From contig NZ_VIRV01000002.1 in NCBI RefSeq assembly GCF_019754295.1, positions 62,001-126,000 of the forward strand: DNA of 64,000 nucleotides, in the 5' to 3' direction. Position numbers and translations under genes: made by a program. Positions 1 to 64,000 of this stretch are shown piece by piece (within the stretch, counting starts at the first letter, position 1; each line of letters opens with the position of its first letter). This stretch comes from Sellimonas caecigallum (lineage in GTDB: Bacteria; Bacillota; Clostridia; Lachnospirales; Lachnospiraceae). The notes under the pieces were generated by a model that searched no databases, had not been told where the DNA came from, and saw only the letters and a list, made by a program, of their open reading frames with translations.

Positions 1-616
1 TGAGTTTGGACGTACTCCCTTCCGGACGGTCTCGGTATCCGATAATGACATTGTCAATATCCATATTTTTGTCAACAGCGTGGATCGTCATTTCCGTCTC
101 GATCTCAAATCCCTGCGACAACACCGGGAAACTTTTCACAAAAAGATAACTGAAGGCACGATATCCGGTCATCACATCCCGAATATCGTTTTGAAACAAA
201 CGATTGATCCATGATCGGACCATCCGATTTCCCGTATTATGAAACCGTCTTTTATTTTCTGTGAAATAGGTGGATGACAGACGGTCTCCCACAACCATAT
301 CTCTCTGCTTTTTCAATACCAGGTCTGCCATCTCTCTGGCATTTTCCGCCGGGTAAGTATCATCCCCATCTACCATGATATAACACTTGGCGTCGATCTC
401 CCGAAACATCCTTCGGATTACATTTCCTTTTCCTTGTTTGTTTTCATAACGGACTACCGCGCCTGCATTTCTTGCGATTTCATCTGTATGATCCGTTGAA
501 CAGTTGTCATAGACGTAGATGACCGCCTCCGGCAGCACTCTTCTGAAATCTTTGACGACTTTCCCTATTGTCTGGCTTTCATTATAACATGGAATCAAAA
601 CTGCAATCTCATCCAT
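1..616 (-). CDS. Family 2 glycosyltransferase (partial, 3' end off window)
   Basis: The reading frame starts at ATG 616 and runs off the left edge, so only about 205 N-terminal residues are visible. It opens with a GT2 (GT-A fold) signature, IAVLIPCYNES, followed by DNCSTDHT and an acidic metal-binding motif VDGDDTYP near residue 80, and later TGYRAFS. This pattern is that of DPM1/polyprenyl-phosphate sugar transferases, which load a sugar onto a lipid carrier at the inner face of the membrane. The missing C-terminus would show whether it carries membrane helices. It lies 60 bases downstream of a DUF2142 membrane protein on the same strand, which suggests a cell-surface polysaccharide or teichoic-acid-like operon. 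Donor and acceptor cannot be read from the sequence. Confidence 0.85.
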   Translation of the reverse strand, partial: MDEIAVLIPCYNESQTIGKVVKDFRRVLPEAVIYVYDNCSTDHTDEIARNAGAVVRYENKQGKGNVIRRMFREIDAKCYIMVDGDDTYPAENAREMADLVLKKQRDMVVGDRLSSTYFTENKRRFHNTGNRMVRSWINRLFQNDIRDVMTGYRAFSYLFVKSFPVLSQGFEIETEMTIHAVDKNMDIDNVIIGYRDRPEGSTSKL

Positions 617-676
617 CTTTTTTCATCTCCAACTTTCTCTCTCTTTTATCTTGATATTACTATTAATCTTTTTGAA

Positions 677-1612
677 TCAAATAAAATTTCCAAGCGCATG
701 AATCAACATTGCACAAAAAACAGTCAAATCTATCATACAAATGGCCCCATAACTGTTCCATGGCACATATCCCCCGTTTCTCGCTGCCTGCCTCTGAGGT
801 TTTATTCCCAGAAGTAGCGGATAAAGAAGAGGGATGAAATATCTTCCCTGGATTCCTTCTATCCATCTTTGTCCGACCGGAGTCCACTGCCCGTACAGCG
901 TCACAAAGATCAAGAAGAAAATAAAGACAGATGTCCCGACCATCAATGCCCGAATCGGACGTTTAAATGAATATCCTTCCGTATCATTGTCGAGGAATAC
1001 ATCCGCTGCCAGAATAAATGCAAACGGAAATACAATGAACGGCGGAATCTGAATCGTAAGCCATCCCATCTGATCCCCCAGCATCTGCATGAAATAATCC
1101 ATCCATGCGATCTCCAGCGTCCGGAAAAATGTGGCACAAAATCGAAGTGGATGAATCAGGATATATTTGAGCTGCTCTGCCGTGTCCACATTGACATCTG
1201 CTTTTATCCCGCCAAGAAAAGACGATGCGATGGCAAGCCAGCCAAATGTCAATATAACGATCGCACATCCTGCGATCACAACATGCAGAAAGAATGATTT
1301 CCTGCTCTTAAATCGTTCGATCGGAATCGCAAACAACAGCAGACAGAATGGCACGTATACAATCTTACAACAACACAGAAAGACAATCAGTGTATACAGT
1401 ACTGCAATTTCTTTTTTTCCAATCACACCTTTTTTCTTATACCTCAAAAACAAAATATATGACGTAAAAAGAAGTACGACTGCCAGCGCCAGTCCATCGG
1501 CTGAAAGGGAGTTTGCAGCCTGAAGGCTCATCGGCAGAAGGGCAATCATCGCAATGAGATTTTTTCCAAAAGGCGCCAGTATGATGGCCAAAACGTGTCC
1601 AGGTTCGGCTCC
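677..1612 (-). pseudogene. DUF2142 membrane protein, C-terminal fragment
   Basis: About 305-315 residues remain of a DUF2142-type polytopic membrane protein, a family usually near 450 residues and found in surface-polysaccharide clusters. Hydrophobic helices run through the whole fragment, and the family motifs APFGKNLIAMIALLPMSLQ and QGRYFIPLLYP are present. The N-terminal helices are missing. The open frame reaches back only to about 1639, where an in-frame stop occurs, and the only initiator at the start of the homologous part is a TTG at 1591 without a ribosome site. The left side of this gene abuts, head to head, an agrC kinase fragment that has also lost its N-terminus, so a deletion or rearrangement has joined two unrelated genes near 1590-1612. 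An assembly error would look the same. Confidence 0.7.
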
Positions 1613-1956
1613 CGGAGGGAATCCTCCACACTTTTGATATCAATAGTGTGGTAGCCAACCTTTTACAAAATGCCATCGAAGCTTCCTCACAGTCCGCGGA
1701 AAAATATCTCTCCCTTTCCTTGTCCCTCAGCAAAGGCGTCTTAAAACTCCGAATAAGGAACAGTTTTTCGGAAGAGGCAAAGCCATCCCGCTCCCGTCTC
1801 TTCTCTGCTAAAAAGCAAGATACTCTGCACGGCTTCGGTCTTCGCAGCGTCCGCCATATCGTAGAAAAATATGATGGAGTTTTAGAACTGAATAAACAAG
1901 GGAATATGTTTGAAGCCACTGCCATCCTTTATCTTCCGGATGAGGCGGATAATTAA
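1585..1956 (+). pseudogene. AgrC-type histidine kinase, C-terminal GHKL fragment
   Basis: The frame opens after a TGA at 1582-1584 and encodes only the ATP-binding half of a GHKL sensor kinase. Visible features are an N-box (NLLQNAIEAS) and a G-box (GFGLRSVRHIVEKYDG) followed by the terminal strand typical of AgrC proteins. The transmembrane sensor and the phospho-acceptor histidine region, normally about 300 residues, are absent. No ribosome site precedes the possible GTG at 1648. It lies just upstream of agrD and agrB, where agrC is often found, so I infer a once complete agr module whose receptor has been destroyed by the junction with the DUF2142 gene. If it is expressed at all it could not sense a peptide. 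Confidence 0.75.
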
Positions 1957-2098
1957 ATACGATTCAAAGATGGAAAACTGATTTTTACATAAAAACCCGC
2001 TTAATTTTACACTGTCCGGCACAGCAATCTTTTTCTGATAATATGCCAAAGGATGTCCGATCCATGCTATATAAATCATCAGAAAGAGAGGTACACAA

Positions 2099-2254
2099 AT
2101 GCAAAAGAAAGCTTGCGCTATTGCTGCTATACTGAAAAAAATGATTATCAAAACTGCCGTTTTCATGGCAATTCTGGATGCGAATCAGGCCTGTGGATTT
2201 TGGGGGTATCAGGAGTCGGAACCGAAATCGGTAAAAAAGCTCCGTAAATTCTAA
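2099..2254 (+). CDS. agrD: AgrD-like cyclic peptide pheromone precursor (51 aa)
   Basis: This 51-codon gene has an AGAGAGG ribosome site eight bases upstream of ATG 2099. The product has the three parts of AgrD precursors: a basic, amphipathic N-terminal leader (about residues 1-27), a short signal segment around Cys32 (ANQACGFWGYQ), and an acidic then basic tail ending PKSVKKLRKF, which matches the clostridial AgrD C-terminal style. In the family AgrB cuts after the signal segment and closes a thiolactone between the Cys and the new C-terminus. The ring here probably runs from Cys32 to Gly36 or Tyr37, but I cannot decide which. agrB starts eight bases after the stop, without a good ribosome site of its own, so the two are probably translationally coupled. 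Confidence 0.85.
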   Translation: MQKKACAIAAILKKMIIKTAVFMAILDANQACGFWGYQESEPKSVKKLRKF

Positions 2255-2262
2255 GCGCCGCC

Positions 2263-2814
2263 ATGAAACTTTCAGAAAGACTTGCAAAAGATGGACTCAT
2301 ATCCTCCGAGGAATTGCCTGTCGTTGCATATGGACTTCGAAGTCTGCGGGATAATGTGCTGAGTTTTATCATTACCGTCGGAATCGGCTTTGTTTTTCAA
2401 GATATTGTTTCCGCTATTCTCTTTTTCTTTTTTTGTTTTCCGCTTCGAAGGAGTGCCGGCGGATATCACGCACAGACACGTGTCAGGTGTCTTCTTTTTT
2501 CTACCGGTCTCCTTCTTTCCATGTGGACTTCCTGGGAGTATATGAGGATATTTCAAAGCTGCCGTTTGGTAGCTTCTATTTTCAGCACGGCCATCCTTTT
2601 TATCCTTGTCCCAGCAGAAACACATAACAAAAAGCTGGATCCTGCCGAGCGTGCCGTTTACGGCAGACGCGCCCGCCGGATCGCATTTCTGGAGCTTTTT
2701 TTGTGTTTTATTTCTTTTCATATGAAATGGAACCTGCTTTTTAAAAGCACTGCCCTCAGTTTATATACCTCTTCCATCGCTGTGCTGGCAGGAAAGTGGG
2801 TAATGCGGAAATAA
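2263..2814 (+). CDS. agrB: AgrB peptidase / pheromone-processing membrane protein
   Basis: The 183-residue length and hydrophobic helices fit the AgrB family of integral membrane cysteine endopeptidases, which process and export AgrD. The active-site region is visible as LRRSAGGYHAQTRVRC, with His69 and Cys76. The seven-residue spacing equals that of the catalytic His77/Cys84 pair known in Staphylococcus aureus AgrB. The start is ATG 2263, eight bases after agrD. No ribosome site precedes it, so expression probably depends on translation of agrD. The gene appears intact, although the adjacent agrC is a remnant and no agrA response regulator is in the window. The peptide may therefore be made without a local receptor, or be sensed by a kinase elsewhere. 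Confidence 0.9.
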   Translation: MKLSERLAKDGLISSEELPVVAYGLRSLRDNVLSFIITVGIGFVFQDIVSAILFFFFCFPLRRSAGGYHAQTRVRCLLFSTGLLLSMWTSWEYMRIFQSCRLVASIFSTAILFILVPAETHNKKLDPAERAVYGRRARRIAFLELFLCFISFHMKWNLLFKSTALSLYTSSIAVLAGKWVMRK

Positions 2815-2845
2815 ATATTTTTCCTCCATTTGGTTGCTAAAAATG

Positions 2846-2893
2846 CCCGATCTGATTTTTATTAGTCAGATAGAAGAATCAGATTCGATCGGG
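2846..2893 (+). promoter_or_regulatory. Leader hairpin ahead of holin-like gene
   Basis: Two complementary segments, 2846-2857 and 2877-2893, form two short stems (CCCGATC with GATCGGG, and CTGATT with AATCAG) separated by a bulge. The right arm ends directly against the ribosome site GGAGGAGG (about 2892-2899) of the holin-like gene, so folding could limit its translation. No poly-T tract follows, so it is not a terminator. This is inferred from sequence complementarity only. Confidence 0.4.
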
Positions 2894-2908
2894 AGGAGGC
2901 CGAAGAGT

Positions 2909-3139
2909 ATGGAACAAACAATCGTGGACGTTGCTTTATCACAGGGAATCTGGGCTGTAGTCGCAATATTCCTGCTGCTCTACATCGTAAAGTCAAATGA
3001 AAAAAGAGATGCAAATTACCAGCTGTTGCTGACAGATCTGATGGATAAATTCTCTATTTTGCACGAGATCAAAACGGATGTTGAGAATATCCAGGATATC
3101 CTTGATAAAAATCTGGAAAGCCCTGAGAAAAAAACATAA
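2909..3139 (+). CDS. BhlA/UviB-type holin-like small membrane protein (76 aa)
   Basis: ATG 2909 sits ten bases after a strong GGAGGAGG ribosome site; the longer frame upstream runs through the leader hairpin and is not credible. The product has a short N-terminus (MEQTIVDVALSQG), one hydrophobic helix (about residues 12-27, IWAVVAIFLLLYIV), a KSNEKRD segment, then a charged amphipathic helix. This is the architecture of the BhlA/UviB family, named from Bacillus and Clostridium bacteriocin or phage loci and thought to act like holins. It lies 94 bases downstream of agrB and ends at a terminator, so it could belong to the agr transcript. Whether it lyses cells, exports something or signals is unknown. 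Confidence 0.75.
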   Translation: MEQTIVDVALSQGIWAVVAIFLLLYIVKSNEKRDANYQLLLTDLMDKFSILHEIKTDVENIQDILDKNLESPEKKT

Positions 3140-3152
3140 TACACCCCGAAAA

Positions 3153-3206
3153 CGGTGCTGCTGCGAGAGTCTTAAATCAGACTCCAAAGCAGCACCGCTG
3201 TTTTTA
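3153..3206 (+). terminator. Rho-independent terminator after holin-like gene
   Basis: A perfect 10-base stem (CGGTGCTGCT at 3153-3162 with AGCAGCACCG at 3188-3197) contains a second nested 6-base stem (GAGTCT/AGACTC) and is followed by TGTTTTTA. It lies 14 bases after the holin-like stop and closes the agrD-agrB-holin unit. Confidence 0.85.
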
Positions 3207-3228
3207 TTCTTCATTTCCTAAAAAAGTG

Positions 3229-3285
3229 TTGACACTTCCATTGGAACTGTATATAATCATACTGTCCGAAAACATACAGTATGAT
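3229..3285 (+). promoter_or_regulatory. Sigma-A promoter with palindromic MarR operator
   Basis: A consensus -35 TTGACA (3229-3234) and -10 TATAAT (3252-3257) are separated by exactly 17 bases. A perfect inverted repeat, ATCATACTGT (3256-3265) and ACAGTATGAT (3276-3285) with a 10-base spacer, overlaps the last bases of the -10 element and the transcription start. This is the expected placement for a repressor site and predicts that the following MarR protein represses its own promoter. Confidence 0.85.
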
Positions 3286-3310
3286 TTGAGACAAAGTGGA
3301 GGTGGTATAT

Positions 3311-3793
3311 TTGAAAGAATCAGATTCAGAGAAGTTGAAGCTATTCCGCGAAACGTATAAGGATCTGGAGGGGATCTACGACATATTCCCGAAGCTCTGT
3401 GGGTTGTCCGGGACAGAATACTGGGCTTTGACTATGATAAATGAAGGGATTACCACACAACATGGAATCTGCGAACGCCTTACCCTCAGCAGGCAGACTG
3501 TCAATTCCGCTTTTCGGCAGCTTCGAAAAAAAGGACTGATCCGTCTGGAAGCCCTGGATGACAATCTGCGTGTCAAACATATTTATCTGACAGAAGCAGG
3601 GAAGGACTTTGTGGAAAAAGAACTTCAGTATATGCATGGCCTCGAACAGGCGGTCTGGCAAATGTTTGAAGATAATGAAAAGGATGAGCTGGTCAGACTA
3701 CTTGATAAGTATAAGACACTGCTCTTAAAAAAGCTGAAAGATTACAAGAAAAATGAAACGGATTCATCGGAGGACTTGCAGTCGCAACTGTAA
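3311..3793 (+). CDS. MarR-family transcriptional regulator
   Basis: About 160 residues, the usual MarR size, with the winged helix in the centre: GLSGTEYWALTMINEG, then a recognition helix region CERLTLSRQTVNSAFRQL and a wing (IRLEALDDNLRVKHIYLTEAGK). C-terminal helices would form the dimer interface. The most likely start is TTG 3311, seven to nine bases after GGAGG; the in-frame GTG at 3296 lies before that ribosome site. The gene has a strong promoter with a palindromic operator overlapping its start point, so it is probably autorepressed. It precedes an ABC exporter pair, the usual arrangement for MarR-controlled multidrug or peptide exporters, but those genes are damaged here. Confidence 0.88.
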   Translation: MKESDSEKLKLFRETYKDLEGIYDIFPKLCGLSGTEYWALTMINEGITTQHGICERLTLSRQTVNSAFRQLRKKGLIRLEALDDNLRVKHIYLTEAGKDFVEKELQYMHGLEQAVWQMFEDNEKDELVRLLDKYKTLLLKKLKDYKKNETDSSEDLQSQL

Positions 3794-3810
3794 GAACGAG
3801 GAAGATGTCG

Positions 3811-3849
3811 AGTGCGCTCGGTTTTTTTAGAAACCAGCGCGCTTTTTTT
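3811..3849 (+). terminator. Terminator/attenuator between marR and ABC genes
   Basis: The arms AGTGCGCT-C-GGTTT (3811-3824) and AAACC-AGCGCGCT (3831-3843) pair with one G-U and one bulge and are followed by TTTTTTA. The structure lies 17 bases after the marR stop and 41 bases before the ABC start. It would limit read-through into the exporter genes. Confidence 0.75.
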
Positions 3850-3889
3850 ATTTTACAGAACTTGATCAAACAGCAGGAGGATTATAACA

Positions 3890-4348
3890 ATGAAACTGAT
3901 TTTAAGGTTTATAAAACCGTACTGGAAACTATTTACACTAACATGCATCCTGATTATCGTAGATGTGGCTGGGGCTTTATATATCCCCACATTAATTGCA
4001 CAAATGATGAATGAGGGAACCGCCCAAAGTACACTGCAGGATCTTTATATGACAGGGATTCAGATCGTGATCGCATCGGTCATATCCGGAGCAGGCGCGA
4101 TCCTTGGGGCATGGTCATGCTCTCAGCTCTCCTCCAGAGTATGTAAGGACATCCGGGATGCTCTTTACAAAAAATCTCTGAAACTATCTATCCTATGATT
4201 TTAAACAGTTCGGTACAGCGTCCATTACCACAAGAACGACCGCGGATATCACGAATATTCAGACCGCGCTGATCAGCTTTATACAGATGGTACTTCCTGT
4301 TCCGGCGATATTTATCATTGCCCTGATTCTTACATTTCATCTGGATAC
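3890..4348 (+). pseudogene. ABC exporter, first subunit (frameshifted and 3'-truncated)
   Basis: ATG 3890 follows a good AGGAGG site and starts a type-1 exporter membrane domain (MKLILRFIKPYWKLF, then hydrophobic helices). After about 100 residues the frame hits TGA at 4196-4198. One extra base near 4185-4190 explains this, because the +1 frame continues as family-like sequence (SYDFKQFGTASITTRTTADITNIQ, then FIIALILTF). Homology ends at about 4348, where the sequence passes directly into the N-terminus of the second ABC protein. The rest of the membrane domain and the whole ATP-binding domain are gone. It should encode no functional protein. An unrelated sequencing error could explain the frameshift but not the truncation. 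Confidence 0.8.
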
Positions 4349-6061
4349 GTGGGCCGGCTTTCCATTATCGGACTGTCTATCATCTTATATACGGCGCTTA
4401 CTATTTACACACCTTTTAAAAGCGCGGAAGTTATCGATGCCATCTGGCAAAGCATCCAGTCTTCCAGAGAGCAAGGCACAGCCTTTGTCCTCACATGGGA
4501 TGGACTGGGGAAGGATATCCTGTCTCTGACTACCCTGTATTTTTTTACATGGCTCTTCTATTATCTGCAGTCATTTTTGATGGCAAACGTGGCAGACATG
4601 CTTGTATTGAATCTAAGACAGCAGATTGCAGCAAAATTAAACGTCCTTCCTTTGAAGTTTTTTGACCAGAACAAATCCGGCGAAATTTTAAGCCGTTTGA
4701 CCAACGACCTTGACAAGATTACAGAGACATTACAGACGGGTCTTTTGAAACTCATCGTTGCCGTGGGAACCATCATCGGTTCAATAGCGGTCATGATCTA
4801 TTACAACGTATTTCTCACTGTCATATTTCTGATTTTCATGGCGATCAGTATGCTGATCACACGCGCAGTCGCCGGAAAAAACCTGAAGTATGCCGCTCTT
4901 CGCCAGGATTCCATCGGGGAACTGACGGGGATAGTGGAGGAATACTACACCGGAAGAAATATTATCAAAGCATATAACCGCGAACAGGAAAGCATTGCAA
5001 AGGTTCGCAAAAGCACAGAAGAAAACCGTCTGGCATCTCAGAAAGCCGACTTTATGACAAACAGTGTAAATCCTCTGATCCGTCTGGTCACAAGACTCGG
5101 TCAGGCAGGAATCGCCGTGATCGCAGGGGCAGCCATGCTCAAAGGAACAATGACTATCGGTGTGGTACAGGCATTTTTCCAGTATGTCAATCAGGCGGCT
5201 GAGCCTCTGACCCAGGCGTCCTTTATGATCAATACGCTGCAGTCCGCGCTGGCATCTGCAGAGCGTACATTTGAACTCCTTGACGATACAGAGGAAGTTC
5301 CGGATACAAAGACACCTGTTGTCCTGGAACACGCAAAAGGGACCATCTCCTTTGAGCATGTAAGCTTTGGCTATGATCCGTCAAAAATGCTGATGAAAGA
5401 TATCAGCTTTACAGCAAAGCCTGGACAGAAGATCGCCGTGGTCGGAAGCACCGGAGCAGGAAAGACAACACTGATCAATCTGCTGATGCGATTTTATGAA
5501 GTAAACGGCGGACAGATTCTTGTGGACGGCATACCGTCTGTGAATCTGACAAGAGAGGGGCTGAGGCAGAATTTCGGTATGGTCCTCCAGGATACGTGGT
5601 TATTCGGCGGGACGATCGCAGAAAACATTGCCTACGGAAAACCGGATGCCACACGGGAAGAAATCATCGCGGCTGCCAAAGCTGCCAAAGTAGATTATTT
5701 CATCCGGACCATGCCGCAAGGTTATGACACTATGCTGGACAATGAAGGCTCCAATCTATCCGTAGGACAGAGGCAGCTTTTGACAATTGCCAGAGTATTC
5801 CTGTGCAACCCACCTATTCTGATCCTTGATGAGGCGACGTCAAGCGTGGATACGCGTACGGAGACAGAAATCAACAAAGCCATGCAGAAACTGATGAAAG
5901 GCAGAACAAGTTTCGTGATCGCGCACCGCCTGTCCACCATACGGGATGCCGATATCATCCTCTTTATGGAGAACGGTAATATCATCGAGCAGGGAAACCA
6001 TGCGGAACTTCTGGCAAAGAAAGGGGCTTATGCAGCACTTTATTACAGCCAGTTTGCATAA
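4349..6061 (+). CDS. ABC exporter, second subunit (native start lost)
   Basis: This encodes nearly all of a fused membrane/ATPase half-transporter of the LmrA/MsbA/MdlB type. The helices begin at once (GRLSIIGLSIILYTALTIY), coupling and substrate regions follow, and the ATPase domain has Walker A GSTGAGKTT, a Q-loop in FGMVLQDTWLFGG, signature LSVGQRQ, Walker B ILILDEATSS and H-loop IAHRLSTI. The likely initiator is missing: the frame is open from 4205, and the first available start (GTG 4349) lies at the deletion junction with the first subunit and has no ribosome site. Such proteins normally work as heterodimers with the neighbouring subunit, which is destroyed, so activity is doubtful although the body is intact. 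Confidence 0.75.
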   Translation: MGRLSIIGLSIILYTALTIYTPFKSAEVIDAIWQSIQSSREQGTAFVLTWDGLGKDILSLTTLYFFTWLFYYLQSFLMANVADMLVLNLRQQIAAKLNVLPLKFFDQNKSGEILSRLTNDLDKITETLQTGLLKLIVAVGTIIGSIAVMIYYNVFLTVIFLIFMAISMLITRAVAGKNLKYAALRQDSIGELTGIVEEYYTGRNIIKAYNREQESIAKVRKSTEENRLASQKADFMTNSVNPLIRLVTRLGQAGIAVIAGAAMLKGTMTIGVVQAFFQYVNQAAEPLTQASFMINTLQSALASAERTFELLDDTEEVPDTKTPVVLEHAKGTISFEHVSFGYDPSKMLMKDISFTAKPGQKIAVVGSTGAGKTTLINLLMRFYEVNGGQILVDGIPSVNLTREGLRQNFGMVLQDTWLFGGTIAENIAYGKPDATREEIIAAAKAAKVDYFIRTMPQGYDTMLDNEGSNLSVGQRQLLTIARVFLCNPPILILDEATSSVDTRTETEINKAMQKLMKGRTSFVIAHRLSTIRDADIILFMENGNIIEQGNHAELLAKKGAYAALYYSQFA

Positions 6062-6090
6062 AAATCCTTGAAAAAGGGGTTATCAGCTTC

Positions 6091-6882
6091 TCACATACAA
6101 CGGCCAAGTACGTCCTCCGGCTTCCATTCCCTTGCCGGAAGGACGATGGCCTGTTCTTTGACCACTTCACGGATGATCCGAAGCTCTATTTCCTGTCTGT
6201 GCCGGAAATGGGCGATCAGATCATCCCACCCCTGATATCCCCGTTCCTGACCATAAGGAGAATGCACCAGATAGGACACCATCAGGCGGTACCACACTTC
6301 CTCTCCCCTTGTATCCACACGCTCTCTTTTTATCTCTTCTGTGATTTCCTCGATTTGATCACTGAATAAATACAATAAAAGGAAATCCTGTCTGTTTATG
6401 GACGCGTACAATATTTTGTAAAAGTCTAAAATTTCATCGTCACTTACCTGCTGAAACAGGATCAGTTCGTCCAATATATTCTGCATAAATGCACATTCGA
6501 ACAGATGGGCTGTCCTGGAAAACTTCCGGTATCGAGACAGAATGATCTCTTCCAAATCATGCAGAGATTTTCTTCCTCCATAGATTTCAAACGTTTCCAT
6601 TTCTTTGTGGAATCCCGGTATATCTGTTAGGATTCCTGTGTAAGGCACAACATAATGAGCGCCCTCCTCAATCGTCTCCCGCCTGATCTCTTCACGAATC
6701 GGGACATATTTTTCCAAAATTCCATCGTACTCCTCTTTTGTCATCCAGGCACACCATGCTAAATCTACCGGGGAATACTCTCCTTCCCTGCAAACACGAT
6801 AATAAGGAAATGCTGCAGAAATTTTTCTTTGCAAAGTTGATTTTCCCATGCCGGGAAGCCCTTCAATAAATATATTTTTCAT
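6091..6882 (-). CDS. P-loop nucleotide kinase-like protein of unknown function
   Basis: 263 residues begin with MKNIFIEGLPGMGKSTLQRKI, a clear Walker A near the N-terminus as in small-molecule and nucleoside kinases. The rest is charged and helical, with no motif I can assign. A ribosome site (GGGAGGGACT) precedes ATG 6882. The gene starts nine bases after the ABC-F stop on the same strand, so the two are almost certainly co-transcribed and share the ABC-F leader. That context allows an antibiotic-phosphorylating role, as for chloramphenicol phosphotransferase, but it could equally be an unrelated kinase. Its 3' end converges on the ABC exporter gene, with 29 bases between and no obvious terminator. 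Confidence 0.6.
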   Translation of the reverse strand: MKNIFIEGLPGMGKSTLQRKISAAFPYYRVCREGEYSPVDLAWCAWMTKEEYDGILEKYVPIREEIRRETIEEGAHYVVPYTGILTDIPGFHKEMETFEIYGGRKSLHDLEEIILSRYRKFSRTAHLFECAFMQNILDELILFQQVSDDEILDFYKILYASINRQDFLLLYLFSDQIEEITEEIKRERVDTRGEEVWYRLMVSYLVHSPYGQERGYQGWDDLIAHFRHRQEIELRIIREVVKEQAIVLPAREWKPEDVLGRCM

Positions 6883-6891
6883 AGTCCCTCC

Positions 6892-8430
6892 CTAGTGTCG
6901 GCGTGTAAAAGGCAGCCATATCGTCTTTGTGGCAATTTTCTCGCAGAATCGTTTGTCATGCTCCACAAACAGCATCGTCGGCTCATACTCCAGCAGCAAT
7001 TTTTCAATCTGCATTCTGGAAAACACATCGATGTAATTAAGAGGTTCATCCCATATATACAGATGCGCAGGAGTAAGAAGGCTGGCAGCCAAAAGCACTT
7101 TCTTTTTCTGGCCTTCCGAATAGTCTTCCATATTTTTGGCAAACTGAGCCCTGTCAAAATCAAGCTGGCGCAGTATCGCACAAAACAGACTTTCATCCAG
7201 CTTCCGCTCGATGCAGAATTCGGACACTGTGCCTCTTAATCCCGATGTATCCTGATCTACATACGAGATCACAAGCCCTGAGGCCGTCTCACAAACACCG
7301 CTTTCCACAACAGGAAGACACGTATCTGCCACGTTTGCTTTTTGCAAGATCATCTTGATCAGAGTGGATTTACCGCATCCGTTCTCCCCACATACTGCGA
7401 TCCGCTCCCCTCTTTCAACTGTAAATGTAAGATCGGTAAATACCGGGCCATCCGCTCCTCTATACTGTAAGCTATAATCTTTTACATTTACAATCCGTTC
7501 CTTGTGATGCACAAGCGGCATAAGTTTGAGATCTGCTGTTTCTTCTATGTCTGCCAAAAGCCCTTCTTTCTCATCGATCTCCCGTTTTAACCTCTTTTCC
7601 ATCTGCTTTACACGGCTCTGCATCTTCTTCGTCTTTCCGCCGATATATGCCCTTGTAGGTCTGTCATGTTCTTTGACAGGATCATATCCAATCTTCGTGC
7701 GCTCATTTTTGTCCGCCCACCGTGTACTCTGCGCCGCTGCCTTCTTCAGCTTTCCAATCTCTTTCAGATGTTTTTCATTTTCCGTTTTCATAAACAGATC
7801 TTTCCGCCTTTTGTTCTCCCACCAGCTGGAAAAATTGCCGGCCTGTACTTCGATCGTCTGCCGGTTCAGTACGAGGACGTGGTCGATGCAGGCATCCAGA
7901 AGGTCCCTGTCATGTGAGACAAGAATAAATCCTTTCTTGGAAGACAGATATTTTTTCACACACTCTCTCGCCCCTTCATCCAGATGATTGGTAGGCTCGT
8001 CTATCAGCAGGAAATCATCCTCCCCGGAAAAAAGCACTGCCAGCAGAATCTTTCCCCGCTGTCCTGGACTTAGTGTTTTGAAAGGCCGATATAAAATTTC
8101 CGCACTCTCTTCCAAAAGATTCAGCTCACATATTACACGCCACAGCTCGCACCCTGCCTTCAGATCTTCCACAAAGTCTGCTGCCGGCATCTGTATATTC
8201 TCTTCCGTGATCTCGTAGGGGAAGCAGTCAAATACCGCCGCGGCACTGATCTTTCCCTGATATGGATAGTTTCCCATCAGCAAATTCAGAAACGTTGTCT
8301 TTCCTTTTCCGTTTCGTCCTATAAAGCCAAGTTTCCAATCCGTGTCAATGACAAAAGAAACATCTTCGAATACATTGTCAAAACTGCCTTCGTAACCAAA
8401 TGTCAGATGACTGACCTGAATCTGTGACAT
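6892..8430 (-). CDS. ABC-F ribosome-protection ATPase (Lsa-like)
   Basis: This is a soluble protein of 512 residues with two ATPase domains and no membrane helices. Domain 1 has GRNGKGKTT, LSPGQRGK and LLIDEPTNHLD. Domain 2 has GENGCGKST, SEGQKKK and IWDEPLNYID. A basic, helical interdomain linker (about residues 210-290) is the part that reaches into the ribosome in this family. The opening segment resembles Lsa-type proteins, which free ribosomes from lincosamides, pleuromutilins and streptogramin A. I chose ATG 8430 (MSQIQ) because GGAG lies eight bases upstream; ATG 8436 is too close to it. The long leader carries a short uORF and an attenuator hairpin. Actual drug specificity is not readable from sequence. 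Confidence 0.85.
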   Translation of the reverse strand: MSQIQVSHLTFGYEGSFDNVFEDVSFVIDTDWKLGFIGRNGKGKTTFLNLLMGNYPYQGKISAAAVFDCFPYEITEENIQMPAADFVEDLKAGCELWRVICELNLLEESAEILYRPFKTLSPGQRGKILLAVLFSGEDDFLLIDEPTNHLDEGARECVKKYLSSKKGFILVSHDRDLLDACIDHVLVLNRQTIEVQAGNFSSWWENKRRKDLFMKTENEKHLKEIGKLKKAAAQSTRWADKNERTKIGYDPVKEHDRPTRAYIGGKTKKMQSRVKQMEKRLKREIDEKEGLLADIEETADLKLMPLVHHKERIVNVKDYSLQYRGADGPVFTDLTFTVERGERIAVCGENGCGKSTLIKMILQKANVADTCLPVVESGVCETASGLVISYVDQDTSGLRGTVSEFCIERKLDESLFCAILRQLDFDRAQFAKNMEDYSEGQKKKVLLAASLLTPAHLYIWDEPLNYIDVFSRMQIEKLLLEYEPTMLFVEHDKRFCEKIATKTIWLPFTRRH

Positions 8431-8542
8431 ACACATCTCTCCTTTCGGAATTTCAAAATCAACAAAAAAAAGAACCATTTGCTGCCAAACAGTTCCATTA
8501 CATCCTTATACCTCAATTCCCAAAAGATTTCAGTTTTGCGCA

Positions 8543-8572
8543 CAAAAAAGAGAGGTTATGAGATCATAATCC
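8543..8572 (-). promoter_or_regulatory. Attenuator hairpin in ABC-F leader
   Basis: On the minus strand a stem (GGATTATGA pairing with TCATAACC, one bulge) is followed by TCTCTTTTTT. It lies about 115 bases upstream of the ABC-F start and about 80 bases downstream of a three-codon uORF. Its ACCTCTC tail is complementary to GAGAGGT at the uORF ribosome site, which offers an alternative pairing. This is consistent with drug-responsive attenuation but unproven. Confidence 0.6.
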
Positions 8573-8652
8573 ACTTTTGGCAACATGATAAGACAGCCCC
8601 GCGCATATCGCCCGGCATACTGTCCAAAAACTCTCATGCATTCAAAAGTAAA

Positions 8653-8664
8653 TTATTTCCTCAT
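8653..8664 (-). CDS. Candidate three-codon leader uORF (Met-Arg-Lys)
   Basis: ATG AGG AAA TAA on the minus strand is preceded by GAGAGGTGG four bases upstream and lies about 23 bases after the predicted transcription start of the ABC-F gene. Very short leader ORFs are known in front of several antibiotic-resistance ABC-F and erm genes, where a stalled ribosome changes RNA folding. It is too short for coding statistics, so the evidence is position only. Confidence 0.45.
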   Translation of the reverse strand: MRK

Positions 8665-8693
8665 CTTTCCACCTCTCTTCTTACACTGCTATT

Positions 8694-8722
8694 ATCTTAG
8701 CACGTCGGTCTGTACGTGTCAA
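8694..8722 (-). promoter_or_regulatory. Promoter of ABC-F leader transcript
   Basis: On the minus strand -35 TTGACA (plus 8717-8722) and -10 TAAGAT (plus 8694-8699) are separated by 17 bases. Transcription would start near 8687, giving a leader of about 255 bases before the ABC-F start at 8430. Confidence 0.65.
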
Positions 8723-8727
8723 CAACA

Positions 8728-8757
8728 AAGAATCCTGCGCAGTGCGCAGGATTCTTC
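8728..8757 (-). terminator. Terminator of first acyl-CoA synthetase-like gene
   Basis: A near-perfect hairpin (AAGAATCCTGCGC with GCGCAGGATTCTT, three-base loop) lies just past the stop at 8769 and is followed on the minus strand by TGTTGTT. It also insulates the downstream ABC-F promoter. Confidence 0.8.
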
Positions 8758-8768
8758 GTTCATTATGA

Positions 8769-10505
8769 TTAAGATGCGGATGCTTCTTTCAGTTCTTTGG
8801 AAAGTCCGATTCGATTTGTCTTAAAGTGGAAGAATGGACGCTCATCGATCTGGATGATATCAGCCGGATACATGTGCGGTTCCAGGCATTCCTCTACTTT
8901 TTCCCTGATATCATCGACCGTATATCCATCTTCCAGGACAACATAGAGATACGGCACGAAATATCCCGGATGTGCTTCATCTTTTAACAGAACGAAAAAT
9001 TCATCGTCAATTCCTTCAATCTGTGCATTTGCAACAAGATTCTCCATTGGAAGTATAGCAAGCTCTCCTCCTCCATAACGTGGAGAGTATCCACGGTTCA
9101 GGACATAGAGAACTCCGTCCTCATCCATGTATCCGAGATCTCCTGTATGCAGCCACACTCTTCCGTCTGCATGTTTCTGAAGTGCTTTAGCTGTCGCTTC
9201 CGGATTATCATAACCCAGCATATTTCCAGGACCGGTCTTGCAGATTTCGCCCATCTGATTGTAAGACAACTCTTCCTGTGTTCCCGGTTTGAACACACTT
9301 ACGATGCTGAGCGGCATCGGCACGCCTACGTTTCCGTCACGGATCGGTTTCGGCGCCATCGGAAGAGAAAAGTTAGATCCCGCCTCACTGCTTCCGTAAC
9401 CGGTTGTTACGCGGATATTACAGTTATGCGCCTTTAAGAATTTCTCAATTCTATCCAGCTGAACATTGTTGCTTGCCTCACATCCAGGACCTGCAGCAAC
9501 AAGATGGGACAGATCATAGTCCTCCGGAACACGTCCGTTTCGCATAACAGTCTCAATAAACATCGGAATGATCGGCCAGTTATTTGCTTTATATCTCATC
9601 AATTCCAGATCCACATCTTCCACAAAGCAGAATGGATCCAAAATCAAAAGTTTATTGGATGACAGCGGCAGCAAAACCATAGACACAACTACAGCTACCA
9701 GCGCCGGCGGCAGACAAGTTACCATCCAGTTAGCACGTTTTCCTTCTGTTCCGCCGTAGAAGTTCATCTGGCAGATGATGCCAAGCATCGTATTTGCAGA
9801 ATGGATAACCTGTTTGGACGGTCCTGTGGATCCGCTTGTATATGCACGGAACAGCGGGCGGTTGATATCACGCTCTGCTTCTACTTTTCCTGTATAGTTT
9901 TCTCCCTGTGCAATAAACTCTTCCCAGCTCATAGTAGCCGGTCCGGAAGCACACGCAGACGGATAATTCTCGTTTAAGCATGCCTGGATATGTGCCGGCA
10001 TCGCATCGCGGTCTCCATGATGCAGCGGGGATAAAAGCACAATCTTTTCCACACTGCTGTCATTTAAAAATGCATGCATTTCTTTTTGGGACATAAAGTC
10101 ATGGGCGATGATCGCCTTCGCTTTTGCTTTTCTTGCCGCTTCCACGTTTTCCGCCACCGTATTGTCACGGCAGAGAATGGATGCTCCGATTCTTTCCGCA
10201 GCAAGAAGCAGCGGAACAAATTCAGGAACCAGACGCAGATAAACCGGAATCTGATCTCCTTCTCCAAATCCCAGCGCTCTGAGTGCACGGGCACATTTGT
10301 CCGTCTCTTCAAAAATGTTCTTCCAGGTAATATCTTCTCCGTAATAATGCATTGCTACAACGTCCATTCCCGGACAGCACTGTTTCAAGTATTCCTCTAC
10401 TGTACATTCCGGCATTTTTATCATCTGCATCAACATATCCGGATAATATTTCATCCACGGACGGTCAACACTTGGTTTTCCCGTCAATATTTGCTCTTTG
10501 TTCAT
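8769..10505 (-). CDS. AMP-forming acyl-CoA synthetase-like ligase, copy 1
   Basis: 578 residues of a class I adenylate-forming enzyme, which activates a carboxylic acid as acyl-AMP and usually transfers it to CoA. Core motifs are AYTSGSTGPSKQ (P-loop, near residue 228), TGYGSSEAG, HTGDLGYMD, NRGYSPRYGGGE and the C-terminal Lys region FKTNRIGLSKEL. There is no signal peptide or carrier domain, so it is cytoplasmic and stand-alone. The substrate is not identifiable; it does not look like the bile-acid ligase BaiB. A second copy about 88% identical by eye lies 5.8 kb away on the same strand. Both share a conserved 34-base block upstream of the start, so they may share regulation. Confidence 0.85.
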   Translation of the reverse strand: MNKEQILTGKPSVDRPWMKYYPDMLMQMIKMPECTVEEYLKQCCPGMDVVAMHYYGEDITWKNIFEETDKCARALRALGFGEGDQIPVYLRLVPEFVPLLLAAERIGASILCRDNTVAENVEAARKAKAKAIIAHDFMSQKEMHAFLNDSSVEKIVLLSPLHHGDRDAMPAHIQACLNENYPSACASGPATMSWEEFIAQGENYTGKVEAERDINRPLFRAYTSGSTGPSKQVIHSANTMLGIICQMNFYGGTEGKRANWMVTCLPPALVAVVVSMVLLPLSSNKLLILDPFCFVEDVDLELMRYKANNWPIIPMFIETVMRNGRVPEDYDLSHLVAAGPGCEASNNVQLDRIEKFLKAHNCNIRVTTGYGSSEAGSNFSLPMAPKPIRDGNVGVPMPLSIVSVFKPGTQEELSYNQMGEICKTGPGNMLGYDNPEATAKALQKHADGRVWLHTGDLGYMDEDGVLYVLNRGYSPRYGGGELAILPMENLVANAQIEGIDDEFFVLLKDEAHPGYFVPYLYVVLEDGYTVDDIREKVEECLEPHMYPADIIQIDERPFFHFKTNRIGLSKELKEASAS

Positions 10506-10578
10506 ATCTTCTACCTCTTAAAATTCCTAATTCTTTACTTATATGTAAGTATGTAATATGCGCTTACTGGTAGAATGG

Positions 10579-10612
10579 TATCATTTTACTAGGTAAATGG
10601 CAAAGGACAGAA
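10579..10612 (-). promoter_or_regulatory. Conserved upstream block, copy 1
   Basis: A 34-base block about 74 bases upstream of the first ligase start matches 27 of 34 positions in the block upstream of the second ligase (16333-16366). Its core (TTTAC..GTRAA) is roughly palindromic, and on the minus strand it contains TTGCC as a possible -35. The sequence around it has diverged more, so this is probably a promoter/operator. The regulator is unknown. Confidence 0.5.
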
Positions 10613-10697
10613 CATGAGAATCCTGTCCCAAAAGATTGTCAATGTGACAAAAAGTGAAATTATGTGAATTTTAGTGAAATTGCTTCTTCTTATCTTA

Positions 10698-11255
10698 CTA
10701 TCTCTTTTGTTTGTATTGTTTCTTTGTCAGTGAAAATTGTCTTAAAATCTTTTGTTTTCCGAAAATAATTTCTTGTCTTCCCATATCCGTTTTGGTAAAT
10801 CCGGCTTTCATAAATAATTTTACTGCCTCAGTACGGTCTTCAGGGAACATATCCAACAGTACTTCTACCCCATTTTCTTCGAAAGCAATACGTTCCAACT
10901 CTATCAATGCAGGATAAGCATACCCTTTTCCCCTGTATCTGGAAGCAATGACGATCCCTACCATATGAGCACTGATATCATCCTGATATTGATAATAGAC
11001 TTCCCCTACCGGAATCTTCTCTTCAGCATCGTAAATATATGCAAAATACATCTTTTTCGTCGTTGTCCATTTGTCATACCATTCCTGCAGCTGTGTATCC
11101 GTTTTTCGAATTGTTCCCGTAGCTTTATCATATCCATCCACTTTCATATCGAATCCTGCATTGTATGCCATAGTTTCTGGATCCATCATCCACGCTTTCC
11201 TGTGGTGTAACTCATCTCTATCCGGAATTTTCAAATAAATGTGTTTCACTTCCAT
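10698..11255 (-). CDS. GNAT-family N-acetyltransferase
   Basis: About 185 residues with a GNAT fold in the C-terminal two thirds: a beta-strand with HMVGIVIASRYRGKGYAYPAL, where R-x-x-G-K-G-Y is the acetyl-CoA pyrophosphate loop, then ALIELERIAFEENGVEVLLD and the terminal AVKLFMKAGFTKTD motif. The N-terminal region (KAWMMDPETMAYNAGFDM) would shape the acceptor site; the substrate is unknown. The start is uncertain: ATG 11255 is only one base from AGGGGG, while GTG 11249 is seven bases from it and may be the true start. It is on the same strand as the HxlR gene 48 bases upstream and could be co-transcribed with it. Confidence 0.75.
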   Translation of the reverse strand: MEVKHIYLKIPDRDELHHRKAWMMDPETMAYNAGFDMKVDGYDKATGTIRKTDTQLQEWYDKWTTTKKMYFAYIYDAEEKIPVGEVYYQYQDDISAHMVGIVIASRYRGKGYAYPALIELERIAFEENGVEVLLDMFPEDRTEAVKLFMKAGFTKTDMGRQEIIFGKQKILRQFSLTKKQYKQKR

Positions 11256-11303
11256 TCCCCCTGACAAATAACTTTTACGTGATATGATTTGCTTTTTTCA
11301 TCT

Positions 11304-11636
11304 TTATAATCTGTTCTTATCTCCCCATTCACACATACCGTCTAAAATCGGAATCAGGGACTTTCCACGTTCTGTAAGACTGTACTCTACTTTCGGTGGG
11401 ATCTGAGGATATTCTTCCCGGTGGACAAGCTGGTCCGATTCTAATTCCTTTAACGTAGAGCTGAGAGTCTTGTAAGAAATTCCTCCGATATATTTTTTCA
11501 TCTCATTAAAACGGACAACTCCAAATTCCATCAGGGTATAAAGAATCGTCATCTTGTATTTTCCATTAATCAGCGACAAGGTATAACTAAACCCAGTAGT
11601 ACTGAGGCATTCATTGGATATACATCGTTTACTCAT
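11304..11636 (-). CDS. HxlR-family winged-helix regulator
   Basis: About 110 residues with the HxlR pattern: a winged helix (LINGKYKMTILYTLMEFGVVRFNEMKK), ISYKTLSSTLKELE as the recognition helix, a wing around PPKVEYSLTERGKSL, and Cys residues near the N-terminus (CISNECLST). HxlR members such as YodB and HypR sense electrophiles or disulfide stress through such cysteines. ATG 11636 follows AAAGGAGAG; the longer upstream frame crosses the promoter and is not used. It is divergent to a flavin-dependent reductase, a classic arrangement for a quinone- or electrophile-responsive pair, so the reductase is the likely target. Confidence 0.85.
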   Translation of the reverse strand: MSKRCISNECLSTTGFSYTLSLINGKYKMTILYTLMEFGVVRFNEMKKYIGGISYKTLSSTLKELESDQLVHREEYPQIPPKVEYSLTERGKSLIPILDGMCEWGDKNRL

Positions 11637-11655
11637 TTTACGCTCTCCTTTAGGT

Positions 11656-11682
11656 AAGTATCGCACTTTTATGTGCGTACTT
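11656..11682. promoter_or_regulatory. Inverted repeat, probable HxlR operator
   Basis: AAGTA-T-CGCAC, six bases, then GTGCG-TACTT gives an imperfect 10-base inverted repeat in the 5' leader of the HxlR gene, between its start codon and its -10 element. HxlR dimers bind such repeats. Binding here is inferred. Confidence 0.6.
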
Positions 11683-11706
11683 GCTTTTCTTTCTGTTCTT
11701 GCTATG

Positions 11707-11735
11707 ATTATAATATCAATAATATAGAAAGTCAA
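11707..11735 (-). promoter_or_regulatory. HxlR gene promoter
   Basis: On the minus strand TTGACT (plus 11730-11735) and TATAAT (plus 11707-11712) are separated by 17 bases. The divergent reductase promoter must overlap this AT-rich stretch, so one bound regulator could affect both genes. Confidence 0.75.
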
Positions 11736-11785
11736 TTGTCCACTATGTGAAGAGCAACTGGACTTTCAGACAGGAGGCAACATTT

Positions 11786-12337
11786 ATGAGCAAAAAAATC
11801 GTCATTTTAAATGGAAGCCCACGTAAAAAAGGGAATACATCCGCTCTCATAAAAGCATTTACAGAGGGCGCTGAATCGGCAGGAAATGCAGTGAAAGAAT
11901 TTTTCCTGGACAGTATGAATATTCATGGGTGTAAAGGATGTTTTGGGGGCCACAGCAACCAGGAGTGTCCTTGTGTCCAGAAAGACGATATGAGCAAAAT
12001 CTATCCATCTGTGAGAGACTGCGATGTGATCGTGCTTGCCTCTCCACTTTATTACTGGAATATGAGCGGACAACTCCGGACCACTGTCGATCGGCTGTTC
12101 GCACTGGAAGAAGGAGATGGCAATCTTCTGAGAGGACACAACAGATCTTCTGCACTTCTGATGGCTGCAGAAGGAAACGACTTCAGGGACGTTCTTCTTT
12201 ACTACGATCATCTGATGGAACATCTGAAATGGAAAAACCTTGGCCACGTTCTCGCCGGAGGAAATGGGGATATCGGCGATATTGACGGGAAGCCGGAATT
12301 GCAGCAGGCCTTTGAACTCGGAAGGTCCATCCAGTAA
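11786..12337 (+). CDS. NADPH-dependent FMN reductase / flavodoxin-like oxidoreductase
   Basis: 183 residues of the flavodoxin-fold reductase family. The FMN phosphate loop is GSPRKKGNT directly after the first strand; the second flavin loop is in VLASPLYYWNMSGQLR. A cluster IHGCKGCFGG plus CPC is typical of the iron-sulfur-flavoprotein-like or WrbA-like relatives of Clostridia. ATG 11786 lies nine bases after GGAGG; the earlier ATG 11747 has no ribosome site. The enzyme probably reduces quinones, nitro compounds or disulfides at the expense of NAD(P)H. It is divergently paired with an HxlR regulator, which suggests induction by electrophiles. Confidence 0.85.
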   Translation: MSKKIVILNGSPRKKGNTSALIKAFTEGAESAGNAVKEFFLDSMNIHGCKGCFGGHSNQECPCVQKDDMSKIYPSVRDCDVIVLASPLYYWNMSGQLRTTVDRLFALEEGDGNLLRGHNRSSALLMAAEGNDFRDVLLYYDHLMEHLKWKNLGHVLAGGNGDIGDIDGKPELQQAFELGRSIQ

Positions 12338-12355
12338 ATCAAGAAATTTTATAAA

Positions 12356-12410
12356 GGCGCAGGAATATCCTGATCTTCTTTCGTTTCGATCATTCCTGCG
12401 CCTCATTTCT
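12356..12410 (+). terminator. Terminator of flavin reductase gene
   Basis: An 11-base stem (GGCGCAGGAAT at 12356-12366 with ATTCCTGCGCC at 12392-12402) is followed by TCATTTCTTTCC. It lies 18 bases after the stop. Confidence 0.75.
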
Positions 12411-12425
12411 TTCCTCATTTTTTTC

Positions 12426-12572
12426 TTAAACTTGCCTGTTTTTCGGTTCTATCGCCTCTGACCTCACGTTGTGTGTCTGATTCTGGTTCGCCGGTTTCTT
12501 TTTCTGTGTCACACTGTTAAATTTGTTTTGGCTTTTTTGTTCATTCTGTTGTTCCTGCTGCTTTTTATTCAT
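12426..12572 (-). CDS. Small Gln/Asn/Lys-rich protein, unrecognised (48 aa)
   Basis: ATG 12572 follows GGAG at seven bases, and the frame gives a 48-residue, very hydrophilic peptide with no hydrophobic core (MNKKQQEQQNEQKSQNKF..., ending EAIEPKNRQV). The composition recalls gamma-type small acid-soluble spore proteins, but the diagnostic repeats are missing, so I do not assign it to that family. It is isolated between two plus-strand genes. The ribosome site and the consistent composition argue for a real gene, while its size leaves room for doubt. Confidence 0.4.
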   Translation of the reverse strand: MNKKQQEQQNEQKSQNKFNSVTQKKKPANQNQTHNVRSEAIEPKNRQV

Positions 12573-12632
12573 GTTAATCTCCATTCCGCCGCCAAGTTGG
12601 CAGCACAAATAATAGTTAAATTCTTTCAATGA

Positions 12633-12679
12633 GGATAGTATGCAGCCGACAGCAGAATATATACATATGAATACTATCC
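12633..12679. repeat. Perfect 9-base inverted repeat
   Basis: GGATAGTAT (12633-12641) and ATACTATCC (12671-12679) flank an AT-rich centre in the region upstream of the small minus-strand gene. It may be an operator or a large-loop hairpin; no function can be assigned. Confidence 0.35.
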
Positions 12680-12748
12680 GCAGTCAAAACTGTGGATATT
12701 TTTAGTCAAGAGGGCTTCTCAAAAATGGCCAACAGAGATATCATATGA

Positions 12749-12837
12749 TTAATCGATCGGTTAATGGAGGCTGCACTATGAACGCGAAGTTTTTCACTTT
12801 GTCGGATGAAAAACCTATGCCTCCGAAAGGAGAGAAC
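12749..12837 (+). pseudogene. Remnant of a TetR-family repressor: operator-like palindrome and first codons
   Basis: A near-palindrome ATTAATCGATCGGTTAAT precedes GGAGG and ATG 12778. The ATG begins MNAKFFTLSDEKP, closely like the N-terminus of many clostridial TetR proteins (Met-Asn-x-Lys-Phe-Phe-x-Leu-x-x-Glu-Lys). After about 13 codons the resemblance stops, and the ribosome site AAGGAG of the ABC ATPase follows, in frame. I infer that the body of a tetR gene has been deleted, leaving its promoter region and first codons. Translation from 12778 would add 21 residues to the ATPase. Confidence 0.55.
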
Positions 12838-12840
12838 AGA

Positions 12841-13719
12841 ATGGACGCAATTAAGATCAATAATTTGACAAAGTATTACGGAAAAGTGTGCGGAATCGAC
12901 AACGTGGCACTTACCGTTTCAAAAGGAGAATTTTTTGGATTTATCGGGCCTAACGGTGCGGGAAAATCTACCACTATCCGAACACTGTTGGGGCTTATCA
13001 GACCCACTTCAGGAAGTGCGTCTGTATTTGATATGGACATTATAAATGACAAAGAAAAGATTCTTGCTCTTGTTGGATACCTGCCGTCCGAGGCTTTGTT
13101 TTATCCCGGAATGAGAGTGCGTGAGCTAATAAAGTTTTCTGCTGATCTTCGAAAGAAAAATTGCCAAGCTGCAGCCGCCCGATTATGCGAACGACTGCAG
13201 CTTGATACCTCCCGAAAAGTGGAGGATCTTTCCTTCGGTAATCGTAAAAAGGCCGCCATCATCTGCGCACTCCAGCACGAGCCCGATCTTCTGATCCTGG
13301 ATGAACCAACCAGTGGTCTGGATCCTTTGATGCAGAAAGAATTTTTTGATATCCTGCGGGAACGAAATAAAGCAGGCGCTACGATTTTCCTGTCCAGTCA
13401 TATTTTATCCGAAATTCAGCAGAATTGCTCACGGGCAGCCATCATTCGCGAAGGAAGGATCATTGCCTGTGACAGCGTAGAAGCTCTGTCAAAAACGAAT
13501 GCTAAACGTGTAAACATCCAAGGCACTGTAGATCTCGGCCATCTTTGCGGCGTCCGTGATCTCCAGAAATCCGACATGGGCATGAATTTTCTCTATAGTG
13601 GCGATATGAACACTTTGTTGTCCACACTCTCCACTGGAGATATCCAGGATTTGTCCATTGCCGAACCGGATTTGGAGGAAATTTTCCTGCATTATTACGA
13701 AGATGGAGGTGCAAAATAA
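12841..13719 (+). CDS. ABC-2 type exporter, ATP-binding subunit
   Basis: 292 residues from ATG 12841 (AAGGAG eight to nine bases upstream). The ATPase domain (about residues 1-215) has Walker A GPNGAGKST, a Q-loop region ALVGYLPSE, signature LSFGNRKK, Walker B LLILDEPTSGLD and switch His in FLSSHILSE; the C-terminal extension is typical of drug and lantibiotic exporters. A start at 12778 would add residues that come from a deleted tetR gene. It overlaps the permease gene by one base, so the two form one transporter. The lost repressor suggests that expression may now be constitutive. Confidence 0.88.
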   Translation: MDAIKINNLTKYYGKVCGIDNVALTVSKGEFFGFIGPNGAGKSTTIRTLLGLIRPTSGSASVFDMDIINDKEKILALVGYLPSEALFYPGMRVRELIKFSADLRKKNCQAAAARLCERLQLDTSRKVEDLSFGNRKKAAIICALQHEPDLLILDEPTSGLDPLMQKEFFDILRERNKAGATIFLSSHILSEIQQNCSRAAIIREGRIIACDSVEALSKTNAKRVNIQGTVDLGHLCGVRDLQKSDMGMNFLYSGDMNTLLSTLSTGDIQDLSIAEPDLEEIFLHYYEDGGAK

Positions 13720-14504
13720 TGACCATTGTCAAGCATGAACTAAAACAAGGACTAGTCTCCTTCGCCATCTGGACTGCATCCATCACACTTTTGATGATGG
13801 TTTGTGTATTTCTTTTTCCGGAAATAAAGGGCGAAATGGATACAATGGGCGATATATTCGCATCCATGGGGAGTTTTACCGCCGCCTTTGGTATGGATCG
13901 GCTGAATTTTGGAACTCTTGTGGGATTTTATGCCATTGAATGCGGAAATGTAATCGGACTTGGCGGAGCATTCTTCGCCTCGCTTATCGGCATTTCCTCT
14001 CTGTCTAAGGAAGAAAAAGGCCGGACAGCGGAGTTTCTGCTTACCCATCCTGTATCCAGGACTCATATCATTTCCGAAAAGCTGATTTCTGTACTTTTGC
14101 AGATCATTGTTATGAATGTTGTCATCCTCGCTTTTTCTCTGGGATCTATGGCTGCTATAGGCGAGGCGATACCGTGGAAAGAAGTTTTGCTGCTGCACCT
14201 TGCCTATTTCCTTCTTCAGGTAGAACTGGCAAGTATCTGCTTTGGGTTCTCTGCCTTTCTGCGCCGCGGCAGTATCGGCGTCGGCCTTGGGATTGCGGCA
14301 ATGATGTATTTCCTGAATCTCATCGCCAACATGACCGAAAGCATGGAATTTCTCAAGTTCATTACACCATTTGGCTATTGCGACGGCGCAGATATTGTAG
14401 ACAGTGGAAAGTTGGACATGACTCTTATTGCAATAGGAATCCTGTTCACATTTGCCGGTATTTTTACGGCATTTTCAAAATACCGCAGAAAAGATATACA
14501 GTAA
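13719..14504 (+). CDS. ABC-2 type exporter, permease subunit
   Basis: 261 residues with about six hydrophobic helices, e.g. SFAIWTASITLLMMVCVFLF at the N-terminus and LIAIGILFTFAGIFTAF at the end. A conserved loop with SLSKEEKGRTAEFLLTHPVSR is typical of ABC-2 permeases that pair with CcmA-like ATPases. Its ATG overlaps the ATPase stop (ATAATG), and the ribosome site GGAGG lies within the end of the ATPase gene, so translation is coupled. The substrate is unknown. Its stop lies 27 bases from the convergent second ligase gene, with no terminator visible. Confidence 0.85.
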   Translation: MTIVKHELKQGLVSFAIWTASITLLMMVCVFLFPEIKGEMDTMGDIFASMGSFTAAFGMDRLNFGTLVGFYAIECGNVIGLGGAFFASLIGISSLSKEEKGRTAEFLLTHPVSRTHIISEKLISVLLQIIVMNVVILAFSLGSMAAIGEAIPWKEVLLLHLAYFLLQVELASICFGFSAFLRRGSIGVGLGIAAMMYFLNLIANMTESMEFLKFITPFGYCDGADIVDSGKLDMTLIAIGILFTFAGIFTAFSKYRRKDIQ

Positions 14505-14531
14505 TCTGAAAATCAAATACTTTTATGGCAA

Positions 14532-16268
14532 TCAGGATACGAAACTTTCCTTGAGTTCTTTGGCAAGCCCAATCCGGTTAGTCTTAAAGTGGAAGAACGG
14601 ACGGGCGTCGATCTGGATAATGTCTGCCGGATACATATGGGGTTCAAGACATTCCTCTATTTTTTCCCTGATATCATCAACCGTGTACCCATCTTCTAAA
14701 ACAACATAGAGATACGGCACAAAATATCCCGGATGTGCTTCGTCTTCCAGCAGCACGAAAAATTCATCATCGATTCCCTCAATCCGTGCATTTGCAACAA
14801 GATTTTCCATCGGGAGAACTGCAAGCTCTCCCCCTCCATAGCGCGGAGAATATCCACGGTTCAAGACATAGAGTATTCCATCTTCATCCATGTATCCAAG
14901 ATCTCCGGTATGCAGCCATACTTTTCCGTCTGCATGAATCTGTAAAGCTTTGGCCGTTGCTTCCGGATTGTCGTAACCCAGCATATTTCCAGGTCCAGTC
15001 TTGCAGATTTCGCCCATTTGATTGTAGGACAGCTCTTCCTGTGTGCCCGGTTTGAACACACTTACGATGCTGAGCGGCATCGGCACGCCTACGTTTCCGT
15101 CCCGGATCGGTTTCGGTGCCATCGGAAGGGAGAAGGTGGAACCAGCTTCACTGCTTCCATATCCGGTCGTAAAACGGATATTGCAGTTGTGATTTTTTAA
15201 GAATTGTTCTGCCCTTTCCAGCTGCACATTATTATACGCTTCACTTCCGGCGCCTGCTGCAACCAGATGCGACAGGTCATAATCATCCGGAACACGTCCG
15301 TTTCGCATAACAGTCTCTATGAACATCGGGATCATCGGCCAGTTGTTTGCTTTATACCTCATCAGCTCCAGGTCCACATCTTCCTCATAGCAAAACGGAT
15401 CCAGGATAAGAAGTTTATTTGATGCCAGCGGCATCAAAACCATGGATACGACCACAGCCACCAATGCCGGAGGCAGACAGGTTACCATCCAGGAAGGCCG
15501 TTTTCCTTCTGTTCCCCCATAAAAATTCATTTGACAGATGATACTCAGCATAGTGTTGGCTGAATGGATAACCTGTTTGGAAGGCCCTGTCGATCCGCTT
15601 GTATATGCACGGAACAACGGACGATCAATATCAGCCTCTGCCTCCACTTTTCCTGTATATTTTTCTCCCTGTGCAAGAAATTCTTCCCAGCTCATTGTGT
15701 GAGGGCCGGAAGCGCACATAGATGGATAGTAACTATTTAAGCACGCCTGAATATGTGCCGGCATTGCATCACGGGACCCATGATGCAATGGAGAGAGAAG
15801 CACAAGCTTTTCCACACTGCTTCCATCCAAGAATGCATGCATTTCTTTCTGTGACAGAAAGTCATGCGCAATAATAGCTTTTGCCTTAGACTTTCTTGCG
15901 GCTTCCACGTTCTCCGCAGTTGTATTGTCACGGCAAAGAATAGACGCTCCGATTTTTTCTGCTCCCAGAAGCAGGTAAATAAATTCAGGAACGAGGCGCA
16001 GATAAACCGGTATCTGATCCCCTTCTTCAAATCCGATCGCTCTGAGCGCGCGGGCACACTTCTCAGCTTCCTCAAACACTGTCTTCCAGGAAATGTCTTC
16101 CCCATAATAATGCATAGCTGCAATGTCCATTCCTGGGCAGCACTGCTTCAGATATTCCATCAATGTACATCCCGGAATTTTGATCATCTGCATCATGACA
16201 TCCGGATAAAATTTCATCCACGGACGATCGACACTTGGTTTTCCTGTCAATACTTTTTCTTTACTCAT
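14532..16268 (-). CDS. AMP-forming acyl-CoA synthetase-like ligase, copy 2
   Basis: This has the same 578-residue length and motifs as copy 1 (SGSTGPSKQ, TGYGSSEAG, HTGDLGYMD, RYGGGE, FKTNRIGLAKEL). By eye about 65-70 residues differ. Most changes lie in the N-terminal two thirds, including lines of the acyl pocket (for example FCYEEDV versus FCFVEDV, AGAGSEAYNN versus AGPGCEASNN), while the last 190 residues are nearly identical. That pattern fits duplication followed by divergence of substrate choice, or partial gene conversion. It starts with MSKEK at ATG 16268 and has its own copy of the conserved upstream block, so it is probably expressed independently of the exporter genes. Confidence 0.85.
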   Translation of the reverse strand: MSKEKVLTGKPSVDRPWMKFYPDVMMQMIKIPGCTLMEYLKQCCPGMDIAAMHYYGEDISWKTVFEEAEKCARALRAIGFEEGDQIPVYLRLVPEFIYLLLGAEKIGASILCRDNTTAENVEAARKSKAKAIIAHDFLSQKEMHAFLDGSSVEKLVLLSPLHHGSRDAMPAHIQACLNSYYPSMCASGPHTMSWEEFLAQGEKYTGKVEAEADIDRPLFRAYTSGSTGPSKQVIHSANTMLSIICQMNFYGGTEGKRPSWMVTCLPPALVAVVVSMVLMPLASNKLLILDPFCYEEDVDLELMRYKANNWPMIPMFIETVMRNGRVPDDYDLSHLVAAGAGSEAYNNVQLERAEQFLKNHNCNIRFTTGYGSSEAGSTFSLPMAPKPIRDGNVGVPMPLSIVSVFKPGTQEELSYNQMGEICKTGPGNMLGYDNPEATAKALQIHADGKVWLHTGDLGYMDEDGILYVLNRGYSPRYGGGELAVLPMENLVANARIEGIDDEFFVLLEDEAHPGYFVPYLYVVLEDGYTVDDIREKIEECLEPHMYPADIIQIDARPFFHFKTNRIGLAKELKESFVS

Positions 16269-16332
16269 ATCTTTTACCTCTTCAATCCTTAGATTCTTTT
16301 CATATTTAAAAGGCCTTTGTTGTTTAAAAGGC

Positions 16333-16366
16333 TATCACTTTACTGTGTGAAAGGCAAAAGACAAAA
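16333..16366 (-). promoter_or_regulatory. Conserved upstream block, copy 2
   Basis: This is the counterpart of the block at 10579-10612, 65 bases upstream of the second ligase start, with 27 of 34 bases identical. CTTTACTGTGTGAAAG at its core is an imperfect palindrome. Confidence 0.5.
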
Positions 16367-16534
16367 GAGGAAACTCGTTCTTTCAAAAAATTTCCATATG
16401 ATAAAAAGTGAATTCCTTTTTACCGATTCGATTCACAACGCAATCCAGACTTCATCCCCTCTGTTCAGTAGAGACAAAAATATTTCTTTGGCAAATACAT
16501 TTCCAAAATATTATTCTGAAATCAAATGAGAAAA

Positions 16535-16564
16535 AGAATAGAAACTAAATTTCAGCGCACTCTA
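16535..16564 (+). promoter_or_regulatory. Candidate forespore (sigma-G/F-like) promoter
   Basis: AGAATA (16535-16540), 17 bases, then CACTCTA (16558-16564) resembles the sigma-G consensus TGMATA/CATACTA at 5 of 6 and 5 of 7 positions. It lies 36 bases before the first coat gene. The rest of the gap 16269-16600 holds only the ligase upstream block and AT-rich sequence without a visible gene. Confidence 0.4.
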
Positions 16565-16600
16565 TTATAGTAGAAAAAATTGATAAAGGAGGACACCGCT

Positions 16601-16786
16601 ATGGCACAGTTGTCTGAAAAAGAGCTATCCGCTCTTAATGATCTGCTTGCAGACGAAGAATTATTAACTAAGAAGTTCGCTATGCTGGCCAAACAGACAG
16701 ATGATATGGAGATTCAGCAGAAATTCGGGCAGATATCCCAACAGCACCAGGGACATTTTAATGCATTGTATGAGTATTTAAAATAG
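16601..16786 (+). CDS. Small CotF-like spore coat-associated protein (61 aa)
   Basis: ATG 16601 follows AAAGGAGG at the correct distance. The 61-residue product is two charged helices (LSEKELSALNDLLADEELLTKKFAMLAKQTDD, then FGQISQQHQGHFNALYEYLK), the ferritin-like half-domain seen in CotF-type coat proteins of Clostridia. The next gene, 11 bases downstream, encodes the complementary CotF-like helix pair, so the two probably form one complex of the spore coat. The pair is preceded by a possible forespore promoter. The assignment rests on pattern and pairing rather than a long alignment. Confidence 0.65.
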   Translation: MAQLSEKELSALNDLLADEELLTKKFAMLAKQTDDMEIQQKFGQISQQHQGHFNALYEYLK

Positions 16787-16797
16787 GAGGCGTAACT

Positions 16798-17058
16798 ATG
16801 CAGGGATTTACAGACAAGGAAATTTTGGGAGACGGTCTTTCCACGCAGAAAGCTACCACAGAAAAATTTAACACATTTGCCGGCGAATGTGTGCACGACA
16901 GCCTGCGGGACACAATGATGAATATTTTAGAGCAGGAACACGGTATTACCACGGAAGTGTTTAATATGATGCACCAGAGAGGAATGTACGAAACTCCTCC
17001 GGCGGAAGAGAAAAAAATCATGGAAGCAAAACAGAAATTTTCCCAGAGTGCAAAATAA
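16798..17058 (+). CDS. CotF-family spore coat protein (86 aa)
   Basis: 86 residues with a CotF/COG5577 look: KEILGDGLSTQKATTEKFNTFAGEC, then LRDTMMNILEQEHGITTEVFNMMHQRGMYETPPA, where the last segment with RG-x-Y is characteristic. It starts at ATG 16798 after GGAGG, 11 bases downstream of the partner gene, so it is co-transcribed. It would be deposited on the developing spore and has no catalytic role. It supports the view that this organism sporulates. Confidence 0.8.
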   Translation: MQGFTDKEILGDGLSTQKATTEKFNTFAGECVHDSLRDTMMNILEQEHGITTEVFNMMHQRGMYETPPAEEKKIMEAKQKFSQSAK

Positions 17059-17072
17059 GAATATTACTGCAA

Positions 17073-17096
17073 AAGGAGCTCGTCCAAGGGCTCCTT
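17073..17096 (+). terminator. Hairpin after coat protein genes
   Basis: AAGGAGC and GCTCCTT pair around a 10-base loop, 14 bases after the coat gene stop. The T-tract is poor (ATTACAT), so it is a weak terminator at best. Confidence 0.5.
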
Positions 17097-17330
17097 ATTA
17101 CATAAATTTGGTCTATCCAGTTATAGTTAATGCACAGCCATACTGATAGGAAATATCCAGCATTTTGACTAAAAGATTTCCCCTGAAATCCTGATGAAAT
17201 TTGTTTTGTCCATCGATGACAAATCCCTTTTTCTTCCAGGTTTTCTATCCTCAAATATTGTGTAAGCAAGAACCAGAAAAACCGATGCGTAACCTATATG
17301 AAGACTTAGTAAAACCTCGTGCTAACAGGG

Positions 17331-17600
17331 GGGCTCCCCACCCCTTACCATCAGGCAGATTTCTGGTTTCCTTAATCCTGTCATAAAATCCTTTTCATAC
17401 TCTGGCGAAAGGATAATCTCTGGCATAGCAATTTCCGGAAAATATTTTTTACATTTTTTCCAAACAATCTACATCTGTATTTTTAAAATGTAATAATGCG
17501 ATTTCCTGCATATTTTTCGACCCATATGCATAATCCTTATTGATGCGATATAGTTTCGGCTTCCTTCCTCCTATAATGGTGTCCTCTATACCACTTTCCA
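17331..17600 (-). pseudogene. Degraded coding remnant, family not recognised
   Basis: On the minus strand a coherent protein can be read only by changing frame once. A first part (GGRKPKLYRINKDYAYGSK and LLHFKNTDVDCLEK) stops near 17455. A second part in another frame (CKKYFPEIAMPEIILSPEYE, then KPEICLMVRGGEP) ends at about 17331. The joint lies in an A-rich stretch, so a single-base slip would explain it. There is no clear start or ribosome site, and I cannot name the family. The remaining part of this 545-base gap (17100-17330) has further short open minus-strand stretches that may be the rest of the same gene. The coat terminator is the only other item there. Confidence 0.45.
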
Positions 17601-17602
17601 TG

Positions 17603-18340
17603 CTATATTTCCACGATCAGAATTCCTCTTTCTCCGGCAGGCATATCCTTTATGATCTGTCCATTTTGGAAATATGCCGCACCCCCGCTTGCAGCGTCGG
17701 CAACACCAGGATCAGCACAGAAGGGATTCACATACAGAACAATATTACCACACTTTGCCGCCTGTCCTGCGTACTCATATCTGATTTTTTCATTCCAGTC
17801 TGCCGCCTTATAATCGCACCACACAGGCCAAAGAACAATATCCACATTCAGTGCTTTCATTTCCTCCGGTCTGCCCTCCGCCCAAAGGTCGCCGCACAGA
17901 CCGATGGCAAATTTTTTCCCGTCAAAGGCAAAAGTTTCAAATTTCCTCCCCTCCCGGTAACGGCCATCAGTATGCCAGAATTCTTTCCAGCCGGCACTGA
18001 CCCGTTGAAAATTGTGAATGATCTCTCCGGATGCGTCAATCACAATCTGACTGCTATACAATGAATCCGCCGCCTTCTCTATATAGCCAAAGGATACCGC
18101 AATCCGGTTCTTTGCCGCCGCTTCCCGAATCCGTCTGATCTCAGCTCCCTCCTTGGAGACTGCCATGACACGGTCCGCCTCATAATCCCATGTCAGGCAC
18201 TCAAATCCCTGTAAAAAGGATTCTCCAAACACTACCAGATCAGCCTTTCCACTGCAGTGTTCTAAGAAACGCAGAATGGATACGATATTGTGTTCCACCT
18301 CCCCGGTCACTGCCGGGGCAGATGCCAATGCGATTTTCAT
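17603..18340 (-). CDS. Carbon-nitrogen hydrolase (nitrilase superfamily)
   Basis: 245 residues with the nitrilase-fold triad pattern: Glu in VVFGESFLQGFE (near residue 40), a Lys in the segment around FQRVSAGWKEFW, and Cys in AIGLCGDLWAEG (near residue 150). Members hydrolyse amides or nitriles in the cytoplasm; relatives of this size include omega-amidases and N-carbamoyl-amine hydrolases. The substrate pocket cannot be read. GAAGGAG precedes ATG 18340. The gene lies alone between the remnant at 17.3-17.6 kb and the rlmD gene, on the same strand as rlmD but 147 bases away, so it may have its own promoter. Confidence 0.82.
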   Translation of the reverse strand: MKIALASAPAVTGEVEHNIVSILRFLEHCSGKADLVVFGESFLQGFECLTWDYEADRVMAVSKEGAEIRRIREAAAKNRIAVSFGYIEKAADSLYSSQIVIDASGEIIHNFQRVSAGWKEFWHTDGRYREGRKFETFAFDGKKFAIGLCGDLWAEGRPEEMKALNVDIVLWPVWCDYKAADWNEKIRYEYAGQAAKCGNIVLYVNPFCADPGVADAASGGAAYFQNGQIIKDMPAGERGILIVEI

Positions 18341-18487
18341 GATTTAAAACTCCTTCTCATTGTCCGATTCTCCGGTTTTTCAGTTATATTCCATTTTCTG
18401 GACTTTCTAATTCATTATGGGCAGCTTTCCTTTCATCAGCAGTCAAATTCAGCTCGTCTATACTCAGACCGATCTCGATAGATGATG

Positions 18488-19885
18488 TTACTTTACATTA
18501 AATTTTGACAATAAACATACCGTCTCTACGTGCACCGTCATCGGGAACATATCTGCCGGGCGGACTTTTTTAAGCTCATATCCTTCTTCACAGAGGTATT
18601 TCAGGTCTCTTGCCAGTGTAGCAGAGTCGCAGCTCACATAGACGATGCGGTCCGGTTCCATACGTACCATCGTCTCCAGTAGTGCCTGATCGCACCCTTT
18701 TCTCGGCGGATCTACGACGATGACATCGGCGTGGGCCTGCCGCCCCGGATGTTCTTTTGCGAAGTTTTCATAGTAGGCCGGCAGCACTTCTTCCGCCTTC
18801 CCAACATAAAATTCGGAATTCTCTATACCGTTGATCTTTGCGTTTGTGCGGGCGTCTTCAATAGCCTGAGGGATGATTTCCACTCCGTATACCTGTTTTG
18901 CTTTTTTTGCCAGGAAAAGGGAGATCGTCCCGATGCCGCAGTACATATCCCAGACCGTCTCTTTTCCGGTCAGATCTGCATACTCGCATGCCAGACTATA
19001 GAGCACTTCGGTCTGCACCGGATTGACCTGGTAAAAAGAAAGCGGCGAGATCTGGTACTTGATTTCCCCGATGTAATCGGTAATGTAATCCTGTCCCCAC
19101 AGCGGACGTATCTCTTTTCCCATGATCACGTTGGTATTTTCCCGGTTGATATTCATGGTAATGCTTGTCATTCCGGAAATGCCGCGCAGTTTTTCGACGA
19201 GCTTGTCCGCGTGCGGAATCTCTGTTCCGTTGACGATGAGGCAGACCATGATCTCCCCAGTCTTAAATCCGCAGCGGATCAGGACATGGCGGAAGAGTCC
19301 CGTACCCATTTTTTCGTCGTAGGCCTGCAGGCCATATTCTTTCATAAAGTCAAGCACGATATCCAGTATCTCTGTATTGACTTCTTTTCCGAGCGCGCAG
19401 GACGTGTTTGGGATGATCTGGTGTGTGCGGCCCGCATAAAATCCTGCGGTCGGACTCCCCTCCTTGTCTGTCCCGATGGGATACTGCGCTTTGTTCCGGT
19501 AGTGAAAAGGCTCTTCCATTCCACAGATCGGTTCCATCACTGCATCTAACATTTCCCTGGAAAATCTGCCGATCCGTTCCAGATTATTGCGCACTTTCTT
19601 TTCCTTAAATCTCAGCTGTTCCTGATAGTCCATCTCCTGGATCTGGCACCCGCCGCACTGTCTGGCCACCGGACACTTGGCTTCTTTTCGTTTCTCAGAA
19701 GGCGTGAGGATCTTCATCAGCCTCGCATATCCATAGTTCTTTTTCAGTTTCATGACTTTGGCCTCGATGACATCCCCGACTATTGCATCCTTCACAAAGA
19801 GAGTAAAGCCGTCTGCCTTTCCGATACCTTCTCCGTCTACCCCAATATCTTCTATTTTCAATGTCACGATATCATTCTTTTTCAT
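18488..19885 (-). CDS. rlmD: 23S rRNA (uracil-C5)-methyltransferase, RlmD/RumA family
   Basis: About 465 residues from ATG 19885. An N-terminal TRAM domain (DIVTLKIEDIGVDGEGIGK...) is followed by the Cys cluster of an iron-sulfur site (CPVARQCGGCQIQ), a central domain, and a SAM-binding Rossmann domain with WDMYCGIGTISLFLA and VVDPPRKGCD; the catalytic Cys lies in YVSCDSATLARD. These enzymes use SAM to methylate a uridine in 23S rRNA; the exact position (U747, U1939 or both) is not decidable here. The start with the longer frame (19972) has no support. The gene follows yhaM on the same strand with 92 bases between them. Confidence 0.88.
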   Translation of the reverse strand: MKKNDIVTLKIEDIGVDGEGIGKADGFTLFVKDAIVGDVIEAKVMKLKKNYGYARLMKILTPSEKRKEAKCPVARQCGGCQIQEMDYQEQLRFKEKKVRNNLERIGRFSREMLDAVMEPICGMEEPFHYRNKAQYPIGTDKEGSPTAGFYAGRTHQIIPNTSCALGKEVNTEILDIVLDFMKEYGLQAYDEKMGTGLFRHVLIRCGFKTGEIMVCLIVNGTEIPHADKLVEKLRGISGMTSITMNINRENTNVIMGKEIRPLWGQDYITDYIGEIKYQISPLSFYQVNPVQTEVLYSLACEYADLTGKETVWDMYCGIGTISLFLAKKAKQVYGVEIIPQAIEDARTNAKINGIENSEFYVGKAEEVLPAYYENFAKEHPGRQAHADVIVVDPPRKGCDQALLETMVRMEPDRIVYVSCDSATLARDLKYLCEEGYELKKVRPADMFPMTVHVETVCLLSKFNVK

Positions 19886-19977
19886 GTGTATCCATCCTCT
19901 CCTTTCAAATGTTTCCCAGTTAATAAAAGGGCAAGCACGATATGTACTTACCCATTTTTCCAATTTTTTCATGAATA

Positions 19978-20922
19978 TCAGGAAAGGCTTGTTTTTCTCA
20001 GATTAGATTCAAAAAGGCGGTTGTAGCCAAGCCATTCTGTCGTATTCTTGTCTTTAAAGATCTCTTTTAACGTCTGCATCTTGGCATCTGTCATGTCGGC
20101 CAGATTTAAGGCCAAAGCCTCCGCAAGGGCTGGCTTTTTCGGGGAGCCGTACTCCAGTTCTCCGTGATGTGCCAGGATACAGTGTTTCAATTCACTTGCC
20201 AGTTTTGGCGGGAAGTCCGGAATGGTGCGCACCGCTTCGTCAAACATCTCCACTCCGATCACGATATGGCCAAGAAGCTGTCCGTCGTCGGTATAGTCAT
20301 TTTCCGGAAATGCCGACAGTTCCTTTGTCTTGCCGATATCATGGTACATAGCTGCCGCATAAAGAAGATCTGCATTCAGGATATCATATGCGCTCAGATA
20401 ATATTCGCACAGCTTCAGGATGCTGAGCGTGTGTTCCAAGAGTCCTCCGCAGAATCCATGATGGACGCTTTTTGCCGCCGAATGGTTCTTGAATCTCCGA
20501 ATGAATTCCTCATCCTTCACAAAGTAGAACTCTACTGCCTGTCGGAGCCAGTTGTTCTGGATCTTGTTTACAAATCCCAGCAATTCTGTATACATTGCGT
20601 CTGCATCTTTCTCGCTGGTCGGCATGTAGTCTGCCAGAATGTATTCGCCTTCCTGGGCTTTTCTGAGCTGTTTGATATTCAGCTGCAGGTTATTGTTGTA
20701 TGTGATGACTTCGCCTACGATTTCCACAAAATCCATCTCGTCATAGTCAGAGATACCGTTGGAATTCGGATCCCAGATCTTTCCGTCCAAGGTTCCCGTT
20801 TTATCCTGCAAAAGCAGGTTGTCATATGGTTTTCCGTTTCGTGTTTCGGCTGTTCTTTTTGATTTACACAGATAGATTGCACGAATGGTTTCCCCTTCAT
20901 GCAGTTCTCGAATATATCTCAT
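19978..20922 (-). CDS. yhaM: 3'-5' exoribonuclease YhaM family (OB fold + HD)
   Basis: From ATG 20922 (GAGGAGA four bases upstream) the protein has 314 residues, the length I recall for Bacillus subtilis YhaM. An N-terminal OB fold for RNA (ETIRAIYLCKSKRTAETRNG, then LLLQDKTGTLDGKIW) leads into an HD phosphohydrolase domain with HHGFCGGLLEHTLS and MYHDIGK as metal ligands, and later HCILAHHGELEYGSPK. The enzyme trims RNA or single-stranded DNA from the 3' end in the cytoplasm. It lies 22 bases downstream of the HtrA-like gene and before rlmD, so the three probably form one minus-strand unit. Confidence 0.88.
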   Translation of the reverse strand: MRYIRELHEGETIRAIYLCKSKRTAETRNGKPYDNLLLQDKTGTLDGKIWDPNSNGISDYDEMDFVEIVGEVITYNNNLQLNIKQLRKAQEGEYILADYMPTSEKDADAMYTELLGFVNKIQNNWLRQAVEFYFVKDEEFIRRFKNHSAAKSVHHGFCGGLLEHTLSILKLCEYYLSAYDILNADLLYAAAMYHDIGKTKELSAFPENDYTDDGQLLGHIVIGVEMFDEAVRTIPDFPPKLASELKHCILAHHGELEYGSPKKPALAEALALNLADMTDAKMQTLKEIFKDKNTTEWLGYNRLFESNLRKTSLS

Positions 20923-20944
20923 TGTTCTCCTCATTTCCAATTCA

Positions 20945-22210
20945 TTATTCTGCACTGCCGAGCGCTACTTCAAATTGGATATCTACGTATCCGTCATTGC
21001 TTCTGCGCATGCCTTTGATCGTGATATGGGATCCTGGTCGGTAATCCATAAGTTCTTGCCGGTATGCACTCATCGTGTAGACTTTTGTATCTTCCACCTC
21101 TGTCAGGATATCGCCGCTTTGTATCCCAGCCTTCATAGCCGGAGAATCCGGAACCGTCGATGAAACATAGATTCCTTTTGGCATCTCCTGGCTGTCTGCC
21201 ACGGCATCTGAAACTTCCGTCCCTTCTATTCCGGTGTAGGAAATCCCAATTCCATTTGACATCAATTCAATCTCTTCTTTTAGTTCAGAGATGGCAAGTG
21301 CACTCAGCACACCACCGTCTTCTTCTTCCCTGCATATCACACCCAGGACTTCTCCTTTCAGATTCAGAAGCACTCCGCTTCCGGAAGCCGTCCCCGGCAT
21401 GTCTGTATTCAAAATTGGGTATTCTCCGTCAATGCAAAGTTTTGTATTGGATGTTTCGCTGATGATCCCTAAACCGACTCTTCCGTCTGCACCGAACGGC
21501 ATACCCGCCGCAATGACAGGATCTCCTCTGGACGCTGCATTGGAATTACCCAGTGTCGCCTTTACGATTTGTTCCTTCGTATTGTCCGGAAGACTTGATT
21601 TTGGCGCCGCATATACAGCGATACCGAGAGCGGTGTCTCTTTTTTTCACGGATACATCTACCTGATTTCCATCGTAGAAGGCGGCTTTGACCGGCTGATC
21701 TGCCTGAAAAGCGCTGTTCTGTGCAAGGATCAGATACTCTACCCCATTGTCCGCCACGATCACGCCGGAGATCTCGATCTGACCGCCCTGTATCGTCTGG
21801 CCGTCTTCCGTCTTTTCTTCTCCCGCTGATCCGCTCAGTCTTACGAGACTTTTCTCTGCCATCTTTGCAACGTCATCTATCTGCCGGTACATCTCCTCAT
21901 AATCATCCAGTGTCAGTGCCTGTGTTTCCTGTGGGGTTTCCTCCGGATTTTCCTCTTCTTCGTCCTTATCGTCCTGCGGTATCGTCACACTTGTCGGATT
22001 GTTGTTGAAATGGCTGTCCACCCACGGTTTGGCCGCAGAAAATCCAGCGCACGCGCCAAGGCCGAAAATTACCCCCAGGCCTGCTATCTTCAACATTTTC
22101 AGAAGCACCGCTTTTTTATTCAGCGGTGGTTTTTTGATGGTTTCTTTCAAAAATGAATAGGATTCTTTTTCTTCTTCGCTCCTGTTATCATCATGAAATT
22201 CCGCAGACAT
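20945..22210 (-). CDS. HtrA-like membrane protein with degenerate trypsin domain and PDZ
   Basis: 421 residues in four parts: a cytoplasmic N-terminus (about 1-38), one membrane helix (LKIAGLGVIFGLGACAGFSA), an acidic linker (DDKDEEEENPEETPQE), and an extracellular trypsin-like domain plus a C-terminal PDZ domain (VSSTVPDSPAMKAGIQSGDILTEV). In the protease domain the positions of the catalytic His and Asp are changed (YLILAQNSAF where a NNHV motif is expected, TALGIAV in place of DLAV), and the serine motif reads TASGSGVLL instead of GNSGG. The protein is therefore probably a binding or scaffold protein rather than an active protease. It is the first gene of the minus-strand set and diverges from mutS2. 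Confidence 0.8.
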   Translation of the reverse strand: MSAEFHDDNRSEEEKESYSFLKETIKKPPLNKKAVLLKMLKIAGLGVIFGLGACAGFSAAKPWVDSHFNNNPTSVTIPQDDKDEEEENPEETPQETQALTLDDYEEMYRQIDDVAKMAEKSLVRLSGSAGEEKTEDGQTIQGGQIEISGVIVADNGVEYLILAQNSAFQADQPVKAAFYDGNQVDVSVKKRDTALGIAVYAAPKSSLPDNTKEQIVKATLGNSNAASRGDPVIAAGMPFGADGRVGLGIISETSNTKLCIDGEYPILNTDMPGTASGSGVLLNLKGEVLGVICREEEDGGVLSALAISELKEEIELMSNGIGISYTGIEGTEVSDAVADSQEMPKGIYVSSTVPDSPAMKAGIQSGDILTEVEDTKVYTMSAYRQELMDYRPGSHITIKGMRRSNDGYVDIQFEVALGSAE

Positions 22211-22380
22211 CGCATCTTCTCCTTCTTCTCAGATCGCCTTTGCTTTTTCTAAAGCGCGCTCGTCTTGTTATAGTATACCGTATCGTTTGTCAATGTTCAA
22301 TATTTAACCTTTTTTTCTCCTTTATTTTAAAGGTCAAATGGAGTAAAATAGAATCGGTAAATTATGTAAAGGGGATTTTC

Positions 22381-24756
22381 ATGAATACAAAAACATTACG
22401 TAAACTGGAATACGATAAAATCATAAAACTTTTGGCCGACCACGCCTCTTCCCCTGGCGGAAGAGAGCTTTGTCTGGACCTTGTCCCTTCCTCCTCCCTT
22501 CCTCAGATCGAGAAGATGCAGGAGGAGACGGCGGCAGCATTTACACGGATCGTCAAGAAGGGAATGCTTTCCTTCAGCGGTTGCTATCCTGTGGAAGCTT
22601 CGCTGAAACGTCTTGAAATAGGGGCTTCACTTGGATCTTCTGAGCTTCTTTCCATCTGTAAGCTTCTGGAAGCTGCCAACCGGGCGAAGACGTTCGGACG
22701 GCACGAAACGCCGGATGAAGAACCGGACTGTCTGGATGAATACTTCGCTCATCTCGAACCTATTACCCCGCTTGCATCCGACATCCGCCGCTGTATCCTT
22801 GAGGAAGATGTCATTGCTGATGAGGCAAGCAGCAATCTTCTGAAGATCCGAAGAAGTATCAGCCAGGCTGGAGACAAGATCCACTCTACTTTGAACAGCA
22901 TGGTCAACGGCTCTTTGCGCACCTATCTTCAGGATTCCATTATCACAATGCGGGGAGACCGGTACTGTCTGCCTGTGAAGGCCGAATACCGAAGCCAGGT
23001 AAAGGGGATGATCCACGACCAGTCTTCCACCGGATCCACTTTGTTTATCGAACCGATGGCTGTCGTAAAACTGAACAATGATCTTATGGAGCTTTACGCG
23101 AAGGAGCAGGAAGAGATTCAGGTCATCCTGGCTCGCCTCAGCTCCGAAGCAGCAGAATACATCTCGGAGATCCGAAACGACTACACGATCCTTACCGAGC
23201 TTGATTTCATATTTGCCAGGGGAAGCCTGGCCCTTGAGTGGAATGCATCAAGACCAGTCTTTAACGAAGAAGGGCGAATCCACATCCGAGAGGGGCGCCA
23301 TCCTCTCCTTGACAAGCAGAAAGTTGTACCGACAACGATCCGTCTGGGAGCAGACTTTGACCTGCTCATCGTGACAGGACCTAATACCGGCGGAAAGACC
23401 GTCTCTCTTAAGACGACCGGACTTTTCACGCTCATGGGACAGGCGGGACTTCATATCCCTGCCCTTGACCGTTCCGAGCTTGGAATCTTCCATGAAGTAT
23501 ACGCGGATATCGGAGATGAGCAGAGTATCGAACAGAGTCTGAGTACCTTCTCCTCCCATATGACCAACATCGTGTCCTTCCTGGAACGCGTAGATGAACG
23601 TTCTCTCGTGCTCTTTGATGAGCTTGGAGCCGGGACCGATCCGACGGAGGGTGCTGCCCTTGCCATCGCCATCCTGTCAAGCCTGCACAAAAGAGGTATC
23701 CGTACGATGGCTACAACTCACTATAGCGAACTGAAAGTCTTTGCCCTGACGACAGCGGGTGTGGAGAATGCATGCTGTGAGTTCGATGTGGAGACGCTTC
23801 GTCCTACTTATCATCTGCTCATCGGAATCCCGGGGAAGAGTAATGCCTTTGCCATCTCAAAAAAACTGGGTCTTTCTGACGCCATCATCGAAGAAGCGAA
23901 ATCACACCTGAGCGAGCAGGACGAATCCTTCGAGGAGCTTCTCACGGATCTGGAACAGAGCAGACGGACCATCGAGCAGGAACAAAATGAGATTCGGGCA
24001 TACAAAGAAGAAATCGCATCTCTGAAAGAAGAAATCGAGAAAAAGCAGGCTCGTCTCAATGAACAGCGAGATCGAATCCTGCGTCAGGCCAACGAAAAGG
24101 CCAGCCAGATTCTCCGTGAAGCCAAAGACTACGCAGATGAAACAATGAAAAACTTCCGTAAATTCGGGAAAGAAAATGTTTCCGCAGCAGAAATGGAAAA
24201 GGAAAGGGAGCGTCTCCGCAAAAAAATGGAAAAGACAAACTCCCATCTTACTTTGGAAAAAGAAAAGCCGCGCAGACAATACAAACCGTCCGACTTTAAG
24301 CTTGGCACTTCCGTGAAAGTCCTAAGTATGAATCTCACGGGAACTGTCCGTTCCCTTCCGGATTCCAAGGGTGTTGTGGACGTACAGATGGGAATCCTTC
24401 GTTCCAAGGTCCCGATCACGGATCTGGACATTATCGAGGAGGCTGCTTCCTACACGTCCAAACAGACTCGGAAGACGTCATCCGGCAAGATGAAGATGGG
24501 CAAGTCTTTAACTGTCAGTCCCGAGATCAATCTCATCGGGAAGACAACGGATGAAGCAGTCGCACTGCTTGATAAATATCTGGACGATGCCTACCTCGCT
24601 CATATCAATCCAGTCCGCGTCGTTCACGGAAAAGGTACCGGCGCACTGCGCGCTGCAGTCCATAATTATCTGAAGCGGCAGAAACATGTCAAATCTTACC
24701 GGCTGGGCGCGTTTGGCGAGGGAGACGCCGGTGTTACTATAGTAGAATTTAAATAG
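22381..24756 (+). CDS. mutS2: MutS2 endonuclease / ribosome-rescue ATPase
   Basis: 791 residues from ATG 22381 (AAAGGGGAT nearby); the longer upstream frame crosses the divergent promoter region. Domain order: core/lever helices (about 1-300), MutS ATPase with Walker A TGPNTGGKT, Walker B VLFDELGAGTDPTEGAAL and THYSELK, a long coiled coil rich in Glu and Lys (about 520-640), and a C-terminal Smr domain with NLIGKTTDEA and VVHGKGTGAL. In Firmicutes MutS2 splits collided ribosomes and acts on DNA junctions; it does not do mismatch repair. It is followed at 10 bases by a response regulator and kinase, so the three may be co-transcribed. Confidence 0.95.
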   Translation: MNTKTLRKLEYDKIIKLLADHASSPGGRELCLDLVPSSSLPQIEKMQEETAAAFTRIVKKGMLSFSGCYPVEASLKRLEIGASLGSSELLSICKLLEAANRAKTFGRHETPDEEPDCLDEYFAHLEPITPLASDIRRCILEEDVIADEASSNLLKIRRSISQAGDKIHSTLNSMVNGSLRTYLQDSIITMRGDRYCLPVKAEYRSQVKGMIHDQSSTGSTLFIEPMAVVKLNNDLMELYAKEQEEIQVILARLSSEAAEYISEIRNDYTILTELDFIFARGSLALEWNASRPVFNEEGRIHIREGRHPLLDKQKVVPTTIRLGADFDLLIVTGPNTGGKTVSLKTTGLFTLMGQAGLHIPALDRSELGIFHEVYADIGDEQSIEQSLSTFSSHMTNIVSFLERVDERSLVLFDELGAGTDPTEGAALAIAILSSLHKRGIRTMATTHYSELKVFALTTAGVENACCEFDVETLRPTYHLLIGIPGKSNAFAISKKLGLSDAIIEEAKSHLSEQDESFEELLTDLEQSRRTIEQEQNEIRAYKEEIASLKEEIEKKQARLNEQRDRILRQANEKASQILREAKDYADETMKNFRKFGKENVSAAEMEKERERLRKKMEKTNSHLTLEKEKPRRQYKPSDFKLGTSVKVLSMNLTGTVRSLPDSKGVVDVQMGILRSKVPITDLDIIEEAASYTSKQTRKTSSGKMKMGKSLTVSPEINLIGKTTDEAVALLDKYLDDAYLAHINPVRVVHGKGTGALRAAVHNYLKRQKHVKSYRLGAFGEGDAGVTIVEFK

Positions 24757-24766
24757 GGAGGAAGTT

Positions 24767-25468
24767 ATGGTAGCAAAACAGAAAATATTGATCGTAGATG
24801 ACGATGAAAATATCGCAGAGCTCATCTCTTTGTATCTTACAAAGGAATGCTTTGACACTCACATGGTGTTCGACGGGGAGGAGGCGCTCCGCGCCTTTGA
24901 CTCCTATCAGCCGAACCTGATCCTTTTGGATCTCATGCTTCCCGGCATGGATGGCTACCAAGTCTGCCGGGAGATCCGCTCACGCTCCAATACCCCGATC
25001 ATTATGCTTTCCGCCAAGGGAGAGGTTTTTGACAAGGTTCTGGGGCTGGAACTGGGTGCCGACGACTATGTCATCAAACCGTTCGATTCCAAAGAACTCG
25101 TTGCCCGCGTAAAAGCAGTACTCCGCAGATATCAGCCTGCCAAGCCAGAGTACGCAGACGCATCGCGCGGAAAATGTGTGGAATACCCAGGCATCTCCAT
25201 CAACCTTACAAACTACTCAGTGATGGTGGACGGGAAGCATGTGGATATGCCTCCGAAAGAGCTGGAGCTCCTTTATTTTCTTGCCTCTTCTCCAAATCAG
25301 GTATTTACCCGCGAACAGCTTCTTGATCAAATCTGGGGATATGAGTATGTTGGAGACACCCGTACAGTAGACGTCCACATCAAGCGCCTGCGTGAAAAAA
25401 TAAAAGACCATCCTTCCTGGAATCTTGGCACTGTCTGGGGAATCGGATACAAATTTGAGGTTAAGTAG
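24767..25468 (+). CDS. OmpR/PhoB-family response regulator
   Basis: 233 residues: a receiver domain with the acidic pocket DDD near residue 12, the phospho-acceptor Asp in LILLDLMLPGMDG (about residue 55), Thr/Ser position in IIMLSAKGE and Lys in YVIKPFD; then a winged-helix DNA-binding domain ending HIKRLREKIKDHPSW and TVWGIGYKFE. ATG 24767 follows GGGAGGAAG. The partner kinase starts three bases after the stop, so phosphorelay pairing is clear. Its regulon is unknown; the adjacent convergent sugar-binding lipoprotein is a candidate target. Confidence 0.93.
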   Translation: MVAKQKILIVDDDENIAELISLYLTKECFDTHMVFDGEEALRAFDSYQPNLILLDLMLPGMDGYQVCREIRSRSNTPIIMLSAKGEVFDKVLGLELGADDYVIKPFDSKELVARVKAVLRRYQPAKPEYADASRGKCVEYPGISINLTNYSVMVDGKHVDMPPKELELLYFLASSPNQVFTREQLLDQIWGYEYVGDTRTVDVHIKRLREKIKDHPSWNLGTVWGIGYKFEVK

Positions 25469-25471
25469 CCC

Positions 25472-26878
25472 ATGCGCAGCAATCTATATGTAAAATTTAT
25501 TATCCTTTATATCATCTTTGGATTTTTGAGTCTTTTTACGACTGCTACGTTGGGGTCTCACTTGATCTTCAAAAGTATTGAAAGAAACGATACGTCCGCA
25601 CTCTACCGCGAAGCTTCCATCTTGGCATCGGACTATCTCCCGGATTATTTCACTGAAGACATGAGTGCGTCTGATACCCGGATACTTTTAAAGAACGTGA
25701 ACACATATCTTGACGCGGATCTCTGGTTAACTGATACTGAAGGCAAGGTTCTTCTTACTGTGACGACAGGCAGCCTTGGTACCGTGCCTTCCCAAATTCG
25801 TAATTTTGATCCCGCCGAGAGCGGTAATGATCAGTATCTGTCCGGTACGTATCATGGATATTTCGACGAGGATGTAGTCACGATCATCACTCCTGTGACA
25901 AAGGGATTTTCCACTAATGGTTATCTCCTGCTCCACAAACCGTTATCGGTATACGATGCGCGGCATCACTCCGTGATGAACGCTGTGTACATCACATTGC
26001 TCGCCATCTATGTGCTGTCTTTCGTACTCTTTCTCGGCATTCATTTTTTTATCTACATGCCGCTTCGAAAGATTACGGAGGCTGCCAAACAGTATGCTTC
26101 AGGGAATCTTGAATATGAGATCCCTGTCTACTTCCAGGATGAGATCGGATACCTTTCGGCTTCTTTGAACTATATGGCGTCCCACTTAAAAGACATGGAA
26201 GATTATCAGAAAAAATTTGTGGCAAATGTCTCCCATGATTTCCGTTCTCCGCTTACATCCATCAAAGGATATGTGGAGGCCATGGCAGACGGCACGATCC
26301 CGCCAGAACTTCAGGGAAAATATCTGAATATTATCCTCTTCGAGACGGAGCGCCTTACCGATCTGACACGGGATCTCCTGACGCTGAATGAATTTGACAC
26401 AAAGGATCTTCTGCTCAATAAAGAGAGCTTTGACATCCACGAAGTCATAAAGAACGTAGCAGCCTCATTTGAAGGTACCTGCACGAAACGGAAGATCTCC
26501 ATCGAGCTGCTTTTGGCATCCCAGATACTGAATGTTCACGCTGACAGGAGAAAAATCCAGCAGGTACTCTACAACCTTCTGGATAATGCTATCAAGTTCA
26601 GCAACCCAAATTCCTCGGTCACAGTTGAGACAACAGAACGTGGGGAAAAAGTCTTCGTGTCCGTAAGGGACTATGGCATCGGTATCCCGAAAGAAGATCT
26701 CAACAGGATATGGGAACGCTTCTATAAGAGTGACCTTTCCCGTGGTAAGGACAAAAAGGGCACCGGTCTGGGTCTTGCCATCGTAAAAGAGATCATCCAG
26801 GCACACAACGAAAATATCAATGTCATCAGTACAGAGGGAGTCGGCACGGAGTTTATCTTCTCTCTTCCCCGCACTTAA
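25472..26878 (+). CDS. Membrane sensor histidine kinase
   Basis: 468 residues. A membrane helix at residues 7-30 and another at about 170-195 flank an extracellular sensor of about 135 residues, followed by a HAMP domain (YMPLRKITEAAKQYASG), a HisKA helix with phospho-acceptor His in VSHDFRSPLTSIKGY, and the ATP-binding domain with N-box LYNLLDNAIKFS, DYGIGIP and GTGLGLAIV. It autophosphorylates on a signal outside the cell and phosphorylates the response regulator encoded just upstream. No strong ribosome site precedes ATG 25472, so translation is probably coupled to the regulator gene. The ligand is unknown. Confidence 0.93.
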   Translation: MRSNLYVKFIILYIIFGFLSLFTTATLGSHLIFKSIERNDTSALYREASILASDYLPDYFTEDMSASDTRILLKNVNTYLDADLWLTDTEGKVLLTVTTGSLGTVPSQIRNFDPAESGNDQYLSGTYHGYFDEDVVTIITPVTKGFSTNGYLLLHKPLSVYDARHHSVMNAVYITLLAIYVLSFVLFLGIHFFIYMPLRKITEAAKQYASGNLEYEIPVYFQDEIGYLSASLNYMASHLKDMEDYQKKFVANVSHDFRSPLTSIKGYVEAMADGTIPPELQGKYLNIILFETERLTDLTRDLLTLNEFDTKDLLLNKESFDIHEVIKNVAASFEGTCTKRKISIELLLASQILNVHADRRKIQQVLYNLLDNAIKFSNPNSSVTVETTERGEKVFVSVRDYGIGIPKEDLNRIWERFYKSDLSRGKDKKGTGLGLAIVKEIIQAHNENINVISTEGVGTEFIFSLPRT

Positions 26879-26895
26879 ACGCATTGGCACAAACA

Positions 26896-26936
26896 GAAGC
26901 GGGCAGCTTCCTCGTCCATGAGGATCTGCCCGCTTC
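26896..26936. terminator. Terminator between kinase and sugar-binding lipoprotein
   Basis: An 11-base perfect stem (GAAGCGGGCAG with CTGCCCGCTTC) lies between the two convergent stops. On the minus strand it is followed by TGTTTGTG, so it serves mainly the lipoprotein gene. Confidence 0.65.
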
Positions 26937-26961
26937 CAGGTTGCTGATAACACCATATTTC

Positions 26962-28134
26962 TTATTCATACAGCATATTTTTGATCGCTGTCTCTTCCAT
27001 ATTTTCTTTCGTAACCCAGGCATAACCGGTATCCACAAAAGCTTCGTTTCCCATGTCCAGGGCAGATCTTGCAGAAGCGACTACAGTGGCATATCCGATA
27101 CCGTAAGGGTTTTGGATGATAAGTCCATCCAGACTTCCGTCATCCAATGCCTCTGTCAGATTTTCTCCGCCATCAAATCCGATAATCTTCATATCCTCTT
27201 TCCCGGCCGCCTCACACATGTCCAGCACTTTCTCTGTTACTTCTCCGCTCGTTGCGATACAGCCTTTTGCATTCGGGTGCTGCTCCAGGATCTGCGCCAT
27301 GACCTGCTCTTCTGTTACACTGTCTGCCGTGACTTCTTCCTCGCTCCCGTTTGCTTTATTCTTCTCTGTCAGCTTTTCCGCCGTCATCTTTTTCAGCTCT
27401 TCCAAATCATCCATATAGTAAGTGCCGCTGATCTGTATCTGCGGGTAATGGGCCTGGATCTGTCCTTTGATGCCGCTCTCCCTGTCTTGCGCAGAGGTTG
27501 ATTTATTGTCCTGAACAAAAAGCAGCACTTCTCCCTGTTCATCGATAAGACTTGCCATCTTGTCCGCCGCCGTCATCCCAGCCTCTTTGTTGTTCGTCAT
27601 TACTTTTGCCATAATTCCCTGATAGTCGCTTCCGGAATCAAATTCCACGATTGGGATATCATTTTCTGTAGCCAGATCAAACTGCACTTCACAGGCTGTC
27701 CGGTCGATAGGTGCGATCGCAAGAGCAGCCGGATATCTGTCGAGTTCCTCGTCCAGAATATTGATCTGCTCATCCACATCCCCTTCATGGCTTGGACCAT
27801 TGTATGTTACCTTGATCTTGTCTTTTCCCTCGTATCCAAGCTGCTCATTCAAGGCTTTTACCGCATCTTCAGCTCCTTTCGCGATCTCGTCCCAGTAAGC
27901 GCTGCCCTCGGCCTTCCCAATGATGGATATATAGCTTCCTTTTTCCAGCTTGATCCCTTCCACAGAACTGTAGGCCTGAGGCTGAACCATGTTGAGCCTT
28001 GTCTGATATTTGCTCTCGGCTTTCTCCTCGTTAAGTACCACGTTATTTTTATCGGATGTATCATCTCGCCCACACGCTGTAAGAAACAACGATGCGCAAA
28101 GCATGCAAGTGAGTAATATGCTCCTGTTTTTCAT
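26962..28134 (-). CDS. Sugar-binding lipoprotein (Peripla_BP_4, RbsB-like), orphan
   Basis: 390 residues with a type II signal peptide and lipobox (LFLTACG, Cys near residue 21), so it is anchored outside the membrane. The mature part has the two-lobed fold of ribose/galactose-type binding proteins: ISIIGKAEGSAYWDEIAKGAEDAV, AIAPIDRTAC, IPIVEFDSGSDYQGIMAKVMTNN, then IIGFDGGENLTEAL and DGLIIQNPYGIGY. No permease or ATPase gene is near. It is convergent with a two-component kinase, so it may present a sugar to that sensor, as with XylFII/LytS-type systems, or serve a transporter encoded elsewhere. Confidence 0.83.
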   Translation of the reverse strand: MKNRSILLTCMLCASLFLTACGRDDTSDKNNVVLNEEKAESKYQTRLNMVQPQAYSSVEGIKLEKGSYISIIGKAEGSAYWDEIAKGAEDAVKALNEQLGYEGKDKIKVTYNGPSHEGDVDEQINILDEELDRYPAALAIAPIDRTACEVQFDLATENDIPIVEFDSGSDYQGIMAKVMTNNKEAGMTAADKMASLIDEQGEVLLFVQDNKSTSAQDRESGIKGQIQAHYPQIQISGTYYMDDLEELKKMTAEKLTEKNKANGSEEEVTADSVTEEQVMAQILEQHPNAKGCIATSGEVTEKVLDMCEAAGKEDMKIIGFDGGENLTEALDDGSLDGLIIQNPYGIGYATVVASARSALDMGNEAFVDTGYAWVTKENMEETAIKNMLYE

Positions 28135-28262
28135 CGTCTTTTCTCCTGTCCATCAAAATCTTCTAACCAACACTATACACCAAAACTCCAAAAAAAGGAT
28201 AAATTTTTTCTTAATTTTCCGCGAAATCTTTGTGTTGTATTTAATTAAAAGCACGAATTTGC

Positions 28263-28291
28263 TTGTATATTCACAGTGTTTGCGTTAAAAT
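28263..28291 (+). promoter_or_regulatory. Promoter of ferredoxin gene
   Basis: TTGTAT (28263-28268) and TAAAAT (28286-28291) are separated by 17 bases, 33 bases before the ferredoxin start. Confidence 0.6.
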
Positions 28292-28323
28292 ATAGACACA
28301 AACAAGAAAAGGAGGAACATACT

Positions 28324-28494
28324 ATGGCACACGTAATCAGTGATGAATGTGTAAGCTGCGGAGCTTGCGAAGCAGAATGCCCGGTAGGCGCTATTTCTCA
28401 GGGAGCAGATCATTATGAAATCGACGCAGATGCTTGCGTTGACTGCGGCGCTTGTGCAGCACAGTGCCCGACAGGTGCTATTTCCGCTGAATAA
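28324..28494 (+). CDS. 2[4Fe-4S] ferredoxin (56 aa)
   Basis: ATG 28324 follows AAAGGAGG. The 56-residue protein carries two CxxCxxCxxxCP motifs: CVSCGACEAECP near residue 9 and CVDCGACAAQCP near residue 38, the arrangement of clostridial-type ferredoxins. It is acidic and cytoplasmic and passes electrons at low potential between partners such as pyruvate:ferredoxin oxidoreductase, hydrogenase or Rnf. It is a single-gene unit with its own promoter and terminator. Confidence 0.97.
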   Translation: MAHVISDECVSCGACEAECPVGAISQGADHYEIDADACVDCGACAAQCPTGAISAE

Positions 28495-28532
28495 TAACCG
28501 GTTTATACATAATGCATGAATGAAATGAATGA

Positions 28533-28567
28533 AAAATGCCGCCTTCTGTATGGAGGGCGGTATTTTT
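28533..28567 (+). terminator. Terminator of ferredoxin gene
   Basis: CCGCC and GGCGG arms with flanking A/T pairs (AAAAATG...TATTTTT) form a hairpin followed by a T-tract. Confidence 0.8.
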
Positions 28568-28665
28568 GTCCGAAGACGTCGAGAAGTTTTTCGGATTTTC
28601 TCCCCATAATATGCTATGATAGAAGTGCACCAGAAATGTATAAAGATTAACAGGGGGTTATGTGT

Positions 28666-29184
28666 ATGGGCGAGGTTCAGTACATGCTTTCCGAAGCCGC
28701 CAAAAGAACCGGCGTCAAAAAAGATCTTCTCCTCTACTGGGAAGAATACTTAAGACTGCCTTGCGGCCGTACGGAAAACGGACATCGTTACTATACAAAT
28801 GAAGACATACGGCTTTTTAGCTGTATCAAAGAACTATTGGAACAAGGTATCCGTATCTCAGATTTGAAAGAAGTGATACCGGATATTTTACATACGAAAG
28901 AAACGCTGAAGCAAGATAACGCGGATTCGCCGGAAGCATTTTTTGCCTCCGTGTTCCGAAGTGTACTTTTAGAAAACAACCCTGTACTGGAAAGACAGAT
29001 CAGTGAGACAGTCACAAAACAGATTTCCCAGGATATGGCTTTCCTGCTCCAGGCAAAAGAACGACAAGAAGAAGAGCGCTACCGGAATCTGGATCATCTG
29101 ATCCGGCAGCAGCAGACGTACCGGAAAGAGGCTGTAAAAACTGCCCCTGTACGGTTTTGGCACCGTCTGATCGGCGAAGCTTGA
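28666..29184 (+). CDS. MerR-family regulator
   Basis: 172 residues. The N-terminal winged helix is MerR-like: YMLSEAAKRTGVKKDLLLYWEEYLRLPCGRTENGHRYYTNEDIRLF, then IKELLEQGIRISDLKEVI. The C-terminal half is helical and rich in Glu, Gln and Arg with no metal-binding cysteines, so a drug- or protein-sensing type is likelier than a metal sensor. ATG 28666 lies eight bases from AGGGGG; ATG 28660 is too close to it. It is a monocistronic unit that ends at a bidirectional terminator shared with dnaB. Its target is unknown. Confidence 0.82.
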   Translation: MGEVQYMLSEAAKRTGVKKDLLLYWEEYLRLPCGRTENGHRYYTNEDIRLFSCIKELLEQGIRISDLKEVIPDILHTKETLKQDNADSPEAFFASVFRSVLLENNPVLERQISETVTKQISQDMAFLLQAKERQEEERYRNLDHLIRQQQTYRKEAVKTAPVRFWHRLIGEA

Positions 29185-29202
29185 CAAACTCTTTCCTTTT
29201 AT

Positions 29203-29240
29203 AAGAAAGCCCCGGCCTTTTCGGCCAGGGGCTTTCTTTG
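29203..29240. terminator. Bidirectional terminator
   Basis: AGAAAGCCCC-GGCC and GGCC-(A)-GGGGCTTTCT form a long stem with a short loop and T-rich flanks on both strands, between the MerR stop and the dnaB stop. Confidence 0.85.
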
Positions 29241-29267
29241 TACGGCGTCATACTCTCTGCGCCGTTT

Positions 29268-30608
29268 TTATTCTCTTTTCATATAATTTGCAAACTTTGT
29301 ATAATTTGGAAGCCAGGTAAGCTCCACTGTCCCGATCGGGCCGTTTCTCTGCTTGGCAATGATGATCTCCGCAATATTCGGGCGATCTGTATCTTTATGG
29401 TAATAGTCATCCCGATAGATAAACATAACCACGTCCGCATCCTGCTCTATGGCCCCGGATTCACGGAGGTCTGAAAGCATCGGTCTGTGATCCGGCCTCT
29501 GCTCTACCGCACGGCTGAGCTGTGACAGAGCGATGACCGGCACATTCAGTTCTCTGGCAAGTGCCTTCAAAGACCGGGAAATATCTGAGATTTCCTGCTG
29601 CCTCGATTCACTCCGTCCTCCCACGCTTCCGCTCATAAGCTGCAGGTAGTCGATAATGATAAGTTCCAGATTATGCTCCAGCTTATACTTTCTGCACTTG
29701 GAACGCATCTCAGAAATCGAGATACCCGGAGTATCGTCGATGATCAGGTTGGAACGCCCGATGATGCCGGCGCCTTCAATAAGCTTCTCCCAGTCTGAAT
29801 CTTTCAGATTTCCTGTCCTGAGCGCCTGGGAATCCACCTGGGATTCCAGCGCAAACAGTCGGTTCACAAGCTGCTCTTTTGACATCTCTAAACTGAAGAT
29901 CGCCACAGTCTTTTCCACTTTAAACGCCACGTGCTGGGCGATATTCAGTACAAATGCCGTTTTTCCCATGGACGGACGAGCCGCCACAAGTATCAGGTCG
30001 GACGGCTGAAGCCCCGACATTTTGTAGTCCAGATCAATAAATCCGGTAGGGATCCCTGTTACGGTCCCTTTACTTTTCGATGCTTTTTCAATTTTCTCAA
30101 GGGCATTTAGGACAACCTGTTTGATCGGTACATAATCTCCTGTGCTGCGTCTCTGGAGCAAATCAAAGATATCTTTCTCTGTCCGCTCCAGGATTCCTTC
30201 CAAAGGCTCCTTTGACGCGTAACACGTATTTGCAATCCCCTCCGTCATCCGGATGAGCTTTCTGAGCATCGATTTCTCCGCCACGATCTCCGCGTAATAC
30301 TTGACATTCGCGGATGTCGAAACGGATGTCACGAGATCTCTGGCAAATTCCAGACTCTGGATCTCTTCCGGGACATCCTTTTCCTTAAGTTTTTCCTGAA
30401 GCGTAATCAGGTCAACCGGTGTCCCTTCGTTATATAGTTCCACGATAGCGCCGAAGACTGTCCCGTATGTGGACTGGTAAAAATCGTCCCCACTGATGAT
30501 CTCCGCCGCAGTCATGATTGCTTCTTTATCCATGAGCATTGCAGCCACAACAGACTGCTCCGCTTCCACGCTGTGAGGCATGACCCTTTTGATCAGCGCT
30601 TCTTCCAT
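29268..30608 (-). CDS. dnaB: Replicative DNA helicase DnaB
   Basis: 446 residues, the normal DnaB length. The N-terminal primase-binding domain (PHSVEAEQSVVAAMLMDKEAI) is followed by the RecA-like helicase core with Walker A ARPSMGKTAF, VAIFSLEMSKEQL, LIIIDYLQLMSG, and the arginine-finger/Gln region ALSQLSRAVEQRPDHRPMLSDLRESGAIEQDADVV. It unwinds DNA as a hexamer at the replication fork. It is the last gene of the conserved set gdpP-rplI-dnaB, on one strand with short gaps. No intein is present at the usual Walker A insertion point. Confidence 0.97.
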   Translation of the reverse strand: MEEALIKRVMPHSVEAEQSVVAAMLMDKEAIMTAAEIISGDDFYQSTYGTVFGAIVELYNEGTPVDLITLQEKLKEKDVPEEIQSLEFARDLVTSVSTSANVKYYAEIVAEKSMLRKLIRMTEGIANTCYASKEPLEGILERTEKDIFDLLQRRSTGDYVPIKQVVLNALEKIEKASKSKGTVTGIPTGFIDLDYKMSGLQPSDLILVAARPSMGKTAFVLNIAQHVAFKVEKTVAIFSLEMSKEQLVNRLFALESQVDSQALRTGNLKDSDWEKLIEGAGIIGRSNLIIDDTPGISISEMRSKCRKYKLEHNLELIIIDYLQLMSGSVGGRSESRQQEISDISRSLKALARELNVPVIALSQLSRAVEQRPDHRPMLSDLRESGAIEQDADVVMFIYRDDYYHKDTDRPNIAEIIIAKQRNGPIGTVELTWLPNYTKFANYMKRE

Positions 30609-30646
30609 GCCAATTCCTCCTGTCGTCTGTTTCCCTGGGCGAAGGA

Positions 30647-31093
30647 TTATTCTTCCTGCACGGATACTTTCAAGTCAGCGGTTACTTTCGTGTGAAGCTT
30701 AACCGGCACGATGTGCATACCCAGCGTCTTGATGGCTTCTTTCATCTGGATCTTCTTCTTATCAATATCGTATCCAAGCTGTTCCTTCACTGCCGCCGCA
30801 ATCTCTTTGGATGAGACGGATCCAAACGTTCTTCCGCCTTCCCCTGTCTTGATCTTAAGGACCACTTTCTTTTCCTCAATCTCGGCTTTTAATTTCTGTG
30901 CAGCTTCAAACTGTTCCTGCGCGATCTTTTCATCGTTTGCCTTCTTCAGCTTGAGATCGTTCAGATTCTTTTTGTTCGCTTCCACTCCCTTTTTCTGCTT
31001 TATGATCACGTTTCTTGCATATCCGTCGCTCACTTCCACAATATCGCCCTTTTTTCCGACGGATTTTACGTCTTCCAATAAAATTACTTTCAT
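30647..31093 (-). CDS. rplI: Ribosomal protein bL9
   Basis: 148 residues typical of bL9: the N-terminal domain MKVILLEDVKSVGKKGDIVEVSDGYARN binds 23S rRNA, then a long charged helix (about 40-75) and the C-terminal domain with GGRTFGSVSSKEIA. It overlaps the gdpP stop by four bases (ATGA) and precedes dnaB by 38 bases, so it lies within the same operon. Start and length match the family. Confidence 0.97.
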   Translation of the reverse strand: MKVILLEDVKSVGKKGDIVEVSDGYARNVIIKQKKGVEANKKNLNDLKLKKANDEKIAQEQFEAAQKLKAEIEEKKVVLKIKTGEGGRTFGSVSSKEIAAAVKEQLGYDIDKKKIQMKEAIKTLGMHIVPVKLHTKVTADLKVSVQEE

Positions 31094-33150
31094 ACCTCGA
31101 TGTCTCCTCCTTCAATCATGTCGTCGATAACCTGTTTCAGCGTATCGATATCGCCTTCCAGATCTTCATTTTCAAACTGCGCGCCGGCGCTGTTGATATG
31201 GCCGCCGCCTCCAATCCGCTCCATAATAATCTGCACGTTGACTTCGTCGATGGAACGGGCGCTTACGTACACTTTTCCGTGGTATTCCGTCAGTACAAAC
31301 GCCGCTTTTACTTCCTTGATATTCAGAAGCTCGTTGGCTGCCTGCGCTCCCACGATGGTCGGGCTTTCAATCTCCATGCCCGCCCCTCTTGCTATGATAA
31401 AGCAATCTCTGTATATCTCAGCATTCCCAATGATATCGGCCTTGGCTCTGTAGGATTCCAGGTCGTCCCGGAATATCTTATGCACATAAGTGATATCTGC
31501 ACCGTTTCTTCTTAAGAACGCCGCAGCCTCAAATGTCCGCACACCGGTACGGTTCATAAAATTGTTTGTATCAATCATGATACCTGCATAGATACTGTTT
31601 GCCTCGATGGTGTCGAGTTTGATATCATCTGCGATATACTGAAGCACTTCCGCCACCATCTCACACGTAGATGATGCGTAAGGTTCGATATAAGACAGGA
31701 TCGCATTTTCGATCACGTTGCTTCCCTGTCTGTGATGATCCAGAACTGCAATAGTTTTTACTTGTGTAAGCAGCTCTTCACATTCCGTAAGATTTGGTTT
31801 GTTGGTATCCACCACAATGACCATCGTATTCTCATCCACAAGTCTGAGCGCTTCCTGAGAGCTGACAAACATGTCGTCCGGGAATTTTTCACTGTTCACA
31901 AATTCATTGTAGATCGGCCGGAGCGACATCGTCACTTCGTTAATGACGATATGTGCTTTCTTCTCCAGTGTCCTTGCGATCTTATAAATACCAACTGCCG
32001 CGCCAAAAGAGTCCGAATCGCCAAGTTTGTGCCCCATCACGAGAATCTGATCTTTGGCGATCATAAATTCTCGCATCGCTTCTGCCTTGACTCTGGCCTT
32101 GACTCGGGTATTCTTAGCCGTCTGCTCTCTCTTGCCGCCGTAATACTTGATTCCTTCCATGCTCTTTACTACCACCTGATCTCCGCCTCTTGCAAGCGCC
32201 AGATCGATAGCTACGCGGGCATAATTATAACTCAGTCCATATTTTTCCCCGCTGAAACCAAGGCCAATACTGAGCGTAGCCGGAATCTTGTTTCCGATAC
32301 TGATCTCTTTCACATCGTCCATGAGGGAAAAATGATCTTCCTCCATATACTGAAAAAACTTTTTCTTGATGACGATAAAATATCTGTCTTTCTCCAGTTT
32401 CTTGGCGATCCCATCCATCGTCGCCACATACTGGTTGATCTTCCGGTCGATGAGCGCGATCAGAAGAGACTGCCTTACCTCCTCAACACTGTCGATCACT
32501 TCGTCGTAGTTATCGATATAGATAAGCCCGGCAACCATCTTCTGTTCTTCCACTTCCGCCCGTGCCTGGTTAAGGCTGGTTACATCCCTCATATAAAGGG
32601 TAATAAAGTATTCCTTTCCTTCCGGGATCTGAAGAACTTCTTCCTTCCTGCTAAATCCCTCTATCGGGACTTTATAAAACTCTGCCACATAATCCCTGTT
32701 CTGATAAGTGACTTCCAGGGATGTGCTTTTGTCCTCCTCTTTTGGGAACACACTCCGGTTCAGCGCCGGAATATATTTGCTCAAATACGTATCCGGTCTG
32801 AGTCCATTTCCTATGATTTCCGCAAACTGGCTGTTCCCCCAGAGAATCTTTCCGTCGTCCAGCAAAATCGCATACGGCACAGAAAGCTCCCTTAGCAGGA
32901 TATCCTGCACCCCACCGTACTGGGCGGCAAACTCTACAAGATTTGCTAGCAGCAAAGACCGATTGTAAAAATACAGGATGAATGCAATAACAGCATATAC
33001 GATCACAAATGCGCTCATCAGAAATCCTGCACTCTGATTGACCATATAAATCCAGATATTCATAATGATCAAAAGGATGGTCATGATTGCCGGCCACTGC
33101 ATATACAGTTTTAACTGGCCTTTAAAATGAATATTGTCTTTCTTGTTCAT
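31090..33150 (-). CDS. gdpP: Cyclic-di-AMP phosphodiesterase GdpP
   Basis: 686 residues with the complete GdpP order: two membrane helices (about 12-55), a PAS-like domain (PYAILLDDGKILWGN), a degenerate GGDEF domain (about 180-310), then the DHH domain with DSDSFGAAVGI and VLDHHRQGS and the DHHA1 domain with IGGGGHINSAGAQ. It hydrolyses c-di-AMP to pApA and so affects wall stress, osmolyte uptake and beta-lactam tolerance. The gene heads the rplI-dnaB operon. All metal-ligand motifs appear intact. Confidence 0.95.
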   Translation of the reverse strand: MNKKDNIHFKGQLKLYMQWPAIMTILLIIMNIWIYMVNQSAGFLMSAFVIVYAVIAFILYFYNRSLLLANLVEFAAQYGGVQDILLRELSVPYAILLDDGKILWGNSQFAEIIGNGLRPDTYLSKYIPALNRSVFPKEEDKSTSLEVTYQNRDYVAEFYKVPIEGFSRKEEVLQIPEGKEYFITLYMRDVTSLNQARAEVEEQKMVAGLIYIDNYDEVIDSVEEVRQSLLIALIDRKINQYVATMDGIAKKLEKDRYFIVIKKKFFQYMEEDHFSLMDDVKEISIGNKIPATLSIGLGFSGEKYGLSYNYARVAIDLALARGGDQVVVKSMEGIKYYGGKREQTAKNTRVKARVKAEAMREFMIAKDQILVMGHKLGDSDSFGAAVGIYKIARTLEKKAHIVINEVTMSLRPIYNEFVNSEKFPDDMFVSSQEALRLVDENTMVIVVDTNKPNLTECEELLTQVKTIAVLDHHRQGSNVIENAILSYIEPYASSTCEMVAEVLQYIADDIKLDTIEANSIYAGIMIDTNNFMNRTGVRTFEAAAFLRRNGADITYVHKIFRDDLESYRAKADIIGNAEIYRDCFIIARGAGMEIESPTIVGAQAANELLNIKEVKAAFVLTEYHGKVYVSARSIDEVNVQIIMERIGGGGHINSAGAQFENEDLEGDIDTLKQVIDDMIEGGDIEV

Positions 33151-33236
33151 CTCTCCGTCCTCAAATCAATAAAGTTGCATGCTATATTATACCACTTTCC
33201 GTACATTTTTTAAAGGAATTTGTTTTGCTGCACCTC

Positions 33237-33878
33237 TTACTGCTTTTCTGTGAGCATTTTGAGGAATTCTACCGCGTTCTCCTTGTTGTGTCCATTCTGC
33301 AGCACACACGCATATACCGGTTCATAGGAAACACCTATATTCTCATCCAGATATGCATTGTCCTGGAAAATGGCCGCTTCTCCTTCCACAGTGCCTTCCA
33401 CCGCCTGTTCCGGCATCATTTCCTCCAGATTTACGAGTCCATCCATTCCCTGATACTCTTCGTAGATTTCTTTCGGACAGATCAGCACATCCACAGACTC
33501 TGCACCGATCAATGTCGTCAGCGCGATACGGCTGTTATAATCTTCCTTGGAAGAGGATATATTGGAATTAAACTTTACACTCTGATTTTTCTTTTTTGCT
33601 CCCAGCAGTTCTTTGACGTCTTTCTCAAGTCCGGTACGATCCACGTTTCCTCCATCCACGATCGTTACGTTCAGGAGAACTTCCTCCGTTATCCCATGAT
33701 ACATCTGCACTCCTGTACAGATAGCCGCTATGACGAGGGCCAGGACGACGAGCCAGATCTTATAGTACATCCACAGATACTCGATCTTTTCCTTCCATGT
33801 CATTTTTTTTAACTTTTCCATCTCAAAACGGCGCTTTTCTTTTCCTTCCATCTGCCTCTCGTATTTTCGGTCCAGCAT
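33237..33878 (-). CDS. Membrane-anchored protein of unknown function
   Basis: I do not recognise the family. From ATG 33878 (AGGAGGAG upstream) there are 213 residues: a very charged cytoplasmic N-terminus (about 1-40), one membrane helix (IWLVVLALVIAAICTGVQMY) and an extracellular domain of about 140 residues without cysteine pairs. The outer part contains ALTTLIGAESVDVLICPKEIYEEYQ and the C-terminal ENAVEFLKMLTEKQ, which faintly recalls a binding-protein lobe. The gene stands alone 87 bases upstream of gdpP on the same strand and diverges from the DUF624 gene. The longer frame to 33968 crosses the ribosome site and is not used. Confidence 0.6.
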   Translation of the reverse strand: MLDRKYERQMEGKEKRRFEMEKLKKMTWKEKIEYLWMYYKIWLVVLALVIAAICTGVQMYHGITEEVLLNVTIVDGGNVDRTGLEKDVKELLGAKKKNQSVKFNSNISSSKEDYNSRIALTTLIGAESVDVLICPKEIYEEYQGMDGLVNLEEMMPEQAVEGTVEGEAAIFQDNAYLDENIGVSYEPVYACVLQNGHNKENAVEFLKMLTEKQ

Positions 33879-34074
33879 CTTTCGCTCCTCCTTGTATATG
33901 TGAATATTATCCAAAAGGTATTTTGACTCCGGTATCATTATTATGATATTTTCACGGCGAGAAGGCAAGTGAAAGTTTTGTGACGAGTGTCCATCCTATT
34001 GATTTTACAGCTGTTTTCCGATATACTTGTTCGCAGGGGCAGTACGATCTGCCTTTTGATATCAGGAGGTTTTT

Positions 34075-34731
34075 ATGAGTCGCTTATTTAATATTGACAA
34101 TCCATTCATGCAGTTTCTTTCCAGGATGTTTGACCTGATTGTCCTGAACGTGGTGTTTATCTTAAGCTGTATCCCGATTATTACCATCGGCGCCTCTTTG
34201 AGTGCACTTTATTCCGTCACACTAAAAATGGTCCGTGGGACAGATTCTTATGTCATAAAAGGATATTTCAAGGCGTTTGCGGCAAATTTCAAACAGGGTA
34301 CTCTGATGTGGCTTCTTTTTTCCGCCCTTTTCTTCTTTTTGAGGTTCGACTATACCATTGCAGCTTCCCAGAATTCCGGCATGTTCCAGACTGTCCGGAT
34401 CCTGCTTTTAATGGTCATCCTGGTTCTTGCTGCAGCCTTTTTTTACGTATTTCCGATCGCTTCCCACTTTGTCTGTACGACAAAGCAGCTGATCCGGAAT
34501 TCCTTTTTGATGAGCATTGGGCACCTGCCGTACACAGCGGTCTTGTTTGTCTACTGCGGAGTTGTTATTTTCCTGGCATCCCGTTCCACATCCCTTTTTG
34601 GTGGAGTCATGGGTGTCAGTATGATTTGCGGTTTTTCTGTGACCGCCTACTTTTTCTCTATTATATTCAGTAAAATTTTTAAAAAATACGAACCGGAAGA
34701 ATCTGATGAGGAGAACAATATATTGGAATAA
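34075..34731 (+). CDS. DUF624 (YesL-like) membrane protein
   Basis: 218 residues, five to six membrane helices, opening MSRLFNIDNPFMQFLSRMFDLIVLNVVFILSCIPIITIGAS, the hallmark of the YesL/DUF624 family. Such genes are often found beside CUT1 sugar transporters and may assist them, but no transporter adjoins this one. A strong AGGAGG precedes ATG 34075. The C-terminal tail is acidic (EPEESDEENN). A perfect terminator starts at its stop codon, so it is a one-gene unit. Confidence 0.8.
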   Translation: MSRLFNIDNPFMQFLSRMFDLIVLNVVFILSCIPIITIGASLSALYSVTLKMVRGTDSYVIKGYFKAFAANFKQGTLMWLLFSALFFFLRFDYTIAASQNSGMFQTVRILLLMVILVLAAAFFYVFPIASHFVCTTKQLIRNSFLMSIGHLPYTAVLFVYCGVVIFLASRSTSLFGGVMGVSMICGFSVTAYFFSIIFSKIFKKYEPEESDEENNILE

Positions 34732-34764
34732 AAAGTGTGCGCCAAGACGCACACTTTTTTCGTT
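34731..34764 (+). terminator. Terminator of DUF624 gene
   Basis: An 11-base perfect stem (AAAAGTGTGCG with CGCACACTTTT) around a six-base loop is followed by T residues, directly after the stop. Confidence 0.92.
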
Positions 34765-34809
34765 CCCGCATATGCTGTTATAAACAGACTGCGCATCGGA
34801 GGAATGTTG

Positions 34810-35052
34810 ATGCGAGATATGTATATATGTTTATCTGACCTGAAGCCGGGCGAAAGCGGTGTCGTGACTGGCTTTGCAAAGAAGGCTTTTCTTAGGAGGC
34901 GCCTTCAGGATCTGGGAATCATCGCCGGTACACCCATCCATTGTATCGGAAAAAGTCCTCTTGGGGATCCGCAGGCTTACCTTGTCCGGAGAACAGTCAT
35001 TGCTCTCCGTAAAAAAGATGCGGCCCAAATCTTTGTCCGGGAGGTGGCGTAA
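34810..35052 (+). CDS. feoA: FeoA ferrous-iron transport accessory protein
   Basis: 80 residues with the SH3-like FeoA fold: YICLSDLKPGESGVVTGF, RRRLQDLGIIAGTPIHCIGKSPLGDPQAYLVRRTVIALRKKDA. ATG 34810 lies six bases after CGGAGGA. Its stop overlaps the feoB start (TAATG), so the two are translated together. FeoA binds the cytoplasmic part of FeoB and supports Fe(II) uptake. A second start at 34819 is possible. I see no Fur box that I can defend. Confidence 0.9.
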   Translation: MRDMYICLSDLKPGESGVVTGFAKKAFLRRRLQDLGIIAGTPIHCIGKSPLGDPQAYLVRRTVIALRKKDAAQIFVREVA

Positions 35053-37127
35053 TGGAGCGGACGATCGCGCTGGCCGGCAACCCGAATGTAGGGAAAAGTA
35101 CTGTCTTCAATGCATTAACCGGAATGAAGCAGCACACCGGCAACTGGCCTGGAAAAACGGTCGCTACTGCAAGCGGAACTTGCATGTGGGACGGATGTCT
35201 CTATCGTCTTGTGGATCTGCCAGGCTGCTACTCGCTCTTGGCCCACTCTGAGGAAGAAGAGGTGGCCCGTGATTTTATCTGCTTTTCCCACCCTGATGCC
35301 GTGGTAGCGGTATGCGATGCCACTTGTTTGGAGCGAAATCTGAATCTTGTCCTTCAGATTCTGGAAATAACAGACCGGGTCGTACTCTGTGTGAATCTTC
35401 AGGATGAGGCAGAAAAAAAGAAAATACGCATCCATCTTTCGTTACTTTCAGAGCGTCTTGGCATCCCCGTAGTCGGCACTTCCGCCAGGGACGGGAAAGG
35501 GCTTGCCGATATTTTTCATGCTCTTTCGGATCTGGAGCGCCAACCTTACTTTAGACAGATTACCCGCTATCCGGACATCCTTGAGTCTGCCATCCAGGAA
35601 ATGGAAAAGACAGCGGCGGATTTTCTTCCGGATCCTTCCATCGCCCGCTGGTGTGCGGTCCGCCTTCTGGAATCTGACGGATATTTCCCGGATGCCCCGA
35701 AAGATGAAAAAGGGACTCCTCTTCCGGAAATCCCACAGATCCGCCGGAAGCTTTCCGCTCTTTCAGTGTCCCTTTCTCCTCAAGGATGGAACGCGGAGAA
35801 GATCCGGGACTGTATCGCCGAAACATTTATCAAGCGGGCAGAGACACTCTGCAGAGAATGTGTTCGTTTCGAAGATCCTCAATATGCAAAAAAAGACCGG
35901 AAGCTTGACTTTCTGTTTACAAGTAAAGCCACCGGTTTTCCTATTATGCTTTTGTTTCTTTTCTTACTATTCTGGATTACCGTGAATGGGGCAAACCTCC
36001 CTTCTTCACTTTTGTCTGACGTCCTGTTCTCCGTCGAGGACTGGCTTTATGACACGGCGCGTTCTCTCGGCATACCGGAAACTGTGTACGCTCCTCTGAT
36101 TTTCGGTATATACCGTGTCCTTGCCTGGGTAATCTCCGTGATGCTTCCTCCTATGGCTATCTTCTTTCCGCTCTTTACTCTTCTGGAAGACTTCGGATAT
36201 CTTCCTAGAGTAGCCTTTAATCTGGATCGCTGCTTTCAGAAATGCCATGCCTGCGGGAAACAGGCTCTTACGATGTGTATGGGACTGGGATGCAACGCAG
36301 TGGGCGTAACCGGATGTCGGATCATTGATTCCCCCCGGGAACGGATGATCGCTGTCCTAACGAACAGTCTTGTACCATGCAACGGTCGTTTTCCAATGAT
36401 CCTGGCCGTCATCACGATGTTTCTCGCCGGAAACACTGAGGGATTTGCCGCTTCTTTTTTGCCCGCTTTTTTCCTGTCCCTTGTGATTGTCCTCGGGATT
36501 GTCATGACGCTTTTGGCCTCCCGTTTCTTGTCTGGAACACTCCTCAAAGGGATGCCTTCTTCCTTTACCTTAGAGCTGCCTCCTTTTCGAAGGCCTCAGT
36601 TTGGAAAAGTCATCGTTCGATCTGTGCTTGACAGGACCGTCTTTGTCCTTGGACGTGCGGTCATCACTGCCGCCCCTGCCGGACTCCTCATCTGGATCAT
36701 GGCCAATGTGACTGTGGGCGATGTTCCCATTCTTACCTATTGTACAGATTTCCTGGATCCCTTTGCGCGGATGCTTGGTCTGGACGGCGTAATTTTAATG
36801 TCCTTCATTCTTGGTATGCCTGCAAACGAGATCGTCCTCCCCATCATGCTGATGACTTATCTGTCACAGGGAACGTTGACAGAACTTGCCGATCTTCAAG
36901 TCATGAAATCCCTCCTTGTGGAGAACGGCTGGACGTGGATTACAGCGGTCTGTGTGATTCTCTTTTCCTTGATGCACTGGCCCTGTACTACGACCTGTCT
37001 TACGATTCGAAAAGAGACGAAGAGCACAAAATGGATGTTCCTGTCTATCCTTCTTCCGGCGGCGATGGGAATGGTTTCCTGCTTTGTCTTTGCCACAGCT
37101 GCCCGTTTCTTCTCCGGCATGTTCTGA
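35052..37127 (+). CDS. feoB: FeoB ferrous-iron transporter
   Basis: 691 residues: an N-terminal G-protein domain with G1 GNPNVGKST, G3 DLPGCYSL and a G4-like NLQDEAEKK, a helical GDI-like region, then a polytopic membrane domain in which conserved cysteines and the Gate motifs appear (MGLGCNAVGVTGCRII, LVPCNGRFPMI and MPANEIVLPIM). It imports Fe(II) in anaerobic bacteria. It overlaps feoA by one base, and no feoC is visible downstream. The end converges on an XRE-family gene, with a hairpin between. Confidence 0.96.
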   Translation: MERTIALAGNPNVGKSTVFNALTGMKQHTGNWPGKTVATASGTCMWDGCLYRLVDLPGCYSLLAHSEEEEVARDFICFSHPDAVVAVCDATCLERNLNLVLQILEITDRVVLCVNLQDEAEKKKIRIHLSLLSERLGIPVVGTSARDGKGLADIFHALSDLERQPYFRQITRYPDILESAIQEMEKTAADFLPDPSIARWCAVRLLESDGYFPDAPKDEKGTPLPEIPQIRRKLSALSVSLSPQGWNAEKIRDCIAETFIKRAETLCRECVRFEDPQYAKKDRKLDFLFTSKATGFPIMLLFLFLLFWITVNGANLPSSLLSDVLFSVEDWLYDTARSLGIPETVYAPLIFGIYRVLAWVISVMLPPMAIFFPLFTLLEDFGYLPRVAFNLDRCFQKCHACGKQALTMCMGLGCNAVGVTGCRIIDSPRERMIAVLTNSLVPCNGRFPMILAVITMFLAGNTEGFAASFLPAFFLSLVIVLGIVMTLLASRFLSGTLLKGMPSSFTLELPPFRRPQFGKVIVRSVLDRTVFVLGRAVITAAPAGLLIWIMANVTVGDVPILTYCTDFLDPFARMLGLDGVILMSFILGMPANEIVLPIMLMTYLSQGTLTELADLQVMKSLLVENGWTWITAVCVILFSLMHWPCTTTCLTIRKETKSTKWMFLSILLPAAMGMVSCFVFATAARFFSGMF

Positions 37128-37181
37128 CCCTTCTGTTACGCCACGCGGAAAAATGCTTTCTGTCACACAGGAATCCCTCCA

Positions 37182-37221
37182 GATCCTGAACGTTTACCAC
37201 ATGGTAAACAGTTTCAGGATC
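37182..37221. repeat. Long hairpin at feoB/XRE convergence
   Basis: GATCCTGAAC-GTTTACC and GGTAAAC-A-GTTTCAGGATC pair over about 17 bases with a four-base loop. It overlaps the last codons of the XRE gene. There is no T-tract, so I class it as a hairpin that may stabilise 3' ends rather than a proven terminator. Confidence 0.55.
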
Positions 37222-37871
37222 CATTTCCATGTCTTTGGAAATTCCTGCTGGATCAGTCTGCGAACTGTTTCCACATCCATGTCAGAAAAATTCGCATCCT
37301 GCAGTATCATTTCTTTTACCCCATTCACACTGTTTCCTATAGCGATATGCCCCACAGCATAGTTCCCCAGGGCAATCTTATTTCCAACTGCCACATTCCC
37401 TATTGCATAGAGCCCTACCGCCAGATTCCCAAACGCCAGAATGCCTTTGGCCAAAAAGCCGATGGCCAACACCCCTTTTGCTCTGGCGCCGATCGCGATG
37501 ATCCCTTCCGCCTTTCCCCTGAATCCGATCCGTACCCCTCCTACATCACTTCTCCCTTCAAAATGGATATGATACAGAGGCAGCCCAAACAGTGTCCGAC
37601 TGCTCTTGCGTTCATACACCCAGTTCCTTACTTCCTTTACATAGATGACATTTTCTTCTTTCTCCGGTATTTCTTCTTGCCGCTTCAGCAGATAATCCGT
37701 CGTCACACCAAACAGATCGCTCATCAGGACAATCTTATCCACATCCGGCACAGATACTCCAAGCTCCCATTTTGACACTGCCTGTCTGCTGACATTCAGC
37801 TTTTCGGCCAGGGCTTCCTGGGACATGCCCTTCTTTTTTCTTAATGACTGAATCTTTTCTGATAATTCCAT
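37194..37871 (-). CDS. XRE-family regulator with C-terminal decapeptide (Ala-x-Gly) repeats
   Basis: 225 residues. Residues 1-62 are a standard XRE helix-turn-helix (KKKGMSQEALAEKLNVSRQ and SKWELGVSVPDVDKI). A linker of about 55 residues leads to roughly 5.5 tandem repeats of the form A-I-G-x-x-A-x-G-x-x (for example AIGARAKGVL, AIGFLAKGIL, AFGNLAVGLY), and then a charged helix. The repeats have the five-residue period of pentapeptide-type beta-helices but a Gly-rich consensus, so they probably form a hydrophobic solenoid that could sit at the membrane or mediate assembly. There is no gene partner on its strand. An inverted repeat AACGTCAGTG/CACTGGCGTT upstream (37914-37956) could be an operator. 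Confidence 0.75.
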   Translation of the reverse strand: MELSEKIQSLRKKKGMSQEALAEKLNVSRQAVSKWELGVSVPDVDKIVLMSDLFGVTTDYLLKRQEEIPEKEENVIYVKEVRNWVYERKSSRTLFGLPLYHIHFEGRSDVGGVRIGFRGKAEGIIAIGARAKGVLAIGFLAKGILAFGNLAVGLYAIGNVAVGNKIALGNYAVGHIAIGNSVNGVKEMILQDANFSDMDVETVRRLIQQEFPKTWKWILKLFTMW

Positions 37872-38041
37872 TCGTTCGCACTTTCCTGCCTTTCTGTTTT
37901 ATTTCCAGCGAAAAACGCCAGTGCTGCAAGGATGTCGACTCCCAAACACTGACGTTATCATATCGTAATATCTATAAATTTTCCAGCAACCGGGGACGGA
38001 ACTTTGTCAACCGGCAGTTGCAATGGCCAAAATACACCGTT

Positions 38042-39046
38042 TTAGACCTCGCCTTGATTATCTTTCTTTACAATTTCGCGGATAATCGATTCAATGTCCT
38101 GCCCGTTGATAGAGACGTCCTGAATATCGCTGGATGCGGATACATAGTTCATGATCTCCATGCTGTCCGTCTTTTCCACGTCGTATTCCAGCACAAGATT
38201 TGTTTCCCCTACATCGAGCACTCGGACGTCCGGGATGGCAAACTCCTTCCCTTTGCTCCACGGATTGTCTGCAAGATCAAATGTAATCTGCTTTTTCTTC
38301 GTGAAATTCTTTCTGACTGCCCCGATCTTGTCATCGATAACGATCTTTCCGTGATTGATCAGGATGATTCTCTGGCACAGAGATTCGATATCCTGAAAAT
38401 CGTGGGACGTCACGATAAAGGTCGTGTGTCTGTCCTCGTTCATCTTCTGGATAAAACGTCGGATCTTCAGTTTCGATTCACTGTCCAGCCCAATCGTCGG
38501 CTCATCCAGATAGACGATCTCCGGATTGTGGAGAAATGCCGCTGCAATGTTGCACTTCATTTTTTGTCCAAGGGAAAGCTGTCTCTCCGGCACCTGGATA
38601 ATACGCTCCATATCAAGGAGATCTATGAATTCTTCCAGATTGTCCCGAAATGTTTTTTCCGGGATCTCATATAGTTTCTGAAGGACACGGTATGACTCCA
38701 TGACCGGCACATCCCACCATAACACGGATCGGTTTCCAAAGACGACTCCCGTCCTTTTATTGATCTTCATCCTGTTTTTTCGAGGCTCAAGGCCATCGAT
38801 CTTGATCGTTCCTGCAGTCGGTGTAAGGACGCCGGAAAGCATCTTGATGGTAGTGGATTTTCCGCTTCCGTTTGGGCCTACATACCCTACGGCCTCCCCT
38901 TTCTCAATCCCCAGATTGATATCGTCTACCGCCCGGAAGATCTCATAATCCGGCCGGAACATACTTCCGAGCGCCTTCAGGAGGGTACCCGGGTCTCTTT
39001 TTCGTTTATACTCTTTTACCAGATGGTTTACTTCGATCTGCATCAT
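38042..39046 (-). CDS. ABC transporter ATPase (COG4586 type)
   Basis: About 334 residues. The N-terminal part MQIEVNHLVKEYKRKRDPG with an extended first loop is typical of the COG4586 ATPases. The ATPase motifs are GPNGSGKST, Q-loop in GVVFGNRSVLWWDVP, signature LSLGQKMK, Walker B IVYLDEPTIGLD and IVTSHD; about 90 further residues form a C-terminal regulatory domain. Two permease genes follow in the upstream direction, with gaps of 13 and 4 bases, and together they make an uncharacterised ABC-2 exporter. Either ATG 39046 or 39043 may start it. The substrate is unknown. Confidence 0.88.
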   Translation of the reverse strand: MMQIEVNHLVKEYKRKRDPGTLLKALGSMFRPDYEIFRAVDDINLGIEKGEAVGYVGPNGSGKSTTIKMLSGVLTPTAGTIKIDGLEPRKNRMKINKRTGVVFGNRSVLWWDVPVMESYRVLQKLYEIPEKTFRDNLEEFIDLLDMERIIQVPERQLSLGQKMKCNIAAAFLHNPEIVYLDEPTIGLDSESKLKIRRFIQKMNEDRHTTFIVTSHDFQDIESLCQRIILINHGKIVIDDKIGAVRKNFTKKKQITFDLADNPWSKGKEFAIPDVRVLDVGETNLVLEYDVEKTDSMEIMNYVSASSDIQDVSINGQDIESIIREIVKKDNQGEV

Positions 39047-39059
39047 GTCTGTTCACTCC

Positions 39060-39851
39060 TTATGTTCCTGTGCTGTTGTAGCCTTTTAACCCAAGTCTCC
39101 ATACAATGCTCGCTGCTCCCGCCACGAATGCCGCAACGGCTGGAAGCAGGATCTCCACCGGCATGTCCGTCTTCCCGAGGAGACACAGCACCGGGTAATA
39201 GGCGATAAATCCCAGCGGAAGAATGTACGTGAAAAATCCCTGGATGAAAGCCGGAAATACATGCAGCGGATACTTCACAAACTCTCTGCATGTCTGGACA
39301 AATTCTGCCAGGTCGCTCCCCTGGACGATCCAGAAATTCAGGCTGTTAAAAAGCGTGTAGATACCTGAATTGATCAATGTCCCGCATATCACATACTCCA
39401 CAAGAACAAAGGCGGTGTGGAGATTGAGCGGGACATGTGCACCCCGTGCCGACCAAAGAAAAATCCCAATGTAGACGAGCATGCTTAAAACCGCCTGAAA
39501 ATGCATGCGGTTCCCCACCATCTGCACGAACGGGGATGCCGGACGGACAAGATAGACATCCATCTCCCCTCTCCGGATCATAGAATCGATACTCCACACA
39601 TTGTCAAAAAATGCCATACTGATGGCTTCAATGACTGCGCACATGGAAAAGAGCAGGCAAATCTCATAGAAACTCCAGGCTCCAAGACTTCCCATGACGC
39701 TTGCAATTGCCAGAATCCCTACAAATCCGGCAGCCTCCCTAAGAAGCATGGAAATGATCCATATGACCGTATCCGCAGGATACTGGGTTGTTGTCAGCAG
39801 CCCGATTCTCATATAGGCCTTCCAAAGTCTGCCATAATATCTCAATCTCAT
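39060..39851 (-). CDS. ABC-2 type permease (COG3694/COG4587 type)
   Basis: 263 residues from ATG 39851 (GGGAGG upstream), with six predicted membrane helices, e.g. LREAAGFVGILAIASVMG and IAYYPVLCLLGKTDMPVEILLPAVAAFVAG. The segment FFDNVWSIDSMIRRGEMDVYLVRPASPFVQMVGNRM is characteristic of this permease pair. The upstream extension of the frame is antisense to the next gene and is not credible. It pairs with the second permease to form a heterodimeric channel driven by the ATPase at 38042-39046. Confidence 0.82.
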   Translation of the reverse strand: MRLRYYGRLWKAYMRIGLLTTTQYPADTVIWIISMLLREAAGFVGILAIASVMGSLGAWSFYEICLLFSMCAVIEAISMAFFDNVWSIDSMIRRGEMDVYLVRPASPFVQMVGNRMHFQAVLSMLVYIGIFLWSARGAHVPLNLHTAFVLVEYVICGTLINSGIYTLFNSLNFWIVQGSDLAEFVQTCREFVKYPLHVFPAFIQGFFTYILPLGFIAYYPVLCLLGKTDMPVEILLPAVAAFVAGAASIVWRLGLKGYNSTGT

Positions 39852-39855
39852 CTCA

Positions 39856-40647
39856 TCAGCCTCCCTGCACAACAACTTTTTTGATCGCAAACCGGTAGAA
39901 TGCCAGAACGCCCAGTCCGAGCAAGATCGCCCATATGATCTGCAGCCCGATAAACTGCACGGCCTGGTTCCAATCATATTTTCCAAGATAAATAGAAGCC
40001 GGCACGGAAACCATTCCTGCAAACGGCATGTAGTTCAGCACCTGGGCAACCTCGTCCGGAAAAAGGAATAGCGGCACCACCCCTCCGGACAAAATAGAAA
40101 GGAGGGCGCTCTTCGTAAAGGTAAGTCCCCATACATTCAATGTAAAAAAGCCGATCAGTCCCACCGTCACTTCTATCCAGAACAGTATCACAATGGAGAC
40201 AAGCACACTCATCCCGAAAAGCAGCAACTGTCCTGCTCCCGCCGGCCCTGTACCTCCAAGGATCAAAGTTGCGAGAATACTGATCGGTATACCTTTGAAA
40301 AGGAGAAAGAATAAAAATTCTCCAATCCTTTTCCCAAAAAGATTATATAAAAGCGGTACAGGCCGCAGGAGTTCTACCACAATATTTCCTTTGTACACCC
40401 ATTCGGAAAATTCCCGGTCGATCCCACCTGAAAACTGGGAAGAAAGAACACGGGAAATGATGACGTATGTAGTCATCTGAGCCGCCGTAAAACCGTTTAG
40501 TTCTTCTCTTGTCCGGAAGACATATTTCCACAGAAAGTAGTAGATCAAGATCGAAACCGCAGTTCCGAATATATTGAACCAGAAGGCTTTGATATAAGCA
40601 AATTTTGTCATAAAAGCCATCCGCATCAGATAGTAAAATTTCTTCAT
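39856..40647 (-). CDS. ABC-2 type permease (partner subunit)
   Basis: 263 residues from ATG 40647 (GAGGG seven bases upstream), six membrane helices, with FSEWVYKGNIVVELLRPVPLLYNLFGKRIGEF as the counterpart of the REG/RPASPF segment in its partner. It is the first gene of the three-gene ABC operon and reads away from the AraC gene at 40836. The promoter should lie in 40648-40800, where AT-rich sequence is present but no defensible -35 could be fixed. Confidence 0.82.
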   Translation of the reverse strand: MKKFYYLMRMAFMTKFAYIKAFWFNIFGTAVSILIYYFLWKYVFRTREELNGFTAAQMTTYVIISRVLSSQFSGGIDREFSEWVYKGNIVVELLRPVPLLYNLFGKRIGEFLFFLLFKGIPISILATLILGGTGPAGAGQLLLFGMSVLVSIVILFWIEVTVGLIGFFTLNVWGLTFTKSALLSILSGGVVPLFLFPDEVAQVLNYMPFAGMVSVPASIYLGKYDWNQAVQFIGLQIIWAILLGLGVLAFYRFAIKKVVVQGG

Positions 40648-40835
40648 GTTCAAACCCTCTTTTGCTTTGTTTGCTTTCTATAAAATTATATCATTCCAGC
40701 TTCCGGAAACGCCATAGCGGTTTTAGTCAATAACCATTGCAATTTCTCATATTTTCACGCATTTCTTGAAAAAACCTTCCACTTTTCATAGCAAAATAGT
40801 ATAATTATCATATTGTGATACAGAGGTGAACAGAC

Positions 40836-41735
40836 ATGTTTCAAAACAGCGATATTACATTAAAAGACATCGAAAAAGAAGCACAGGATCTTGCCTTCCA
40901 CTCCAGCGGTATCGACCAGTGCGTCAGCGGGAACCTGTACGGGCCCAGAGTGCGGCGTTATCATCTGATCCATTTCGTGCTCTCCGGCTGCGGCATCCTT
41001 CGGATCGATTCCAAGCGGCTGAAGGTAAAAGCGGGACAGGCCTTCTATATCCCGGCCGGAGCATCCGCTTCCTATCAGGCAGACACACAGCATCCATGGA
41101 AGTATTGCTGGATCGGATATCATGGAACGATGGCCTCCTACTATACATCCCATATCTTCGGCGATTCTTTTGTGACTGACATCCAGGATGTAACCGTGTA
41201 TGAGAAAAAGATCATGCGCCTGCTTTCCTGCACGGATCATCGGATCCAACCGGATTTTCAATTTCTTCCGGAAACCTTTCCGATCTCATGGTTTTCAGAG
41301 GCAAAGACGCTGCACCAGCACCTCAGGATTGCCGGACTTTTAAAAGAATTTTTCGCGGACCTGATCTTGGAGAAAAATTCAGATTTCGACAATGTCTCGA
41401 CTGCCAGCTACGCAAACCAGATCAAAGCATACATAGAAAAGCACTACAGCGAACACATTAAAATCCAGGATATCTCCGACTTCCTCGGACTAAATCCTCA
41501 CTATGTTACCGCTGTTTTTAAAAAGAAATTTGGCCTGACACCAAAGCGCTATCTCACAGAAATCCGTGTGGAAAAAGCAAAAGCCTTCCTGGCAGATACC
41601 GAATACCCGCTTCAGGTCATCGCCAACGCAGTGGGACTTGAGAATCCATTTTCCTTTTCCCGGCTTTTTAAGTCCATGACCGGTGTCTCTCCATCCGAAT
41701 ACCGGAAAAACTTTCCAAACAGAAGTGCTTTCTGA
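40836..41735 (+). CDS. AraC-family transcriptional regulator
   Basis: 299 residues: an N-terminal cupin-like AraC sensor domain (GPRVRRYHLIHFVLSGCGILRID, then AGQAFYIPAGASASYQADTQHPWKYCWIGYHG) and two helix-turn-helix motifs at the C-terminus (IKIQDISDFLGLNPHYVTAVFKKKFGLTPKRYL and PLQVIANAVGLENPFSFSRLFKSMTGVSPSEYR). This sensor type usually binds a sugar released from alpha-galactoside or related glycans. GAGGTGAAC precedes ATG 40836. It converges on the GH31 gene, so the GH31 enzyme and transporter are plausible targets. Confidence 0.9.
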   Translation: MFQNSDITLKDIEKEAQDLAFHSSGIDQCVSGNLYGPRVRRYHLIHFVLSGCGILRIDSKRLKVKAGQAFYIPAGASASYQADTQHPWKYCWIGYHGTMASYYTSHIFGDSFVTDIQDVTVYEKKIMRLLSCTDHRIQPDFQFLPETFPISWFSEAKTLHQHLRIAGLLKEFFADLILEKNSDFDNVSTASYANQIKAYIEKHYSEHIKIQDISDFLGLNPHYVTAVFKKKFGLTPKRYLTEIRVEKAKAFLADTEYPLQVIANAVGLENPFSFSRLFKSMTGVSPSEYRKNFPNRSAF

Positions 41736-41757
41736 TAACCGCCGCTTTCTATAAAAT

Positions 41758-41804
41758 ATCCCCGCAGGATTCCATATTTTTCCAGGATTCCTGCGGGGAT
41801 TTTC
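41758..41804. terminator. Bidirectional terminator between AraC and GH31 genes
   Basis: A perfect 12-base stem (ATCCCCGCAGGA at 41758-41769 with TCCTGCGGGGAT at 41789-41800) is followed by TTTTCT on the plus strand. On the minus strand A/T-rich sequence follows the other arm. Confidence 0.85.
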
Positions 41805-41813
41805 TATTGCCCT

Positions 41814-44800
41814 TTATTTGATGATATCTGGTCCTAACAGAAGGACATTTTCTAATTCCATTTCCTCTTTTGGATTCAGATCAGTCAGAGCTTTCATTGT
41901 GATGACTGAAAGCTGGCCGCTGCCATTATAGAGCGGTTTGTCTCCACGGTTTGCAAACGCCAGGTTTACATATGCTGTTCCGTCTGAGTAGGCTTTATTC
42001 ACAGTAAGATTTTCCATCTGTTCTGCTGCTTTCTCCTGATCCACAGAAACAAATTCCAGTTTCGCCGGATCATAGTGAAGCACTTTTCCGTAGGCATTCA
42101 GGTTTGAAACCTCCTCTGCCTGCACTGCGATGGCAAATGTTTCTCCCGCTTTGACCGCTTCTTTATCTGGTACAAGACGGATTTGTCCTTCGGCAGTTCC
42201 GGACTGTTTTGTGCCGCCGTCCAGTTTAAACATGGTGTATGCGTAATCATATACATCATAGATACCATTGTTATTTATATCGCCGCCGCGTTTCTGGATC
42301 TGATCCACAAAGTTGGATCCATCTTTTACGGAAGTTCCCAGATAGTTCTTCATGTTTGTATAGTCGCCTTCTGAGACCTCTGCATTTTTGTTCGTACTTC
42401 CCACTGCAAACGGTTTTGTGCCGTCTTTTTTGTAGACTGGAAGTTCATGGGATGCAAAGAAGTTGCGGATAGACTGTACGATCTCGAGTTTCACATACCG
42501 TGCCAGCACTCCGTTAAGCGGTACTGTCTTTGCGTTTTCCTCCACTTCAAGATCTGTGTTGTATGTCCATTCTTCTTGTTCTGCCCCGTTCCATTCGAGC
42601 TTCCAGTTTCTTCCGTCGAGACTGGAGTAGACATTCATGCGCTGTACCGTACCACTTCCATAGCTGTCTCTCGGATAGTATTCAAATTTATCCAGTTCGT
42701 ATGCAGCTCCAAAATCATAGATAAACGGAATCTTGCCGCCTACAACATCATCTGCAGAGAAGAACAAGCCGCGGAAACTGTGATCTGTCGCATATTTAAG
42801 CGGACCGGCCTCATCGCTTCCTGTCCATGTAATTGTTCCGGACGCCCCGATTTCATTTCTCCACGGATCGGAAAGAGAGCTTGTCGTGACTTCCTCACTC
42901 CATCTGGAATATCCTTCCGTATTTCTTGCGCGCACACAGTATGTGTGGGCAGAGTTGTATTCCAGTTCATCGTGCAGATAGGATGCATGATCTCCCATTG
43001 CATAGAGCTGTCCGTCCACGAGCATTTCGTAAGATGTCGCGCCCTCTGCCTTTGTCCATTCCAGCCAGATGCTGGAAGCTGTCTTTTTGTCTTCCGGAAT
43101 AGAAAGTACCGGAACCGGAAGATTTGCATTTTCTTTGTCTGCCTTCCTCACGATCTCATTGACATATCCGCCGACCACAACTGTCTGTTCCTCTTTTTGT
43201 GTATCAACAGGTGCCATCTTCACATAAAGTTTCGGTGCTGTCCGAACATCCGCCATGATATGCTCGAATTCTTTTTCTTCGGCGGAGGCATATGTTTCAA
43301 GCTTCGGAGATGGATCGTAGAAGAATACCGCCTCATGAGCTTCCGGTTTGGCTGCATCAAATGCTTCCTTGCTGGCCGCCTCTGTCATATGCAGATTTTC
43401 AGATCCGCTTCTGGCTTCCACATATTCTGGTTTTTGGGACAGGTTCACGATAAACGTCGTATTTCTCACTGCTTCGTACCCTTCGTACTCTCCGACTGAA
43501 GGTTCTGCTGTCAAAGTTGCCGTTGTCCCTTCCACGTTTGCCGTGTATGTGGTGGAGACGTGGCTTCCGTAGGAAACATGGTCGATCGTTCCGTACGCCT
43601 CGTCTTCTTTTGTTTCGTTTGTGATATATTTTCCGTCATCTTCATATACGGTATATCTGCTGGATCTTGCTGGCCAGAATTCGACAATTCTGTTTTCCTT
43701 GCAGATTTCATCCGGTGTATTGTTTTCCTCATACATCGGGAGGATTGCACCATTTTTCACAAATACCGGAAGTTTCCAAAGCGGTACTGCAAAATTATTG
43801 ATTACCTGTCCGCCTTCATACTTCTCTCCTGTCAGATAATCGATCCAGATCTGATCTTTGTCCGGGAGATAAATGTGGTTTCTCACGTCATTTCCCATCT
43901 CATCTGCCGCAATATTTTGGTATACCGGAGCCACCAGAATGCTGCTTCCCAGCATGAACTGGTACTGCATGGATCTGCTGTATGCGTAATCATCATTCGG
44001 ATATTCCAGGAACATGGCTCTTACCATCGGAAGTCCGGTATCATCATTTCCGGTATCCAGATTTGCCGCGGACGCCGCGCACGTATAAATATATGGCATC
44101 AGCTCAGACTTTTTCTTCATATACATCCGGTTGATCCCTGTGTACGGATCGCCAAATGTAAACGGTGCTTTCATATAACTTCCCCATCCGTCCATGTTGA
44201 GCATCTGAGGAGTAAAGGATTTCCACTGATAATCACGGGCTGCGATCAATGCCTTCCCTCCGAAAATACCGTCCATGTCACTTCCGATATTTGGATTTCC
44301 GCTTAAGGAACTTCCGATATAAGTCGGGATATGGAAACGGATGTACTCCCAGTTTCCGCCAGTCTGATCTCCGCTCCACACACTGTTGAAGCGCTGGGAT
44401 CCAGCCCATCCGTCCAGGGAGATGATATTCGGGCGGAACTGCTGTGACGTCGTAATGACATCATACGCTGTCTTCACACCGTTTAACTGGAAAGAGTATC
44501 CCGGTCCTACCCAGGCTACGTCTGTTTTCAATGTAGTAGCTCCACCTTTGGTAACTTCTTTTCGGAAGTCACGGAGCAGATGCCAGTATGTCTGCGGATC
44601 TGAATCCGGGGAAAGATTGCTCTCCGTCCAAAGTCCGGACGCCACCCCTTTGCTGTTCGCATATTCAGTAAATTTTGCGAGATTTTCCACGTTGGCATCG
44701 ACAGCTGCAATTCTCTCTTCAGAACTGCTTCCGTCCTCGTTTACTCCACCTTGCACATAATATCCATTCTGGCCGTACCCTCCGCCGTATCCGTCATTCG

Positions 44801-45887
44801 GAAGGAAGTATCCAAGCGGCATATCGTAGCGGATATATTCATCCAGTACTGCTCTTGCGGAATATTCATACGGTGTATCTACATTTGCAGGATAATGTTC
44901 TGTGGCCACTGTCGGCTGCTCTCCGTTTAAAGATTCGGAGTGCTGTCCTTCGCTCAGGCGATATCCCGTAGCCATGCCGCTTTCATACCTTGTTTTCCCT
45001 TCGCTCTGATGGCTGTCTGTCCCTTTGACATTCCATGCTTTGGCACCGGATTCATCTGACCAGGAATCTCTGTTGTAACAGTTTAAATGTCCTTCGTAAA
45101 ATCCGTACTCCGGAAGAAGCATCGGATTTCCGGTCACATGATAATAGTGTCTCAGAAGCTCCTGAGTAACCGTTCTTCCGTCGTTCTGTCCAGATACAAA
45201 ATAATATGCGCTCAGTCTGTTTTCTTTATGCGCCGCCCGAACAGCCGCATGTTCTGTCTCTCCGAAATCATAGGATCCATCTGAGAACGTGTTGCGCAGA
45301 ACGCCATATCCTCCGGTTGTATAGTAGAATGGGTTTGGAGATGCTACTCCTCCGTCCATCCAGGCACTTTCGTTCACGATCTGGATCGTCTTTCCTGTAT
45401 GTACAAAACGTCCGTTCTGCGTTCCTCCTCCGTAGAAATTTTCCTCTTCCTTACGGATTATGGTCTGGATCGTCTCTTCTCCGGTAAAAGTCAGCGCTTC
45501 CGCTTCTTCCATAACCGTCTTTTCTCCGATCCGGACTTTCATTTTGGCTTCGGACTTGTCAAAAATGACTGCAGTATCGCCGCAAACGATCTGATAAGTA
45601 CTTTCGTCCTCCATGATTTTTACTTCCGGCTTTGCGTATGCGTCTGATTCATCCGGATACTGCTGGATCTTTGCCGTGTGTTCTTCCTCTCTTGGCTTTG
45701 CGTAGCTTTCGAACTGTCCGTCCGGGCTTACATCATAACGGAAAATCCCTTCTTCCAGAAAAATCACTCTTCCCTTTATTCCATCCTGAAACAAAATATG
45801 GACAATATGTCCTTCTGAAACGTCTTTGCTCATGGACTCCACTTTACACAGACGTCCCTGAAAAGACTGCTCCATCTCATTCATCAT
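41814..45887 (-). CDS. Multidomain GH31 glycosidase (probable alpha-N-acetylgalactosaminidase type) with FN3, CBM32, dockerin-like and cohesin-like domains
   Basis: 1357 residues. A GH31 N-terminal beta-domain and TIM barrel span about 30-870. The likely nucleophile is Asp456 in LKTDVAWVGPGYSF and the acid/base is Asp507 in VWSGDQTGG. These motifs differ from alpha-glucosidase signatures and resemble the GH31 branch with alpha-GalNAc activity (from memory of Enterococcus Nag31A). Then follow FN3 (about 924-1005), an F5/8C-CBM32 domain (about 1015-1140), a single dockerin-like calcium loop GGDINNNGIYDVYDYAYTMF (about 1200-1220) and a cohesin-like domain (about 1235-1357). No signal peptide or anchor is visible, which is odd for such modules. 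The start at ATG 45887 follows AAAGGAGG. It is a separate unit downstream of the CUT1 permeases. Confidence 0.85.
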   Translation of the reverse strand: MMNEMEQSFQGRLCKVESMSKDVSEGHIVHILFQDGIKGRVIFLEEGIFRYDVSPDGQFESYAKPREEEHTAKIQQYPDESDAYAKPEVKIMEDESTYQIVCGDTAVIFDKSEAKMKVRIGEKTVMEEAEALTFTGEETIQTIIRKEEENFYGGGTQNGRFVHTGKTIQIVNESAWMDGGVASPNPFYYTTGGYGVLRNTFSDGSYDFGETEHAAVRAAHKENRLSAYYFVSGQNDGRTVTQELLRHYYHVTGNPMLLPEYGFYEGHLNCYNRDSWSDESGAKAWNVKGTDSHQSEGKTRYESGMATGYRLSEGQHSESLNGEQPTVATEHYPANVDTPYEYSARAVLDEYIRYDMPLGYFLPNDGYGGGYGQNGYYVQGGVNEDGSSSEERIAAVDANVENLAKFTEYANSKGVASGLWTESNLSPDSDPQTYWHLLRDFRKEVTKGGATTLKTDVAWVGPGYSFQLNGVKTAYDVITTSQQFRPNIISLDGWAGSQRFNSVWSGDQTGGNWEYIRFHIPTYIGSSLSGNPNIGSDMDGIFGGKALIAARDYQWKSFTPQMLNMDGWGSYMKAPFTFGDPYTGINRMYMKKKSELMPYIYTCAASAANLDTGNDDTGLPMVRAMFLEYPNDDYAYSRSMQYQFMLGSSILVAPVYQNIAADEMGNDVRNHIYLPDKDQIWIDYLTGEKYEGGQVINNFAVPLWKLPVFVKNGAILPMYEENNTPDEICKENRIVEFWPARSSRYTVYEDDGKYITNETKEDEAYGTIDHVSYGSHVSTTYTANVEGTTATLTAEPSVGEYEGYEAVRNTTFIVNLSQKPEYVEARSGSENLHMTEAASKEAFDAAKPEAHEAVFFYDPSPKLETYASAEEKEFEHIMADVRTAPKLYVKMAPVDTQKEEQTVVVGGYVNEIVRKADKENANLPVPVLSIPEDKKTASSIWLEWTKAEGATSYEMLVDGQLYAMGDHASYLHDELEYNSAHTYCVRARNTEGYSRWSEEVTTSSLSDPWRNEIGASGTITWTGSDEAGPLKYATDHSFRGLFFSADDVVGGKIPFIYDFGAAYELDKFEYYPRDSYGSGTVQRMNVYSSLDGRNWKLEWNGAEQEEWTYNTDLEVEENAKTVPLNGVLARYVKLEIVQSIRNFFASHELPVYKKDGTKPFAVGSTNKNAEVSEGDYTNMKNYLGTSVKDGSNFVDQIQKRGGDINNNGIYDVYDYAYTMFKLDGGTKQSGTAEGQIRLVPDKEAVKAGETFAIAVQAEEVSNLNAYGKVLHYDPAKLEFVSVDQEKAAEQMENLTVNKAYSDGTAYVNLAFANRGDKPLYNGSGQLSVITMKALTDLNPKEEMELENVLLLGPDIIK

Positions 45888-46058
45888 TGAGTTCCTCCTT
45901 TTTTCGTATCCATACAGATGCTGTATTTTTCTTTTCTCAACTCACACATTATCTTATCAAAATTGATGTAAAAGCGCTATAAGCATCTCTGTTTTCTGTT
46001 CAATATGACAAAATAATTGTACTTATGTATAAGTTGTATAAGTTTTTTCAGAATAAAA

Positions 46059-46095
46059 AGGATACCCCTTCTGCTTTTCGCATCAGGGATATCCT
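46059..46095 (-). terminator. Terminator after first CUT1 permease pair
   Basis: On the minus strand AGGATATCCCT and AGGGGTATCCT pair and are followed by TTTTTATTC. It separates the transporter operon from the GH31 gene, which therefore needs its own promoter in 45888-46058. Confidence 0.8.
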
Positions 46096-46115
46096 GTCTT
46101 AAAACGTTGTTTGTT

Positions 46116-46943
46116 TTAGCCCTTGATACCAGACTGTGCAACACCTTCGATAAACTGTTTCTGGAAGATGATAAATACGATGATCATCGGAATAACCGCC
46201 AGCACCGCACCTGCCATCTGTACCGGATAGTTTGTCGCATACTGTCCTTTCAGAAGAGACAGAGATGGTGCAAGTGTCATCTTCTGTGGGTCTGTATTTA
46301 CAATTAACGGCCACATAAAGTCGTTCCATGCAAATCTTGCTGTAAAGATTACCAATGCTACAATACCTGGCTTTACAAGCGGAAGCATGATCTTTCCAAA
46401 AATCTGGAATCTGTTGCATCCATCCAGAAGAGCCGCCTCTTCCAGTTCTTTCGGCAAGGACATAAAGAACTGCCTCAGAAGGAACGTACCGAACGCACTG
46501 AACAAGTGCGGAAGGAACAGACCAGGAATGGTATTTGTCAATCCCAGATTCTGGATGATCAGGTACTGAGGGATCAAGAAGATCTGCCCAGGAACCATCA
46601 GAATCGCCAGCAAGATCAGGAAAAGCGCATTTTTAAATGGAAATTCAATTCTTGCAAATCCATATGCAGCCATTGTACAAAATGCCACCTGGAATAAAAC
46701 AGTCAACACTGTGATAACCACTGTGTTAAGATAAATTTTTGCAAACGGTAATACGTCAAATACATATTTGTAGGATTCCGTATTTAAACTTTCTGGAAGA
46801 ATTGTCGGCGGTATCTTCATAGATTCCGGCAATGTCTTAAACGACGTAAAAATCATCCAGAGGAATGGGAATACTGTGATCGCAATACCAGCAATCAAAA
46901 TAATATGTATTATTAAATGGCCTCTAGCCCTTGATGTTTTCAC
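46116..46943 (-). CDS. CUT1 sugar ABC transporter permease (MalG type)
   Basis: 275 residues, six membrane helices, with the cytoplasmic EAA loop EEAALLDGCNRFQIFGKIMLPLVKP that docks on the ATPase, and a final FIEGVAQSGIKG tail typical of MalG-type subunits. Starts at GTG 46943 after AGAGGATG. It pairs with the gene 18 bases upstream. No ATPase gene is in the operon; CUT1 systems of Firmicutes commonly use a shared MsmX-type ATPase. The substrate is inferred from the flanking alpha-GalNAc hydrolases. Confidence 0.92.
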   Translation of the reverse strand: MKTSRARGHLIIHIILIAGIAITVFPFLWMIFTSFKTLPESMKIPPTILPESLNTESYKYVFDVLPFAKIYLNTVVITVLTVLFQVAFCTMAAYGFARIEFPFKNALFLILLAILMVPGQIFLIPQYLIIQNLGLTNTIPGLFLPHLFSAFGTFLLRQFFMSLPKELEEAALLDGCNRFQIFGKIMLPLVKPGIVALVIFTARFAWNDFMWPLIVNTDPQKMTLAPSLSLLKGQYATNYPVQMAGAVLAVIPMIIVFIIFQKQFIEGVAQSGIKG

Positions 46944-46961
46944 GATATCTCATCCTCTCTT

Positions 46962-47885
46962 TTAATCGTAATTTACCCATTTCTTCTGTCCCCAAAGCTG
47001 GAACACTGTAATGATCATGATGATCACAAACATGAAGATAGAAATGGCTGCCGCATATCCCTTATATCCATAAACGAATGCGTTCTGGTAGAATAATACG
47101 TTCACAGTCTTCACTGCGTTGAATGCCGGGTTCTTATCCATATCGATCATCATGTAGAGTGTATCGAATACCTGGAAAGCACCGATCAGTCCTGTGATTG
47201 TTACGAAAAAGATCGTAGGAGATACAAGCGGGATCGTAATTTTGAAGAACCTCTGCACCGGTCCGGCGCCGTCGATCTCTGCTGCCTCATAATAGGATTT
47301 TGACACTCCCTGCATACCAGCAAGAAGGATGATCATATTATATCCGGCACCGCTCCATATACCAACCAGCATGACGCAGAAGAGCGCTGTGTCCGGGTTT
47401 GTCAGCCAGCTTTGTCCCTCGATTCCAAAAACGCCAAGGATTTCGTTTAAAATACCGTAATCTCCGTTGAAGATCAGTTTCCACACGAGGGCTACCGCTG
47501 CCGCCATTGTGACTGACGGCAGGAAGTAGATCGTTCTGTAAAGTCCTTTCCCTTTTATTTTGGAATTCATGAATGAGGCCAATACCAGCGAAATAATGAG
47601 TCCTATCGGCACTGTGATAATCGCATACAGGAATGTATTCTTCAATGCCAACAGAAGATCCGGTTCATGAAACAACTGTTTGTAGTTCTCAATCCCATTG
47701 AATGTTGCCATATTAAATTTGTTTACATCGTTAAAACTGAACCAGAAGTTCTGAAGAAACGGGAACACATAAAATATGAACAACCCGATTGTAACCGGTG
47801 CAATGAAAAGATAGCCTGCAACCCAGTCTTTTTTCTGGCGTCTTGTAGCTTTTTTCTTCACTGCTTTTGTATTTGCTTTACTCAT
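46962..47885 (-). CDS. CUT1 sugar ABC transporter permease (MalF type)
   Basis: 307 residues with a basic N-terminus (KKKATRRQKKDW), six membrane helices and the EAA loop YEAAEIDGAGPVQRFFKITIPLVSP. It is the MalF-like partner of the downstream permease. It lies 13 bases after the binding-protein gene and must be co-transcribed. The transporter imports a sugar or short oligosaccharide. The position between the GH129/oxidoreductase genes and the GH31 gene suggests a mucin-type O-glycan fragment. Confidence 0.92.
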   Translation of the reverse strand: MSKANTKAVKKKATRRQKKDWVAGYLFIAPVTIGLFIFYVFPFLQNFWFSFNDVNKFNMATFNGIENYKQLFHEPDLLLALKNTFLYAIITVPIGLIISLVLASFMNSKIKGKGLYRTIYFLPSVTMAAAVALVWKLIFNGDYGILNEILGVFGIEGQSWLTNPDTALFCVMLVGIWSGAGYNMIILLAGMQGVSKSYYEAAEIDGAGPVQRFFKITIPLVSPTIFFVTITGLIGAFQVFDTLYMMIDMDKNPAFNAVKTVNVLFYQNAFVYGYKGYAAAISIFMFVIIMIITVFQLWGQKKWVNYD

Positions 47886-47898
47886 AGTATCACCTTAA

Positions 47899-49185
47899 TT
47901 ATTTAGAATTCATTTTTTCAAGGATTGGATCCTGTTCTTTTGCAATGTTCTTGCATGCTTCTTCAAGGCTGATCTCGCCTTTCCAAGCTGGTTCAAGGTA
48001 TTTCTTTTCTACCTGGCTAAGTTCGGATGTCACTTTGCAGTGCGGCAGCAGTTCTGCGTTTGCTACGTTGTCAAGGAATACCTGGCAGTCTACTTCATCG
48101 TGTGCATCAACAAAGTACTGCTGGCAGTCGTTTCTTGCAGAGATACATACACCAGATTCTCCCTGGATCTTCTGAGCTTCTTCGCTTCCTAACCACAGTG
48201 CGAAATCTTTTGCTTCTTCTGGGTGTTTTGTGTTAGCGGATACAGAGAATGCCAGACCGTTGATGATGTCTGTGTCTTTTCCGTTGAATGTAGGTCTCTT
48301 TGCAATACCATATTTTCCTTCCAATGTATTATTGTAGGAAGTGATCATGTAGTTACCGGAGAAGTACATTGCAAGCTGTCCGCCCTGGAACATAGCGTCT
48401 GGATCTGTGTCTGCCATCTGCTGCAGTGTCGGTGAAAGTCCGTCTAATACAAGGTCAAGCCACGGCTGTACAGCATCGATTGTTGCCTGTTCGCCCCATC
48501 CGGATTTTTCATTTCCTTCGCTCAGGAGATATCCGCCGTTAGCAAAGACAGAAGAGATATATGTTGTCTGTCCGGAGTTTCTGTTGATTGCTGTCGGGTA
48601 TACACCTTCGCCTAAGCCTGCTGCCTGCAGATCTTCACATGTCTTGCGGAAATCTTCGAATGTCCATCCGTCCTGCGGATATGCCACGCCTGCTTTGTCA
48701 AAGATTTCTTTGTTGTAGAATACTGCGTTTGTATCGAAGTCTTTCGGGATTCCGTACAGTTTTCCGTCTACTGTGTATCCGTCTACCAGCGGAGCCGGGA
48801 AGTTTTCGTTGATCTTCAGATCAGATTCTGCTTCTGCTTCTGTCAGATCCATGAGGATACCAGCATCTGCGTATTCTTCTACGTGAAGAACGTTCATTGT
48901 GATGATGTCCGGAGCGCTTCCGCCTGTTGCGCTTGCTTCCAGTTTTGTCCAGTATTCGGACCATGTTGTCAGCTGAGTCTTAACAGTTACATTTGGATGC
49001 TCTTTGTTGTAAGCTTCAGCCATTTTTTCCATAACCGGCTGCTGGTCAGAGTCCCATACGCTCATGACAAGCTCTACTTTTCCATCCTTGCTTTCTCCGT
49101 CTTTTCCGCCGCATCCTGCCAGAAGGCCTGCGCCTAAGACTGCTGTTAACCCTACTGCTGTGAGTCTTTTCAGATTCTTTCTCAT
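47899..49185 (-). CDS. CUT1 sugar-binding lipoprotein
   Basis: 428 residues with a lipobox (LLAGCGG, Cys near residue 25) and the extracellular fold of family 1 solute-binding proteins: VELVMSVWDSDQQPVMEKMAEAYNKEHPNV, ITMNVLHVEEYADAGILMDL, YGIPKDFDTNAVFYNKEIFDKAG, AMYFSGNYMITSYN. It delivers the ligand to the two permeases encoded next. AAAGGAGAG precedes ATG 49185. It lies 82 bases downstream of the oxidoreductase gene, with no terminator between, so the operon probably begins at the promoter near 50.64 kb. Confidence 0.92.
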   Translation of the reverse strand: MRKNLKRLTAVGLTAVLGAGLLAGCGGKDGESKDGKVELVMSVWDSDQQPVMEKMAEAYNKEHPNVTVKTQLTTWSEYWTKLEASATGGSAPDIITMNVLHVEEYADAGILMDLTEAEAESDLKINENFPAPLVDGYTVDGKLYGIPKDFDTNAVFYNKEIFDKAGVAYPQDGWTFEDFRKTCEDLQAAGLGEGVYPTAINRNSGQTTYISSVFANGGYLLSEGNEKSGWGEQATIDAVQPWLDLVLDGLSPTLQQMADTDPDAMFQGGQLAMYFSGNYMITSYNNTLEGKYGIAKRPTFNGKDTDIINGLAFSVSANTKHPEEAKDFALWLGSEEAQKIQGESGVCISARNDCQQYFVDAHDEVDCQVFLDNVANAELLPHCKVTSELSQVEKKYLEPAWKGEISLEEACKNIAKEQDPILEKMNSK

Positions 49186-49267
49186 AATACATCTCTCCTT
49201 TTCTTTTTGGGTTTCTCAGTTCTCGCATATATATGAAACGGGTCTGCCCGTTTACATATCCTTTTTA

Positions 49268-50575
49268 TCAACTGCGCATGCTGTCGATTTCTACTACCGC
49301 ACCGTCGTGCAGCCTTGATTTCTCCGCTGCCAAAGCACAGTAGTGACTTTCCACAGATTTTTCCAGTGAGGTAATGGATGCGCTCTCTTCTCTGTTTCCA
49401 AGAAGAATATCAATGAATTCCTCTACCATCACATTGTCTCCGCCGCCATGTCCGGAAAAATCATCGGACAGACTTGCTACATCGATCTCCTCGTGGGTAA
49501 TGTTTTTGTCAAACATATTGACTTCAATCACATTTTTCTTGATGTCGTCCCCATTCATATTGACGATCAGTTCGCCTTTTGTTCCATAAAATCTTGCATA
49601 CCTTGCGATGTCTGCTGAAAGTCCGCACATCGTAAAACTCATGGTCGATCCATCTGTCATGTTCAGATTGACTACCTGATGATCTACCACATTGTTATTG
49701 CAGTGGTAGACGCATCTGCCATAACGTCCCGTGCGGATCGCATCCATGATGCTTTCTTCTGTCGGCACCGGTGCAAGTACATCCAGCGGCCAGATCCTGC
49801 GTCCATTGTTGTATCCGACAATTTTGTTGTCCATGTAAATGGCTTCTGCATCAAACGGGCAAGTATCTTTTGCCTTGCATCCGTCCAGGCATCTCTTAGC
49901 GCATCCTTCCGGTGCATTCTCTTCTTTAAAGAGATATGTGCTTCCGTAGGAAGATACTGACTTGCATTTCTTATTGGCAAGCCACAGATAAAGATCCATG
50001 TCATGACAGCACTTCTGAAGAATCATCGGGCTTGTCTCATCGGAATTAGCCCAGTTCCCGCGAACAAAGCTGTGAGCCATATGAAACCATCCAACATTTT
50101 CCACAGCCATGATGGAAACGACGTCTCCGATCTTTCCGGAATCTAATATCTCTTTTACCTTGCGGTAGATTGGTGTGTATCGAAGTACGTGACATACAAC
50201 AACTTTTCTGTCGCATTCTTTTGCGACTTTTACAATTTCCCTGCACTCATCGAGATCCGGGGAAATCGGTTTTTCCAACAGAAGATGATATCCTTTCTTA
50301 AGTGCTGGAATCGCATGTCCCACATGCTGACGGTCCTGTGTGGTAATAAACATCACATCGGCCAGTCTGTCTTCTTTGAGCATTTCTTCTGCGCTGGAAT
50401 AGCAGCGTTCCTCCGGTATGCCATACTCCTCTGCCACCATCTTGACTTTTACCGGGTCGATATCCGCGATCGCCACAATCTGCATTTTATCTGGATACAG
50501 TTTTGCAGCTTTTGCGTAAACGTCCTTTCCTCTGCTTCCAAGTCCAGCCAGTGCAACTGTAATCTTATTGCTCAT
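49268..50575 (-). CDS. Gfo/Idh/MocA-family oxidoreductase
   Basis: 435 residues. The N-terminal Rossmann domain begins ITVALAGLGSRGKDVYAKA and contains the EKP motif in HLLLEKPISPDLDE, where the Lys takes part in catalysis. The C-terminal domain has the usual beta-sheet and an unusual Cys-rich stretch (CAKRCLDGCKAKDTCPFDAE, near residue 235), which may bind metal. Members oxidise or epimerise sugars with NAD(P); GH109 alpha-N-acetylgalactosaminidases have the same fold. The surrounding genes favour an aminosugar-glycan substrate, but a GH109 assignment is not supported by motifs I can check. It is the first gene of the transporter operon. Confidence 0.82.
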   Translation of the reverse strand: MSNKITVALAGLGSRGKDVYAKAAKLYPDKMQIVAIADIDPVKVKMVAEEYGIPEERCYSSAEEMLKEDRLADVMFITTQDRQHVGHAIPALKKGYHLLLEKPISPDLDECREIVKVAKECDRKVVVCHVLRYTPIYRKVKEILDSGKIGDVVSIMAVENVGWFHMAHSFVRGNWANSDETSPMILQKCCHDMDLYLWLANKKCKSVSSYGSTYLFKEENAPEGCAKRCLDGCKAKDTCPFDAEAIYMDNKIVGYNNGRRIWPLDVLAPVPTEESIMDAIRTGRYGRCVYHCNNNVVDHQVVNLNMTDGSTMSFTMCGLSADIARYARFYGTKGELIVNMNGDDIKKNVIEVNMFDKNITHEEIDVASLSDDFSGHGGGDNVMVEEFIDILLGNREESASITSLEKSVESHYCALAAEKSRLHDGAVVEIDSMRS

Positions 50576-50632
50576 GCTGCCACCTGCTTTCTTTTTTATT
50601 GGATTTGTAAATTTCTACTATCGATGTAACTA

Positions 50633-50689
50633 ATTATATATTTTTTTATGCATAAATGCTTTTCCTTTTGTCCTCTTCTCTTGTCATAT
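50633..50689 (-). promoter_or_regulatory. Promoter with AraC-type box ahead of oxidoreductase operon
   Basis: On the minus strand -10 TATAAT (plus 50633-50638) lacks a -35 match at 17 bases (AAGCAT), as expected for an activator-dependent promoter. Box ATATGACAAGA (plus 50679-50689) lies 40 bases before the -10 element, with GAGGACAAAAGG between. A second GGACAA stands about 21 bases further upstream, in direct repeat. The same box at the same distance precedes the GH129 gene. Confidence 0.6.
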
Positions 50690-50797
50690 TGTCCTTCTTT
50701 TGTTCTCTTTGCATAATCAAATTTCTTTTCTTTTGTTTTCAATGTACATTTTGACAACTATATTCCCCCTTGTTTTGTCGCATTAGCACAATAAAGT

Positions 50798-50829
50798 GGG
50801 GCTCCATACATTTTAATGCATAGAACCCC
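50798..50829. terminator. Hairpin after GH129 gene
   Basis: GGGGCTCCATACAT and ATGCATAGAACCCC pair with a few G-U positions and a four-base loop; T7 follows on the plus strand and CTTTATT on the minus strand. It lies 65 bases past the GH129 stop. The 318-base gap 50576-50893 holds this hairpin and the oxidoreductase promoter but no gene. Confidence 0.6.
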
Positions 50830-50893
50830 TTTTTTTCTTCCTGTTTTTATCTATTCCAACTATTTATCTGTACAACTCACACTGACAACCATT

Positions 50894-52780
50894 TTACTGG
50901 ATTTCATATGTTTGTTTTTCAAAGTCAACGGTTACTTGTGTTCCGTCTGAGAAAGTCGTCCGCTGAACCATTGGATTTCCGCCTACCATCTCATGGCGTA
51001 CCATTTCACATTTGGCCACTTTTTCATGGAGATCCGATACCACTTTGGAACGTCTGATATCTTCTTCCAGCTTCAGTTCGATTCCATCATCAAAAGCGCC
51101 GTCAAAATTCGGGTATGCCGCATCCCGGATCAAATACGGTGCACCGCCGTTCAAGAGGGCGTAGAGCATATAGTCTTCTTCCTCACTTACCTTATCCATC
51201 ATCCAAGGTTCGATGACACAGTCATGATATACAAGGTTGTAAAGCGGTACCGGGATACCCTGCTTTGGTTCTCCTGGCTTGCGCAGCATGAAATCATACG
51301 GCGCATAGTGACAGAAGACAAGGCTTGGCACTGCCCAGTCGCTGACTTCCTCTGAGCTTGGGAGGATTCCCTGTGACAGAAGATATTCAAAACATGCACA
51401 GCGATATTCATAACACTCTCTTCTCGTCATGCGGTGGTGCGGATTGTCACACTCATCCCCTTCATTACATGTAAATACATCCAGATATGCCCCGTCAAGA
51501 TCGATGCCGTTCTTTTTGAGCTCCTGAAAATTGCGTTTTACATAGTACGGAGCCTGAGTAGCGCACAGATAAGACTGCGGTCCGCCAGCCCATCTCTGAT
51601 GCTGTGGGATCGTTCCGTCTGTAAGGCGGCACGCATACTCCTCATCAAAACTTGGAGCCGCCAGATAATAATCGCGGTACTGGTCGTGAATACCGAACAT
51701 GTAGCCGCACTCGTGCATCGCATCTGCCAGGGATTTCATTCCTTCCCATCCGCCTGCCTCTTTGCATGCCGGAAGATAGTCCGGATGCTGGTTGTCATAT
51801 CCCGGCTGCGCCCATCCATCCAGATGGAGATACAGCTTCTTTACCCCCAGATCATGCAGGTGCCGGATTTCTTTTTCCCGCTGTGCGAATGTCGTGAGAT
51901 GGTTATTCTTCTCCGGATTTTCCGGATCGTAGAAATCGGAATTTGGCTGCACCTGCGTCTTAATTCCTTTATGTACGAATGCGCATCCGATAAGGTCATT
52001 GACGGATCCATTGCGGGCTGCCTTTTCTTCCAGCGTGCGGAGTCTTCCCTGCTCATTCACGTATTTTCTGTACACTTTGCAGAGATCGTTGTAATCACAG
52101 TCTGAAAGGAATGTGTATCTCATCACTCTGCGGTAATCCATTTTTCCAAGACTCGGCTCAAAACGGACGCTGACATGTGTGTACGGTCCTTCCGCCGGAT
52201 GGCATGCCTGGTATCCTGCATTCCACGGTGTCACACAGACAGCGATATATCCTGCCCTGTCTCTTACCTGGCCAAACCACGGCATATATCCTCCTGCTGT
52301 CCCGAAGAACCCATCGAAAATGACCGGCTTTAACTCCTCTTTCCACGTATTCGGGATCAACATTCCCTGTTCCTGATTCAGAAGCGTATACCAACTGTCT
52401 TTTGCCTCCTCAAACTCCATCTCGCCCGGCCAGAGTACTTTCTGTACACACAGTCCTTCCTCACACACCGGGATCCATTCGAAGTAGACATGTCCTGTCG
52501 CTTCTTCCACCCATACGTTTGTCTCAAAGGCATACGGAATCTGGGATCCGTCTTTTACAAACCCTTCGTATCGGCTGCGGATTCCTGCCCCTGTTCCACA
52601 TTCGTACTTTTCATGGGAAACCTTTTTGGCATCCCGAAAAAATACTTCTCCATCTTCACAGACGATTTTCGGTTCGTAATCTTTGGACCATTTCCACATT
52701 TCCTGATCTTTCTCCACTGCAAAAGACAAAGTGTTTTCGTCAAAATGAAGTGTTGTACCGTTTTTTGTTAAATCGTTCAT
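50894..52780 (-). CDS. GH129 alpha-N-acetylgalactosaminidase (probable)
   Basis: 628 residues, no signal peptide, so cytoplasmic. The C-terminal half forms a barrel with KKLYLHLDGWAQPGYDNQHPDY, FGIHDQYRDYY, a nucleophile candidate Asp434 in DGAYLDVFTCNEGDECDN and an acid/base candidate Glu477 in GILPSSEEVSDW. The spacing of 43 residues and the numbering agree with the catalytic pair I recall for Bifidobacterium bifidum NagBb (Asp435/Glu478), the founding GH129 enzyme, also about 630 residues and intracellular. It would cut alpha-linked GalNAc from Ser/Thr of imported mucin glycopeptides. It has its own promoter, divergent to an AraC gene, and ends at a hairpin. Confidence 0.75.
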   Translation of the reverse strand: MNDLTKNGTTLHFDENTLSFAVEKDQEMWKWSKDYEPKIVCEDGEVFFRDAKKVSHEKYECGTGAGIRSRYEGFVKDGSQIPYAFETNVWVEEATGHVYFEWIPVCEEGLCVQKVLWPGEMEFEEAKDSWYTLLNQEQGMLIPNTWKEELKPVIFDGFFGTAGGYMPWFGQVRDRAGYIAVCVTPWNAGYQACHPAEGPYTHVSVRFEPSLGKMDYRRVMRYTFLSDCDYNDLCKVYRKYVNEQGRLRTLEEKAARNGSVNDLIGCAFVHKGIKTQVQPNSDFYDPENPEKNNHLTTFAQREKEIRHLHDLGVKKLYLHLDGWAQPGYDNQHPDYLPACKEAGGWEGMKSLADAMHECGYMFGIHDQYRDYYLAAPSFDEEYACRLTDGTIPQHQRWAGGPQSYLCATQAPYYVKRNFQELKKNGIDLDGAYLDVFTCNEGDECDNPHHRMTRRECYEYRCACFEYLLSQGILPSSEEVSDWAVPSLVFCHYAPYDFMLRKPGEPKQGIPVPLYNLVYHDCVIEPWMMDKVSEEEDYMLYALLNGGAPYLIRDAAYPNFDGAFDDGIELKLEEDIRRSKVVSDLHEKVAKCEMVRHEMVGGNPMVQRTTFSDGTQVTVDFEKQTYEIQ

Positions 52781-52835
52781 TCCAGTTTCCTCTCTTTTTG
52801 TCTATTTTGTCCAATCTGCTTCTATTGTAATCTTT

Positions 52836-52912
52836 ATTATATATGCTTTTGTATAAACACGCTTGTTCTTTCGTCTATATTTCTTGTCATATCATCCGAC
52901 TTCTGCTAAAAT
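52836..52912. promoter_or_regulatory. Divergent promoters of GH129 and AraC genes with shared box
   Basis: Plus strand (AraC gene): TTGTCA (52884-52889) and TAAAAT (52907-52912), 17 bases apart. Minus strand (GH129): -10 TATAAT (plus 52836-52841) without a good -35. Box ATATGACAAGA on the minus strand (plus 52882-52892) overlaps the AraC -35 and lies 40 bases before the GH129 -10. One protein bound there could repress its own gene and activate GH129. Confidence 0.65.
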
Positions 52913-52933
52913 ATTTCCAAAGGAGGCCCTTAC

Positions 52934-53866
52934 ATGACATATATAAAAACTTATCTAAAAAAAGATATAGTAATCAATTCCATCATCACAATTCACTATT
53001 TTGAATATATGAAAGACTTTGTCTTCCAGGGAGAATCCCATGATTTCTGGGAATTTCTCTACGTAGATAAGGGAAGCGTCATAGTCCAGTCCGGCGAGGA
53101 GCACCTGCTTTTGAACACCGGAGATATTATCTTCCATGCTCCTAATGAATTTCATTCGATCCGTTCAGTGGGAAATGCTTCTCCGAATCTGGTTGTCATG
53201 TCTTTTATCTCCCACTCTCCGTCCATGAATTTCTTCCAGAAAAAGCGTTGTACTTTAAATATGGAAGAGCGGACACTTGTCTCCCACCTTCTGAGCATCG
53301 CGCGAGAAACCCTTGCGACACCGCTCAACCTGCCTTCCATCGAGCAGGTCAAACTGAAAGATAAAATTAGTTTCGGTTCCGAACAGCTTATCCTTCTTTA
53401 TCTTGAGTTATTTCTGATCACAGTCGCCAGAAATCATAAAGGAAAGGACGATATTGCACCGAAATCTCCTCCGAAGATTTCCCCGGAACGGGCTCTCAGC
53501 AAAAGCGAACGTACCACAAAGATCATCCAGTATCTGGAATATCATATTTGCGAACATCTTACTCTGTCCGATATATGCGAGGCACACTCCTTAAGTCGTT
53601 CAGCGCTCCAGTCCTTGTTTCACAAGGAAAAAGGCTGCGGTGTAATGGAGTATTTTAATAATATGAAGATACAGCGAGCGAAAGATATCATTCGGGACGG
53701 AACAATGAATTTCACGGAGATCGCATATTTTCTCTCCTACAGTTCCCTTCAGTATTTTTCCCGCCAGTTCAAACGGATTACCGGCATGTCCCCGCTTGAG
53801 TATTCTTCCTCTGTCAAGGGAATCAGCCAGTCTTTGCGTCCAAAAGATACGGGGGGGGGTATTTAA
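52934..53866 (+). CDS. AraC-family regulator of the GH129 locus
   Basis: 310 residues. The cupin-like sensor domain begins with a segment INSIITIHYFEYMKDF and continues with GESHDFWEFLYVDKG and HAPNEFHSIR. Two C-terminal helix-turn-helix motifs follow: LTLSDICEAHSLSRSALQSLFHKEKGCGVMEYFNNM and MNFTEIAYFLSYSSLQYFSRQFKRITGMSPLEY. AAAGGAGG precedes ATG 52934. It is a clear paralogue of the regulator at 57874. It is divergent from GH129 and its promoter overlaps the shared box, so it is the best candidate for the protein that binds the boxes at 50.68 and 52.88 kb. A run of nine G residues lies in its last codons. Confidence 0.9.
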   Translation: MTYIKTYLKKDIVINSIITIHYFEYMKDFVFQGESHDFWEFLYVDKGSVIVQSGEEHLLLNTGDIIFHAPNEFHSIRSVGNASPNLVVMSFISHSPSMNFFQKKRCTLNMEERTLVSHLLSIARETLATPLNLPSIEQVKLKDKISFGSEQLILLYLELFLITVARNHKGKDDIAPKSPPKISPERALSKSERTTKIIQYLEYHICEHLTLSDICEAHSLSRSALQSLFHKEKGCGVMEYFNNMKIQRAKDIIRDGTMNFTEIAYFLSYSSLQYFSRQFKRITGMSPLEYSSSVKGISQSLRPKDTGGGI

Positions 53867-53882
53867 AAACCCCTCCCCGCAT
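53851..53882 (+). terminator. G9/C-rich terminator overlapping AraC gene end
   Basis: Nine G residues (53851-53859) pair with CCCCTCCCC after an AT-rich loop and are followed by ATTTTATTTA. The left arm lies inside the coding region, so the stop codon is within the loop. Confidence 0.7.
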
Positions 53883-53915
53883 TTTATTTACCTCTTCTGT
53901 TTTTCAATTCCTGCT

Positions 53916-54113
53916 TTACAAATTTCGTCCCTGGTATTGTATCGTTACGACGTAAACCACTTTGTTGATTTCATCCATTCGGAATATGACAATATAATTA
54001 TCAACCTGACCTTTTGCATTTTCTGGTGCCAGTTTTTCGTTTGCAATATATTGATAAATACCATCTAATTCACGTATAGCTCTTGGGTTGATTTTTACTT
54101 TGTATTTATCCAA
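53916..54113 (-). pseudogene. ParE/RelE-type toxin with internal deletion
   Basis: 65 residues: the N-terminus MDKYKVKINPRAIRELDGIYQYIANEKLAPENAKGQVD is a normal ParE/RelE start, and the end DNYIVIFRMDEINKVVYVVTIQYQGRN is the normal final strands. The middle, about 30-35 residues that hold the helix-strand core and part of the active surface in 90-100-residue relatives, is missing. The frame is kept, and the joint lies at the residues VD/DN, compatible with recombination between short GTTGAT-like repeats. The toxin is therefore probably inactive. It overlaps the antitoxin gene by eight bases. Confidence 0.75.
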
Positions 54114-54369
54114 AATACTTTTTCTCCAGTTCTTTAAAAACTACCTCTGCGTCAACTGCTTCCGCTCCATTTAACAATTCCTGCTCTGACTCACAAATAG
54201 CCTGATCAATACGGTTGATCTTTGCAAATTTATCATATAATTCGCTGCTCATTACAACCAAGTCGCTATATCCGTTTTTTGTAATAAAAATTGGCTCCTG
54301 CTTCTCGTGCGCCATGCTGGAAATCTCGTTTGTATTGCGTAAATCTTTTATAGGAAGTATAATCGGCAT
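54106..54369 (-). CDS. Phd/YefM-family antitoxin
   Basis: 87 residues: ILPIKDLRNTNEISSMAHEKQEPIFITKNGYSDLVVMSSELYDKF is the standard Phd/YefM DNA-binding fold, followed by an acidic helical tail that would wrap the toxin. ATG 54369 follows AGGGGTGAAATAT. It would repress its own promoter and neutralise ParE/RelE. It appears intact although the toxin has an internal deletion, as often seen when a toxin gene decays first. The pair stands between the AraC and galE genes and has no link to sugar use. Confidence 0.88.
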   Translation of the reverse strand: MPIILPIKDLRNTNEISSMAHEKQEPIFITKNGYSDLVVMSSELYDKFAKINRIDQAICESEQELLNGAEAVDAEVVFKELEKKYFG

Positions 54370-54491
54370 TATATTTCACCCCTTTCACGCCATAATTATA
54401 GCATAATTATGTATATATCGTAAACGTCCCATACACATATTCTAAAAAATAGTTTTCCTCAACTCTTGAAAAGGGCCTTGTAAATAGCTAA

Positions 54492-54530
54492 AAGGAGGCT
54501 CTCGGAATTTCCGACAGCCTCCTTAAAAAT
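54492..54530 (-). terminator. Terminator of the galE operon
   Basis: AAGGAGGCT and AGCCTCCTT (perfect nine-base stem, with further pairing of TCGGAA/TTCCGA inside) are followed on the minus strand by TTAGCTA. It lies 16 bases past the galE stop. Confidence 0.82.
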
Positions 54531-54540
54531 ATGTCTGTAC

Positions 54541-55560
54541 TTATTCTTCGTATCCGTTCGGATTTTGGCTCTGCCATCTCCAGGAGTCTTCGCACATTTC
54601 TTCCAGTCCGCGCTCTGCCACCCAGTGAAGTTCATTTTTTGCCTTTGTAGCATCGCAGTAGCATGTCGCGATATCCCCCGCACGGCGAGGTTTGATCTCG
54701 TACGGAATCTCTTTCCCACACGCTTTGCTGAATGCTTTTACCATATCAAGAACAGAATATCCATTTCCTGTTCCGAGATTGTATACGGATACACCTGCTT
54801 TTTCTTTCAGCTTTTCTACTGCGCGTACATGTCCGACAGCCAAGTCTACTACATGAATGTAATCGCGCACTCCTGTACCGTCATGTGTGTCGTAATCGTT
54901 TCCAAATACGCCAAGACATTTTAACTTGCCGATAGCAACCTGTGTGATATATGGGATCAGGTTGTTCGGAATGCCTTTTGGATCTTCGCCGATCTTTCCG
55001 CTCTTATGCGCCCCGATCGGATTAAAGTAACGCAGAAGTACTACGTTCCATTCCGGATCCGCCGTGTGAAGGTCTGTCAGGATCTGTTCCAGCATCCACT
55101 TTGTCCATCCGTAAGGATTTGTACATGTTCCCTTCGGACATTCTTCTGTGATCGGAATAAATGCCGGGTCCCCGTAAACTGTTGCGGAGGAACTGAAGAT
55201 AATGTTCTTCACGCCGTGATTTCTCATCACATCGCAAAGCACAAGCGTTCCTGCAATATTGTTGTCATAGTATTCGATCGGTTTCACAACGGATTCGCCT
55301 ACCGCTTTGAGTCCTGCGAAATGGATCACAGACTCTACGTCTTTCTCCTGTTCGAATACCGCGTTCATTGCTTCTTTGTCGCGGATATCCACTTCATAAA
55401 ATTTTACGCTTTTTCCTGTAATCTCTTCCACTCTTCTGAGGGACTCTTTGGATGAATTATATAAGTTGTCTACAACTACAACGTCGTATCCTGCATTCAA
55501 AAGTTCCACACAAGTATGGCTTCCGATAAATCCGGCTCCCCCTGTTACTAAAATAGACAT
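54541..55560 (-). CDS. galE: UDP-glucose/UDP-N-acetylglucosamine 4-epimerase
   Basis: 339 residues from ATG 55560 (AGGAGG upstream), the GalE length. It is a short-chain dehydrogenase with NAD motif [21 protein letters not shown], catalytic YGWTK (YxxxK), and the C-terminal substrate part [16 protein letters not shown]. It interconverts UDP-Gal/UDP-Glc and, in this gene neighbourhood, probably UDP-GalNAc/UDP-GlcNAc; a small residue near the 297-equivalent position would be needed for the acetylated sugars, which I cannot verify. Order on the strand is nucleotidyltransferase, hexosamine kinase, galE. This equals the function order of the bifidobacterial lnpB-lnpC-lnpD genes, with the nucleotidyltransferase replaced by another family. 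Confidence 0.93.
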
Positions 55561-55623
55561 GTCATTTCCTCCTCCTGGCACAATCGCTCTTGTTTCCCGT
55601 CTATTATATCACAACCTCAGATG

Positions 55624-56739
55624 TTATGACTGATATTTTTTTACGATTTCCTGCATCGTATCCCATTTTGCTTCCATATCTTCCACCAGCTTAAACTGTG
55701 TGCGGCATCTGTCAAGGTTATGACCTTCTCTGTGGATCTTGAAGTAGTGATCGCCTTCCAGATAGTCTGTGAGGAAGCGCATACCGCATTCGAATGTCAT
55801 GACCTTTGCACCCATCGGAAGCAGTTCTACTTCTTTCTTCGTAAGTTTGCCGCCGCATCCTTCCATGAAACCTTTCACATACAGATCAAAAAGTTCCATG
55901 CTGCAGGATACTTTGCTCAGATCCTGTTCGTCTTCTGCCGCTGTGCTTGCGCCAAAACGGATGGAATCGCCGAAGTCGTTCATTGCAAGTCCCGGCATAA
56001 CAGTATCCAGGTCGATGACGCAGATTCCTTTTCCTGTCTTGTTGTCGATCATGATATTGTTCAGTTTTGTATCATTGTGTGTAACACGCAGCGGGATCTC
56101 TCCTTTTTCCAAAAGTTCCCCAAATACATTTGCCACATCTTCATGGGCAAGGACAAAATCGATCTCTTTCTTTACGCTTGCCGCGCGGCTGCACACGTCT
56201 TTTTTCACTGCTTCTTTAAATACCTGGAATCTAGCCTTCGTATCGTGGAAACCTTTGATCGTCTCATGGAGTGTGTCGGCCGGATAGTCAGCAAGCAGTC
56301 TCTGGAAATGTCCGAATGACACTGCGCTCTGGTAGAAATCGTCCGGTTTCTCTACTTTGTCATAGCTTGTGGCGTCTGTGATGAATTTGTAAGAACGCCA
56401 GTAGTCGCCTTTATAGTCCACAAAGTACGGTTTTCCGTCCACCGCACGGATAACATTTAATGTCTCTCTGTCCGGATCCCCGCCATTTTCTATGATCTTT
56501 TTACGGAGATAGGATGTCACGGAAATGATATTTTCCATAAGTTCCACCGGATTTGTAAAAATCTCGTTGTTCATTCTCTGAAGAATGACACGGATTTTTC
56601 CCATCTCTGCAATTTCAAAAGTCAAAAGGTATGTATCATTGATGTGTCCGCTCCCGTATGGTCTCTGGTCCACCAACATTCCTTCGTACTGAAAATTTGC
56701 GATTGCTTCATCGATCTGAGCCTGATTTACACGTTTCAT
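55624..56739 (-). CDS. nahK: N-acetylhexosamine 1-kinase-like phosphotransferase
   Basis: 371 residues of the aminoglycoside-phosphotransferase/choline-kinase fold. Motifs: GSGHINDTYLL in the N-lobe, the Brenner motif THNDTKLNNIMID (catalytic Asp near residue 213) and the metal-binding Asp in VIDLDTVMPGL. Sequence style and length fit NahK (LnpB), which phosphorylates GalNAc and GlcNAc at C1. It starts 4 bases after the nucleotidyltransferase stop and 43 bases before galE. The product GalNAc-1-P would feed the nucleotidyltransferase. A homoserine- or methylthioribose-kinase role is less likely in this operon. Confidence 0.8.
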   Translation of the reverse strand: MKRVNQAQIDEAIANFQYEGMLVDQRPYGSGHINDTYLLTFEIAEMGKIRVILQRMNNEIFTNPVELMENIISVTSYLRKKIIENGGDPDRETLNVIRAVDGKPYFVDYKGDYWRSYKFITDATSYDKVEKPDDFYQSAVSFGHFQRLLADYPADTLHETIKGFHDTKARFQVFKEAVKKDVCSRAASVKKEIDFVLAHEDVANVFGELLEKGEIPLRVTHNDTKLNNIMIDNKTGKGICVIDLDTVMPGLAMNDFGDSIRFGASTAAEDEQDLSKVSCSMELFDLYVKGFMEGCGGKLTKKEVELLPMGAKVMTFECGMRFLTDYLEGDHYFKIHREGHNLDRCRTQFKLVEDMEAKWDTMQEIVKKYQS

Positions 56740-56743
56740 TTGA

Positions 56744-57667
56744 TTATTCCTCCCACAGTTTCTGCGGATATACTCCCGCGTCTTTTAATTCCTGGATTGC
56801 ATTTTCCACAACCGGCTTGTCTTCTTTGTATGTCACACCATACCACTTATCTTCGGATTCCAGCACAGTTACTGTCGCACGTTCCTGTCCGAGAAGGTCA
56901 CTTACAACTGACGGCAGGAAGTACTCACATTTCATCGGGTTTTCCTTGAGACCTTTTTCCAGGAATGCAGGGAATCCTGCTTTGATCTCGTCGAGGATAC
57001 TCCTTGTGAATCCCCACATGTTCATGGATACGAGTGTGTCTGGATCAACGGATACCCATGTCTGTCCGTCATCTTCAGAATATGCGATACCGCCGTCTCT
57101 CTTTTCGATCCTTGTACGTTCGTTGACCTCCACAAGTTCTTTATCAGAATTGATCTCACAGATTCCCCTTGCCACATGTCCATTGTCTGTCACTGTATTT
57201 TTCAGACGATATCCTACCATTGTGTAACGGTATTTTTCATCGTCTTCATGTGTCGTAAGGAAATTGTAGATAGTTTCAAATGCATGACGTCCGTAGTAGT
57301 CGTCTGCGTTGATTACTGCGAACGGTCCGTCCACTTCATCGATCGCGCTCAAGACTGCATGCGCTGTTCCCCACGGTTTCACACGTCCTTCCGGCACTTC
57401 AAATCCTTCCGGAATATTGTTGAGATCCTGGAATGCGTAAGCTACATCCATGATCTTCTCCATCCGGTTTCCTACTGCTTCTTTAAAGTCTGCTTCGTTT
57501 TCTTTCTTAATAATAAATACAACTTTTTCAAATCCCGCACGTTTTGCATCAAAGATAGAAAAATCCATGATGATATGACCCTCTTTGTCGACCGGATCAA
57601 TCTGTTTTAATCCGCCATATCTGCTTCCCATTCCTGCTGCCATAATTACCAAAACCGGTTTTTTCAT
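56744..57667 (-). CDS. Sugar-1-phosphate nucleotidyltransferase
   Basis: 307 residues: the signature AAGMGSRYGGLKQI binds the nucleotide, DGPFAVINADDYYGRHAF carries the metal-binding Asp, and GICEINSDKELVEVNERTRIEK and DTLVSMNMWGF follow. It is related to UTP:glucose-1-P uridylyltransferases but more divergent. Given kinase and GalE in the same operon, the likely reaction is GalNAc-1-P (or Gal-1-P) plus UTP to the UDP-sugar, replacing LnpC. AAGGAGG precedes ATG 57667. It is the first gene of the operon and diverges from the AraC gene at 57874. Confidence 0.88.
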   Translation of the reverse strand: MKKPVLVIMAAGMGSRYGGLKQIDPVDKEGHIIMDFSIFDAKRAGFEKVVFIIKKENEADFKEAVGNRMEKIMDVAYAFQDLNNIPEGFEVPEGRVKPWGTAHAVLSAIDEVDGPFAVINADDYYGRHAFETIYNFLTTHEDDEKYRYTMVGYRLKNTVTDNGHVARGICEINSDKELVEVNERTRIEKRDGGIAYSEDDGQTWVSVDPDTLVSMNMWGFTRSILDEIKAGFPAFLEKGLKENPMKCEYFLPSVVSDLLGQERATVTVLESEDKWYGVTYKEDKPVVENAIQELKDAGVYPQKLWEE

Positions 57668-57801
57668 TGTCTTTTCCTCCTTCTTTTTCCGCTTTTCACG
57701 CGGTCATTTTCCATTTATCTCACTGCTCTTATTGTATGATAAAAACGCGGAAAAATCTTTATCTGATATTCTATTTCATTTGTACAATCTGCATTTTCGC
57801 T

Positions 57802-57830
57802 TTGCATTTTTGTCCTCCATGATGTATGAT
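57802..57830 (+). promoter_or_regulatory. Promoter of second AraC gene
   Basis: TTGCAT (57802-57807) and TATGAT (57825-57830) are separated by 17 bases. On the opposite strand, direct repeats AAAATGCA (13 bases apart) precede a possible TACAAT -10 for the nucleotidyltransferase operon. Confidence 0.55.
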
Positions 57831-57873
57831 AAAATCAAACGAAAGAAACGGTAAGATAAAGAGAGGTGTCATC

Positions 57874-58794
57874 ATGGAATACCAGGGTATTGTTTTCCGC
57901 AAAGAATTACAGATCAACGAAATTTTCTCCCTCCACTACTTTGAATATATGAGTGACTTTTCTTTTCCCGGGGAGTCCCATGATTTTTGGGAGTTCGTGT
58001 GCGTAGACAAGGGAGAAGTGCTGATCGGAGCCGGGGATAAGACCCATGTGTTAAAACGCGGGGAGATCGTTTTTCATGAACCGAATGAATTTCACTGGGT
58101 CAGGGCAAACGGGAGCATCGCCCCAAATCTGATCGTCATTTCTTTCTCCTGCCAAAGCCCGCTTATGGATTTTTTCCGCGGGAAGATCCTCCATGTGGAC
58201 GATGCGGCGCGGGGGCTTCTGGCCAAACTGATCACAGAGGCCAATCTTTTTCTGGAAGGCAGGCTGGACGATCCATACCAGACAGTCCTTGTCGCAAAAC
58301 AGGAGGCACCTGCCGCATCCGGACAGCTCATCCAGATTTATCTCGAGGAGCTTTTAATCTATCTTTACCGCAAGTACAAAGAGTTCTCCGTCAAACAACC
58401 ACCGGAATCTTATGTCGGAAAACCGGATAAGACAATGAAAGAAAATACGGACACAGAAACATTCAACCGGATCGTCGAATATCTGAATCTCCATCTGTCT
58501 TCCCGCCTTACAATCGAAAAGATCTGTCGGGACAATCTCATCGGGAGATCACAGCTGCAGAAGATCTTTCAGAAAAAGAGCGGCCTTGGGATCATCGAGT
58601 ACTTTTCCCACATGAAGATCGACGCCGCGAAACAGATGATGCGCACCGGAAAGATGAATTTTACCCAGATATCCGAACACCTGGGATACACATCCATCCA
58701 CTATTTTTCGAGACAGTTTAAGAAAATGACCGGAATGACGCCGTCGGAGTATACCTTGTCCATCAAAGCCATGGCAGACAGAAAACTCAAATAA
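57874..58794 (+). CDS. AraC-family regulator, paralogue beside the nahK-galE operon
   Basis: 306 residues from ATG 57874 (AGAGAGG upstream; the longer frame includes its promoter). The sensor domain INEIFSLHYFEYMSDFSFPGESHDFWEFVCVDKG and HEPNEFHWVRA matches the regulator at 52934 closely, so the two arose by duplication. The C-terminal motifs are LTIEKICRDNLIGRSQLQKIFQKKSGLGIIEYFSHM and MNFTQISEHLGYTSIHYFSRQFKKMTGMTPSEY. It is divergent to the kinase operon and upstream of the second transporter genes, which are on the opposite strand and end toward it, and it probably controls the former. Confidence 0.9.
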   Translation: MEYQGIVFRKELQINEIFSLHYFEYMSDFSFPGESHDFWEFVCVDKGEVLIGAGDKTHVLKRGEIVFHEPNEFHWVRANGSIAPNLIVISFSCQSPLMDFFRGKILHVDDAARGLLAKLITEANLFLEGRLDDPYQTVLVAKQEAPAASGQLIQIYLEELLIYLYRKYKEFSVKQPPESYVGKPDKTMKENTDTETFNRIVEYLNLHLSSRLTIEKICRDNLIGRSQLQKIFQKKSGLGIIEYFSHMKIDAAKQMMRTGKMNFTQISEHLGYTSIHYFSRQFKKMTGMTPSEYTLSIKAMADRKLK

Positions 58795-58802
58795 AAAAAG
58801 CA

Positions 58803-58840
58803 AAAAGCGCCTCCCGCTTTTACGCGCGGAGACGCTTTTC
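58803..58840. terminator. Terminator between AraC gene and second transporter operon
   Basis: AAAAGCGCCTCC and GGAGACGCTTTT pair with one mismatch around a GC-rich loop. A and T tracts flank both sides, so it can serve both converging units. Confidence 0.78.
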
Positions 58841-58850
58841 ATTTACCGTA

Positions 58851-59021
58851 TTATTTATACCTGTGATTATAGATAAACAAAAGTGTCAGAAGTCCGATCA
58901 GACCTACCAGTTCCATCATCAGGCCGGTTGCACTGATATTCTTTTGTCCGATGATGATCAGGGCGAGGCATACGATAAAGACAATGACCATAATTACATT
59001 TCTTACGATATTCTTATTCAT
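58851..59021 (-). CDS. Membrane microprotein, DUF6903-like (56 aa)
   Basis: ATG 59021 follows AGGAGGGG, and the 56-residue product has two hydrophobic helices: VIMVIVFIVCLALIIIGQKN, then GLMMELVGLIGLLTLLFIYN, ending HRYK. This is the pattern I recall for DUF6903, a small protein family found at the end of CUT1 transporter operons in Lachnospiraceae. It lies 13 bases after the MalG-type permease on the same strand and has no separate promoter. It may stabilise the permeases, but no function is known to me. It is too short for usual gene finders. Confidence 0.75.
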   Translation of the reverse strand: MNKNIVRNVIMVIVFIVCLALIIIGQKNISATGLMMELVGLIGLLTLLFIYNHRYK

Positions 59022-59034
59022 TACCATTCCCCTC

Positions 59035-59907
59035 CTAACCTTTCAGTCCGCCGAGTGTCATACCTTCTGTCAGACGTTTCTGTACACAGATGTAGAAGAT
59101 CAGTACCGGAAGCATTACGATAACAAGACCTGCGTACATGATACCATAGTTGGTCGCTGTTCTTTCTACTGCCATCAGGTTCTTAAGTCCCATCGCCAGT
59201 GTTCCGTGTTCATCCATCAATGTGTATGCGATGATGTACTCGTTCCAGAATGTAAGGAAGTTGAAAAGGAGCACTGTGATGATGCTTGGTTTTGCCATCG
59301 GGATCATGATCTTTACCATCGTCTTAAAGTAACTGCATCCGTCGATGTACGCCGCTTCTTCGAATCCCCTCGGAAGTGTCTTAAAGTAACTGCTCAGAAG
59401 ATAGATCGTAAACGGCAGGTGGCAGGATGCGTAGATCAGGGCCAGTATAAACCGGTTATCCAGGAAGAACTGGAATCCAAGGGCCGTATCCCAATCGCTC
59501 AACATCAGGAAGATCGGAACTACGATGTAGTTCACATTGATAAAGAGTCCTGCCATGAAGATGATGTTCAGGATCTTGTTTCCTCTGAACTTAAATCTGG
59601 ACAGTACATATGCTGCCGGAAGGGCGATCACAAGGATCAGTACCAACGCCAGCACTGTGACCAGAATTGTATTGAAGAGGAACTCTCCCATCTGGGCATC
59701 CTGGAACGCTACCTGATAGTTCTGTACAAACCATTTCTTCGGAAGTGCCCACGGATTTGTGCCTTTACCTATGAACTCAGAATTCTGCTTGAAGCTTGCC
59801 ATGAATACCCAGGCCACAGGTACGATGATGGAAATCGCCAGAACGATGAGGGCTATGTAGATGACAACTTTACTTACGATATTACCTGGTTTTTTGTGTT
59901 TATTCAT
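59035..59907 (-). CDS. CUT1 sugar ABC transporter permease (MalG type), second system
   Basis: 290 residues with six membrane helices and the EAA loop EEAAYIDGCSYFKTMVKIMIPMAKP; the C-terminal tail RLTEGMTLGGLKG is typical. GAAGGAGGG precedes ATG 59907. It pairs with the permease 18 bases upstream, and the DUF6903-like microprotein follows. As in the first system, no ATPase gene is present. The nearby kinase, nucleotidyltransferase and GalE genes suggest galacto-N-biose, lacto-N-biose or free hexosamine as the substrate. Confidence 0.92.
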   Translation of the reverse strand: MNKHKKPGNIVSKVVIYIALIVLAISIIVPVAWVFMASFKQNSEFIGKGTNPWALPKKWFVQNYQVAFQDAQMGEFLFNTILVTVLALVLILVIALPAAYVLSRFKFRGNKILNIIFMAGLFINVNYIVVPIFLMLSDWDTALGFQFFLDNRFILALIYASCHLPFTIYLLSSYFKTLPRGFEEAAYIDGCSYFKTMVKIMIPMAKPSIITVLLFNFLTFWNEYIIAYTLMDEHGTLAMGLKNLMAVERTATNYGIMYAGLVIVMLPVLIFYICVQKRLTEGMTLGGLKG

Positions 59908-59925
59908 ATCTCTGTGCCCTCCTTC

Positions 59926-60816
59926 CTACATTTCATAGACTTCTCTGTCTGTGATCTTGTTTACAATAGCTGCTAAAATGAACGAGAACAGGAATACGAC
60001 CACGCCGATTGCCATACCGTATCCATATGCTCCGTTCCCATATGCCTGTTTGTACATATAGTTCAGGAATACTTCCGTCTTCCCGTTCGGACCTCCGTCC
60101 GTCATGATCTGTACGAACAGGAAGCTTAAGTTAATCGTACTGATGATGTAGAATGTCAAAGTTGTCCTGATATTTGTCCAGATCAGCGGAAGCGTCACTG
60201 AGAAAAATGTATGGATCTCTGATGATCCGTCCAGAGATGCCGCTTCATACAGATCTTCCGGGATCGCGGACATTCCGGACATATACATTACCATGTAGTA
60301 TCCGATCGCCTGCCATACAAGAGCAAAGATGACGGAATAGATTACAATGTCCGGCTCTCCCATCCACTTGTGTGTCAGTCCGTCCAGGTGGATTGCTTCC
60401 AGGAAAGTATTGAGAAGACCGTTGCTCGGATCATAGATCGCTCCGAAGATACCGCCGATAACAACGATACTCAAAATATTCGGTATGTAGAAAATAACAC
60501 GGAAGAAATTTTTTCCCTTGAATTTTCCCCGTGACAAAAGCGCTGCAAATAAAATTGCCAGCACGATCGTACAGATCATTACGAGTACGATGATCAGAAT
60601 CGTGTTCTGCATGGCTTCGAGGAAGTTTTTATCTTCCATCAGTGTCTTAAAGTTCGAAAGTCCCACAAATTCGCTTGTATTCGTGATCGCGCCCATGCGG
60701 AACAGGGACATCTTAAATACATTGATCGTCGGATAGAAGATGAAGATCGCTACGAGGATCACTGCCGGCGCAAGACAGGCCAGCACAAATCTTCTCTGAG
60801 ATTTCGCTCTGTTCAT
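59926..60816 (-). CDS. CUT1 sugar ABC transporter permease (MalF type), second system
   Basis: 296 residues with six membrane helices and the EAA loop YEAASLDGSSEIHTFFSVTLPLIWT. AGAAGGAGGG precedes ATG 60816. The gene follows the binding-protein gene after 79 bases that hold a hairpin, so permease expression is probably lower than that of the binding protein. Confidence 0.92.
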   Translation of the reverse strand: MNRAKSQRRFVLACLAPAVILVAIFIFYPTINVFKMSLFRMGAITNTSEFVGLSNFKTLMEDKNFLEAMQNTILIIVLVMICTIVLAILFAALLSRGKFKGKNFFRVIFYIPNILSIVVIGGIFGAIYDPSNGLLNTFLEAIHLDGLTHKWMGEPDIVIYSVIFALVWQAIGYYMVMYMSGMSAIPEDLYEAASLDGSSEIHTFFSVTLPLIWTNIRTTLTFYIISTINLSFLFVQIMTDGGPNGKTEVFLNYMYKQAYGNGAYGYGMAIGVVVFLFSFILAAIVNKITDREVYEM

Positions 60817-60837
60817 TTTTTCCCTCCTTCTCTTTTA

Positions 60838-60867
60838 AAAACGGTGAGTTGTCGCAACTCACCGTTT
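60838..60867 (-). terminator. Intra-operon hairpin between binding protein and permeases
   Basis: A 13-base perfect stem (AAACGGTGAGTTG with CAACTCACCGTTT, four-base loop) is followed on the minus strand by TTAAAAG. Such partial terminators commonly give excess binding protein over permeases. Confidence 0.8.
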
Positions 60868-60895
60868 ATTACTCTAGTATCAAATCCTGTTCGGC

Positions 60896-62281
60896 TTATT
60901 CCATGTTATCTGCACATTTTTTCCATGTGTCGACAAGCTGGTTCTGCCAGTCTTCTACTGTCATATCTCCAGTATTGATGGACTCTACTGCGCCGTATAC
61001 ATTCTTCTTCATATCGAGGCCTTCGATCGGTTTTGTTGTAGCCCATGTACCTGTTACAGATACAACGTCTTCTGCTGCGGATGCTGCATATACGTCTTTT
61101 GTTGTTCCTTCCGGAAGTTTGTCAGCTGCTCCCTTGACCGGTGCAACGATTGGTGCAGGTGTTGTCTCTTTTGTCTCTTTGTTTGTCGTTGTATTGTTTA
61201 ACAGAATATCAACAACTGTATCAGAATACATAAATTTAACGAATTCTTTTGCAAGTTCCATGTTCGGAGCTTCCTTCGGGATCCACATCTGTTCTGTGAA
61301 CATGTAAACAGCCTGTGTTGTATCTCCAGACCACTTCGGCGCCGGCATCATACCCCAGGAGAATTCCTTCGGTGTGGAAGCTGCCATTTCTCCGATAACC
61401 CAGTTTCCGTTTGGCATGAAAAGTGCTTTTCCGTCGATCACGTTCTGCTGGTTGATCTTGAATCCGCCGTCTGCGTTTGCATTGGCAACTGTGTCTTCCT
61501 GTGTGTAATCCGGAGTCACAAGTTTACCAAGTGTATCAAGCACTTTCTGTCCTGCTTCGGATGTCCATGTATCTGCATCGTATTTTAATGCCTTGTTGTA
61601 AAAGTCCATTCCGCCTGCCTGTTCGAGCATTGTGTACATTGTCGCATCCAGGTATCCTGCCTGCGGGAATGTGAAGAGGGAAACCCCATCTTTCTTTGCC
61701 TGGTCTCCAAGTGCAAAGAACTCATCCCAGTTTGTCGGAAGTGTGTATTTTGCATTGTCTCCTTCAAAAAGATTCTTATTGTACCAGAATCCTGTCGGTG
61801 TGTAGAAGATCGGTGCAAGATAGATTTTTCCGTCTCCGTAAGGCTGAGCGTCTGTACCATCAAGGATACCGTCGATCAGTCTGCCTCTTAACTCATCGTC
61901 AAACACGTCTGAGATGTCTTCCACTGCATTTTCTTTCAGCATGTTTTCCGTAAATCCGCTTTCCTGTCCGAGATTGTAGTATACAACGTCCGGATAATCT
62001 TTATTCTTGATGTTCTTTGTGAGATCCTGATCAAGTTCAGAAGAAATCTGCAGTTCTACTTTAACTCCTTCGTTTTCTTTTTCGAATGCTGCAGCGATAT
62101 CTTTCCAGATCTGTTCTCCGTTACCACCATTGAAAGCAGCTACTTTCAGGACATTTTCGTCTCCGCTCTTGTCTGATCCGCCTTCATCATTAGACTTGCT
62201 TCCACATCCAGCCAGCGCTGTCACTGTCATGGCAGAAACAAGAGATAAAGCAACCAGTTTCTTTACCTTTTTCATTTTCAT
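60896..62281 (-). CDS. CUT1 sugar-binding lipoprotein, second system
   Basis: 461 residues with a lipobox (VTALAGCGSK, Cys near residue 26) and the binding fold: NVLKVAAFNGGNGEQIWKDIAAAFEKENEGV, YPDVVYYNLGQESG, IYLAPIFYTPTGFWYNKNLF, ALFMPNGNWVIGEMA, and C-terminal VYGAVESINTGDMTVEDWQNQLVDTW. It resembles N-acetylglucosamine/chito- or lacto-N-biose-type binding proteins in style, but the ligand is an inference. GAGAGGAG precedes ATG 62281. It is the first gene of the operon and has a leader with a hairpin. Confidence 0.92.
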   Translation of the reverse strand: MKMKKVKKLVALSLVSAMTVTALAGCGSKSNDEGGSDKSGDENVLKVAAFNGGNGEQIWKDIAAAFEKENEGVKVELQISSELDQDLTKNIKNKDYPDVVYYNLGQESGFTENMLKENAVEDISDVFDDELRGRLIDGILDGTDAQPYGDGKIYLAPIFYTPTGFWYNKNLFEGDNAKYTLPTNWDEFFALGDQAKKDGVSLFTFPQAGYLDATMYTMLEQAGGMDFYNKALKYDADTWTSEAGQKVLDTLGKLVTPDYTQEDTVANANADGGFKINQQNVIDGKALFMPNGNWVIGEMAASTPKEFSWGMMPAPKWSGDTTQAVYMFTEQMWIPKEAPNMELAKEFVKFMYSDTVVDILLNNTTTNKETKETTPAPIVAPVKGAADKLPEGTTKDVYAASAAEDVVSVTGTWATTKPIEGLDMKKNVYGAVESINTGDMTVEDWQNQLVDTWKKCADNME

Positions 62282-62330
62282 AATTAATCTCCTCTCTGCT
62301 GTCGATGCCCCCAGCTTAACTCCTTGGCAC

Positions 62331-62461
62331 GTACGGCTGCATCACTTGCCGTACCCTTTCGTTTTATATGTCTAAATTATAGCTCGAATGCCGGGACGTT
62401 TCTATCTTTCTATTGCTCTCTTTTTTATAAATCTTGCTTTTTTTGTGCATTTTATGTATTA
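62331..62461 (-). promoter_or_regulatory. Promoter, AraC-type repeats and 5' hairpin of second transporter operon
   Basis: On the minus strand TATAAT (plus 62376-62381) has no good -35 at 17 bases (TAGAAA). Upstream, AGCAA repeats lie exactly 21 bases apart, as for two AraC half-sites on one face of the helix. Just after the expected start point GTACGGC (plus 62348-62354) pairs with GCCGTAC (62331-62337), a 5' hairpin that could protect the mRNA. Confidence 0.5.
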
Positions 62462-62557
62462 TATTGTTAAATCATTGCCGCTTACACAAACATTTTGAAC
62501 AATATAGTTATCTGTATATTTCAGGAACTTTAAAGAAATAAAGGAGAAATTGTATCT

Positions 62558-63400
62558 ATGAGCAACAGACATTACCCTGTAAAAGAAACCGATATACGTA
62601 AACTGAACTCAAAACTGCTTTCCATTTCTTACGCAAAAGACGAAGGCGACTGGACTAATATCCTTCACACCCACCATTTTACCGAGCTTCTTCTCGTGGT
62701 AGACGGAAAAGGGTCTTTCCTTTTTGGCACGGAAAACCACCCCATCAAGCCGGGCGATCTGGTCATCATTCCACCTTACACGGAACACACGGAGCAGTCT
62801 TCCAAAGATACGCCCCTTGAGTACTATGTCCTTGGAATCGACGGAATCTCATTTATGGACTCTGCCAACCCGACCGGGCAGATTCTCTGTAACTTCAAGA
62901 ACGATCCAAGTATCCTGGAGCTGTTTCGCCAGATGCTCTTTGAGATCCGAACTTTACAATATGGGTCTGAAGCAATCTGCCAGCATCTTCTGGAAATCCT
63001 GATCCTCAAGATCATACGCACGTGGAAACTCGTTCCTGTTCCGATCAGTTCCATAAAAATGACAAAAGAATGTATGCAGATCAAGGAATATCTGGACACT
63101 AATTATGCACAGCATATTACCTTAGATACGCTTACCGCCCTGACACATATGAATAAATATTATATGGTGCATTCTTTTACGAAATATACCGGGCTCTCCC
63201 CGATCCAGTATCTGAATCAGCAGAGGCTTAAGACAGCCTGCCGGCTCCTGGAATCCTTCAACTATTCCATCGCACAGATTTCTTCGCTGACAGGCTTTTC
63301 GTCCCAGTCTTATTTTACACAGACATTCCGGAAAGCTTATGGTATGACTCCCATCAAATACCGACAGACACGCAGCCTTCCGAAAAAAGAAAAAGATTGA
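62558..63400 (+). CDS. AraC-family regulator, divergent to second transporter
   Basis: 280 residues. The sensor part (ILHTHHFTELLLVVDGKGSFLF, then GDLVIIPPYTEHTEQSS) is a cupin-like AraC arm different from the other two regulators of this region. The DNA-binding part is ITLDTLTALTHMNKYYMVHSFTKYTGLSPIQYLNQQR and YSIAQISSLTGFSSQSYFTQTFRKAYGMTPIKYR. AAAGGAGAA precedes ATG 62558. It is divergent from the second binding-protein gene and is the probable activator at the 21-base repeats. Its stop lies two bases from the convergent TSUP gene. Confidence 0.9.
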   Translation: MSNRHYPVKETDIRKLNSKLLSISYAKDEGDWTNILHTHHFTELLLVVDGKGSFLFGTENHPIKPGDLVIIPPYTEHTEQSSKDTPLEYYVLGIDGISFMDSANPTGQILCNFKNDPSILELFRQMLFEIRTLQYGSEAICQHLLEILILKIIRTWKLVPVPISSIKMTKECMQIKEYLDTNYAQHITLDTLTALTHMNKYYMVHSFTKYTGLSPIQYLNQQRLKTACRLLESFNYSIAQISSLTGFSSQSYFTQTFRKAYGMTPIKYRQTRSLPKKEKD

Positions 63401-63402
63401 CC

Positions 63403-64000
63403 CTACGCCATGCCGAACTTCACAGCATTGTAGATATTGATGCAGATGATGACTGCCATCAGAAAAATGAAAAGTTTATTGACATTTTCTTCGCTGATCT
63501 TTTTGTTGATCCTGCTGCCGATAGTTCCGCCAAGGATCCCTCCAACGACCATAACGATGAAGTAAACAGCCTTCACATCCGGCACGGTCCCGGTAACGAT
63601 CGTCTGTATCAGGCTTGTAATCTGCGAAAACATGATAATGTAAAGGGAACTAAGGGCCGCCTCCTTCGTGGACATGGAAAAGAAATATGCCAACACCACA
63701 AGATTGATCGGTCCTCCGCCGATTCCAAGGAAGCTGGACATGATGCCGAGGATAATACCTATGATGACACACACCCATATCTGTCGGCATTGTCTTGTCC
63801 GGATTTTGTTCTTATATATCGTGTATACAAGTGTCCCAAGTGTAATGAGGATCAATACAATGGCCTGAGTCATCCCTACAAGATTCTCATTTCCCACCGT
63901 CTTCTTCAAGGCCTGGAACATACTTTTCCCAAGGACACCTCCTACAGCAGCCCCTATGGCCAGAGCTGTGGCAATCTTCACATTGAGCTTTGTGGACTTA
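63403..64000 (-). CDS. TauE/SafE (TSUP) family membrane protein, partial at window edge
   Basis: The frame is open to the right edge (KSTKLNVKIA... before the GTG at 63981), so the true start lies outside and about 199 C-terminal residues are seen. At least five hydrophobic helices and the family motif SSFLGIGGGPINLVVL, followed by ALSSLYIIMFSQ and GGILGGTIGSRI, place it with TSUP transporters, which move sulfite, sulfonates or other organic anions. The first half-repeat is off the window. It does not appear to be tied to the glycan genes. Confidence 0.85.
   Translation of the reverse strand, partial: KSTKLNVKIATALAIGAAVGGVLGKSMFQALKKTVGNENLVGMTQAIVLILITLGTLVYTIYKNKIRTRQCRQIWVCVIIGIILGIMSSFLGIGGGPINLVVLAYFFSMSTKEAALSSLYIIMFSQITSLIQTIVTGTVPDVKAVYFIVMVVGGILGGTIGSRINKKISEENVNKLFIFLMAVIICINIYNAVKFGMA

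What the first reader, a model, noticed from the sequence alone, without database searches (positions are those of the whole stretch)
2099..3139. Receptor-less agrD-agrB unit linked to a holin-like UviB/BhlA gene
A 51-codon agrD with a complete leader/Cys/tail architecture sits eight bases before an intact agrB with His69/Cys76, and both are followed by a UviB/BhlA-type gene before one terminator. The adjacent agrC is only a C-terminal fragment and no agrA is present. A pheromone maker wired to a small membrane-active protein without a local receptor is unusual. It could be a signal-only or bacteriocin-like system, or a decaying agr locus. The predicted ring segment around CGFWGY is a specific, testable peptide.
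Basis: partly seen in the sequence, partly recalled or inferred. Interest (0 to 1): 0.7.

Follow-up and report, generated by a model that had tools for sequence, protein, structure and literature searches.

The report
Truncated agr signal locus with holin
A gut-type bacterium carries a quorum-sensing gene set that still has the parts to make its peptide signal but has lost its receptor genes to a deletion, and it sits next to a small membrane-disrupting (holin-like) gene that we find beside the same kind of signalling genes in a few other bacteria too.

Summary
In detail: an intact agrD (2099-2254), agrB (2263-2814, His69/Cys76) and a BhlA/UviB-family gene (2909-3139) precede one strong terminator (3148-3205). 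They are preceded by only the ATPase end of an agrC. The genome has no other agrB. Relatives show the standard order agrA-agrC-agrD-agrB. In this window one junction (about 1588/1594) fuses the 5'-truncated agrC head-to-head with a 5'-truncated DUF2142 gene, so "receptor-less" is best read as a 5' deletion of an ordinary agrACDB locus, not a designed signal-only unit. Seven of about 43 sampled agrB loci also lack a local agrC. AgrD itself is not decayed: its tail (VKKLRKF) matches intact relatives. Alignment puts the predicted five-residue ring at Cys32-Gly36 (CGFWG), not CGFWGY. The novel part is the bhlA link: in four other genomes (three lineages) bhlA lies beside agrB inside loci that also hold agrA and agrC. 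Elsewhere bhlA often sits with a sigma factor and a cell-wall hydrolase. This suggests an agr-controlled holin-like output, which here has lost its local controller. Function is inferred, and an assembly artefact at the junction cannot be fully excluded.

The parts
677..1591 (-). 5'-truncated DUF2142 membrane-protein gene, one side of the deletion junction
   Evidence: PF09913 E=3.5e-37 but only profile positions 142-392 of 395, the N-terminal third missing; no other DUF2142 in the genome or in two congeners
1588..1597 (.). junction joining truncated DUF2142 and truncated agrC head to head, with no spacer
   Evidence: DUF2142 homology ends at about 1588; agrC homology starts at about 1591-1597 (tblastn)
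1594..1956 (+). agrC remnant: ATP-binding (HATPase_c_5) domain only, no sensor, no H-box, no plausible start codon
   Evidence: PF14501 E=7.6e-20; aligns only to the last ~115 residues of AgrCs of relatives
2099..2254 (+). agrD, signal-peptide precursor, predicted ring CGFWG (Cys32-Gly36), conserved tail YQESEPKSVKKLRKF
   Evidence: TIGR04223 E=1.9e-8; alignment with 14 AgrDs
2263..2814 (+). agrB, membrane endopeptidase that cyclises and trims AgrD
   Evidence: PF04647 E=4e-30; His69/Cys76
2846..2893 (+). hairpin in the agrB-bhlA gap, just before the bhlA ribosome-binding site; no run of T, function unknown
   Evidence: RNA fold z=-2.2 for 2815-2908
2909..3139 (+). bhlA/uviB-family small holin-like gene, 76 aa, apparent single N-terminal membrane helix and charged C-terminal part (by eye)
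   Evidence: PF10960 E=8.7e-18; PHROG 2429 'bacteriocin production or immunity' E=3.7e-11
3148..3205 (+). intrinsic terminator closing the unit
   Evidence: hairpin -29.5 kcal/mol, z=-6.8, followed by T-rich tail

Best explanation
This is an ordinary clostridial (probably Lachnospiraceae-type) agr locus, agrA-agrC-agrD-agrB, that has lost agrA and the first two thirds of agrC to a deletion reaching into a neighbouring DUF2142 gene, and that carries an accessory bhlA gene downstream of agrB. Shown: intact agrD, agrB and bhlA on one strand without a terminator in the gap before bhlA, one strong terminator after bhlA, an agrC remnant, and relatives with the complete order. Inferred: AgrB still cuts and cyclises AgrD to a Cys32-Gly36 thiolactone (core CGFWG). 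agrD, agrB and bhlA are one transcript. In intact versions the peptide-AgrC-AgrA circuit turns on the locus, with the BhlA protein as a density-dependent output that permeabilises the membrane or helps release a cargo. In this strain the local feedback is gone, so any expression is basal or under another regulator, and the signal has no dedicated local receptor.
For: Domain calls. Relatives with agrC directly before agrD-agrB, and agrA before agrC in L043, L044, L174 and L178. The window's AgrD tail VKKLRKF is shared with AgrDs of G083, G089 and G100, which lie after an agrC. The agrC remnant aligns only to the C-terminus of those AgrCs and starts at the junction, where DUF2142 is also truncated. 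The genome's three LytTR regulators are elsewhere, and none sits beside a stray agrC 5' part, which argues against a simple misjoin. bhlA adjoins agrB inside loci that include agrA and agrC: G155 (bhlA-agrB-agrA-agrC plus an AgrD-like ORF), G802 and G831 (bhlA-agrB-agrD divergent from agrA-agrC), G504 (agrB-bhlA flanked by agrC and agrA). About 0.1-0.3 such pairs are expected by chance among about 56 bhlA loci; P for three lineages is 0.0001-0.004.
Against: No close relative of this locus is held: the best AgrBs are about 31% identical and the two congeners have none. So the deletion is inferred from distant relatives, selection cannot be measured, and an ancestral state without agrCA cannot be excluded. 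The junction could be an assembly error, since no reads are available. Co-transcription and function are not tested. The window's BhlA is closer to a BhlA that lies next to a sigma-factor-like gene (G226) and to one in G831 than to that of G155, so the agr links may have arisen separately.
Confidence: 0.72

Rival explanations
1. Signal-only unit with a receptor in trans. AgrBD makes a peptide sensed by a distant kinase, such as the AgrC/AgrA-like pair on contig C14, comparable to VirS-VirR in C. perfringens. The agrC piece is then an irrelevant scar.
For: The genome has an intact AgrC-like kinase (442 aa) overlapping a LytTR regulator with no agrBD beside it. Solo agrBD with remote or unknown receptors is established in C. 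difficile and C. perfringens (PMC10602386). AgrD and AgrB show no sign of decay.
Against: The C14 kinase has orthologues in both congeners (46% and 43% identity), which lack any agrB match, so it is a genus gene that persists without this signal. In C. difficile the AgrC-like RgaS was tested and does not sense AgrD1 (PMC10602386).
Confidence: 0.17
2. Chimeric assembly. The true genome has a complete agrACDB locus and a complete DUF2142 gene, and the assembler joined two places at about 1590.
For: The junction is abrupt and leaves both genes without their 5' ends; the assembly has 53 contigs.
Against: The assembly is rated 99.74% complete and 0.04% contaminated. No agrA in an agr context, no second DUF2142 and no LytTR gene beside an unpaired agrC 5' part were found on other contigs, which a simple misjoin would leave behind. 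The junction lies well inside a 210-kb contig.
Confidence: 0.1
3. Bacteriocin-like unit. AgrD is matured by AgrB into an antimicrobial cyclic peptide and the BhlA protein helps release it or is the toxic part.
For: BhlA-family proteins are linked to bacteriocin release (UviB) and are bactericidal when overproduced (PMC9527704). The PHROG match is labelled bacteriocin production or immunity.
Against: The AgrD belongs to the signal-peptide family by model and by its tail. The same AgrD type sits with AgrC/AgrA in relatives. No immunity or dedicated export gene is part of the unit, and no endolysin-like partner was found in the window or the neighbouring 10 kb by similarity to four known partners.
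Confidence: 0.05
4. The agrB-bhlA neighbourhood is accidental, with bhlA as an unrelated prophage remnant.
For: BhlA proteins occur in phages, and most bhlA loci in the sample are not near agr.
Against: Adjacent pairs recur in three lineages beyond the window, more than expected by chance. No relative of this bhlA or agrB was found in 2.9 million viral contigs at this sensitivity.
Confidence: 0.2

Closest known systems
agr quorum-sensing loci of Clostridia with order agrA-agrC-agrD-agrB (L043, L044, L174, L178)
   Same: agrD-agrB order, AgrD tail and ring layout, AgrB family, agrC directly upstream of agrD
   Different: window lacks agrA and most of agrC, and has bhlA after agrB
C. difficile agr1 (agrB1D1), a receptor-less agrBD operon (PMC10602386)
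   Same: signal-making genes without local agrC or agrA
   Different: agr1 is conserved across the species without a receptor; the window has an agrC remnant and a bhlA gene
uviA-uviB modules (sigma factor + BhlA-family holin + endolysin; PMC9527704)
   Same: same BhlA/UviB protein family
   Different: no sigma factor and no endolysin beside it; agr genes take their place
C. acetobutylicum agr with the adjacent effector CA_C0082 (PMC10301443)
   Same: an accessory gene beside agr; there it is shown to be an output of the agr system
   Different: effector is LanM-like, not holin-like; agrCA is intact there

Membership tests
agr quorum-sensing system | AgrB endopeptidase with catalytic His and Cys | tested here: met
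   PF04647 E=4e-30, His69/Cys76
agr quorum-sensing system | AgrD with leader, Cys ring and conserved tail | tested here: met
   TIGR04223 E=1.9e-8; alignment
agr quorum-sensing system | AgrC receptor kinase with membrane sensor | tested here: not met
   only the C-terminal ATPase domain is left
agr quorum-sensing system | AgrA (LytTR) regulator in the locus | tested here: not met
   three LytTR genes in the genome, none here
agr quorum-sensing system | secreted thiolactone peptide | not testable with these tools
   needs mass spectrometry
BhlA/UviB holin-like family | match over the whole family profile | tested here: met
   PF10960 64.5 bits, cut-off 22.6, profile 1-69/70
BhlA/UviB holin-like family | membrane permeabilisation | not testable with these tools
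   needs expression assay
uviA-uviB bacteriocin-release module | adjacent sigma factor and endolysin | tested here: not met
   the only regulator nearby is a MarR-type gene with its own promoter; no similarity to known endolysin partners in the window or the flanking 10 kb
C. difficile agr1-type receptor-less agrBD | agrB and agrD without agrC/agrA as a stable, conserved state | tested here: inconclusive
   absence of an intact agrC shown, but no close relatives are held to test conservation

The most novel reading that the evidence does not exclude
Small BhlA-family holin-like proteins are a recurrent output gene of agr quorum sensing in several clostridial lineages, taking the place of the UviA sigma-factor switch, so that cell density directly triggers membrane permeabilisation or holin-mediated release. 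The window is a version freed from its receptor.
Probability: 0.3. Interest if true: 0.6.

Novelty: new variant of a known kind. Interest (0 to 1): 0.4.

Why it matters
If agr loci repeatedly recruit a BhlA-type holin, quorum sensing in gut clostridia would have a direct lysis or release output, testable in strains with complete loci such as G155 or G831. The window itself shows how a complete signalling locus can turn into a signal-producing unit without its own receptor by one deletion.

Tried and rejected
AgrB searches in viral contigs and BhlA searches in viral contigs gave nothing. Plasmid BhlA hits opened in three records showed no agrB; two had a sigma factor or a peptidoglycan-hydrolase-like gene near bhlA. 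The Paraclostridium plasmid AgrB hit H1 and the other Paraclostridium plasmid hits were left unopened. The genus-wide DNA search matched only ABC-transporter stretches, so no congener held here has this locus. The AgrB tree is poorly resolved; its pairing of the window with a G004 AgrB that also lacks a directly adjacent agrC is flagged as a meeting of long branches and was not used as evidence. The promoter scan found only a weak candidate before agrD and none before bhlA; matches were no more than chance expects. The upstream regions of agrD in relatives were compared by eye with no clear shared AgrA site. Literature searches found no paper describing bhlA/uviB linked to agrB; the library holds open-licence papers only. 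No structure prediction was run: the families are clear by sequence.

Full report
What is there. Three intact genes lie on the + strand: agrD (2099-2254), agrB (2263-2814) and a BhlA/UviB-family gene (2909-3139). The domain matches are far above chance (AgrD model 1.9e-8; AgrB 4e-30 and Holin_BhlA 8.7e-18). The agrD stop is 8 bases before agrB, and AgrB has His69 and Cys76 in the expected GGYH...C spacing. A strong terminator follows bhlA at 3148-3205 (z=-6.8). The next gene, a MarR-type regulator, has its own perfect promoter and an inverted repeat, so it is a separate unit. No promoter-like site or terminator was found in the 94-base gap between agrB and bhlA. The gap holds a hairpin of modest significance (z=-2.2). 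A shared transcript is therefore the simplest reading, but it is inferred.

The missing receptor. The open frame before agrD covers only the ATP-binding domain of an AgrC (PF14501 7.6e-20) and aligns to the last ~115 residues of AgrCs of relatives. Its homology starts at about 1591-1597. The - strand gene on the other side, a DUF2142 membrane protein, lacks its first ~140 profile positions and its homology stops at about 1588. Two truncated 5' ends thus meet within a few bases, which is what a single deletion leaves. In relatives with agrD before agrB the arrangement is agrA-agrC-agrD-agrB (L043, L044, L174, L178) or agrC-agrD-agrB within the stretch seen. The window lacks exactly the upstream part. 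The genome has one agrB and three LytTR regulators, none stranded beside an agrC piece, and no second DUF2142. A simple misjoin would leave such pieces, so a real deletion is favoured, but without reads this is not settled.

Is a missing receptor unusual? Not very. By my count, 7 of about 43 agrB loci in related genomes have no agrC beside agrB or within a few kb (L165, L167-L171, L182; L165 has a divergent agrA-agrC pair about 4 kb away). C. difficile agrB1D1 is a published case (PMC10602386). The genome does hold an intact AgrC-like kinase with a LytTR regulator on contig C14. Its orthologues occur in both congeners, which lack agrB, so it is a poor candidate for a dedicated receptor.

The peptide. 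Aligned with 14 AgrDs, the window shows Cys + 4 residues, then [HY]Q, then a tail that in three relatives reads VKKLRKF as it does here. The expected ring is therefore Cys32-Gly36, CGFWG, with Tyr37 as first residue of the cleaved tail. The basic tail is a family feature, not decay.

The holin-like gene. In 145 relatives, bhlA over the family cut-off was found in 7 genomes, and only in the window's genome did it lie beside an agrB found in the same set. With a wider sample, 42 genomes besides the window's have bhlA. In four of them bhlA adjoins agrB: G155 of the same family (bhlA-agrB-agrA-agrC plus an AgrD-like frame), and G504, G802 and G831 of another family (one genus), all with agrA and agrC in the locus. 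Counting G802 and G831, whose loci are near-identical, as one, these are three lineages. About 0.1-0.3 such pairs are expected by chance; with three lineages P is 0.0001-0.004 under rough assumptions of 1.5 to 5 agrB per genome; counting the shared genus as one case as well, P is 0.004-0.04. Many other bhlA loci have a sigma-factor-like gene and a cell-wall hydrolase (GH25, CHAP, peptidoglycan-binding) nearby, like the published uviA-uviB-endolysin sets (PMC9527704). So two kinds of switch seem to be paired with the same small membrane protein. The gene orders differ between the agr-linked cases and the window's BhlA is not closest to that of G155, so recruitment may have happened more than once. 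No paper found describes this link, within an open-licence library.

How it probably works. In complete loci the peptide would activate AgrC and AgrA, which would drive the locus including bhlA, giving a density-dependent membrane effect or release function (inference, supported only by gene neighbourhood). In this strain the local circuit is cut. agrD, agrB and bhlA remain open, with expression unknown. An agr-adjacent effector controlled by agr is known in C. acetobutylicum (CA_C0082, PMC10301443), which makes the output idea plausible.

Limits. The nearest AgrB is about 31% identical, so there is no test of selection and no direct view of the ancestor. Function, transcript and peptide are untested.

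Noticed in passing
window 3890-4376: The first ABC-transporter gene after marR appears broken: it matches only the first third of the ABC membrane domain, shifts frame near 4195 and runs into the second ABC gene, which looks like a second deletion or frameshift scar close to the agr junction.
   Followed up: partly
window 3229-3293: A perfect sigma-70 promoter (TTGACA-17-TATAAT) overlaps and is followed by an 18-base inverted repeat before the MarR-type gene, a likely self-operator.
   Followed up: no
L041 3034-5087 (own genome, contig C14): An AgrC-like kinase overlaps a LytTR regulator with no agrBD beside it; orthologues of the kinase occur in both congeners, which lack agrB: a genus-wide receptor pair of unknown signal.
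   Followed up: partly
L165, L166, L167, L168 (genome G004): One genome carries five agrB matches, at least two without agrC within several kb, and one of these AgrBs groups with the window's (long branches).
   Followed up: partly
L111, L112 and L113 (genome G504): A genome with six bhlA matches, several with internal stops, one of them within an agr locus: repeated gain and decay of bhlA.
   Followed up: no
L140 6269-7587 (genome G831): A second bhlA in G831 is divergent from an agrA-like gene without agrB beside it.
   Followed up: no
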